NCBI GenBank assembly: GCA_903935205.1
Contig: CAIZQU010000093.1
Location: 1-36,215 of the forward strand
Direction of reading: 5' to 3'
Origin: an uncultured cyanobacterium
Lineage (GTDB): Bacteria; Cyanobacteriota; Cyanobacteriia; PCC-6307; Cyanobiaceae
Length of the DNA: 36,215 nucleotides
The notes under the pieces were generated by a model. The model saw nothing but the letters and a program-made list of their open reading frames with translations. It had not been told where the DNA came from and did not search any database. How positions within the stretch are numbered: the first letter of the stretch is position 1; each line of letters opens with the position of its first letter. The position numbers were made by a program, and so were the translations under genes. Positions 1-36,215 of this stretch are shown here, in pieces.

Positions 1-1
1 C

Positions 2-319
2 CAGGCCCTGCAAGCCGAGCTCCTGGCCCAGCGCACGGCCGCCCAGACCCTCGAAACCGAACTCATCAGCCAACGCCAGACAGCCCAGACCCTCGACGCT
101 GAACTCACCGCCCAGCGCGCCGAAGCCCAGGCCCTGCAAGCTGAGCTCCTGGCCCAGGGCGATGGTCTGGGGGCACGGGTGGAGCAACTGCAGGGCGGCA
201 TGGATTGGCTGCTCGGGCAGATCTCTGAGCTCAACGCCCACGTCGATCAGGCCGTCGCCCACGATCCAACGGTGATGCCAGAGATCCCAGTCCCAGCAGC
301 GCCATCGGCAGCCAGCTAG
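2..319 (+). CDS. C-terminal part of a repetitive coiled-coil protein (partial)
   Basis: An open frame enters from the left edge and ends at the TAG at 317-319, giving 105 residues. The first half is built from 14-residue units (two heptads, 42 bp each) of the form QRxxAQxLxxELxx, rich in Ala, Gln, Leu and Glu. At least three consecutive units are visible, and the DNA copy at 2-31 recurs almost exactly at 128-157. This predicts a long parallel coiled coil. The last 50 residues leave the repeat, with a GMDWLLGQISELN stretch and a Pro/Ala-rich tail. No catalytic domain is visible because the N-terminus lies outside the window. Such tails occur on polysaccharide-associated methyltransferases and glycosyltransferases as well as structural proteins, so no function is assigned. 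Confidence 0.75.
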   Translation, partial: QALQAELLAQRTAAQTLETELISQRQTAQTLDAELTAQRAEAQALQAELLAQGDGLGARVEQLQGGMDWLLGQISELNAHVDQAVAHDPTVMPEIPVPAAPSAAS

Positions 320-515
320 GACGGGCCCCAGCCCCAAGCCACCGAGCCGCACCAACGGCCTGTCATTCCCATCCCCATCCTGAGGCCGTCCATGGGAGCC
401 CGGCCCCTGGCCCTGATCGTCGTCTCGCGCCATCCGAGCGGCCCTGGGTCCCTCGGCAGCGGCGAGCGGAGGGAAAGGCGCCACCGCCCGAGCCGCCCCC
501 TACTATCCAAGAGCA

Positions 516-2915
516 ATGAGCTTCCTCGCCGGCCTCAACGACGCCCAGCGCCGGGCGGTGGATCACCACACCGGTCCGCTCCTGGTGGTGGCCGGGGCCG
601 GTAGTGGCAAAACCCGCGCCCTCACCCACCGCATCGCCCATCTGGTGGGACACCACGGCGTCGACCCGGAGCATGTTTTAGCGGTCACCTTCACCAACAA
701 GGCCGCCCGCGAGATGAAGGAACGGCTTGAGCTGCTGCTGGCCCAGCGCCTCGCCCAGAACCAGTTCGGCCAACCCTGGAGCACCCTGGGGGCGGCGGAA
801 CAACGACAGCTGCGCAGCCGCATCTACCGGGAGGTGATCAAGGATCTCTGGATCGGCACCTTCCACGCCCTGTTCGCCAGGTTGCTGCGCTTCGACATCG
901 ACAAATACCGCGATCCCGAGGGCCTGAGCTGGACGCGCCAATTCTCGATCTACGACGAAAACGACGCCCAGACCCTGGTCAAGGAAATCGTGACCCAGGA
1001 TCTCGGCCTTGATCCCAAGCGGTTCGAGCCGAAAAAGGTGCGCTGGGCGATCAGCCAGGCCAAGAACCAGGGCTGGCTGCCCGAACAGCTCGAAACCAAC
1101 GCCGATGGCCCGCGGGAGCGCCGCATCGCGGAGGCCTACCGCCGTTATCGCCGCGCCCTGGCGGCCAACAATGCCCTCGATTTCGATGATCTGCTGTTGC
1201 TACCTGTGCAATTGCTCCGCCAGAATGATGAGATCAGGCGCTATTGGCATCGCCGTTTCCGCCATGTGCTCGTCGATGAATATCAGGACACCAATCGCAC
1301 CCAGTACGACCTGATCAAGCTGCTGGTGGCCGACGGCAGCGACCCGAATCGCTTCGGCGACTGGCAGAGCCGTTCTGTTTTTGTGGTGGGCGATGCCGAC
1401 CAGAGCATCTATAGCTTCCGTGCCGCCGACTTCAAGATCCTGATGGGCTTTCAGGAGGATTTCGGCGATGGCCAGAGCGATGCAGCCACCCGCACGATGG
1501 TGAAGCTGGAGGAGAACTACCGCTCCACCGCCACAATCCTCGAAGCGGCGAATGCCCTGATCGCCCATAACAGCGAGCGCATCGACAAGGTGCTGCGTCC
1601 CACCCGCGGCCAGGGTGAGCCAATCCACCTCAGTCGCTGCGACGACGAGATTGCCGAGGCGGAGGCTGCGGTGCATCGCATGCGCATGCTCGAAGCCGCC
1701 CACCCGGAGTTGCGCTGGGGCGACATGGCCGTGCTGTATCGCACCAACGCCCAGAGCCGGGCGATGGAGGAATCGCTGGTGCGCTGGGGCATCCCCTACC
1801 TGGTGGTCGGGGGCCTGCGCTTCTACGACAGGCGCGAGATCAAGGACATCGTGGCCTACCTGCGACTGCTGGTGAATCCGGCCGACACGGTCAGCCTGCT
1901 GCGGGTGTTGAACGTGCCCCGCCGCGGCATCGGCAAGACCACGATCGAGCGGCTGACCGATGCCGCCGGCCAGCTCGGGGTGCCGCTCTGGGAGGTGGTC
2001 AGCGACCCGGAGGCGGTGCGATCCCTGGGGGGACGGTCGGCCAAGGGTCTGCTGCAGTTCGGCGAACTGATCCATGATCTGCAGCGCCGCGCCCAGGACG
2101 TCCCCCCTTCGGAGCTGGTGCAGCGGGTGATGGAGCAGAGCGGCTACCTGGCCGAACTGATCGCCGAGGCCAGCGACGAAGCGGAGGACCGACGTCGCAA
2201 CCTGCAGGAGCTGGTGAACGCCAGCCTGCAGTTCCAGGAGGAGAACGACGAAGCCAGCCTCGACGACTTCCTGGCCTCCGCCGCCCTGGCCAGCGACGCC
2301 GACAGCAAGGACACCAACCAGGACCGGGTGACGCTGATGACCCTTCATGCCAGCAAGGGACTGGAGTTCCCGGTGGTGTTCCTGGTGGGGATGGAACAGG
2401 GCCTGTTCCCCAGCTACCGCTCCCTCGACGATCCCGCCGCCCTGGAGGAGGAGCGGCGCCTCTGCTACGTGGGAGTCACCCGCGCCAAGGAGCGGCTGTT
2501 TCTGTCCCATGCCAGCGAGCGCCGTCTCTGGGGCGGCATGCGCGAACCCGCCGTGCCGTCGCAGTTCCTGGCGGAGATCCCCGCCGAGCTGATCCAGGGC
2601 GACCTGCCCCGCAGCGGCGGCGCTGCCATCCGACGCGAGCAGCGGCTGGAGCGCCTCACCCGCGTCGACCGAGAGGAGAGCCGGCGGGTGGCGGCCGGAG
2701 GCGCCGCCTCCCTCCCCTCCAACGGTGTGCGCCGGCGGACGCCGAGCCGTGCCTGGGCCGTGGGAGACCGGCTGCGCCACACCAGCTTCGGCGAGGGGAT
2801 CATCACCCATCTGTTCGGCTCGGGCAGCAAGGTATCGGTGGCGGTGAAGTTTGAGGGGATGGGCCCGAAGATCCTTGATCCCAGCCTGGCGCCGATCGAA
2901 CCCCTGGACCCCTGA
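516..2915 (+). CDS. pcrA: UvrD/PcrA-type superfamily 1A DNA helicase
   Basis: The 799-residue protein is a full-length ATP-dependent 3'-5' helicase of the UvrD/PcrA/Rep family, acting in nucleotide-excision and mismatch repair and in clearing stalled forks and RecA filaments. Visible motifs: Walker A GAGSGKT (27-33), motif Ia TNKAAREMKERL, Walker B VDEYQDTN (about 253-260), motif III GDADQSIYSFRAAD (about 292), motif IV ENYRST (about 333), motif V TLHASKGLEF (about 608) and motif VI CYVGVTRAKERL. The last 55 residues (WAVGDRLRHTSFGEG onward) form the Tudor-like PcrA/UvrD C-terminal domain, which favours UvrD/PcrA over Rep. The ATG at 516 sits directly before the conserved LNDAQRRAV start. The gene stands alone on its strand and converges on argJ. 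Naming it pcrA rather than uvrD is a convention. Confidence 0.96.
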   Translation: MSFLAGLNDAQRRAVDHHTGPLLVVAGAGSGKTRALTHRIAHLVGHHGVDPEHVLAVTFTNKAAREMKERLELLLAQRLAQNQFGQPWSTLGAAEQRQLRSRIYREVIKDLWIGTFHALFARLLRFDIDKYRDPEGLSWTRQFSIYDENDAQTLVKEIVTQDLGLDPKRFEPKKVRWAISQAKNQGWLPEQLETNADGPRERRIAEAYRRYRRALAANNALDFDDLLLLPVQLLRQNDEIRRYWHRRFRHVLVDEYQDTNRTQYDLIKLLVADGSDPNRFGDWQSRSVFVVGDADQSIYSFRAADFKILMGFQEDFGDGQSDAATRTMVKLEENYRSTATILEAANALIAHNSERIDKVLRPTRGQGEPIHLSRCDDEIAEAEAAVHRMRMLEAAHPELRWGDMAVLYRTNAQSRAMEESLVRWGIPYLVVGGLRFYDRREIKDIVAYLRLLVNPADTVSLLRVLNVPRRGIGKTTIERLTDAAGQLGVPLWEVVSDPEAVRSLGGRSAKGLLQFGELIHDLQRRAQDVPPSELVQRVMEQSGYLAELIAEASDEAEDRRRNLQELVNASLQFQEENDEASLDDFLASAALASDADSKDTNQDRVTLMTLHASKGLEFPVVFLVGMEQGLFPSYRSLDDPAALEEERRLCYVGVTRAKERLFLSHASERRLWGGMREPAVPSQFLAEIPAELIQGDLPRSGGAAIRREQRLERLTRVDREESRRVAAGGAASLPSNGVRRRTPSRAWAVGDRLRHTSFGEGIITHLFGSGSKVSVAVKFEGMGPKILDPSLAPIEPLDP

Positions 2916-3347
2916 ACCGGGACCTGGCTGGCCATCAACGACCAGCAGGCCTGCCATGGCGCGGGCCCAGCACCTGCCCCGCGGAACCATGGGGATGCAG
3001 GTTCGCCGGCGCGCCAGGGTTGCCAGGGCGGCGATCTGCCGGCTCCCGGCCGCGGCCAGGACGACGCCCAAGAGCCGGTGGCGCGTCACGGTCTTGGCTC
3101 GAAGTCCTTGGGGAGATACCGCGGTGGAACGGAACTGGGGCTCCCATGGATCGCGTCCGCATCGAGATCACGGCGCCGTGCCAACGGGCAGAATGATTGC
3201 AATGCAGTAGATCTTGCGATGAAGCTTCCGGGTATTTTTGATGCTCTTTGTCTCAGAATGAGGCCGCGATAGGCGCTCGATCGGGCCTGTCTTTGTTCGG
3301 GGCCTGTCCATAGAATTGAGGCAACCCCAACCTACCCGCCAAGACTC
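2916..3347. other. Intergenic, no supported gene
   Basis: This 432-bp stretch separates the convergent helicase and argJ genes. Short open frames exist on both strands but none has a start, composition or recognisable sequence that supports coding. The part after about 3180 is less GC-rich and holds a direct repeat of GGCCTGTC (in GGGCCTGTC near 3285 and GGGGCCTGTCC near 3300). No convincing terminator hairpin was seen. Confidence 0.5.
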
Positions 3348-4592
3348 CTAGGTCGTGTAATCGGCGTTGATGCGCACGTACTGAGCGGAGAGATCGCAGC
3401 CCCAGGCGGTGGCGACCCCCGGCCCGTCGCCCACCAGCAGGCGGATCGCCACCGTGTCACCGCGATTCGGATCGGGGTCGAGATAGGCGCCGGCGGCCCG
3501 ATCGGCCATGTAGCGGCTGGCAGCGGCGCGATCGAAGCGCAGCGGTTGGCCCCGCTCCATCAGCTGGTGCTCGCCGAGCCAGAGGGCCACCGCCCCGGGA
3601 TCGAAGCCCACCCCGGCCCGACCCGCCGCCGCCACGATCCGCCCCCAGTTGGGATCGCGGCCATGGATGGCGCACTTCACCAGCGAGGAGCTGCAGACCG
3701 TGCGGGCGATCGTCCGGGCCCCCTCCTCCTCGGCCGCCCCCTCCACCCGCACCGCGATCAGGCAGGTGGCGCCCTCGCCATCGCGGGCGATCGCCCGGGC
3801 CAGGTGCTGAGCCACGGCCGTGACCCCCTCCTCCAGGGCTGGCCAATGGGCCTCCGCCAGCGGTTCGCCGGCGGCGAAGGCCAGGAAGGTGTCGTTGGTG
3901 CTGGTGTCGCCGTCGACCGTGATCGCGTTGAACGAGCGCTGCACCGCCCGACTCACCATCCCCTGCCACACCGGTGCCGGTACCGCCGCGTCACAGCTGA
4001 GGTAACCCAGCATCGTGGCCATGTCGGGATGGATCATGCCGGAGCCCTTGGCCATGCCGCCCACCCGCACCCGCCGCCCTGCCAGGTCGGCCTCCAGGGC
4101 GATCTGCTTCTCGATCAGATCGGTGGTGAGGATGGCGCGGGCGGCCGCGTCTCCCCCCTCGGGCCCCAGGGCCTGAACCAGCGAATCGAGTCCCCCCACC
4201 AGGGTATCGATCGGGATCGGCACGCCGATCACTCCGGTGGAGCAGATCAGCACCTGCTCGGCCGCCAGCCCCAACCGCTCGGCCAGTGCGGCGGTGGTCG
4301 TGAGGCTGTCGGCCAGGCCCCTCTCGCCGGTGCAGGCATTGGCCTGGCCGGAGTTGGTGAGCACCGCCCGGGCCCGGCCACCGCTGGCCCGCAGCCGCTC
4401 GGCACAGAGATCCACGCAGGCGGCCCGCACCAGGGAGGTGGTGTAGGTGCCGGCGCAGACGGCCCCCTCGGGGGCCAGCAGCAACGACAGGTCCGGGTTG
4501 CCGGAAGGCTTGAGGCCAGCGGTGATGCCAGCGGCGAGGAAGCCGGCGGGGGCGGTGACGCCGCCGGGGATCGGATGCCAGGGAGGGGTCAC
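3348..4592 (-). CDS. argJ: Bifunctional ornithine acetyltransferase / N-acetylglutamate synthase
   Basis: ArgJ transfers the acetyl group from N-acetylornithine to glutamate, closing the acetyl cycle of arginine biosynthesis; many members also make N-acetylglutamate from acetyl-CoA. It is an Ntn-like enzyme that cleaves itself into alpha and beta chains. The autoproteolysis/nucleophile motif KGSGMIHPDMATML is intact, with the catalytic Thr at about residue 193. Other family blocks are IPGGVTAPAGF at the N-terminus, LTNSGQANACTG, ICSTGVIG, NAITVDGDTSTND and GRDPNWGR. The frame stays open to 4901, but everything upstream of residue 1 is low-complexity Arg/Pro/Ala. I therefore place the start at the GTG at 4590-4592, just before the conserved PPWHPIPGG, giving 414 residues, the usual length. 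Confidence 0.95.
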   Translation of the reverse strand: MTPPWHPIPGGVTAPAGFLAAGITAGLKPSGNPDLSLLLAPEGAVCAGTYTTSLVRAACVDLCAERLRASGGRARAVLTNSGQANACTGERGLADSLTTTAALAERLGLAAEQVLICSTGVIGVPIPIDTLVGGLDSLVQALGPEGGDAAARAILTTDLIEKQIALEADLAGRRVRVGGMAKGSGMIHPDMATMLGYLSCDAAVPAPVWQGMVSRAVQRSFNAITVDGDTSTNDTFLAFAAGEPLAEAHWPALEEGVTAVAQHLARAIARDGEGATCLIAVRVEGAAEEEGARTIARTVCSSSLVKCAIHGRDPNWGRIVAAAGRAGVGFDPGAVALWLGEHQLMERGQPLRFDRAAASRYMADRAAGAYLDPDPNRGDTVAIRLLVGDGPGVATAWGCDLSAQYVRINADYTT

Positions 4593-4957
4593 GGCAGCGG
4601 TCGCAGATGGGGCTCGGATCCTCTGAGCATCGGACAGCGGCGGGTCGTCGCTCCCACGCTCCGCACCAGGGGCTGCTGGAACCGGGACGGCCGCCGGTGC
4701 CGGCCGCACGGATCGCTGAGCCGCCTTGAGGCCAGCGGCCTGGACAGAGCCGGTGGCACCCCGGCGTGGAACCGCGGTTGGGAGCCTGGCGCTGCCACCG
4801 GTTGGCCTTGGAGCAGAGGGCCGCCCTGGCCGGCCCCGACATCGATCGGGCCGGCCGGCCTGTCGAGGCGTGCGGCGGCGATCCCCACCGGCACGGGCCA
4901 ACAGCCACCGCTCCGGCCCGCCGGCTCAGACTGGGCCCGTCCCGCCACCGCCCCCCG
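4593..4957. other. Divergent intergenic region with a GC-rich hairpin
   Basis: These 365 bp lie between the proposed starts of argJ (minus) and the fusion gene (plus), so they should hold both promoters. Frames on both strands stay open, as expected at this GC content, but neither shows family similarity. An inverted repeat lies at 4828-4856: GGCCGGCCCCGA, a 6-nt loop, then TCGGGCCGGCC, pairing with one bulged C. It could be a leader hairpin or an operator. No clear -10/-35 pair was seen. Confidence 0.4.
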
Positions 4958-6523
4958 ATGCCCCCTCCGCCGGCCGTTTGCACCGAGCCGTCGCCCGAGG
5001 CCCGCCTCGACGCCGCCGCGGTGGCCAGCTGCCAGCGGTTGGCCGGGCTGCTCTTTCCCTGGGACATCACCCGCGCCCTGGAGCTGGCCCTGCTCAAGAC
5101 CTTCTGCCTGCCCTCGATCTCAGGGCTGCTGAGCCGCACCGGCGAGTTCGAGCAACGCCCCCGCAAGCGCTACGACGACACCGGCCTGATGGTGGCCGAA
5201 CTGCTGCGCCACGGCCCCGACAGCGCGGTGGGTACGGCGGTGCTGGCACGGCTGAACCGCATCCACGGCCACTACGCGATCAGCAATGACGACTTTCTCT
5301 ATGTGCTCTCCAGCTTCGTGGCCGAACCGATCCGCTGGCTGGAGCGCTACGGCTGGCGACCGCTCAGCGGCGAGGAACAGCAGGCCCTGTTCCGGTTCTG
5401 GCTCCGGGTGGGCGAAAGGATGGGCATCGGCGACCTGCCGCAGAGCCTGGAGGCCCTGCTGGCGCTGAACGGCGCCGTGGAACGCCAGCGCTTCCGCGCC
5501 GCCCCCAGCAACCAGCGGGTGGCCGATGCCACCCTGGAGATGCTGGTGAAGGACTGGCCCGCTCCCCTGCGGCCCGTGCTGAGGCGGGTGCTGCGGGGGA
5601 TGCTGGAACCAGAGACGGCCCCATGCCTGGCCTGGCAGCCGGCCCCGGGTTGGCTGCGCCAGCTGTTGCGGGCGATCCTGCGCAGCCGCAGCGCCGTGGC
5701 CAATGGCTGGCAGCGGCTGCGACCGCCCCAGCGCAGCCGCTTCTTCTCCGAATCGCCCACCCCCAGCTACGGCGCCAGCTTCCGCCTGGAGCAGCTGGGG
5801 CCACCGGCCCAGCTGGCGCGGCTGAACAGCCCCCGCTGGAGCGGCAACCAGCGGCGCATCGGACTGACCGGCGGCATCGCCAGCGGCAAGAGCAGCGTCG
5901 CCGCCCTGCTGGCGAGCCAGGGGTTACCGGTGCTCGACGCCGATGTCCATGCCCGCGAGGCCCTGGCTCCCGGCAGCGCCGGCGCCCGGGCGGTGCTGGC
6001 GCGCTACGGGCCAGGGGTTGCGGCCGGGCCGCCAGGCGCCATGGCCAGCACCACGGCGGAGGAGCCGGGGAGCGAGGACGCCGACCGGATGGTGGTGCTG
6101 GACCGGGCCGCCCTCGGACGGATCGTCTTCGGCGACCCCGCCGAGCGCCGCTGGTTGGAGGCCCTGGTGCATCCGATCGTGCGGCAGCGCTTCAACGCCG
6201 AACTGGAGCGGCTGGCCCCAGCGCCGGTGGTGGTGCTGGTGATCCCGCTGCTGTTCGAGACCGGACTGGAGGCGCTTTGCAGTGAGGTGTGGCTGGTGGA
6301 TTGCGACGCCGACCAGCAGCTCCAGCGGCTGATCAGCCGGGATCGGCTGACGGAGGCGGAGGCGCGGGCGCGGATCGCGGCCCAATGGCCCCTGGAGCGC
6401 AAACGGCCCCTGGCCGATCGGTTGCTCGACAACCGGGGAGCAGCCGATCGCCTGGCCGATCAGGTGGCCGCGGCCCTCAGCGCTGGCCCCACACCTCCGG
6501 CGGCTGCGTCCCCGCCGGCCTGA
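4958..6523 (+). CDS. coaE: MpaB/DUF2236-like domain fused to dephospho-CoA kinase
   Basis: One uninterrupted 521-residue frame joins two domains normally found on separate proteins. Residues about 20-265 resemble the oxygenase MpaB/rubber-oxygenase (DUF2236) family: a helical, His- and Arg-rich block with RIHGHYAISNDDFLYVL, a TFV-like SFVAEPIRW segment and YGWRPLS. Members bind haem or are uncharacterised. Residues about 298-510 are dephospho-CoA kinase, the last step of coenzyme A synthesis: P-loop GLTGGIASGKSS (302-313), LDADVHARE, HPIVRQRF, IPLLFETGLE, and the lid region ISRDRLTEAEARARI. No ATG, GTG or TTG in frame lies near the kinase start (only CTG at 5822), so the kinase is probably made only as a fusion. 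The ATG at 4958 is preferred over 4766, which begins in unrelated low-complexity sequence. The gene converges on gatB. Confidence 0.85.
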   Translation: MPPPPAVCTEPSPEARLDAAAVASCQRLAGLLFPWDITRALELALLKTFCLPSISGLLSRTGEFEQRPRKRYDDTGLMVAELLRHGPDSAVGTAVLARLNRIHGHYAISNDDFLYVLSSFVAEPIRWLERYGWRPLSGEEQQALFRFWLRVGERMGIGDLPQSLEALLALNGAVERQRFRAAPSNQRVADATLEMLVKDWPAPLRPVLRRVLRGMLEPETAPCLAWQPAPGWLRQLLRAILRSRSAVANGWQRLRPPQRSRFFSESPTPSYGASFRLEQLGPPAQLARLNSPRWSGNQRRIGLTGGIASGKSSVAALLASQGLPVLDADVHAREALAPGSAGARAVLARYGPGVAAGPPGAMASTTAEEPGSEDADRMVVLDRAALGRIVFGDPAERRWLEALVHPIVRQRFNAELERLAPAPVVVLVIPLLFETGLEALCSEVWLVDCDADQQLQRLISRDRLTEAEARARIAAQWPLERKRPLADRLLDNRGAADRLADQVAAALSAGPTPPAAASPPA

Positions 6524-6582
6524 GCGCCCGCGGGGTGACGGCAGGCGTCGGTGGCAACGGCCGAGGCCAGAGCCGAGACCGG

Positions 6583-6615
6583 CCCCCCCGCCAGGGCCCG
6601 GAGCTGGCGGGGGGG
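6583..6615. terminator. Perfect 12-bp GC hairpin between convergent coaE and gatB
   Basis: CCCCCCCGCCAG (6583-6594), a 9-nt loop and CTGGCGGGGGGG (6604-6615) form a perfect 12-bp stem in the 121-bp gap between the two converging genes. There is no T tract on either side, so it is not a textbook intrinsic terminator. Position and strength suggest a bidirectional transcription barrier or mRNA 3'-end stabiliser. Confidence 0.5.
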
Positions 6616-6644
6616 GGGAGCAGGGACCGGCGGCGGGGCGGAGC

Positions 6645-8162
6645 TCAACCCTTGAGCTTCTGGTTGAGGATCTGGTTGGCGAGCTTCGGATCGGCCTTGC
6701 CGCCGGTCTTCTTCATCAGCTGGCCGACAAAGAAGCCTTGCAGCTTGGTCTTGCCGCCGCGGAAAGCCTCCACCTCCTCCGGGTGGGCCGCCAACAGCTC
6801 CTCGACGATGGCGGTGATCGCCGCCGGATCGCTGATCATGCCGAGGCCGCGGGCCTCGATGATCGCCTTCGGTGAACCGCCCTGCTCCAGCAGTTCAGGC
6901 AGGATCTCCTTGGCGATCTTGCCGCTGATCACGCCGCCCTCGATCAGCTGCACCATCTCGGCCAGCTGCTGCGGGCGCAAGGGAAGCTCGCTGTAATTGA
7001 GGCGGTTGGCATTGACATGGGCGGCGATATCGCCGCTGATCCAGTTAGCGGCCGCCTTGGCATCGGCACCGGCCGCCACCACGGCCTCAAAATATTCAGC
7101 CATCGGCCGCTCATCGGTGAGAACGCGGGCGTCGTAGATCGAGAGGCCCAGCTGCTCGGCGTAGCGGTGGCGCTTGGCCGCCGGCAGCTCGGGCAGCTCG
7201 GCAAGCCAGGCCTGGCGCTGGGCTTCGCTTACCTCGATCGGGCCCAGATCGGGATCGGGGAAGTAACGGTAATCGCTGGCCCCCTCCTTGCTGCGCATGC
7301 TTTTGGTGACCTGCTTGCCCTCATCCCAGAGGCGGGTTTCCTGCACCACGGGCTCGCCGGCTTCGTAGGCCTTGATCTGGCGCTGAATCTCGTGATCACA
7401 GGCCTTCTGAATGGCCGAGAAGGAATTCATGTTCTTGATCTCCACCTTCGTGCCGAAGGGGGCATCGGGCCCGCGGCGCACGGAGATATTCACATCACAG
7501 CGCAGCGATCCCTCCTGCATGTTGCCATCGCTCACCCCCAGATACCGCATGATCCGCCGCAGTTCGGCCGCATACTCGGCCGCCTCGCGACCGGTGCGCA
7601 GATCGGGCTTGCTGACGATCTCGGCGAGGGCGACGCCGGCGCGGTTGTAATCCACCAGCGAATGGGTGGAGCCCGCCAGGCGATCGCTGCCGGCGTGGAC
7701 CAGCTTGCCGGCATCCTCCTCCATATGCAGGCGCTCGATGCCGATGGTCTTGAGATAAGTCTCCTTGCCTTTTTCAGCCACCTCCACCTCAATCCAGCCA
7801 TCCTCGGCGATCGGCTCGTCATACTGGGAGATCTGATAATTCTTGGGCAGATCAGGATAGAAATACTGCTTGCGATCAAACTTGCTGTGCTCGGCCACCT
7901 TCAGGTTCAGGGCCAGCGAGGCCTTCACCGCATACTCCAGCACCCGCGCATTCAGCACCGGCAAGGTGCCGGGCAGCCCGAACACCACCGGATCGACATG
8001 GGTGTTGGGGTCATCGCCGAAGGCGGTGGAGGCACAGCTGAAGATCTTGCTGTCGGTGCCGAGCTGCACATGGGTCTCCAGGCCGATCACCGCTTCCCAG
8101 GCGGGGAGCTCTGCCGCCGAGCCGGCGGCGGACGCGGGGGCGGTGCTGGGGGCGCTGGCCAT
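6645..8162 (-). CDS. gatB: Aspartyl/glutamyl-tRNA(Asn/Gln) amidotransferase subunit B
   Basis: GatB is the tRNA-binding and kinase-like subunit of GatCAB, which converts Glu-tRNA(Gln), and Asp-tRNA(Asn) where needed, to the amidated forms in bacteria lacking glutaminyl-tRNA synthetase. The 505-residue product has the family blocks WEAVIGLETHVQL at the N-terminus, FYPDLPKNYQISQYD, the signature SLVDYNRAGVALAEIVSKPD, SLRCDVNISVRR, the TKVEIKNMNSF block and SDYRYFPDPDL. The C-terminal YqeY-like tail domain ends in LANQILNQKLKG. The frame extends upstream to 8246, but the ATG at 8160-8162 leaves only a short Ala/Ser-rich leader before the conserved domain. The gene lies downstream of dps on the same strand with a 217-bp gap. 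Confidence 0.96.
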   Translation of the reverse strand: MASAPSTAPASAAGSAAELPAWEAVIGLETHVQLGTDSKIFSCASTAFGDDPNTHVDPVVFGLPGTLPVLNARVLEYAVKASLALNLKVAEHSKFDRKQYFYPDLPKNYQISQYDEPIAEDGWIEVEVAEKGKETYLKTIGIERLHMEEDAGKLVHAGSDRLAGSTHSLVDYNRAGVALAEIVSKPDLRTGREAAEYAAELRRIMRYLGVSDGNMQEGSLRCDVNISVRRGPDAPFGTKVEIKNMNSFSAIQKACDHEIQRQIKAYEAGEPVVQETRLWDEGKQVTKSMRSKEGASDYRYFPDPDLGPIEVSEAQRQAWLAELPELPAAKRHRYAEQLGLSIYDARVLTDERPMAEYFEAVVAAGADAKAAANWISGDIAAHVNANRLNYSELPLRPQQLAEMVQLIEGGVISGKIAKEILPELLEQGGSPKAIIEARGLGMISDPAAITAIVEELLAAHPEEVEAFRGGKTKLQGFFVGQLMKKTGGKADPKLANQILNQKLKG

Positions 8163-8379
8163 GGGGTCGATGCGGAGCGGGCGGGTCAGGGAGGTGGAGA
8201 CGGGGCGTGGAGACGGGCGGCCCCGGGGAGCCGCCCCCTGGGTCATCGCGCCCCTGCGCCGGGTTGGCGGATCCTAGGCAGTGCCGTCAGGGGGCCCGCA
8301 CCCCGGCGGCCGCCTGCCCCTGGCGCCCGGCGCCCGGCGAGGAGGTCCGTGCCGCGCCCCGTCCTGAAGCCACAGTCCC

Positions 8380-8844
8380 TCACTCCTCCAGCAGGCTGCG
8401 CAGCATCCAGGCGGTCTTCTCATGGATCTGCAGCCGCTGGGTGAGCAGGTCGGCGCTGGGCTGATCGCTGGCCTGATCAGCCAGGCTGAACACCGTCCGC
8501 AGGGTGCGCGCCACGGCCTCATGGCCCTCCATCAGTTCACGGACCATGGCCAGGGCACTGGGATGGCCCTGGCTCTCGGGGATCGAGCTGAGGCTGGCGA
8601 TTGCGGTTCCGCCGAAGGGCGCGGGAAAGCCGAGGGCACGGATCCGTTCGGCAATGGCATCGAGGGCCGTCCAGAGCTCCGTGTACTGCTCCATGAACAT
8701 CAGGTGCAGGGTGTTGAACATCGGGCCGGTCACATTCCAGTGAAAGCCGTGGGTCTTGGCATAGAGCACGGTGGTATCGGCCAATACACGGCCCAGTCCC
8801 TGGGCGATCGACTGACGCTGGTCGGCGGAGATGCCGATATCCAT
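8380..8844 (-). CDS. dps: Dps family ferritin-like DNA-binding/ferroxidase protein
   Basis: The 154-residue protein has Dps-family length. These proteins form dodecameric shells that oxidise and store iron using hydrogen peroxide, protecting DNA; some also bind DNA. The ferroxidase ligands at the inter-subunit site are visible: THGFHWNV with His32 and His35, then EQYTELWTALDAIAERI with Asp62 and Glu66. There is no long Lys/Arg-rich N-terminal tail of the kind that binds DNA in E. coli Dps, so a mainly iron/peroxide role is more likely. It is divergent from thiO across a 227-bp gap. I saw no clear Fur or PerR box there. Confidence 0.96.
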   Translation of the reverse strand: MDIGISADQRQSIAQGLGRVLADTTVLYAKTHGFHWNVTGPMFNTLHLMFMEQYTELWTALDAIAERIRALGFPAPFGGTAIASLSSIPESQGHPSALAMVRELMEGHEAVARTLRTVFSLADQASDQPSADLLTQRLQIHEKTAWMLRSLLEE

Positions 8845-9071
8845 GGGGAGTGCTGCGCTGGTGGATGGTCAGGGGCGGCAGGAACCGACCCATCGCTGTC
8901 GTTGTAGCCAGGGGCGGGATCGCCAACCGGCGGCTGACTGCAGCCAACGCTCCCGAAGCCTCGGCTTCAGAATGGTGCCTGAGGCAGTCCTGCCCTGGGC
9001 GACGACCACCCCATCCAGCGCCGGCCCTTGGCCGAGCCGATGATCCGGCGAGCGGATCCTGGAGGCGCTCG

Positions 9072-10349
9072 ATGAAGCGAGCGCCCCATCCCGGCCAGAG
9101 CTTGCCCCTTCTGATCCTGGGGGGTGGCCTGATCGGTCTGGCCATCGCCCATGAGCTCGCCCGACGCGGCCGAACCGTGACGGTGCTCAGCCGGCGCCGC
9201 AGCGAAGCCGCCGGCTTCGTGGCGGCCGGCATGCTCGCCCCCCACGCCGAAGGCCTCAGCGGCCCGCTGCTGGAGCTGGGTCAGGCCAGCCTGGAGCGAA
9301 TTCCAGCCTGGGTGGAGCGGATCGAGGCCGACAGCGGCCTCGCCTGCGGACTGCTCCCCTCCGGGATCGTGGTGCCGTTCAGCGACGCGGCCGAACGGGA
9401 TGCCTACCCCACGGCCGCCTGGGGCATTCCCCTGGACCGGGGCGGCCTGGAGCGGGAGGTGGCAGGCCTGGCGCCCCAGTGGCAGGCGGGCCTGCTGTTT
9501 CCGCAGGACGGCCAGATCGACAACCGTCGCCGCCTGATGCGGGCCCTGGAGCGGGCCTGCGTGCATCGCGGCGTGCATTTTGAAGAGGGTTGCGAGGTGC
9601 TTGAGCTGGTCACGGCCAGCCTGGGGGACGCGGGCGAGGAGGACGGCGTCGGCACGGCCCTCACCGAGCCAGGCACCAACAGCGGGGCGCCCCCCCCGAA
9701 CGGCTCCCGGCGACAGGACGGGCGGCTGGTGGCGGTGCGGCTGCGGCGGGCGGATGGGGAGGAGATCCAGCTGGCCTGCGACGGGGCTGTGCTCTGTTGC
9801 GGTGCCTGGAGTGCGGCCCTGCTGCCTGACCTGCCCCTGGTTCCGGTCAAAGGTCAGATGCTGTCGTTGCAGGGACCGATCGGGGCATTGCGACGGGTGG
9901 TGTTCGGCCCGGGCACCTATCTGGTGCCGCGGGAGGACGGCCTGGTGGTGGTAGGAGCAACCAGCGAACCGGAGGCGCTCTTCGCCGAGGGACTCACGCC
10001 GGCGGGCCAGCGGCAGCTTCAGGCGGGACTGCGGGAGCTGCTGCCCGAAGCCTCCGGCTGGCCACCGATGGAGCGCTGGTGGGGATTCCGGCCATGCACG
10101 CCAGACCAGGCGCCCCTGCTGGGGGAGGGGCCGTACCAAGGCCTTTGGCTGGCAACGGGACACCACCGCAACGGGGTGCTGCTGGCCGCCATCACCGCCG
10201 AACTGCTCGGCAGCCTGCTGACACCGCGTGGGCCGGAGGGGGAGGCTCAGCGGGACGGGGTCCGGGCCACAGCCTGGCTGCAGGCCTTCAGCTGGGGGCG
10301 GTTCCGCCCCACCAACGCAGGCGCGACTCAGCAGCAACCCGGACCTTGA
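9072..10349 (+). CDS. thiO: Glycine oxidase ThiO (FAD-dependent, thiamine thiazole synthesis)
   Basis: ThiO oxidises glycine to iminoacetate, the source of the C-N unit of the thiamine thiazole ring. The N-terminal Rossmann FAD site is clear: LLILGGGLIGLAIAHELARR, about 14-33, with GxGxxG spacing. Other DAO-family blocks follow: FVAAGMLAPHAEG, the VPVKGQMLSLQG strand, TYLVPREDGLVVVGATSE, and the C-terminal ATGHHRNGVLLAA near the flavin. The ATG at 9072 is preceded at 6-nt spacing by GGAGG (9061-9065), which decides it over the longer frame open from 8850. At 425 residues it exceeds the usual 360-380 because of a Gly/Pro/Asp-rich loop of about 35 residues (around 190-225) and a C-terminal tail. 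The family also contains other amine oxidases. Confidence 0.9.
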   Translation: MKRAPHPGQSLPLLILGGGLIGLAIAHELARRGRTVTVLSRRRSEAAGFVAAGMLAPHAEGLSGPLLELGQASLERIPAWVERIEADSGLACGLLPSGIVVPFSDAAERDAYPTAAWGIPLDRGGLEREVAGLAPQWQAGLLFPQDGQIDNRRRLMRALERACVHRGVHFEEGCEVLELVTASLGDAGEEDGVGTALTEPGTNSGAPPPNGSRRQDGRLVAVRLRRADGEEIQLACDGAVLCCGAWSAALLPDLPLVPVKGQMLSLQGPIGALRRVVFGPGTYLVPREDGLVVVGATSEPEALFAEGLTPAGQRQLQAGLRELLPEASGWPPMERWWGFRPCTPDQAPLLGEGPYQGLWLATGHHRNGVLLAAITAELLGSLLTPRGPEGEAQRDGVRATAWLQAFSWGRFRPTNAGATQQQPGP

Positions 10350-10483
10350 TGGGCGCCAAGGCAAACAGTGCCAAGGCCAAGGTTGATCCATCAAGCGATC
10401 CACAAGGCCAGCGCCGAAAATTCTGATTTCCGCCGGTTGCGGTGCGTGACACTGATTGCCTGGCCGGAGCGATGCACTGGGCT

Positions 10484-10519
10484 TGTCACGGTGGGGGTGT
10501 CACGGTGGGGTTGTCACGG
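10484..10519. repeat. Three 14-bp-phased direct repeats of TGTCACGG
   Basis: TGTCACGG occurs at 10484, 10498 and 10512, exactly 14 bp apart, with GTGGGG-type spacers (unit TGTCACGGTGGGGK). It lies in non-coding DNA about 135 bp after thiO. It could be replication slippage or an array of binding sites. Confidence 0.75.
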
Positions 10520-10561
10520 ACTAATGGACAGGGGAAGCACGACCCTTCGAGCTGCCCCAAG

Positions 10562-10582
10562 GTTGATCCAGAAGTTGATCCA
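10562..10582. repeat. Tandem GTTGATCCA repeats, with a third copy at 10382
   Basis: GTTGATCCA is repeated at 10562 and 10574 (12-bp period, unit GTTGATCCAGAA), and the extended AAGGTTGATCCA also occurs at 10379-10390. The nif11 gene at 12296-12460 contains the related AAGGTTGATCTCGATCCA on its coding strand, which is why a decayed nif11-like gene is suspected here. Confidence 0.6.
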
Positions 10583-11061
10583 GAAGTCCAATCAAAGGTC
10601 AATGCAGCCCAAACGTCGATCACGCATTCCAAGGGCGCGCCTGGCAGTCCAGCGGCGCGAGAATCAAGGCTTGGGAAGCAGCGTGTTGATGCCCCCTGGT
10701 GAGCGGGTCAGAGCGAGCGGACAACGTTGCTGACCATGGGGGCCACGCATCAACTGCCGGCACGCCCAGGTGCACAGCGGCTGTCCTGAGCGCGGGCGAT
10801 CCTGCAGCCATTGAGATCCTGATCCAGGATCAGGCCAGCCTGCTCTGAATCCTGAATCGGCGGCGAAGGTACCACGGGCCATCGAAGGCTTCAGGCACAA
10901 CCGAAGCGTGCCAACCATCGGCCATCGACGGAGAGCGCATTTCCCGAATCAGACAGCCACCGCAAGCGCCTGGCCCAAGGGCGCACGTCCCATCCCCCTG
11001 GAAGCGACAGCAGAGCGGCTGGCTGGCCATCTCGTCTTGATCGCAATCATGGACCCGATCG

Positions 11062-11901
11062 TCAGCCGTCAGCGTCAGCCCCCTCAGCGACGACTGGATT
11101 GCTGAGGGTGCCGATCGCCTCGATCGTGATGCTCACCCGATCGCCTGGCTTCAGCCAGCGGGGCGGATTGGCGGCCATGCCCACTCCCTCAGGGGTACCG
11201 GTAAGGATCACAGTGCCGGGCAGCAGGGTGCTGCTGCCGCTGAGGAAGGCGATCAATTCCGCCACGCGGAAGATCATGTCGCTGGTGTGGCCGTCCTGCA
11301 CGCGCACGCCGTTGAGCTCGGTGCGGATCGCCAGGGCGTTCGGATCGGGGATGGCGGCGGCGATGGTCAGCACCGGCCCCAGAGGAGCGAAGGTGTCAAA
11401 GCTCTTGCCGCGGCACCATTGACCGCCCCCGAGTTCGGGCCGCTTCTGCCAATCACGGGCACTGACATCGTTGGCACAGGTGTAACCGAGCACGGCCGCC
11501 AGGGCTTCATCCACGCCCACGTTCTTGCAGCGGCGACCGATCAGCACAGCCAGCTCCCCTTCGTAGTCCACGGCCTCGCTGGCCAAGGCGGTGGGCAGCT
11601 CGATCGGAGCGTCGGGATGCTGCAGCGCAGCGGGAGATTTCATGAACAACACCGGCCTCGTCGGGATCACCGATCCGAATTCAGCCGCATGGCGCCGGTA
11701 GTTGATGCCAATGCCAAGGATGGCCGTCGGCTCCAGCGGCGCCAGCAGCTGCGCCACCTCCGCCTCCTGGCCGCTGGGCCGCAACCCTGGCTGGCCATCG
11801 GGCCCGAAAAGCTGGCCAAGCAGCGACTCGCAGCGGCCATCGTCATGGAGCTGGGCGTAGCGGCAGGCCCCCTGGCGGTCGCGGTAGCGCAGGATCCTCA
11901 T
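11062..11901 (-). CDS. Fumarylacetoacetate hydrolase (FAH) family protein
   Basis: The 279-residue protein belongs to the FAH superfamily, metal-dependent enzymes that hydrolyse or decarboxylate beta-diketo or oxaloacetate-like acids. Visible blocks: [13 protein letters not shown] (about 64-76), [18 protein letters not shown], in which the paired Glu residues (about 114 and 116) should bind the divalent metal, [13 protein letters not shown] with metal-ligand Asp about 145, [12 protein letters not shown], and [15 protein letters not shown] near the C-terminus. The N-terminal 60 residues form the small cap domain. The start is placed at the ATG 11899-11901 ([11 protein letters not shown]) because the 17 residues upstream to 11952 look unlike the family. 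The gene is divergent from the YciI-like gene with 56 bp between. The substrate cannot be read from sequence. Confidence 0.9.
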
Positions 11902-11957
11902 CAGTGGCGACAGGCCTCGGGGCCAGGCTGCCATGAAACAGCGCGCTCCCACTGGTC

Positions 11958-12254
11958 ATGCCCTGGTTCATCAAACACGAAACCTTCCGTCGCCCCCAGG
12001 CCGAACTGCGGGATCACCTGGCCGCCCACCATGCCTGGGTGCGCCAGGCGCGGGAACGGGGGCTGCGGATCAGCAGCGGCTATCTGGTGGACGCCCAGGG
12101 AAAGCCCGGCGGAGGCGGGCTGTTGCTGCTCGAAGCCGAGGATCACGCCAGCGCCGAGGCCCTGATCCGCCAGGATCCAATGGTGCGCAGCGGTGGCGTG
12201 GACTGGACCCTGCAGCAGTGGATCGGCGCCGTCGGCGATCTGGCGGTGGGCTGA
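11958..12254 (+). CDS. YciI family protein
   Basis: This is a 98-residue single-domain protein of the YciI/YCII-related (dimeric ferredoxin-like fold) family. Typical features are the N-terminal strand PWFIKHETF, the segment RDHLAAHHAWVRQARERG with the conserved His pair, a gly-rich LLLLEAEDHASAEALIRQDPMVRSG block and the C-terminal W-containing helix. Members are small enzymes or stress proteins; most are uncharacterised, and a few act as dehydrochlorinases or muconolactone isomerase-like enzymes. The gene is transcribed away from the FAH-family gene and converges on the nif11 gene. The shared intergenic region suggests, without proving, co-regulation with the hydrolase. Confidence 0.88.
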   Translation: MPWFIKHETFRRPQAELRDHLAAHHAWVRQARERGLRISSGYLVDAQGKPGGGGLLLLEAEDHASAEALIRQDPMVRSGGVDWTLQQWIGAVGDLAVG

Positions 12255-12295
12255 GGCCCACCAGAGCTCCAGGGAGTGGTCAGCCCCCCGTCGAC

Positions 12296-12460
12296 TCAGC
12301 CGCGCAGATGGCGCGACAGGCTGGCGGCCGAGAAATGGAAGCCCGCCGCCTGGGCGATGGCCACCACAGCCGTCGGATCGGCAGCGGCTTCCACCTGGAG
12401 CTTGAGGGCTGGATCGAGATCAACCTTGGCGAAAAAGGCGGTGAGCTGGGCTTTGGACAT
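12296..12460 (-). CDS. Nif11-like small peptide, orphan and short
   Basis: A 54-residue frame from the ATG at 12458-12460 to the TGA at 12296-12298 reads as a Nif11 domain: MSKAQLTAFFAKVDLDPAL, then a V-x-A-A-A-D-P segment and the highly typical VVAIAQAAGFHFSAASL. In picocyanobacteria Nif11-type sequences are the leaders of prochlorosin-like lanthipeptides and other RiPP precursors, or stand-alone proteins of unknown role. This one ends at HLRG right after the Nif11 core. It lacks the acidic ELSDEEL-type helix, the GG/GA cleavage site and any Cys/Ser/Thr-rich core peptide, so it is unlikely to be a processed precursor. No LanM or transporter gene is in the window. Upstream is an A-rich run (AAAAAAAAGACCC) instead of a clear Shine-Dalgarno. 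Confidence 0.85.
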   Translation of the reverse strand: MSKAQLTAFFAKVDLDPALKLQVEAAADPTAVVAIAQAAGFHFSAASLSRHLRG

Positions 12461-12582
12461 GGGTCTTTTTTTTATGTTGACACCCCAACCCTAGAGGCCC
12501 CCCTCAGATCCGGCTCGACAGATCCGGGCTGGGGATTTTCATCGCCCGATGGCGAAAGATCACTCTGCTGAGCCCGGGCTGA

Positions 12583-12870
12583 TCAATGGCCAGGGCGATG
12601 CAACAGGGCCTGAAGACCGATCTGATGAAGAATGCCTTGGCCGCTGAGCCACTCCACCAGCACGCCAGCCGTAAAACCGAGCATCGCCAGGCGGCCATTG
12701 AGCAGCTCGGCGCGGCGATGGAAGCCCCAGCCCTGGTCGCGGTCAACGATGCGCATGGGCTGCTCCAGGGGCCGGGGATCATCAAGCCCACCCTGATCGG
12801 AGCACCATCCCTGTCCTTCCGATTCGGAAAAGCTGCGGCGAGCCAGATTGGCTTGACTGTCGCTCGTCAT
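12583..12870 (-). CDS. hli: High-light-inducible protein (one-helix chlorophyll a/b-binding-like)
   Basis: The 95-residue protein carries the single transmembrane helix of HLIPs/SCPs with the chlorophyll-binding motif ELLNGRLAMLGF (residues 55-66, matching ExxNGRxAMxGF), followed by a hydrophobic TAGVLVEWLSGQGIL. HLIPs sit in the thylakoid membrane, bind chlorophyll and carotenoid, and protect or help assemble photosystem II under strong light. The N-terminal 45 residues are polar. The start at ATG 12868-12870 is supported by GGAGGA 6 nt upstream on the coding strand. It lies upstream of nif11 on the same strand (122-bp gap). A TTGCGAATTTGCAA sequence just before the ribosome-binding site is a loose match at best to the cyanobacterial HLR1 light-response box. 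The family call is firm; the hli paralogue number is not assignable. Confidence 0.95.
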   Translation of the reverse strand: MTSDSQANLARRSFSESEGQGWCSDQGGLDDPRPLEQPMRIVDRDQGWGFHRRAELLNGRLAMLGFTAGVLVEWLSGQGILHQIGLQALLHRPGH

Positions 12871-13205
12871 GATGGTTCCTCCAGAATGATTGCAAATTCG
12901 CAAGCACGCGGAACGATCGGTGGCGCACCTGGGGGCAGCAGGAGCGTGCCGGCGAAACGCTGCCATCAGCCTGGTGCCGTGGCCGGCGGGCGATCGCCCC
13001 ACAGCAGCGGCACATCGGCGGCAGCAACGCTGGCACGCCCCGATGGCCCCATCATGGTGGTGATCCAGCGGCTTCAGCCCATCCGCAAGACCAGCGCCGG
13101 TCATCACAGCGGCCCCCGCCACCCTGGATGGCCTGGTCCTCCTGGGGGAGGCCGGAGATCCGGGCGGGCGCCGCAGCCGTCAGGGGGGCTCGGTAACGCC
13201 CCCGC
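12871..13205. other. Intergenic upstream of hli
   Basis: These 335 bp lie between the end of the cyclase gene and the hli start, both on the minus strand. They should hold the hli promoter. A HIP1 octamer (GCGATCGC) occurs at 12990-12997. The open frame upstream of hli is Cys/Arg/Ala-rich and shows no family features. No terminator for the cyclase gene was recognised. Confidence 0.4.
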
Positions 13206-15209
13206 TCATGGCTCCGGGGCGGCACTGATGCCATAGACCGGCTGCACCTCCTGGCCCCGGATCGTAAAGTCCCCAAGGGCGAGGGGCCGTTCGCCAGGCC
13301 CGAGCCGCTCCACAACCGCCTGCGAGGCCACGATCGTGGCTCCCGTCTGTTTGGCCACAGCCTCGAGGCGACTGGCCCGGTTCACGGCATCGCCGATCAC
13401 GGTGTAATCCTGACGCTCCGGCGAACCGATATTGCCGCAGATCACCGTGCCGGCGCTGAGCACCACCACCTGCTGCCAGGGCTCCAGACCCTGCTCAGCC
13501 CAGTGGCGATTGAGACGCTCGAGCCCGTGCACAATCCGCCGGGACGCCGCCAGAGCCGCCTGGGCGTCGGCCTCGATGCCACGGGAGAGGGGAGCACCGA
13601 AATAGGCGAGGGTGGCATCGCCGATGAACTTGTCAACGGTGGCCCCCTCCGCCAGCAATTCAGCGACCACCATCGCGAAGTAATCGTTGAGTCGTCCCAC
13701 CAGCTCAGCTTCCCGTCCCTGCTGGGCATAACGGCTGGTCATGGCGGTGAAGCCGCGCACATCGGTCATCAGCACCACCACCTCACAGCGACGACCCTGT
13801 AATGCCTGGCTCCAGGATTCCCCCTGTCGCATCACCTCCTCCGCCACCGCCGGCGACAGGTAGCGCCTCAGGGTGCGCCGCAGCCGCAGCCGATCCAACT
13901 GCACCCGCACGGACGCCTCCGCGGAGCTGGTGACCGTCACCAGAGCCGTGCTCAGCAGCAGCGTGAACAGGGGAATGCCTACACCGAAACCGGCCAGGAG
14001 GCCCCCAGCCACCGCCGCCAGGCCCAGGCAGGCCCCGAGACCGACCGCCAACCGCGCCAGCGGCCGACTGAGTTGCTGCAGGGCCAGGCCGTAGGCCAGG
14101 ACGGCAAGCGCCAGGGGAACAGCCCAGAGGGGAGCGGGCCGCAGCAGGTGCCAGAAGGAGCCCTGGCGCAGGTTGGCGAATTCCGTGGCATGGATCTCGA
14201 CTCCGGGGATGGTGATGCCCTGACCCCAGCCGATCGGATGAAGGTCCTGCAGAGAGCTGGCCGTAGGGCCGATGAAGACCAGCGCACCCCGCAACTCGCC
14301 TGAGGTCCTGAGCCGCTGATAACGATCGTCGGCCAGCAGCTGCCAGATCGACAGGGTGGGAATGGTGCCGGCGGGTCCATGAAAGCGGAGGTAGCGCTCC
14401 CAGAGCGGACCCGGCGACCGCGGCAGTGCGCCTCCGGTCCGGCGATGCAGGGTCTGCGCCAGCGAATCGGGGAGCACCAGGGGGATGGAAGCGCGCATCA
14501 GATCGACATGGCGCTGGGCGGGGCGGCGGATGGTGTCCTGTTCGGCATTGGTGAGACCGGCGACGGCACCGCGGCTCAGGAGCGTCGCCAGGGGCGAGAT
14601 CAGGCTGAAACCGGCGACGCCATCACCGGCCCCCTGCTGGCCGATGGGTTCGAGCAGCTTGGCCGCCAGAACCCTGGGCCCAGGAAATGCGGCGATCGAC
14701 CTGGCCAGGGTGCCGTCATCGCCGGCACCCTGATGGCTGGGGGCGACGAAGAACAGATCGATGGCCACCGCCTGCGCCCCCGCCTCCGCCAACCGATCCA
14801 GGACACGGGCCTGCGCCTGCCGTGGCCAGGGCCAGGGACCGAGGCGGCGCAACAACGGATCCTGCTGCAGATCGGCATTGAGGGCCTCATTCAGGCTCTG
14901 GTCGTCGATGGCGACGATCCGCAGCGGCTTCGGCAGGGGCGGCGCCGGCAGCCGCTCCTGCCAAAGGGCAAGCAGGATCTGCTCGGCAGGCAGAAAGGAT
15001 TCGCTGGCGAGGGCCAGCCCCAACCCACAGGACAACGCACAAACGGTTGGAACCGCGCAGCGGGTCAACAGGCGACGCCAGCGATCGCCAGCACCGCTCC
15101 AGGCTGTCAGGGGGGATAGGGACACCGGGGGTTCCTGAGGAAGAACTGGAAGCGATGGATTCCGCGGAGGAGCAGAACCGGAGCCAGGGGCAAGGGGCGA
15201 GCGGAACAA
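13206..15209 (-). CDS. CHASE2-domain class III adenylate/guanylate cyclase
   Basis: The 667-residue membrane protein makes a cyclic nucleotide. Order: N-terminal transmembrane helix (about 53-72), periplasmic CHASE2 sensor (about 85-350; PKPLRIVAIDDQSL, GAQAVAIDLFF, GALVFIGPTASSLQDLHP, GVEIHATEFANL), a cluster of about three membrane helices (360-430), then the catalytic domain (about 470-640). The two metal-binding Asp residues are present (MTDVRGFTAM, Asp about 483; FIGDATLAYFG, Asp about 531), as are the purine-contacting Lys of VDKFIGD and the transition-state Asn and Arg of GDAVNRASRLE. The Lys favours ATP over GTP, but specificity needs assay. The start could be the ATG at 15209 or a GTG near 15125. 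It lies 12 bp downstream of the Crp-family gene, so the two form an operon. Confidence 0.93.
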   Translation of the reverse strand: MFRSPLAPGSGSAPPRNPSLPVLPQEPPVSLSPLTAWSGAGDRWRRLLTRCAVPTVCALSCGLGLALASESFLPAEQILLALWQERLPAPPLPKPLRIVAIDDQSLNEALNADLQQDPLLRRLGPWPWPRQAQARVLDRLAEAGAQAVAIDLFFVAPSHQGAGDDGTLARSIAAFPGPRVLAAKLLEPIGQQGAGDGVAGFSLISPLATLLSRGAVAGLTNAEQDTIRRPAQRHVDLMRASIPLVLPDSLAQTLHRRTGGALPRSPGPLWERYLRFHGPAGTIPTLSIWQLLADDRYQRLRTSGELRGALVFIGPTASSLQDLHPIGWGQGITIPGVEIHATEFANLRQGSFWHLLRPAPLWAVPLALAVLAYGLALQQLSRPLARLAVGLGACLGLAAVAGGLLAGFGVGIPLFTLLLSTALVTVTSSAEASVRVQLDRLRLRRTLRRYLSPAVAEEVMRQGESWSQALQGRRCEVVVLMTDVRGFTAMTSRYAQQGREAELVGRLNDYFAMVVAELLAEGATVDKFIGDATLAYFGAPLSRGIEADAQAALAASRRIVHGLERLNRHWAEQGLEPWQQVVVLSAGTVICGNIGSPERQDYTVIGDAVNRASRLEAVAKQTGATIVASQAVVERLGPGERPLALGDFTIRGQEVQPVYGISAAPEP

Positions 15210-15221
15210 CCCGCTGGCGGA

Positions 15222-15911
15222 TCAGGGCAGCAGGCCCCGGCGCTGCAAGGGTTGCAGGGAGGCAAGACGCCATCCTTCGCCGGCCTCGACAATGATGTCT
15301 CGACTGCGCAGCTTGCTCAGGGTGCGCGAGAGCGTCTCCCGCGCCAGGCCGGCGAGGATGGCGATCTCTGCCTGGGGCAGAGCTGGAATCGGATCGAGAG
15401 GATCCTGCTGCAGGCTGCCCTTCACCGCCAGATAGGCGAGGGCATCAAGCACCCGGGTGGTGGCGTCGCTTCTCTGAATGGCAAAGCGCCGGTTGATATC
15501 CCGCAGCCGACTGGCCTCGAGCCGAGCCAGCTGCAACGCCAGGATCGGCTGCTGTTGCAGCGCCCTCAGGAATGGGCCGCCCTGGAGCTTGAGCAGACGC
15601 ACCGGGGTGAGCGTGACCACATCCGCGGAGCGGCTGTCACCATCGAGCAGAGACATTTCGCCAATCAGATCACCAGCTCCAAGCAGCGACAAAATCACCT
15701 CATCCCCATCGGCGCTGAACAGGCGGACTTTGGCAATACCACTGAGCAGGACAACCAGGGTTTCGCCCCAATCGCTCTGCATGAACAGGGTTTGAGCCGC
15801 CGCCATCTCCAGCAGGCGATGCCGGTCCAGCAAACCCTCAAGCAGGGAGGATTCAAGGTCCTTGAACAGGGGGATCGCCTGCAGCTCAGCGGCGGTGATC
15901 AACGCAACCAT
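15222..15911 (-). CDS. Crp/Fnr family transcription regulator, cyclic-nucleotide binding
   Basis: The 229-residue protein has an N-terminal cyclic-nucleotide-binding beta-roll (about 12-130), a long dimer helix and a C-terminal winged helix-turn-helix (about 165-210; LPQAEIAILAGLARETLSRT is the HTH). In the phosphate-binding cassette the key residues of cAMP-responsive CRPs are retained: Gly84-Glu85 in LIGEMSLLDG and Arg94-Ser95 in SRSADVV. There is no Cys cluster, arguing against an Fnr-type Fe-S sensor. The start at ATG 15909-15911 (MVALITAAELQAIPLF) matches the family; the frame is open to 15983, but that would run through the palindrome at 15919-15937. The cyclase gene follows after 12 bp, so regulator and ligand synthase are probably made together. 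Target genes are unknown. Confidence 0.93.
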   Translation of the reverse strand: MVALITAAELQAIPLFKDLESSLLEGLLDRHRLLEMAAAQTLFMQSDWGETLVVLLSGIAKVRLFSADGDEVILSLLGAGDLIGEMSLLDGDSRSADVVTLTPVRLLKLQGGPFLRALQQQPILALQLARLEASRLRDINRRFAIQRSDATTRVLDALAYLAVKGSLQQDPLDPIPALPQAEIAILAGLARETLSRTLSKLRSRDIIVEAGEGWRLASLQPLQRRGLLP

Positions 15912-15918
15912 ACCGGGC

Positions 15919-15937
15919 GATTGAGCTGATCTCAATC
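15919..15937. promoter_or_regulatory. Palindromic operator candidate for autoregulation of crp
   Basis: GATTGAG-CTGAT-CTCAATC is a perfect 7-bp inverted repeat with a 5-bp centre, starting 7 bp upstream of the crp ATG. Half-site spacing is like that of Crp/Fnr operators, although the bases are not the E. coli TGTGA nor the NtcA GTA-N8-TAC. Its position over the leader or transcription start would suit autorepression. An mRNA hairpin affecting translation is the alternative, since no Shine-Dalgarno is visible. Confidence 0.5.
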
Positions 15938-16085
15938 TAGTCCTCGATGTCGATCCACGCCACTCCTTTTGGCTGATCTTCAACCAGAAGAAGTCCGGCG
16001 CAGACGAGCGCTGCTGCGCTGCGGTCCTGGAGGTAAACCCAACACAAAGGGAGTCGGCATGGCCTCGGGTCTTTGGGCTCGCGTC

Positions 16086-16460
16086 TCAGAACAGGATGAT
16101 CAGGCTGAACCAGAGTCCCTTGAGGGCCAGGTGAAGAATCTGGTCAGCGGTGAACGAAAGCCGGCCCTGGATCTTCAGCCAATCAATGCAGGCGTGACTG
16201 AGGGCCTCTGCCAAGCCAAGAACCCAACTGCCTGAGAGCAGAAGAATCAGCAGACCGTGGCAGCTGGCATGGGCGGTGAGCCACCAGCCCCAGGCGACAT
16301 GTGAGTCGCCACCCGGCGCCTTGCCAACAGCCATCGCCGCCGACTGCAGGACGAAATCACCGACAAAATGAGCAAAGATAAAGGCCAATAGAAGATTGGC
16401 ACCAGACCAGGATCCAGGCGTGGGCAGGAGAAGCAAACTGCTCTCGGCGGACGCAGTCAT
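16086..16460 (-). CDS. DUF3307 family membrane protein
   Basis: The 124-residue protein has three to four hydrophobic segments and matches the DUF3307 pattern: LLLAFIFAHFVGDFVLQ at the N-terminus with the conserved His and Asp, AHASCHGLLILLL in the middle (His pair), SHACIDWLKIQG, then DQILHLALKGLWF near the C-terminus. The regularly spaced His/Asp residues at membrane boundaries could bind a metal, but the function is unknown. It begins at ATG 16458-16460. It lies between the crp and MCE genes on the same strand with gaps of more than 100 bp on either side, so an operon link is weak. Confidence 0.85.
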   Translation of the reverse strand: MTASAESSLLLLPTPGSWSGANLLLAFIFAHFVGDFVLQSAAMAVGKAPGGDSHVAWGWWLTAHASCHGLLILLLSGSWVLGLAEALSHACIDWLKIQGRLSFTADQILHLALKGLWFSLIILF

Positions 16461-16576
16461 GTAAGCCCAGAGAACGTGCTACCAGATTAGAGCAGAAGAT
16501 CCAATCTCCACCCACCCTAACGGCTGCGAATGCCCGGCGCCACTACAATAAGGTGCAGCTGCAACCGGCACCCGCA

Positions 16577-17587
16577 TCATCGTCCAGAGGGCTGGGGCAC
16601 CGGGGTTCTGGATGGCGATTCGCTGCTGGTGATCGGCTGCCGATCGGCTCGACTCTGGCCGGAGGAAGCATCCTGACGATGGTTCTCAGCAGGAGCCGGG
16701 GGCAGATCGGCACCAGGCTTGCCAGCGCCGGAGGGATCCTCGGCGGGCATCAAGGTGTCGAGGATGGTGTCGATGCGGGACACAACCCGGTTGAGCCTGC
16801 GCAGCAGCGCCATCAATTCCTCCAGGCTGAGCTGGCTCTGAGCCGCGACCTGATCAACGCTGCCTCCGGTGCGACGAAAGACCCCGAGGGTGTCGCGGAC
16901 CTGGGCCAGGGTGGGCGGCAGCTCCCGTTGGAAGAGCTGGGTTGATTGCTGCCCTTGGCGCAGAGTGCCATGGAGCTCCTGAACCGTGGCAGGCAGGGCC
17001 TGATTCACAGTGGCACCGACCTGGTTGACGGACGCAAGAACCGCCGCCAGCTCTTGGATGGTGTGCGGTAACTCCCGGGAAGCGATGCGGTGGGTCGATC
17101 GAATCAGGGACTGCAGATCCGCCTGGGTGGTGGCCGCACCAGCCAGAAAGCTCTCCAGATCGGCCGTGTTCTGAGCCGTGATGGTGAAATGGTCGTGGTG
17201 CCGTCTTCCCTGCATCGGAGCCGGCGTGATGTCGACACCGCCACTTCCCAGGAGGCTGGGACGGACCAGAAAGGCCTGGCTGCGAGGCGTGACCCAGGGG
17301 CGAAAGCGATCGTCGATCTTGAGATTGAGCCTGACCCTGCCGTCGGCGAGAAGGTCGACAGCATCGATCACACCTACGTGAAGGCCTGAAACTCGGACGG
17401 GTGTGCCAGGCAACAGCCCGAGGCTACTGCCGCTGATCAAGGACACCCTCAAGCTGGGCTGGAACCAACCGAGTCGATAGCCCCAAAGCACCAGCACCCC
17501 CAGCAACAGAGCAAGACCGCTGAGGAGAAACAGGAACGAACGGCCCTGAAATGCTGGAAACGGGGATGCAGAGTTGCGGAGCAGCAT
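16577..17587 (-). CDS. MlaD-like MCE-domain protein (divergent Mla operon)
   Basis: The 336-residue protein has one N-terminal membrane anchor (about 17-37) and an MCE/MlaD domain (about 44-123: SLRVSLISGSSLGLLPGTP, VRVSGLHVGVIDAVD, SLLGSGGVDITP). Next come about 150 residues of predicted helix and coiled coil with regularly placed polar residues (LESFLAGAATTQADLQSL, a repeated LPxTxQEL motif, LAQVRDTLG) and a Pro/Ser/Gln-rich tail. MCE proteins form periplasmic hexameric rings or tubes that carry lipid between membranes; here the likely partner is the permease encoded upstream. The gap from the pseudo-ATPase gene is 177 bp, longer than the overlap inside the first pair, so an internal promoter is possible. 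Exact substrates (phospholipid or glycolipid) cannot be inferred. Confidence 0.9.
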   Translation of the reverse strand: MLLRNSASPFPAFQGRSFLFLLSGLALLLGVLVLWGYRLGWFQPSLRVSLISGSSLGLLPGTPVRVSGLHVGVIDAVDLLADGRVRLNLKIDDRFRPWVTPRSQAFLVRPSLLGSGGVDITPAPMQGRRHHDHFTITAQNTADLESFLAGAATTQADLQSLIRSTHRIASRELPHTIQELAAVLASVNQVGATVNQALPATVQELHGTLRQGQQSTQLFQRELPPTLAQVRDTLGVFRRTGGSVDQVAAQSQLSLEELMALLRRLNRVVSRIDTILDTLMPAEDPSGAGKPGADLPPAPAENHRQDASSGQSRADRQPITSSESPSRTPVPQPSGR

Positions 17588-17764
17588 GATGAAAGATACC
17601 TCGAAAAATCCTGATTACCGCCGGTGGTGATTCATATGACTCATGGCCTAGCCTGAACGATGCAGACTCACAGGATAGGGAAAGCTCAATTCTTCGAGGT
17701 GTTCTGAAGCCATTCACCCGATCAGAAACCCAACAGATCTTCACATTGAAGCGGCCAGAGCCGC

Positions 17765-18346
17765 TCACCATTCATCCCAGCTCAGGAGCCGGGGATCATC
17801 GCAGTTCACCATAGTCCAATTCCATGGACCTGCAAGGGTTGTGGCATGGGGAGCCACGGTCAGCCATGCCGCAGACGCGAACAGGGCATCCATCAATGCC
17901 GGGGGGGTGCACCATTCACCTGGAATGGGCGGGAAAAACCAGCCAGCATCAATGACAAGCCAGCGCGGTCGAAGCAGAGCGGCTCGGAGCAGAATAGCCA
18001 AGCAATACTGATGGATGGGAAGATTATCAGGATAAGCTTTAAGAAAGGAATCGCAGTCCAGGGCTGTGAGGGCTCCTACCCCGGAAAGGTTGGCGATCAG
18101 ATCGCGCAGGCCTTGATCGAGCCTCTGCGGCGGAAAGGGACGTCGCCAAGCCAATGGCAGCCAGAGATTTTCACGAACTGTGATGTTCGACAATAGGGAG
18201 CCTCGCTGTGGGGAGAGGTAGGCATAATCGATCCCTGCACGCTTCAAGCCATCACAGAGATGATCGATCCAGACACCCACGTCCTGCGCAGGACAATCGA
18301 GACGCCACCGTGGCTTCGAGCGATCAGCAGCCAGAAGATTACTCAT
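17765..18346 (-). CDS. Degenerate ABC-ATPase (MlaF-like pseudo-ATPase)
   Basis: The 193-residue product aligns by eye to the C-terminal two-thirds of MlaF ATPases, including the intact paralogue at 27635-28498. Matching landmarks are a Q-loop region YLSPQRGSLLSNITVREN (Gln47, VREN 57-60), a signature-helix region (about 108-127), a Walker-B-like LVIDAG (130-135), and an H-loop-like APHA (His167). The catalytic parts are gone: there is no P-loop upstream of the Q-loop, the LSGG signature reads NLPIHQ, and the Walker-B DE is DA. It should not hydrolyse ATP. The ATG overlaps the stop of the permease gene by 4 bp, and the frame is intact, which suggests the gene is kept and translated. It may be a structural stand-in for, or dimer partner of, a real ATPase. 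A decaying gene is the alternative. Confidence 0.7.
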   Translation of the reverse strand: MSNLLAADRSKPRWRLDCPAQDVGVWIDHLCDGLKRAGIDYAYLSPQRGSLLSNITVRENLWLPLAWRRPFPPQRLDQGLRDLIANLSGVGALTALDCDSFLKAYPDNLPIHQYCLAILLRAALLRPRWLVIDAGWFFPPIPGEWCTPPALMDALFASAAWLTVAPHATTLAGPWNWTMVNCDDPRLLSWDEW

Positions 18347-19098
18347 GGAAAACGAGCAACGGTGAAGCTGAGAATCTGAAATACAATCTCGGCCAAGAGA
18401 TAGATCAGCATCACCCTCAGCACCCCGAATGAGGCCGCTCGGGAGACCTGGGGAAAGCTTGAGTGGCCTCTGGTTTCAATCCGATCAACCCAAACGATAG
18501 CGATGGCTGCCAGCAGGGCGGAACGTATCAGACCAACCGCCAGATCAGAGGGATGGATGGTCTCAAACGCATACAGGATACGAAAGAGATCAATCGGCAC
18601 ACCAGCAACCAGGGCGCTCACAGCGAACGCAGAGACCAGGGCAGAGAGCAAAAAAACAAGATAGAGAACCATCATTGCCAACGAGGCGGCAACCAGTCGT
18701 GGAAGAATCAGATACGTGAAAGGATCAACTCCCAATCGCTGCAGGGCTTGCCGCTCGCCGGTGACTGACATCAGGCTCAGTTCCGAGATGGTTGCAGTAA
18801 TCGAACGTGCACAGAAGACAAATCCAGGTATTTGCACAGCGAGACCTCTCACCGAGAGCAGAATCAAGGCATCGATGGCCCCACTACCAAGGCCAGCACC
18901 GGTGATCCCCTGGAAAGCAAGAACAAAGCCAGAGGCAATAAGCGCAGCCGCAAGTATGACCACCAAGGACGACTGATAACCACTGAAATAGATTTGCCGA
19001 CTCAGCACAAGCAAAGCCGGCGAGCCGACCAGCCAGCGGATTGATCTCAGCGACGACCAGGCCATGAATCTGATCCGATTGGGGCGAGCCAGGGACAC
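18343..19098 (-). CDS. MlaE-like lipid ABC transporter permease
   Basis: The 251-residue protein has five or so transmembrane segments and the MlaE family core: ASGFVLAFQGITGAGLGSG, then RSITATISELSLMSVTGERQ (the conserved E-x-x-x-M of the coupling helix) with the LGVDPFTYLILPRLVAASLAM block. MlaE homologues form the inner-membrane half of MCE lipid transporters and dock onto an MlaF ATPase. Here the adjacent ATPase-like protein lacks catalytic residues. The gene opens an operon (permease, pseudo-ATPase, MCE protein) and is divergent from the FecR-barrel gene. Codon use and GC in this and the next gene look lower than in neighbouring housekeeping genes, consistent with a different history. 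The first ATG at 19098 is used; the ATG at 19065 (MAWSSLR) is an alternative. Confidence 0.9.
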   Translation of the reverse strand: MSLARPNRIRFMAWSSLRSIRWLVGSPALLVLSRQIYFSGYQSSLVVILAAALIASGFVLAFQGITGAGLGSGAIDALILLSVRGLAVQIPGFVFCARSITATISELSLMSVTGERQALQRLGVDPFTYLILPRLVAASLAMMVLYLVFLLSALVSAFAVSALVAGVPIDLFRILYAFETIHPSDLAVGLIRSALLAAIAIVWVDRIETRGHSSFPQVSRAASFGVLRVMLIYLLAEIVFQILSFTVARFP

Positions 19099-19210
19099 AA
19101 GACAACGCTCAATCAGGCGAATCGCAGACCATGGTGCCAGCTATCCATCTGTCACACTGGCCCCGACGCTCGATATTCGCTACGCTCGCAAGGCGCAATC
19201 ACATTCTGCG

Positions 19211-21199
19211 ATGGATAGCTTTCTTTCTAGTCGATACGGCGGTTTTTGCAGCTCACCCACCAGGTTGCACCACAGCCGTCTTCGCCCAAACCGCCAGCTC
19301 TTACTGCTAAGCCTGCCGCTGCTAAGCCTGGTGGTGACCAGCCCCATTCTGGCCGCACCATTCCAGAAAGCAACGGTGGTTGAAATGATCAATGGTCGTC
19401 AAGTCTATATCAATAGCAAGCCAGCAAGCAGGGGGCAGGAGGCCGGCAGAGGGAGTGTGATCCAAACCAAAAACAGCAGTGCCCGACTGCAGTTCGATCA
19501 ACGCGCCGCCGGCTTGATGGGCCGCGATTCTCTGATCAAACTTGGTGCGGCCTGCTTCCAGCTTGATCGCGGCAAGGTGGTTGTTAATGGCAAGCAGAAG
19601 ACCTGTTTCGGATCCAGTATCCTGGCTATCGATGGAACCACCTACCTCATCGGTCGCGAGCCGGATCAGAGCTACACCGTCGATCTTCTCGCAGGCGATG
19701 CCAGGGTCAGCCGCGCACCGGCATCCATCGATACATTAGATGCCGATGAATCCACCGCTGGCACTGGCAATCAAAGCGATGGCGATGGGCCCAATATTCT
19801 ATCGACCTACCCGCGAGTCGCACCCTGGGTGGGAGCGACCGCAGGTGGCTTCGGTAGCGCCTATCCCAGTGGCGGCGGCAGTTTCACGGGTGGCCTGAGC
19901 TATTTTCAACCCATGGCCCAAAGCGGTGCCAAGCAGCTCCTTTACACCTCCGCCTCCGTCGGCAGTTCGTTCCAGGATATTTGGGGATTTTCCACGGAGG
20001 TGGGTTACCGCTGGCTGACTCCTGCGATCCAATCGACCAATAGTGCCTACCTTGGCTACTCCGGCTATGGCGCCCCTGGCTGTTACACCAACATGCTCAA
20101 TGGCGGCGCCCAGTGGGAGCGTGCACGCTGGCGCCTGGGCGCCAGCGGCGGCCTGAAGTTGAATGAGTGCAGCTCAAGCTTCAACTATGCGGCGCTCAAT
20201 CTCTCGATCCCGGTTGGTCAGATAAACACTCGGCCGGCCTACTTCTCCATTTCTCCTTATTTGCTGAATGGCAATATTGTCAGTGCCGATCTTCTGGAGT
20301 CAGACACCACCCCCGATAGCTTCCCCGGTTTACGTCTGAGTCTGGAGCTTCCGATCACCCCATCGCTCTCGGTCAAAGGTTATGGGGGGGCGGACAGCGT
20401 GTTTGGGATCAGCGCCGGTGGTCAGTTCATCCTCAGGATTCCCAGCTCCACCAAGATCATCAAAGACCCCAACGTCCCGCCTGTCGCGCCGCGAACCGCC
20501 GCGGCCGGGAGCCTGCCTATCGCTCTCGCCAGCGCCACGACATCCCTGCCGACCGCAACGGCTCCGCAAGCTCTGCTGGCCTTTGCCGCCCCCGCAGCGG
20601 CCCCAACCTCTGATCAACCCGCCGGTCTCTTCTCGCCTCCAGCAGCTACCACACTGGGCCAGGGCGCAGCACCGATCGTGATCCAACAGGGGCAACGGGG
20701 TCGATTCAGCCCCGATGGTGATCTGCTCAGCATTGAGCCGATCAGCAACCGCGAATTTTTACAGCTATTGATCACTAACTTCAAGGGTCATGCCCCATTG
20801 CCTGAAAGCCACCGTATCGCCAGGATCGCCCAGCAGCGAGGTATTCTCTCGCCCCAAGTCGCCGGGGTTCTCGGGACTGATTTCCTGGCCAACGCCTCCC
20901 AATCGATCAGTGCAACGCTGGACACACCATTCAGTCCACTGACCCAGATGCCCGCCGGCCGTTTTGTCTGTGCCGCCACCAAAAAAGCGCGGATGATTGG
21001 AGCCGAGGAAGCAGAGAAGGGCCAGTTTGATTACAGTGGCGGGCCGGCCTACTTCGGCAAGGGATCGGAAACATCCCAGGGCTACCCGGCTACATACAAC
21101 AAGTCGGACGCCTTTGTGTTCGCCGATGCCGGCGTCTGCCGCGAGCTCAATCGCCTGGCCGATCAGGGCTACGACGTCGTCGAGGCGGAGCCGATCTGA
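19211..21199 (+). CDS. Secreted protein with FecR domain and probable beta-barrel
   Basis: The 662-residue protein starts at ATG 19211. A basic n-region and hydrophobic core (about 29-44) with cleavage near ILA-APF (48/49) form a signal peptide. Residues about 57-166 match the FecR fold: GRQVYINSKPASRGQEAGRG, then SVIQTKNSSARLQF, LDRGKVVVNG, and AIDGTTYLIG before YTVDLLAGDARVS. About 203-411 is Gly/Ser/Tyr-rich with alternating aromatic/hydrophobic strands ending LRLSLELPITPSLSVKGYGG, resembling an outer-membrane barrel of the inverse-autotransporter type. A Pro/Ala/Thr linker (415-500) and a conserved-looking C-terminal domain with a few Cys follow. It is transcribed away from the permease operon. 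The frame is open to 19064, but that extension overlaps the permease gene. Its function is unknown. Confidence 0.75.
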   Translation: MDSFLSSRYGGFCSSPTRLHHSRLRPNRQLLLLSLPLLSLVVTSPILAAPFQKATVVEMINGRQVYINSKPASRGQEAGRGSVIQTKNSSARLQFDQRAAGLMGRDSLIKLGAACFQLDRGKVVVNGKQKTCFGSSILAIDGTTYLIGREPDQSYTVDLLAGDARVSRAPASIDTLDADESTAGTGNQSDGDGPNILSTYPRVAPWVGATAGGFGSAYPSGGGSFTGGLSYFQPMAQSGAKQLLYTSASVGSSFQDIWGFSTEVGYRWLTPAIQSTNSAYLGYSGYGAPGCYTNMLNGGAQWERARWRLGASGGLKLNECSSSFNYAALNLSIPVGQINTRPAYFSISPYLLNGNIVSADLLESDTTPDSFPGLRLSLELPITPSLSVKGYGGADSVFGISAGGQFILRIPSSTKIIKDPNVPPVAPRTAAAGSLPIALASATTSLPTATAPQALLAFAAPAAAPTSDQPAGLFSPPAATTLGQGAAPIVIQQGQRGRFSPDGDLLSIEPISNREFLQLLITNFKGHAPLPESHRIARIAQQRGILSPQVAGVLGTDFLANASQSISATLDTPFSPLTQMPAGRFVCAATKKARMIGAEEAEKGQFDYSGGPAYFGKGSETSQGYPATYNKSDAFVFADAGVCRELNRLADQGYDVVEAEPI

Positions 21200-21208
21200 C
21201 CGTCGCAG

Positions 21209-21240
21209 CGCTGAGGGGGCCGATCCGAGACCGCTCAGCG
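21209..21240. terminator. Weak hairpin between convergent genes
   Basis: CGCTGAG (21209-21215) pairs with CTCAGCG (21234-21240) in the 35-bp gap between the FecR-barrel and SIMPL genes, with an 18-nt loop. There is no T tract and the right arm covers the SIMPL stop codon. This is a possible bidirectional terminator only. Confidence 0.25.
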
Positions 21241-21978
21241 GCGCTGGCCAACAGCGCAGAACTGAACCTGCAGCGTCAACCGCTCGGTCGGGAGGGGGAG
21301 CTCAGCCGGATCAAAGGCTGATGGCGGTGGTGGGGCCATCTCGGCCCGCATCATCACCGGCCCCCCACCTCCCTCCAGCTGGATCTGCAGCGGCAGCAGC
21401 TGGGGGCGACCGATCAAAGCCGCGAGGGGCCGGGCCTGGGCTTCCGCATCCCGATACGCCGCAGCCAGCAGGGCGCTCCGCCCCGCGCCGACAGCGGCGG
21501 GATCCGCCTCCGCCGTCACCGGAGACAGGCGCACGCCCGCCAGACCGCCCACCCCCCGGATCAGCCCCTGCAGTTGCTGGGGGTCGAGCTTGCCGCTCAC
21601 CGCCAGATCCGACTGGAAACCGGCTCGCTCTCCCCCGGCCGCAGGCCGCGCCCAGGTGGAGGGGGAACCCACCCGCAGATCGCGTACACCGAGCCGTTTC
21701 AAGCTGGCCCGCACCAGGGCCAGCCGCTCCTGGAGCAGTGCCAGAGCCCGATCGGCGCTGGAGCCCCTGGCATCCAGGCCGAGGGAGAAGGCAAGGCTGG
21801 CCGCTGAACGTTGGCGCTCCGCGCTGCCACGGGCCTCCAGGAGAGTGCCGTCGCAGCGGAGCTGCACCTCCGCGGCGATGGAGCCTCCGGCATGGGCCAG
21901 CAGCCACAGCGACGCCACAGCCCCCAAGGAGGGCCAGGTCGAACGGTGCCTGGCGCGTTGGGGTGGGGGCTGGATCAT
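21235..21978 (-). CDS. SIMPL (DUF541) domain protein, exported
   Basis: The 247-residue protein has a signal peptide (hydrophobic ASLWLLAHAGGSIAAEV, cleaved near residue 36) and one SIMPL/DUF541 domain: an AERQRSAASLAFSLGLDARG strand, a helix with LALLQERLALVRASLKRLG, then VRDLRVGSPSTWA, FQSDLAVSGKLDP, and a SALLAAAYRDAEAQARPLA helix. SIMPL proteins are periplasmic or outer-membrane oligomers of the BP26/YggE type with poorly defined roles in envelope and oxidative stress. It lies 72 bp downstream of the histidine kinase gene on the same strand, so it may be co-transcribed with the two-component pair. The mature N-terminus holds a Cys (VQLRCDG) and another lies near the C-terminus, which could form a disulfide. 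Confidence 0.87.
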   Translation of the reverse strand: MIQPPPQRARHRSTWPSLGAVASLWLLAHAGGSIAAEVQLRCDGTLLEARGSAERQRSAASLAFSLGLDARGSSADRALALLQERLALVRASLKRLGVRDLRVGSPSTWARPAAGGERAGFQSDLAVSGKLDPQQLQGLIRGVGGLAGVRLSPVTAEADPAAVGAGRSALLAAAYRDAEAQARPLAALIGRPQLLPLQIQLEGGGGPVMMRAEMAPPPPSAFDPAELPLPTERLTLQVQFCAVGQRR

Positions 21979-22050
21979 GGCGATGGTGCGATTGTCAGGT
22001 CAGCTTGAACGGTGGCAGCGCATCGGAGCGGGGGTTGCAAGGCCCCCGGC

Positions 22051-23379
22051 TCATCGGTTCAGAAACAGCGAATTCTCCTGCGTCGGCTCCAACAGCAACT
22101 CGGCCCGCAGCCCTCCCGCCGGGGACTGGCCCAGCAGCAGCCGCCCCCCCTGACTGCGGCAGTAACGATCGACCAGGAACAGCCCGATCCCCTGATGACG
22201 ATGGCGGTGCCGGTCATTGGCGCGGGGAGGGCTGGGCATGGTCAGCAGCGTGGGGCTGGGTAAGCCCTGACCGTGATCATCAAGGCGAATCCACAGTCGC
22301 TGGCCTTGGCGTCCGGCGGTCAGCAGCAGCGGAGGGGCGCCGTATTCGATGGCGTTATCGATCAGATTGCAGAGACTGCGCTCCAGGCCGGAGACATTGA
22401 GACGCACCAGCAAACGGGGAACCTTCAGCGCCAGGGCGACGGAACGGGGATAACTGGCGGCCAGTCGGCCACAGAAATCATCCAGGGCCACCATCTCATA
22501 AACGGCCTCAGTCTTGAAGCTGTCCGCCAGAATCGCCAGCTGATCAGTCACCTGCACCAGGCGGCGCAGATCCTCCAGCATCTCTGTGGCCAGCACACGG
22601 GGGTGGCCGTCGAGCTGGTGTTGCAAGTCCTCTGCCTGCAGCAGCAGACGGGTCTGGGGGGCGCCAAGATCATGGGCGAGACCGCGCAGCAGCAGGCGTC
22701 GCTCGGTGCTGCCGGCATTGATGCGCTCCAACAGGCGGTTGATCCGCAGCGTGAGGAGCCGCAGGGGCGCGATGCCTCGCTCCGGCAGAAGATCAAGGGG
22801 AGGAATGGCCGTATCGGGAATGGCTGCCACCACCCTGCGGAAGGGCTGCTCGACCTGGGTGCGCACAAACACGGCAGTGCCGACCAGCAGACCCAGCACA
22901 ATCGAAGCACTGCGCAGGATCGGCAAGTACCACACGGTCATGCTGGTCAAGCGTTCGGGCTGGTAGAGCCAGAGTTTCCCCGCCCTGGGGTGCTGGAGGT
23001 GAATCCAATAGCCGCCCCAGGGATCCTGGAGCGGTGGGACGTCGCGGCGGATCTCGCGATCCAGTCCCTGGGAATCCTTCAGACTTTTCATCACCTCGGC
23101 ATCAAAGGGAGTGAATCCGGATCCCGCCGCATCCTCTGGGCTCAACCCCTGACGCGTGATCACGCCGGGCGGAAGCTTCGGTGACAGCCCGCAGCCGAGC
23201 ACACCCTCGACAAGGCGCACGCTGCGGGTGATGCGAAGGACGCTCTCCTCCACCAACGGGGGTTCAAGGACTGTCCGCAGCAGCAGCAGCAGCAGCAGAA
23301 ACGACAGGGTGGCCCCCATCAGAGATGCCAGCAGAAGGCGCGTCCAGTCCGGGGCTCCCAGGCGTGGCGTGAGGGACAT
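22051..23379 (-). CDS. Sensor histidine kinase
   Basis: The 442-residue protein has two membrane helices (about 14-36 and 157-174) flanking a periplasmic sensor region, then a HAMP-like linker, a dimerisation/phosphoacceptor domain with LLRGLAHDLGAPQTRLLLQ (His about 236) and an ATP-binding domain with N-box LCNLIDNAIEY and G-box DDHGQGLP and HQGIGLFLVDRY. The H-box has GAPQ where RTPL is usual. TM1 contains seven consecutive CTG leucine codons (23278-23298 on the plus strand as CAG). The frame is open to 23448; starts at 23394 (overlapping the regulator stop) or 23379 are possible, and I chose 23379 for a GAAG 9 nt upstream. It phosphorylates the response regulator encoded 4 bp upstream. The signal is unknown. 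Confidence 0.92.
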   Translation of the reverse strand: MSLTPRLGAPDWTRLLLASLMGATLSFLLLLLLLRTVLEPPLVEESVLRITRSVRLVEGVLGCGLSPKLPPGVITRQGLSPEDAAGSGFTPFDAEVMKSLKDSQGLDREIRRDVPPLQDPWGGYWIHLQHPRAGKLWLYQPERLTSMTVWYLPILRSASIVLGLLVGTAVFVRTQVEQPFRRVVAAIPDTAIPPLDLLPERGIAPLRLLTLRINRLLERINAGSTERRLLLRGLAHDLGAPQTRLLLQAEDLQHQLDGHPRVLATEMLEDLRRLVQVTDQLAILADSFKTEAVYEMVALDDFCGRLAASYPRSVALALKVPRLLVRLNVSGLERSLCNLIDNAIEYGAPPLLLTAGRQGQRLWIRLDDHGQGLPSPTLLTMPSPPRANDRHRHRHQGIGLFLVDRYCRSQGGRLLLGQSPAGGLRAELLLEPTQENSLFLNR

Positions 23380-23383
23380 GCCG

Positions 23384-24181
23384 TCAGACTTCATCGAGAG
23401 GGGTGACCGGGGCCAGAAGGCGATAGCCGATGCCTCGACAGGACTCAATCACGTCGTGCTGTTCGGGCAGCAGCCCCTCCAAGAGGCGGCGAAGACGACT
23501 CATCCGCACATCGATGCTGCGGCTCTGGCGCGCATCCACCAAGCTGCCGCAGGCCCTGGCGAGGCTCTGGCGCCCAATCACCTCCCCGGGGCGCAGGCAG
23601 AGGGACTGAAGCAGCGAAGCTTCGCCGCGACTGATCCGCATCACCACTCCGCTGGCGGAGTGCAACTCGGCCTTGGCGGGATAGAAAGTGATCGCGCCGA
23701 CCCGAAAGCCCGAGGTCATGATGGGAGGCACGGTCCGGAAGCGGGATTGCAGATCCAGCAGCTTGCTGAGGCGTAGCTGCAGCTCACGAAATTCGAACGG
23801 CTTGCCGAGGTAGTCGTCGGCGCCAGCCTCCAGCCCGGCGATGCGATCGGCGGGTGCACGCAGCGCCGAGAGCATCAACACAGGGAAGCCATAACCCTGC
23901 TGGCGCAGTCCTGCCAGCAGATCGCTGCCGCTGCGATCTGGAAGCATCTCATCGAGGATCAGCAGGTCGGGTTGGCTCTGCAGGAGGGCGTCATCGAGAC
24001 TGCGCGGTTCCAGAAAGCTGTGGGGCTGCCAGCCGATCCCGATCAGCCTCTGGCTGAGCATCGAGCAGAGCCGCTGGTCGTCATCGAGAATCCAGACCTC
24101 TGGATCCCTGCTACCAGAAAAAGTGGGCACGGCTCCAGGGATCACGGGAGGTCGGGCATCCGACGCTGTTGAACAAGTCAT
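23384..24181 (-). CDS. OmpR/PhoB family response regulator
   Basis: The 265-residue protein has a receiver domain (about 27-145) with the acidic pocket ILDDDQRL, phosphoacceptor Asp77 in [13 protein letters not shown], the Ser of MLSALRAP and the conserved Lys127 in DDYLGKPF. A winged-helix DNA-binding domain follows (about 165-258; [57 protein letters not shown]). It acts with the histidine kinase encoded next on the same strand. The start is uncertain: ATG 24181 leaves a 25-residue non-conserved leader, and a GTG at 24130 (VPTFSGSRD) would begin closer to the receiver domain. The gene is divergent from chlD, so the shared 149-bp region may be its own or chlD's control site. Which cyanobacterial regulator it corresponds to is not certain. 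Confidence 0.92.
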
Positions 24182-24330
24182 CCAGGGACCCAAGGGACCC
24201 AACTCTAGGAAGGCAACGCAGGGCCGATCGCCCTCTCTGCAGCCGATCGGCGAGACTGACCGGCCGCGCCGGGTCAGTTTCCCGCAGCGCCCGACCCGTC
24301 TCCCCGGGCTCGTTTCTCGAACCGCTCCCC

Positions 24331-26469
24331 ATGGTCGCCAGCGCTCCCGCCTCCAGTCCCGACCCCAGCGCCAGCCCATCGCCAGCATCCAGCAGCTGGG
24401 CGGCCCGCGCCTTCCCGCTGGCGGCGATCACCGGCCATGGCACCCTGAAGCTCGCCCTGCTGCTGGCGGCCGTGGATCCAGGCCTGGGCGGGGTGGTGAT
24501 CGCCGGTGGCCGGGGCACCGGCAAGTCGGTGCTGGCCCGTGGCCTGCATGCCCTTCTGCCACCGATCGACAGCCTCGACCTGGGGGCCGGAGCCACGGCC
24601 CTGCACGTCGATCCCAGGAGCCCCGAGGACTGGGATGGGCCCACCCGCCAGCGGATCACGGAGCTGGGCGGTGATGCCAGTGGCGCCGACCCCACGGCCC
24701 TGCTGCCCACCCGGGTGGAACCGGCACCCTTCGTGCAGGTGCCCCTGGGGGTGAGCGAAGATCGGCTTCTGGGCTCGGTGGATGTGGCCGCCTCCCTGGC
24801 CGCAGGGGCGCCGGTGTTTCAGCCAGGGCTGCTGGCCGAAGCGCACCGCGGGGTGCTTTACATCGATGAGCTCAACCTGCTCGACGACGGCATCACCAAT
24901 CTCCTGCTGGCAGCGGTCGGTGCTGGCGAGAACCGGATCGAACGCGAGGGCCTGAGCCTCTCCCACCCCTGCCGATGCCTGCTGATCGCCACCTACAACC
25001 CCGAAGAGGGGGCGGTGCGCGACCACCTGCTCGACCGCTTCGCCATCGCCCTCTCCGCCAACCAGAGCCTGGCCCTCCAGGAGCGGGTGGCGATCAGCCG
25101 CTCGGCCCTGGAGCACGGAGAAGCGGTGGAGGCCTTCGCCGCCCGCCACCAGGAGGAGACCGACGCCCTGGCCACCCAGTTGCTGCTGGCGCGGCAGTGG
25201 CTTCCGGATGTGCGCATCAGCCGCGACCAGATCGTCTACCTGGTGCAGGAGGCGATCCGGGGCGGTGTGGAGGGGCACCGGAGCGAGCTCTACGCGGTGC
25301 GCGTGGCCAGGGCCCACGCCGCCCTCAGCGGCCGCGACCGGGTCGAGGCCGAGGACCTGCAGGTGGCGGTGCGGCTGGTGATCGCGCCACGGGCTCGACA
25401 GCTGCCGCCCCCGGACCCGGACCAACCGCTGCAGCCGCCACCGCCCCCACCACCCCAGGGGGAGCAACCGCCGGAGGAGCCGCCGCCGCCCAGCGACCAG
25501 GAGGAAGCCGACGACCCCGAGAACGATCAGCCCGAGGACGGGGAGGACGACCCGCAGGAGCAGGCGCCACCCTCGATTCCGGAGGAGTTCCTGCTGGATC
25601 CGGAAGCGACCGCCATCGACCCCGACCTGCTGCTCTTCTCCGCGGCACGGGCCCGCTCGGGCGGCAGCGGCAGCCGTGCCGCCGTGCTGAGCGACAGCCG
25701 GGGTCGCTACGTGCGACCGATGCTGCCGCGGGGGCCGGTGCGCCGCATCGCCGTCGACGCCACGCTGCGGGCAGCCGCCCCTTATCAGAAGGCGAGGCGG
25801 GAACGCCAGCCCCAGCGCCGGGTGATCGTGGAGGACGGCGACCTGCGGGCCAAGCAGTTGCAACGCAAGGCCGGCGCCCTGGTGATCTTTCTGGTGGATG
25901 CCAGCGGCTCGATGGCCCTGAACCGCATGCAGAGCGCCAAGGGGGCGGTGATCCGCCTGCTGAGTGAGGCCTACGAAAACCGCGATCAGGTGGCCCTGAT
26001 CCCCTTCCGGGGCGAACAGGCGGAGGTGTTGCTGCCGCCCACGCGCTCGATCACCGCCGCCCGTCGCCGACTCGAGGCGATGCCCTGCGGCGGCGGCTCC
26101 CCTCTGGCCCATGCCCTCACCCTGGCGGCGCGGGTAGGCGCCAATGCGCTGAGCACGGGCGATCTGGCCCAGGTGGTGGTGGTGGCGATCACCGATGGTC
26201 GCGGCAACGTGGCCCTGGGCCGCTCCCTGGGCCAACCGGCGTTGGAAGGGGATGGGCCGGTGGACCTTCGCGAGGAGGTCAAGCAGATCGCCAGCCGCTA
26301 CAGGGCCCTGGGTCTGAAGCTGCTGGTCATCGATACCGAGAGGAAGTTCATCGGCAGCGGCATGGGCCGCGAGCTGGCGGAAGCCGCCGGCGGCCGTTAT
26401 GTGCAGCTCCCCAAGGCCAGCGACCAGGCGATTGCGGCGATCGCCCTGGAGGCCGTGACAGGGCTCTGA
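24331..26469 (+). CDS. chlD: Magnesium chelatase subunit D
   Basis: ChlD works with the ChlI ATPase ring and the ChlH subunit to insert Mg2+ into protoporphyrin IX, the first committed step of chlorophyll synthesis. The 712-residue product has an AAA+ domain (about 28-345) with P-loop GGRGTGKS (59-66), [18 protein letters not shown] and a YNPEEG sensor region, then an acidic, Pro-rich linker (about 365-430, long runs of Pro and Glu/Asp), and a C-terminal integrin I/VWA domain with the MIDAS motif DASGSM (523-528), a later Thr/Asp site and AITDGRGNV. This three-part layout is diagnostic. The ATG at 24331 opens a short Ala/Ser/Pro leader; the longer frame to 24169 overlaps the divergent regulator gene. 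The mlaD-mlaF-yvcK genes follow, a neighbourhood I recall from other picocyanobacteria. Confidence 0.98.
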
Positions 26470-26484
26470 AACCCAGCCCCCTTC

Positions 26485-27630
26485 TCAGGGAGCTACGAGC
26501 CGCGGCATCCCCCTGGTGGGCAGTGGCATCGCCGGGGCCTTGCTGCGGGGGGCCATGCGATCCTCCAAGGTTGGCTGGGGAGTCGAGCCCGCCCGTCCGC
26601 GCTGCTGCGAGCTGGCTGCTGCGGGGGCGGAGGCGGATGGGGTGGTTGCCCGCGGCCGGTGACCCGATGGCGCTGGTTTTGGGGTCGGCTCCACGCCGGC
26701 GGGGGCAGCGCTGGGAGCACCGCTTGGATAGAGATCGTCGAAGAAGCGCCCCAACCCCACCGACACCCGCTGCAGGCCCTCGATGAAACGGGGATCGTCG
26801 GTGAGCTTGCGCAGATCGCCGCCGACGGCGGTCCAGCGCTCGGTGAGCTGGCGTGCGTTGGCCAGGGTGGCCTCAAGATCGGCGGCGGTGGCGGGGTTGT
26901 CGAGGCGGCGGGCGACGCGCTTCAACGACTGACTGGCCTGGCTGGCATCGACGGAGGCGGCGGTCACATTGCGCAGGATCGGATCGGTGCGCTCCACCAG
27001 GCTGGCGAGGGACTGGGTCAGGCTCTGGGCATCGCCCACGAACGCCTGACCCTGGGTGGAGAGCTTCTCCGCTTCACGGGCGGTGCGGGTGAAGCTGGCG
27101 GTGCTTTCGGCCAGCCGCTGCACCAACCGCTGGCTGTCGGCCTGATCCAGCAGCTTCTGCATCGTGCTGGTCACGCTGTCGAGGTTGGGCGCCTCGATGC
27201 CCGCCACTTCGCCCCGCTCGCAGACCAGGCGGCGGTTGTCGCAGCCAGGCTGCCGAGGCCCGGCAGAACCGCGGGGGATGGCGGCGTCGCTGGTCAGCAG
27301 GGAGACCACCGCATCACCGCCAAGCAACGAGGCCGTGCCGACCCTGGCCAGCACCGGGCGGGTCAGCCGCAGATCGGGATCGGTGATCTCCAGCTCAGCC
27401 ACCACCTGTCGCTCGTTGACCTGCAGGCCCTTGACCCGACCGACCAACACTCCGCGATACAGGACCGGCGAGCGCGGTGCCAGACCGGCGGCATCCTCGA
27501 AGCTGGCCCGAATGATCCAGTTGGACCGGGCCAGGGAGACCCCCTTCAACCAGAACCACAACCCCAGCCCACCGCCGATCGCTGCCAACAGCGAGAACCC
27601 GACCAGAGCCTCTCGAACACTGCGACGCAT
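26485..27630 (-). CDS. MlaD-like MCE-domain protein (chlD-linked Mla set)
   Basis: The 381-residue protein has an N-terminal membrane helix (about 9-28), an MCE domain (about 36-112: SNWIIRASFEDAAGL, VLYRGVLVGRVKGLQ, VGTASLLGGDAVVSL), a small Cys-containing loop with PGCDNRRLVCERGEVAG, a long helical region (about 150-300), and a Pro/Ala/Arg-rich tail. MCE rings shuttle lipids across the periplasm. The start is ATG 27628-27630 (MRRSVREALVGFSLL), since residues upstream to 27663 are unlike the family. It is encoded 4 bp after the ATPase gene, so the two form a transport operon. Its stop lies 15 bp from that of chlD on the other strand (convergent). No permease gene is in this operon. Confidence 0.9.
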   Translation of the reverse strand: MRRSVREALVGFSLLAAIGGGLGLWFWLKGVSLARSNWIIRASFEDAAGLAPRSPVLYRGVLVGRVKGLQVNERQVVAELEITDPDLRLTRPVLARVGTASLLGGDAVVSLLTSDAAIPRGSAGPRQPGCDNRRLVCERGEVAGIEAPNLDSVTSTMQKLLDQADSQRLVQRLAESTASFTRTAREAEKLSTQGQAFVGDAQSLTQSLASLVERTDPILRNVTAASVDASQASQSLKRVARRLDNPATAADLEATLANARQLTERWTAVGGDLRKLTDDPRFIEGLQRVSVGLGRFFDDLYPSGAPSAAPAGVEPTPKPAPSGHRPRATTPSASAPAAASSQQRGRAGSTPQPTLEDRMAPRSKAPAMPLPTRGMPRLVAP

Positions 27631-27634
27631 GGGG

Positions 27635-28498
27635 TCAGGGTTCCGCCGGCTGCATCGGTCCATCCAGGCTACCGGTACGGAATTGGTGGACGTAGGGATC
27701 GTCGCTGGTCAGAAACGCCTCAAGGGTGCCGTCCCAGCGGAAGCGACCGTCGTAGAGGAGGATGACCCGCTCAGCACAACGCTCAATCGTGCTGAGCACA
27801 TGGCTCACAACCACGCCGGCGGCGTTGGTGAGTTCGGTGCTGCGCACGATCAGATCCTCGACCCTGGTGCAGGCCACAGGATCGAGGCCGGCGGTGGGTT
27901 CATCGAACAGCAGCAGGGGGGCAAGGCCGCCCACCGCGGCAGGGTCATCGATCAGGGCCCGGGCGAAGCTGACCCGCTTCTGCATGCCGCCGCTCAGCTC
28001 ACCGGGCAGGCGCTCCTCGATGCCGTAGAGGCCCACAGCCGCCAGAGCGCGGCTGACCCGCTCGCGGATCTCAGCCTCGCTGAGTCGGCTGAAGCGATAG
28101 AGCAGAAAGCCCACGTTCTCGCGCACGTTGAGCGATGCGAGCAGGGCCGGGTTCTGGAACACCAGGCGCACGTCGGGGGGGCGGCGTTGATCCAGGCGCA
28201 GGTAGGTCTGGAGCTCCCCGTGGATGCGCACATCACCGCTGCTGGGCAGCAGCAGGCCGGCCAGCAGGCGCAGGATCGTCGACTTGCCAGCCCCTGAGGG
28301 ACCGACCACCACCAGGCGCTCCCCAGCCAGCACACGCAGATTGACCCGATCGAGCACGGTGCGGCTCCCCCGGACCATCGAGAGGTTGACCATCTCAGCG
28401 ACGGGCTGGGCGGATCCGCTGGCGGCGGAGCCCGATCCAGGGACAGGAGGCGGTGAGGCGGCAGCAACCACAGCCGCGGCGCGATGTTGGGCGATCAT
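27635..28498 (-). CDS. MlaF-like lipid transporter ATP-binding protein
   Basis: The 287-residue ABC ATPase has all catalytic motifs: Walker A VGPSGAGKST (about 65-74), Q-loop LVFQNPALLASLNVREN, signature LSGGMQKRVSFARAL, Walker B LLLFDEPTAGLD and H-loop VVVSHV. The RGSRTVLDRVNLRV start and the VREN block are typical of MlaF/Ttg2A lipid importers or exporters. The first 35 residues (Ala/Pro/Ser-rich) precede the domain; the ATG at 28496-28498 is used, and ATG codons near residue 36 are alternatives. The long open frame continuing upstream to 29542 is a GC artefact antisense to yvcK. With the MCE gene 4 bp downstream it forms a two-gene unit; the matching permease must be elsewhere. Confidence 0.94.
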   Translation of the reverse strand: MIAQHRAAAVVAAASPPPVPGSGSAASGSAQPVAEMVNLSMVRGSRTVLDRVNLRVLAGERLVVVGPSGAGKSTILRLLAGLLLPSSGDVRIHGELQTYLRLDQRRPPDVRLVFQNPALLASLNVRENVGFLLYRFSRLSEAEIRERVSRALAAVGLYGIEERLPGELSGGMQKRVSFARALIDDPAAVGGLAPLLLFDEPTAGLDPVACTRVEDLIVRSTELTNAAGVVVSHVLSTIERCAERVILLYDGRFRWDGTLEAFLTSDDPYVHQFRTGSLDGPMQPAEP

Positions 28499-28675
28499 CG
28501 TCCATGCTGTTCCATCCGTCCCCCCCCGACGCTCCTTAAAGTTGTGGGGTTGCTGCGGCGCTCTGGCGCCAGCCCCTTGCCGCGCCGAGGCCCCCCCACC
28601 CCGCAGCGCCGACGGCCGAGCCGGCAGAACTGGAATCCTTGGCCGGGTAAGGACGACCCCCGTCAGCGCGATCTG

Positions 28676-29995
28676 GTGACCCGCTCCCGTCGAGCCGTGC
28701 GCTGGCTGCAACCGGGGCTGGTGGTCAAGCGCTGGATGCTCACCTCCGGCATCGGGCTGGTGCTGGCCCTGCTTGGCGCAGCGGTCTGGGCGGATCTGCA
28801 GCCCATCTACTGGAGCCTGGAAACCATCAAATGGTTGCTGGCCCGTGTCACCCAGGTGCTGCCCCGCGGCATCACCGGCCCGCTGGTGCTGCTGGTCGGC
28901 GGCGGGATGGTCTGGCTGGGACAGAGCCGCAGTTTCGGCACGATCCAGCAGGCCCTGGCGCCGGAAAAGGACACCGTGCTGGTCGATGCGCTGCTGGCCC
29001 AGCGGCGGCTGAACCGGGGGCCAGCGATCGTGGCGATCGGCGGCGGCACCGGCCTGGCCACCCTGCTGAGCGGTCTGAAGCGCTACAGCGGCAACATCAC
29101 CGCCATCGTCACCGTCGCCGATGACGGCGGCAGCAGCGGGGTGCTGCGCCGGGAATTCGGCATGCAGCCCCCCGGTGACATCCGCAACTGCCTGGCCGCC
29201 CTCTCCACCGAAGAACCGCTGCTGACGCGCCTGTTTCAATACCGCTTCAAGACGGGCAGCGGCCTTGAGGGCCACAGCTTCGGCAATCTGTTTCTGACGG
29301 CCCTGACCGCGATCACCGGCAGCCTGGAGACGGCGATCACCGCCAGCAGCAGGGTGCTGGCGGTGCAGGGGCAGGTGGTGCCGGCCACCAATGCCGATGT
29401 GCGCCTCTGGGCCGAGCTGGAGAACGGTCAGCGGATCGAGGGGGAATCCACGATCGGCCGCGCCCCCAGCCCGATCGTGAGACTGGGCTGCACGCCGGAG
29501 CGACCGCCAGCCCTGCCGCGGGCCCTTGAAGCGATCGCCCATGCCGATCTGATCGTGTTGGGTCCTGGCAGCCTCTACACCTCCTTACTGCCCAATCTGC
29601 TGGTGCCGGAGCTGGTCAGCGCCATCCGCCGCAGCCGGGCGCCACGCCTGTATATCTGCAACCTGATGACCCAGCCTGGCGAGACCGACGGCCTTGACGT
29701 GGAGGGCCACCTGCGGGCGATCGAGGCCCAGCTGGCGAGCCTGGGGCTCGACGAGCGCCTGTTCGACTGCGTCCTGGCCCAGGAGCCACTCGAGAGCAAC
29801 GCCCTGATTGAGCACTACCGCAAACGCGGCGCCGAACCGGTCGTCTGCGATGCCCAGGCCCTGCGCCGCCAGGGCTACGACGTGACGCTCGCCCCCCTGC
29901 AGGGCAATCGCCCCGGGGCCACCCTTCGCCACGATCCCCGCAGTGTCGCCCTGGCGGTGATGCGCTTCTACCGCAGGCATCGGCGGGAGGGGTGA
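28676..29995 (+). CDS. yvcK: YvcK/CofD-like family protein with membrane anchor
   Basis: The product (439 residues from the GTG at 28676) has two hydrophobic helices near the N-terminus (about 22-38 and 66-82), then a CofD/YvcK (UPF0052) Rossmann domain. Motifs: AIGGGTGLATLLSGLK (about 120-135), IVTVADDGGSSGVLRREF, PPGDIRNCLAALS, GHSFGNLFL, VLGPGSLYTSLLPNLLV and CNLMTQPGETDG. YvcK proteins bind UDP-sugars and are needed for growth on gluconeogenic carbon and for cell-wall balance in Bacillus; the cyanobacterial role is not established. The membrane extension is, from memory, usual in cyanobacteria. The start is not certain: GTG 28676 begins the conserved-looking RSRR segment, but the frame continues to 28484, overlapping the divergent mlaF start, which argues against that longer form. 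Confidence 0.9.
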   Translation: MTRSRRAVRWLQPGLVVKRWMLTSGIGLVLALLGAAVWADLQPIYWSLETIKWLLARVTQVLPRGITGPLVLLVGGGMVWLGQSRSFGTIQQALAPEKDTVLVDALLAQRRLNRGPAIVAIGGGTGLATLLSGLKRYSGNITAIVTVADDGGSSGVLRREFGMQPPGDIRNCLAALSTEEPLLTRLFQYRFKTGSGLEGHSFGNLFLTALTAITGSLETAITASSRVLAVQGQVVPATNADVRLWAELENGQRIEGESTIGRAPSPIVRLGCTPERPPALPRALEAIAHADLIVLGPGSLYTSLLPNLLVPELVSAIRRSRAPRLYICNLMTQPGETDGLDVEGHLRAIEAQLASLGLDERLFDCVLAQEPLESNALIEHYRKRGAEPVVCDAQALRRQGYDVTLAPLQGNRPGATLRHDPRSVALAVMRFYRRHRREG

Positions 29996-31176
29996 GGGGG
30001 GGCAAAGGAGGCAGGCCTGGGTGAGCACCCAGACGCCATGGGGCAGCAGGCACCGGCCGCTGAAACCGTGCGGGAGAGCCCGGAGGCGGTACGGGGCCGA
30101 GCGACACGTCCATGGGTACGGAGTCGAGGCAGGAAGCGCTGCATGGAGATGGGAACAACACCATGACCACCGGCTGGCAAGAGGTCCGACACACAGGCCC
30201 GTCGCCCAGGTCGAGGACAGGTCGAGGATTGCCAAAGGAAGCCCGGGACCGGCACGGCACACGGCGCTGTGTTCCCTGACTGGACCGGCGCCGATGCACG
30301 CTGGCGCATCGGATCCCGACACGCGGATGGGCGACGGCAGGACCCTGCCAGGCCGATCGAGACCACAGCCGGCGGAGGCTCCGCCTTCCTCGCCCAGGTG
30401 ACGCTGGATGCGCCAGCCCTGGAGTGGCGCCCTGCTGGGCAGAGGCCTGACGGCGACAACCGGGCCTGCGATGCCGGCGGCGAGAACCACGAGCGGCCAG
30501 GTCTGGGGCAGCTCCTTGGCGGTTGGATCTGAGAGAAATCCTGATGCTGGCCGACGCCCTCCAGACGCAGAGATCGTGTGATTCGGCGGCTCCAGGCCCA
30601 GGGGGCCGTCCGACGTCTGCCGGCCCAGGTCAACCAGAAGACGCCGCATCGCAAGCCAGGCAGCAAGTTGCCTGGCGAAACGCATGGATCGGGCTGCAGG
30701 TTTTGCCACAATAGGGATCCAGTCCGCGCTGGCTGGCGTTCATCGATGTTCGGGATGGGAGTGAGCGTCGGCGGACGATCTTTCTCCCACATGGAATTGG
30801 GCTGAGCATTTGACGCCTCAGAGATACGGAAGAGATACGAATCCCAAAGGCAGCGGCAAGGGTGGCCGCTTGCAGGGAGGGAAGCCGAACGACAAAGATG
30901 GTAAAAAACGCCATAACGAGGTCGATGCCCTGGGGTTTGGCGCCATGGTTGTCCAACTCTTCCATCGCTTCGTATGCGCCCATTGGGCGTGGTCAGACCG
31001 TGACGCGGACATTCGTCAGCACGGCGAAAAGCCGCTGCCGATTGCTCGTGCCCTCAGCCTTGGCGGTGTCGCACGGGTCACCCTTAGGGATCGGTCAAGC
31101 CGTTCCGGGACTCAGGCCGCCTTTCTCGTTGTATAACTCTCAGGAAGCTCAGGTCCCAGGAACCCCTCTCGCTCGC
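29996..31176. other. Long stretch without a supported gene, possibly decayed
   Basis: These 1.18 kb between yvcK and the ABC exporter have open frames on both strands, but none is recognisable and the switching between frames suggests decay. On the minus strand, around 30.4-30.7 kb, a frame contains RFARQLAAWLAMRRLLVDLG and later LPQTWPLVVLAAGIAGPVVAV, which would fit a membrane segment. A further minus-strand frame (30630-30983) begins MGAYEAMEELDNHG. The plus strand has no good frame until the exporter. The region marks the break between the chlD-yvcK block and the polysaccharide-type cluster. Confidence 0.4.
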
Positions 31177-33054
31177 TTGGCACACCTCCTCAGCCTGTCC
31201 AGCCGCTTGATCACCCAGGTGTTGGAGCCCTTCCGGGATCAGCGCCCCGCCTCCCGTCTGATCCGCCGCACCGCCCGTCAGGAGTGGCGGCTGATCAGCC
31301 TCAACCTGCTCTGCAACCTGGTGCAGGCGGCCTGCGAAGGAGCCACACTGGGCGTGATCTTTTTGGCCGTTGATCTGCTATCAAGGCCCGAAGGTTCGAC
31401 CCTCAACTGGAGCAGCAAGCCCATTCTGGGCTCCCTGCCACAGCTGGGGGAAATTCTCAATGTCCTGCCCCGCAATCAGATGTTTCTGATTCTGTTGGCA
31501 ATGGCGGTGTTGCTCAAACTAGGACAGAGCCTGGCCATGTATCTTGGTTCGGTTGCTGTTGGCTACTACGCCAACCGCACATCGGCAAGGCTTACTGCGA
31601 TGCTGCATTCGCAGGTGCTGGGTTTCAGCTTTCCCTGCGCCAGTCGCTATCGGGTTGGTGATCTCCAATACATCAATGGAACTGCTCCAGGCAGCGTGAT
31701 CGGCGTGATCAATATCGTCAGCGGTCTAGCCTTGAACGTGCTGATGATTGCCACCTATCTTCTGGTGCTGATCAATCTCTCGCCCTGGCTTTTGATTGCA
31801 GCCATGGCGATGGGTGCTGTGCTGGCTCTTGTGCAGCAGCAACTCCTGCCGCGCATCCGTTCACGGTCGGTGCAATCGACGCAGCTGGGTAGAGAGCTAT
31901 CCAGCCGAATGACTGAAAACGTGCAAGGCTTGAGACTTCTACACACAAGTGGTCAACTGGACGCCGCCGATCGCGACGTATCCGAGCGTACTCGGGCTGT
32001 AGAAATCACATCCCGCGCCCAAACTCGATTGAACTCGGTGAACGGGCCAATCATCGTGACGTTACCGATTTTGATGATTGCGGTGATTGCGGGCCTAAGC
32101 ATTGTGATCTTCGGCACCCGTAGCTCCGGAGTCCTGCCAAACCTGGTGACCTTTGTAGTGGCGCTGCAAAGGCTCAACGGTAGCTTCGGGGGCTTGACTC
32201 AGTCGCTAACAGGATTGAAAGCCAATTCAGGTACGATTGATTTGCTCAATGACTTCCTGATCGAAGGCGATAAGCAGTTCCGCCGCCGCGGCGGCGTTCC
32301 TTTCAGCGGCATCAATCATGCGATCGAACTACGCAATGTTGGCCTTCGCTATTCACCTGATCTCGCGCCAGCACTTTCCGGCATCGATCTCACGCTGCTT
32401 AAAGGTCAGACGGTAGCGTTGGTCGGTAGCAGCGGTGCTGGCAAAAGCTCAATCGCCGATCTCCTTGCCGGACTCTACGATCCAACCGAAGGCATGATCC
32501 TTGTTGATGGGGTGAATCTTCTCAGCATTGATCTGCAGACATGGCAGCAACGCCTCGGCGTGGTGAGCCAGGATACTTTTCTCTTCAATGCCACCATCGC
32601 CGAGAATATTTCTTTTGGCACGCTTGGTGCTACGCGTCAGGCGATTGAAACCGCCTCTGAGCAAGCCCAAGCCGCCCGCTTTATCTCGGCCTTGCCAGAG
32701 GGCTATGACACCCTCGTTGGCGAGAGAGGCTATCGCCTTAGTGGCGGCCAGCGGCAGCGGCTCTCGCTAGCCAGGGCTATCTTGAGAGACCCCGAACTGC
32801 TAATCCTTGATGAAGCAACCAGTGCCCTCGATAGCGAGAGCGAGCGACTCGTGCAGCAGGCAATCGATCGCTTTGAACGCCAACACACGGTGCTCGTGAT
32901 CGCCCACCGGTTGAGCACGATCGTGGGTGCAGACCTGATTTGCGTCCTTGAAGCCGGCACCATCAAGGAACGCGGCAACCATCAAGAACTCCTTGCCCAA
33001 AATGGGCGCTACGCTAAGCTGTGGAATCAGCAGGCCAAAGGCTCGCCCTCCTAG
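31177..33054 (+). CDS. ABC exporter, fused membrane and ATPase domains
   Basis: The product (625 residues from the TTG at 31177) is a half-transporter with about six transmembrane helices (to about residue 320) and a C-terminal ATPase. Motifs are complete: Walker A VGSSGAGKSS (about 415), Q-loop VVSQDTFLFNATIAENI, signature LSGGQRQRLSLARAI, Walker B LLILDEATSALD (about 540) and H-loop VIAHRLST. It belongs to the MsbA/LipA-flippase type and homodimerises to export lipid-linked or peptide cargo; the adjacent glycosyltransferases suggest a glycan or glycolipid. No ATG or GTG with a good ribosome site exists near the N-terminus: TTG 31129, TTG 31177 and GTG 31219 are all possible. The frame continues to 30862 but that sequence shows no homology. 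GC drops along this gene compared with the upstream region. Confidence 0.9.
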   Translation: MAHLLSLSSRLITQVLEPFRDQRPASRLIRRTARQEWRLISLNLLCNLVQAACEGATLGVIFLAVDLLSRPEGSTLNWSSKPILGSLPQLGEILNVLPRNQMFLILLAMAVLLKLGQSLAMYLGSVAVGYYANRTSARLTAMLHSQVLGFSFPCASRYRVGDLQYINGTAPGSVIGVINIVSGLALNVLMIATYLLVLINLSPWLLIAAMAMGAVLALVQQQLLPRIRSRSVQSTQLGRELSSRMTENVQGLRLLHTSGQLDAADRDVSERTRAVEITSRAQTRLNSVNGPIIVTLPILMIAVIAGLSIVIFGTRSSGVLPNLVTFVVALQRLNGSFGGLTQSLTGLKANSGTIDLLNDFLIEGDKQFRRRGGVPFSGINHAIELRNVGLRYSPDLAPALSGIDLTLLKGQTVALVGSSGAGKSSIADLLAGLYDPTEGMILVDGVNLLSIDLQTWQQRLGVVSQDTFLFNATIAENISFGTLGATRQAIETASEQAQAARFISALPEGYDTLVGERGYRLSGGQRQRLSLARAILRDPELLILDEATSALDSESERLVQQAIDRFERQHTVLVIAHRLSTIVGADLICVLEAGTIKERGNHQELLAQNGRYAKLWNQQAKGSPS

Positions 33055-33140
33055 TACACAATCAACCACACAAACCCGGCAATATTGAATCAAAAAACTC
33101 GCCTACGCCGCCATCCCGCCATGACCACCCACCCCTTGCA

Positions 33141-34160
33141 ATGAACAAAGACGCCATAACCATCCTTGTGCCCACAAGGAAAAGACATAAATACCTCAGG
33201 AATTGCCTTCTAAGCATCCAAAAACAGTCGCGCACGGATCTCATTAGCAAGGTCATTGTCAGCGAGAATAGCGACGATTCACAGTCTGAGGCGGTTGCCA
33301 ATGAATTCGCGAGCAGCCTGCCCATTCATTACATACAACAACGTCCCGAAATACCTGTCGAACGACATTGCCTCAAGCTTTTTGATCTCATCGATACGAG
33401 CTTTACAGCCCTTATTGCTGACGATGACATGTGGGGAAGGTACCACCTCGAGGAAGCGGCGCGGGCATTTAACGACTACCCTGAAGTTCACACATTCTTT
33501 GGTCAAGCGATTGTGGTCTGCAATGAGACCTGCTATCCATTACGACGCTTTGAAGGCAGCCTCCTGCAGATTCCCGATGAGATAAATCCAACCATCCATG
33601 ACTTCCGATTTCTTTCTGCCCGCGAGATCGCCATGCATTGCATGGCTCATACTCCGCTCACTATCTTCTCGATTGTCAGCCGAACGGAAACATTAAGAAT
33701 TGGCCTGGACGAAAGCAAGGATTCACCCCAGCCCTCGACCGACAAGATGTTGATTTGGAGGCTGGCATGCCAAGGTCCAGTTGCAGTGGGGCGGGAGATC
33801 AGCCTGTTTTACCGAGCTCATTCTCAATCAATGATCACTGAAATGCTGAATAGCAAGTCAGATGACTTGTGCCAAAGTGACTATCTCCTGACACGGGAGA
33901 TTGAGAGCCAAGCCCGGGAGCTTGGCTACGACCCTGTCAAAGATTGGCGCTCAGCGTACCAAAAAGCTGAGCAGCTCGGCATTGCTGATCTGATACATAC
34001 ATGGTCACCCATGATCTATCGTCAGCTCATTCATGGCGAGGATCCGCTAACGGATAATCAGGGAGACGCTGTGCCCAATCGCTCTCTTGGCCAGCGCATC
34101 CGCAATCTTGTCTATCTATTGACACCGCCACTATGGCAACGTTTATCGAGTCGCAAGTGA
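33141..34160 (+). CDS. Family-2 glycosyltransferase
   Basis: The 339-residue protein begins at ATG 33141 with DAITILVPTRKRHKYLRNCL, the first strand and helix of a GT-A fold, followed by a second strand VIVSEN and the acidic D-x-D-like site LIADDDMWGR (94-96) that binds the metal and nucleotide sugar. It has no transmembrane helices, so it is a cytoplasmic or peripheral enzyme transferring a sugar to an acceptor. The C-terminal 120 residues (from LLTREIESQARELGY) are helical and specific to this subgroup. It starts 86 bp after the exporter stop on the same strand, and was probably part of the same transcription unit. Donor and acceptor cannot be predicted from sequence. Confidence 0.88.
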   Translation: MNKDAITILVPTRKRHKYLRNCLLSIQKQSRTDLISKVIVSENSDDSQSEAVANEFASSLPIHYIQQRPEIPVERHCLKLFDLIDTSFTALIADDDMWGRYHLEEAARAFNDYPEVHTFFGQAIVVCNETCYPLRRFEGSLLQIPDEINPTIHDFRFLSAREIAMHCMAHTPLTIFSIVSRTETLRIGLDESKDSPQPSTDKMLIWRLACQGPVAVGREISLFYRAHSQSMITEMLNSKSDDLCQSDYLLTREIESQARELGYDPVKDWRSAYQKAEQLGIADLIHTWSPMIYRQLIHGEDPLTDNQGDAVPNRSLGQRIRNLVYLLTPPLWQRLSSRK

Positions 34161-34380
34161 CGTCTGCCAGCGCGAAAGAATCCATTAAATAGTGACACCT
34201 TAGCATGCCAGTCCATGGTATTCATCAGGTCAAGACTGACGACGACGTAATAGCCCTAGCAGCCATTGGATATTTCAACCCAATCATTCCTTGCTTCCGT
34301 ATCAGAATAAAGACGTACACTTATTGTAAGCATCGATTCTCTCTACCTTGCTGCTTTTCACCATTCAGGTTGGATCGTGC
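34161..34380. other. Intergenic; small unrecognised frame
   Basis: The 220 bp between the family-2 enzyme and the broken family-4 enzyme are AT-richer than the rest. A 59-residue frame (ATG 34205 to TGA 34384) reads MPVHGIHQVKTDDDVIALAA at its start. The DDD could be a glycosyltransferase remnant, but nothing else supports coding. Confidence 0.3.
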
Positions 34381-35688
34381 ATGACCGTCGATCAAAGCCA
34401 TGGCTTCCTTGAGTAGAGGCTGGTTTTCCGCCTTGTCAACGATCTCACCTACGGAGGAGTGACGACTTGGGCAATGAATGGATGCAAAAGGCTGCGACGC
34501 AATGAATTTCGAGCCCCGACTCCTAGCTCATATAGCAACCACGGGCCAGGGAGAGCTGCCAACTGGCCTGGACATGGAGATCATCGAACACAATATCAAT
34601 ACCAGTAAATTACCACCAAGCCCGAAAGGACTGCGTTCTATATTTTCCCATGACCGCACCATTCCCAACCCAATATTTTCCGCCGATTGGTCTTGGGGAA
34701 CATAGACTTCAGTGGCTACCTGCTTAGCCCATCCAAGACTTCTCCCTGCAGGGTGATCGGGATCGCGCACACCGACGAAGAAGCCTATTATAGGACGCTG
34801 ATTTATTATGAAGGCATTGTCAGCAAGTTTATAGCCGTAAGCGATGTTGTTGAAACAAGCTTAAAATCCTTTCTGCCACATCGCCATGACGACATTATTC
34901 GTCTTTCATATCCGCTTACATCCAATATAGGGACAGCAAGAACTTCTTGTCAACGCCAGGTGCTGAAAATCGGCTACGCTGGTCGCATTCAAGACTATCA
35001 AAAGAGAATCAGCGACATTAAGTCACTGGTCGCAAGACTAGCGACACTACCAGGTACTTATCATTTTGAGGTGGCAGGAGATGGCACACATCTCGCCGAG
35101 TTGAAACAGCATTTCGATCAATTTAGTCCTGTCAATGTTCGGGTTCGTTTTCATGGACTGGTAGACAGTAATGCCATGCCTGAATTTTGGGCAGCTGTTG
35201 ATGTGGCCATTCTATTTTCTAGTCATGAAGGGCTTTCCATCTCCATGGTTGAGAGCATGGGCGCTGGTTGTGTTCAAGTCGTCACGGATGTGAGTGGCGT
35301 CAGCGACTCGGTCCAGCATGGTATCCATGGTTTTGTACAGCCTGTCGGTGACACAGACTCGATGGCAATGCATCTCCAGCTGTTAATGCACGACGCCGAT
35401 CTACTCAGCAGGATGTCTGAAGCCTGCATTGATCATGTGCGGCAGAACCATGATCCAGATCATTATGATCAATGCCTATTGCAGTTAGCAGAGCAGGCTT
35501 GGATTCAGCCCCAACGCTTCTGGCCATGGTGGAAGCCAACGATCCCGCGTAGCGTTATCGCTGATCACAAGCATCGGCGTCAATCAAGGACTGGAATCAC
35601 TTGGAAAGGTCATATCAAAATTGCGATGCAGCGTTTTAAACATAGATCATTGCAGAAATGGACATCAACCATGCACCGCCGGCATTAG
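34381..35688 (+). pseudogene. Broken family-4 (GT-B) glycosyltransferase
   Basis: A gene of about 435 codons can be followed through three lesions. Frame 1 starts at ATG 34381 (MTVDQSHGFLE), stops at TAG 34414, then continues RLVFRLVNDLTYGGVTTWAM, a GT4 N-terminal glycine loop. Near 34500 similarity shifts to the next frame: NFEPRLLAHIATTGQGELP onwards to IFSADWSWGT. Near 34694-34697, a GGGG run, it returns to frame 1: GNIDFSGYLL, VIGIAHTDEEAYYRTLIYYE, then KIGYAGRIQDYQKR, FHGLVDSNAMPEFWAAVDV and the donor-sugar motif LFSSHEGLSISMVESMGAG. The C-terminal half is a complete nucleotide-sugar-binding domain. Together these fit one retaining GT-B enzyme inactivated by one nonsense and two opposite single-base shifts. 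Sequencing error at the G run is possible for one lesion but not readily for all three. Confidence 0.75.
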
Positions 35689-36215
35689 AAAGTCGAGAAT
35701 TAGATCTGAGTACTTTGCCTAAACGGGCGGAAGGTTACTCGATATTGCGGAAAAGAAGGCGAGACAAGGAAAAGATTGGAATGTATAGAAAAAGGCGCAG
35801 ACTCAGGGAAAGAAACTTAGGGCTTGCCAAAGGCTCGAAGCACGACTTCAAGCGTTGAATAATACCCAGAAGGGTTGGTGAATCAAGTAGAAACTATAAC
35901 TTGCCATCCCTACTTGAACAACGTGACCTGTCAGCCATTATAGCCAGCCAGCTTTGTTCTTTTCAACAGATTCAGATGTGGCTATCGCTTGCCAGATTAA
36001 AGCCATGGTCAGAATCTATACGGCCATGAACTGAAAACCGACTAAGGGTGAGATTAAATATGACAGCAAAGCCAACCCAAAAGCAGGTATCAAAAAAGTA
36101 CCCGTTCAGGGGGCGCGACGGCACCAATCGGCCACCGTTTCTGCCGAGCTCTTGACGGTAGGCCGATTCCCGTTCGAATCTCAGGCAGAGACTGCTTGCG
36201 ATGAGCGCCGCGCCA
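35689..36215. other. AT-richer tail with no supported gene
   Basis: After the broken transferase, 527 bp run to the window edge. A 66-residue Lys/Arg-rich frame (35658-35858) overlaps the transferase end and resembles nothing I know; I give it little weight. GTTCGAATC at 36171-36179 looks like a tRNA T-loop but the flanks do not pair. No gene is supported. Confidence 0.4.

Follow-up and report, generated by a model that had tools for sequence, protein, structure and literature searches.

An MlaF-derived ORF without catalytic ATPase motifs in a second picocyanobacterial MCE operon

The closest described relatives of the operon reported here are MlaFEDB and the minimal MlaEFD of E. coli and Veillonella parvula, which likewise combine a PF02405 permease, a PF02470 MCE protein, and an MlaF relative in one operon. 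The V. parvula mlaEFD genes are reported to form one operon in which the codons of mlaF and mlaD overlap, and MlaEFD has been described as an ancestral core (PMC10665443). In E. coli, the coupling helix of MlaE mediates its contact with MlaF, and the MlaF subunits wrap around each other via a C-terminal extension (PMC7790496). For Synechococcus elongatus, an ABC system has been described to which MlaD, MlaE, and MlaF belong (PMC7464499). Other MCE systems have no working ATPase of their own. PqiABC and LetAB are reported to employ another membrane protein (PMC10897342; PMC12436622). PqiA is predicted to adopt a unique fold common only to LetA; if it is a transporter, it has been suggested to be passive, or to depend on an unidentified ATPase or on proton-motive force (PMC10897342). 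In mycobacteria, Mce1 and Mce4 are energised by one live ATPase, MceG, which they share (PMC9947336).

We analyzed a 36,215-nucleotide stretch of DNA from an uncultured cyanobacterium of the family Cyanobiaceae, hereafter the window. Its minus strand encodes, in this order, an MlaE-type permease, an ORF that we refer to as a putative pseudo-ATPase, and a second-type MCE protein (Table 1). As a preliminary description of this DNA had stated, the ORF occupies the place of the ATPase in an MCE operon, its start overlapping the permease stop, and forms an intact frame, open from ATG to stop. Annotation of the same interval on the plus strand was rejected because of an internal stop codon. No promoter-like site was found within 17300-19300.

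Table 1. Coordinates of the second MCE operon and of the canonical MCE genes in the window
Feature	Position	Strand	Description
Pseudo-ATPase ORF, MlaF-derived	17765..18346	minus	193 codons (aa), ATG to stop
MlaE-type permease, second MCE operon	18343..19098	minus	251 aa, GTG start, PF02405 4e-24
Second-type MCE protein	16577..17587	minus	336 aa, PF02470 1.2e-08, family profile A2
Overlap of permease stop and pseudo-ATPase start	18343..18346	minus	4 bp, ATGA
Gap between pseudo-ATPase and MCE gene	17588..17764	minus	177 bp; no gap in the G102 orthologue
Coupling segment, permease residues 106-134	18697..18783	minus	ELSLMSVTGERQALQRLGVDPFTYLILPR; 29 aa, full length as in E. coli MlaE
Pseudo-ATPase residues 14-30, probable place of the lost P-loop strand-loop-helix	18257..18307	minus	WRLDCPAQDVGVWIDHL; placed by register and spacing to the Q-loop, outside the hhalign-aligned part
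Pseudo-ATPase residues 41-70, Q-loop position	18137..18226	minus	Best-conserved block, GxLxS...ENxWLPxxWRxP, from alignment with the orthologue
Pseudo-ATPase residues 129-138, Walker B position	17933..17962	minus	WLVIDAGWFF, DA for DE
Canonical intact MlaF ATPase	27635..28498	minus	PF00005 7.1e-28
Canonical MCE protein adjoining MlaF	26485..27663	minus	PF02470 2.8e-15

As in MlaEFD-type systems, the operon contains an MlaE permease with a coupling helix and an MCE-domain protein. In contrast to them, it has no ATPase with catalytic motifs inside the operon, its MlaF relative being devoid of them, and a complete canonical MlaF is encoded separately in the same genome. Although PqiABC and LetAB resemble the window operon in lacking a working ATPase of their own, its membrane subunit is of the PF02405 rather than the PqiA/LetA type, and its MCE protein has a single MlaD stretch (residues 47-122), whereas PqiAB/LetAB systems carry several MCE domains on a single protein. 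The Mce1 and Mce4 operons also lack a working ATPase of their own (PMC9947336), but there one live ATPase is shared, whereas the window operon retains a dead one and in most of its examined relatives the coupling segment is shortened. A literature search that left out bioRxiv preprints and most subscription journals returned no MCE operon with a dead ATPase and no MlaE without a coupling helix. By their listed coordinates, the ORFs of the canonical MCE protein and MlaF share 29 bp; no MlaE adjoins them within the window, and this genome's other MlaE-like match is at a different place (G000:C71).

Catalytic motifs were sought by alignment and by a six-frame scan. Each loss named in the preliminary description was found: Walker A (GxxxxGK[ST]) is absent, NLPIHQ (starting at residue 108) takes the place of LSGG, and Walker B reads IDAGWF from residue 132, with DA in place of DE. 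The landmarks that had been reported as kept fared unevenly. The window protein does carry SPQRGS at the Q-loop position, ITVREN, and APH at the H-loop position, but its one known orthologue, from a Synechococcus lacustris MAG (G102) of another genus, has neither the Q-loop Gln nor the H-loop His and shares only the EN of VREN. Common to the two copies are the missing P-loop and D-A-x-W at Walker B together with the following F (IDA in the window, FDA in the orthologue). None of the six frames of 17000-19400 contains LSGG or a hydrophobic-DE Walker B, and the single P-loop-like string there, AGSDAGKT, lies outside the ORF, in a minus-strand frame at ~17.2 kb in the MCE gene region. Thus, no frameshift hides a live ATPase. 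ABC transporters of the TAP and CFTR type, with one degenerate nucleotide site, also have a non-canonical nucleotide-binding half, but they keep Walker A in both halves, whereas the whole P-loop is gone from the window protein.

By itself, the ORF had no match in Pfam (no family at E<=1, PF00005 included) or the PDB; its best and only NCBIfam match, the ABC protein LsrA, was not significant (E 0.094), and pairwise blastp against the window's own MlaF gave nothing. A profile of the ORF and its orthologue was then compared by hhalign with 27 MlaF sequences (26 from genomes, including that of the window, and one from E. coli). The two profiles aligned from the Q-loop to Walker B with a probability of 93 and a P of 3.5e-7; none of 100 column shuffles did as well, and the reversed alignment gave P 0.79. 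Compared singly with MlaF, the two proteins gave P 7.4e-5 and 2.8e-4. When 400 genomes of the family were searched with the pair profile at E<=1e-3, 12 genomes were matched, comprising the two true copies and 10 weak matches; six of the weak matches were read in the right frame, the other four being left unread, and all six were ABC ATPases. Two AlphaFold models had mean pLDDT values of 37.7 and 39.4, too poor to judge an ABC fold or docking. We conclude from these sequence comparisons that the putative pseudo-ATPase shares common descent with MlaF and the ABC ATPases, as the preliminary description had proposed.

The G102 protein (184 aa; tblastn 1e-12, blastp 4e-15) is encoded in an operon of identical gene order. 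There, too, the pseudo-ATPase start and the permease stop share 4 bp, and the pseudo-ATPase gene also runs into the MCE gene, by 4 bp if the latter begins at the ATG seen or by 40 bp with a longer ORF and an earlier start. The two pseudo-ATPases are 29.1% identical (52/179), compared with 31.7% for the permeases and 27.4% for the MCE proteins of the same two operons and 66.5% for the canonical MlaF of both genomes. At fourfold sites of identical residues, third bases agreed in 11 of 34 cases, where 9.4 are expected at saturation. That silent sites are saturated while the protein is about as conserved as its operon partners argues for its having been kept by selection, and against drift under the relaxed selection that the preliminary description had named as a possible objection. 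Moreover, D-A-x-W and the absence of the P-loop in both copies suggest that the ATPase had died before the two lineages separated.

The expectation of orthologues with the same gene order was borne out in another genus, but the gene is rare. True copies were found in 2 of the 400 family genomes (the window and G102), and a scan of 42 genomes of the genus recovered only the window's own copy. Class-wide, the pair profile matched 1 of 388 genomes, the window itself, G102 evidently lying outside that sample; scanning genome contigs, it found one locus, in the S. lacustris MAG, and a permease scan of such contigs found nothing. A search with the ORF gave no true match in 59 other genomes of relatives, the match in G030 (E 0.0086) covering about 56 residues inside a 605-codon frame. 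A second match in the window's own genome (E 0.36) was taken as chance. Overall, the earlier interpretation of the ORF as an MlaF-derived, catalytically stripped, and retained pseudo-ATPase is supported: as judged from sequence, two genera have preserved both the reading frame and the operon position of a protein of this kind without catalytic motifs.

We next consider the relatives of the operon as a whole. A profile built from ten second-type MCE proteins, with a cut-off of 1e-12, detected such genes in 79 of the 400 family genomes. We read 72 places (71 and the window), leaving others unread, for example those in G299, G342, G246, G382, and G278. Some genomes (G020, G103, G256, and G105) had second-type MCE matches at two separate places each. 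At 1e-5, 69 of the 72 places had a recognisable permease, the misses being L070, L152, and L162. L070 has a multi-TM-looking ORF at the permease place and is not a miss at the looser cut of 1e-3; at L152 (G103) and L162 (G247), unlike the other places, nothing recognisable as a permease lies upstream of the second-type MCE gene. With the first MCE base matched, rather than the start codon, taken as its far end, the distance from the permease stop was 756 bp in the window and 512 bp in G102, the only values above 500 bp. In the other 67 of the 69 places it ranged from -42 to 168 bp, which is too small for an ATPase. Likewise, profile searches of 90 loci (duplicates counted, window excluded) revealed no ORF resembling MlaF or the pseudo-ATPase in the interval from permease to MCE gene besides that of G102. 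ABC ATPases do occur near some of these loci, none of them between permease and MCE gene: the pairs at L074, L076, L077, L078, and L081 are some 5 kb away from the MCE gene, and the match at L156 falls in a 745-codon frame that resembles an exporter and lies upstream of the permease.

The coupling segment, whose length was taken from a single alignment throughout, comprises 29 residues in E. coli MlaE, in five canonical cyanobacterial MlaE, and in the permeases of the window, G102, and G139. It is shorter than in MlaE in 66 of the 69 permeases, with 20 residues in G105 and 11-26 in the other 65. The permeases of L144 and L154 are only three residues short, and the coupling motif is not recognisable there. 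G139 has no ATPase gene beside its permease; thus, the full-length segment does not strictly require one. Even the degenerate permeases are still recognisable as relatives of MlaE, unlike PqiA and LetA: 16 shortened ones aligned with MlaE at hhalign P 1.1e-6 (reversed control, 0.13), and Pfam found MlaE in three of five tested, one of them above the gathering score. L134-L173 and other second-type loci form family-wide pairs of MlaE-like permease and MCE protein, with no ATPase between them and a shortened coupling segment.

Among the 400 family genomes, the closest relatives of the window permease are those of G139, G105, and G102 (30-35% identity). MCE, permease, and joined trees all grouped the window with G139 and G105 (support 0.998 to 1.0). 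When the tree was rooted on canonical MlaE, the window/G139/G105 group split first, G102 next, and then the shortened permeases; this root is tentative, with long branches and no support value for the place of G102. The simplest reading is that the ATPase would have been dead but present in the common ancestor and then lost in the line of G139 and G105, and that a second loss, accompanied by erosion of the coupling helix, would have occurred in the line leading to the remaining relatives.

The part of an ABC ATPase that follows the Q-loop is the one that meets the permease. In our preferred reading, which we hold to be rather probable, the ORF encodes a non-catalytic, MlaF-derived scaffold subunit of a second, divergent MCE lipid transporter that is losing its motor. 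The pseudo-ATPase would dock via its helical subdomain (the GxLxS...ENxWLP block) on the intact coupling helix of the permease and would hold permease and MCE ring together without ATP, and lipid would move through the transporter passively or under some other drive. Since most of the related operons examined have no gene for an ATPase and a coupling segment of reduced length, the window may show an intermediate in motor loss. In favor of the scaffold, the pseudo-ATPase co-occurs with a full-length coupling segment in both of its carriers; against it, the carriers number just two, a MAG among them, GC3 is low in the window copy and its permease, and G139 has kept the segment with no ATPase gene beside it. 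By analogy, MceG offers a precedent for a stabilising role, as its loss is reported to destabilise the mycobacterial transporters; MceG Walker B mutants, however, are reported to fail in supporting transporter stability (PMC9947336), and a dead ATPase is therefore not automatically a good scaffold. Together, the data suggest a membrane transporter working without its engine; if so, an ABC transporter would have been retained despite the loss of its motor, which would be unusual. One permease fold would then be available in a natural series (with a live ATPase, with a dead ATPase and a coupling helix, and with no ATPase and a shortened segment), in which the part of the motor in lipid movement and that of the pseudo-ATPase in assembly could be tested. 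A wider proposal, on which we are evenly divided, is that a picocyanobacterial class of MCE systems on MlaE-type permeases gave up ATP, first keeping the dead ATPase as a scaffold and then, by its loss and erosion of the helix, arriving at a motor-free permease-MCE conduit. If so, a primary active transporter would have turned passive or gradient-driven.

The live MlaF of the window could instead power the second permease in trans, in an asymmetric pair to which the pseudo-ATPase contributes the dead half. A canonical MlaF was present in all 26 chosen genomes, the window's own included, the window permease keeps its coupling segment, and in mycobacteria MceG is reported to be common to several MCE permeases (PMC9947336). 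However, the alignment places the end of the 193-aa pseudo-ATPase before the C-terminal, wrap-around extension of E. coli MlaF. In ABC dimers, moreover, the composite nucleotide sites take parts from both halves; with LSGG, Walker A, and the Walker B glutamate all missing from the pseudo-ATPase, each composite site formed with MlaF would lose parts on one side. Both points are weak evidence against such a pair. We consider this sharing of the motor unlikely.

Somewhat more doubtful still is that the ORF is a decaying gene, an ATPase that recently lost function and awaits deletion. Its rarity and the absence of an ATPase gene from the operons of G105 and G139, the nearest relatives of the window operon, would fit, as would base composition: GC3 is 0.562 in the window pseudo-ATPase and 0.579 in the permease, compared with a range of 0.655-0.858 across the other 12 genes measured (0.721 in the MCE gene). 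These low values could reflect either relaxed selection or transfer. The G102 copy, however, has a normal GC3 of 0.686 (five neighbouring genes, 0.656-0.745). Recent decay is also at odds with an intact frame and overlapping starts in two genera, with a protein as conserved as its operon partners across saturated synonymous sites, and with the shared D-A-x-W and P-loop absence, which suggest death already in the common ancestor. The nearest relatives of the operon belong to another genus (g70), and low GC3 together with these relatives makes horizontal transfer of the permease and pseudo-ATPase possible. Finally, a small operon protein unrelated to ABC proteins, resembling MlaF by chance, would accord with the empty Pfam, PDB, and blastp searches and the insignificant NCBIfam match, but is very improbable given the hhalign score with its clean shuffled and reversed controls, the ABC identity of all six weak matches read in frame, and the position of the gene.

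Divergently transcribed from the operon is a long plus-strand ORF (19064-21199) with no Pfam match. Part of it, starting at residue 103, shares 32.5-34.5% identity with proteins whose genes lie upstream of the second-type permease at L065 and L067, and it may represent a conserved neighbour gene of the second MCE operon.
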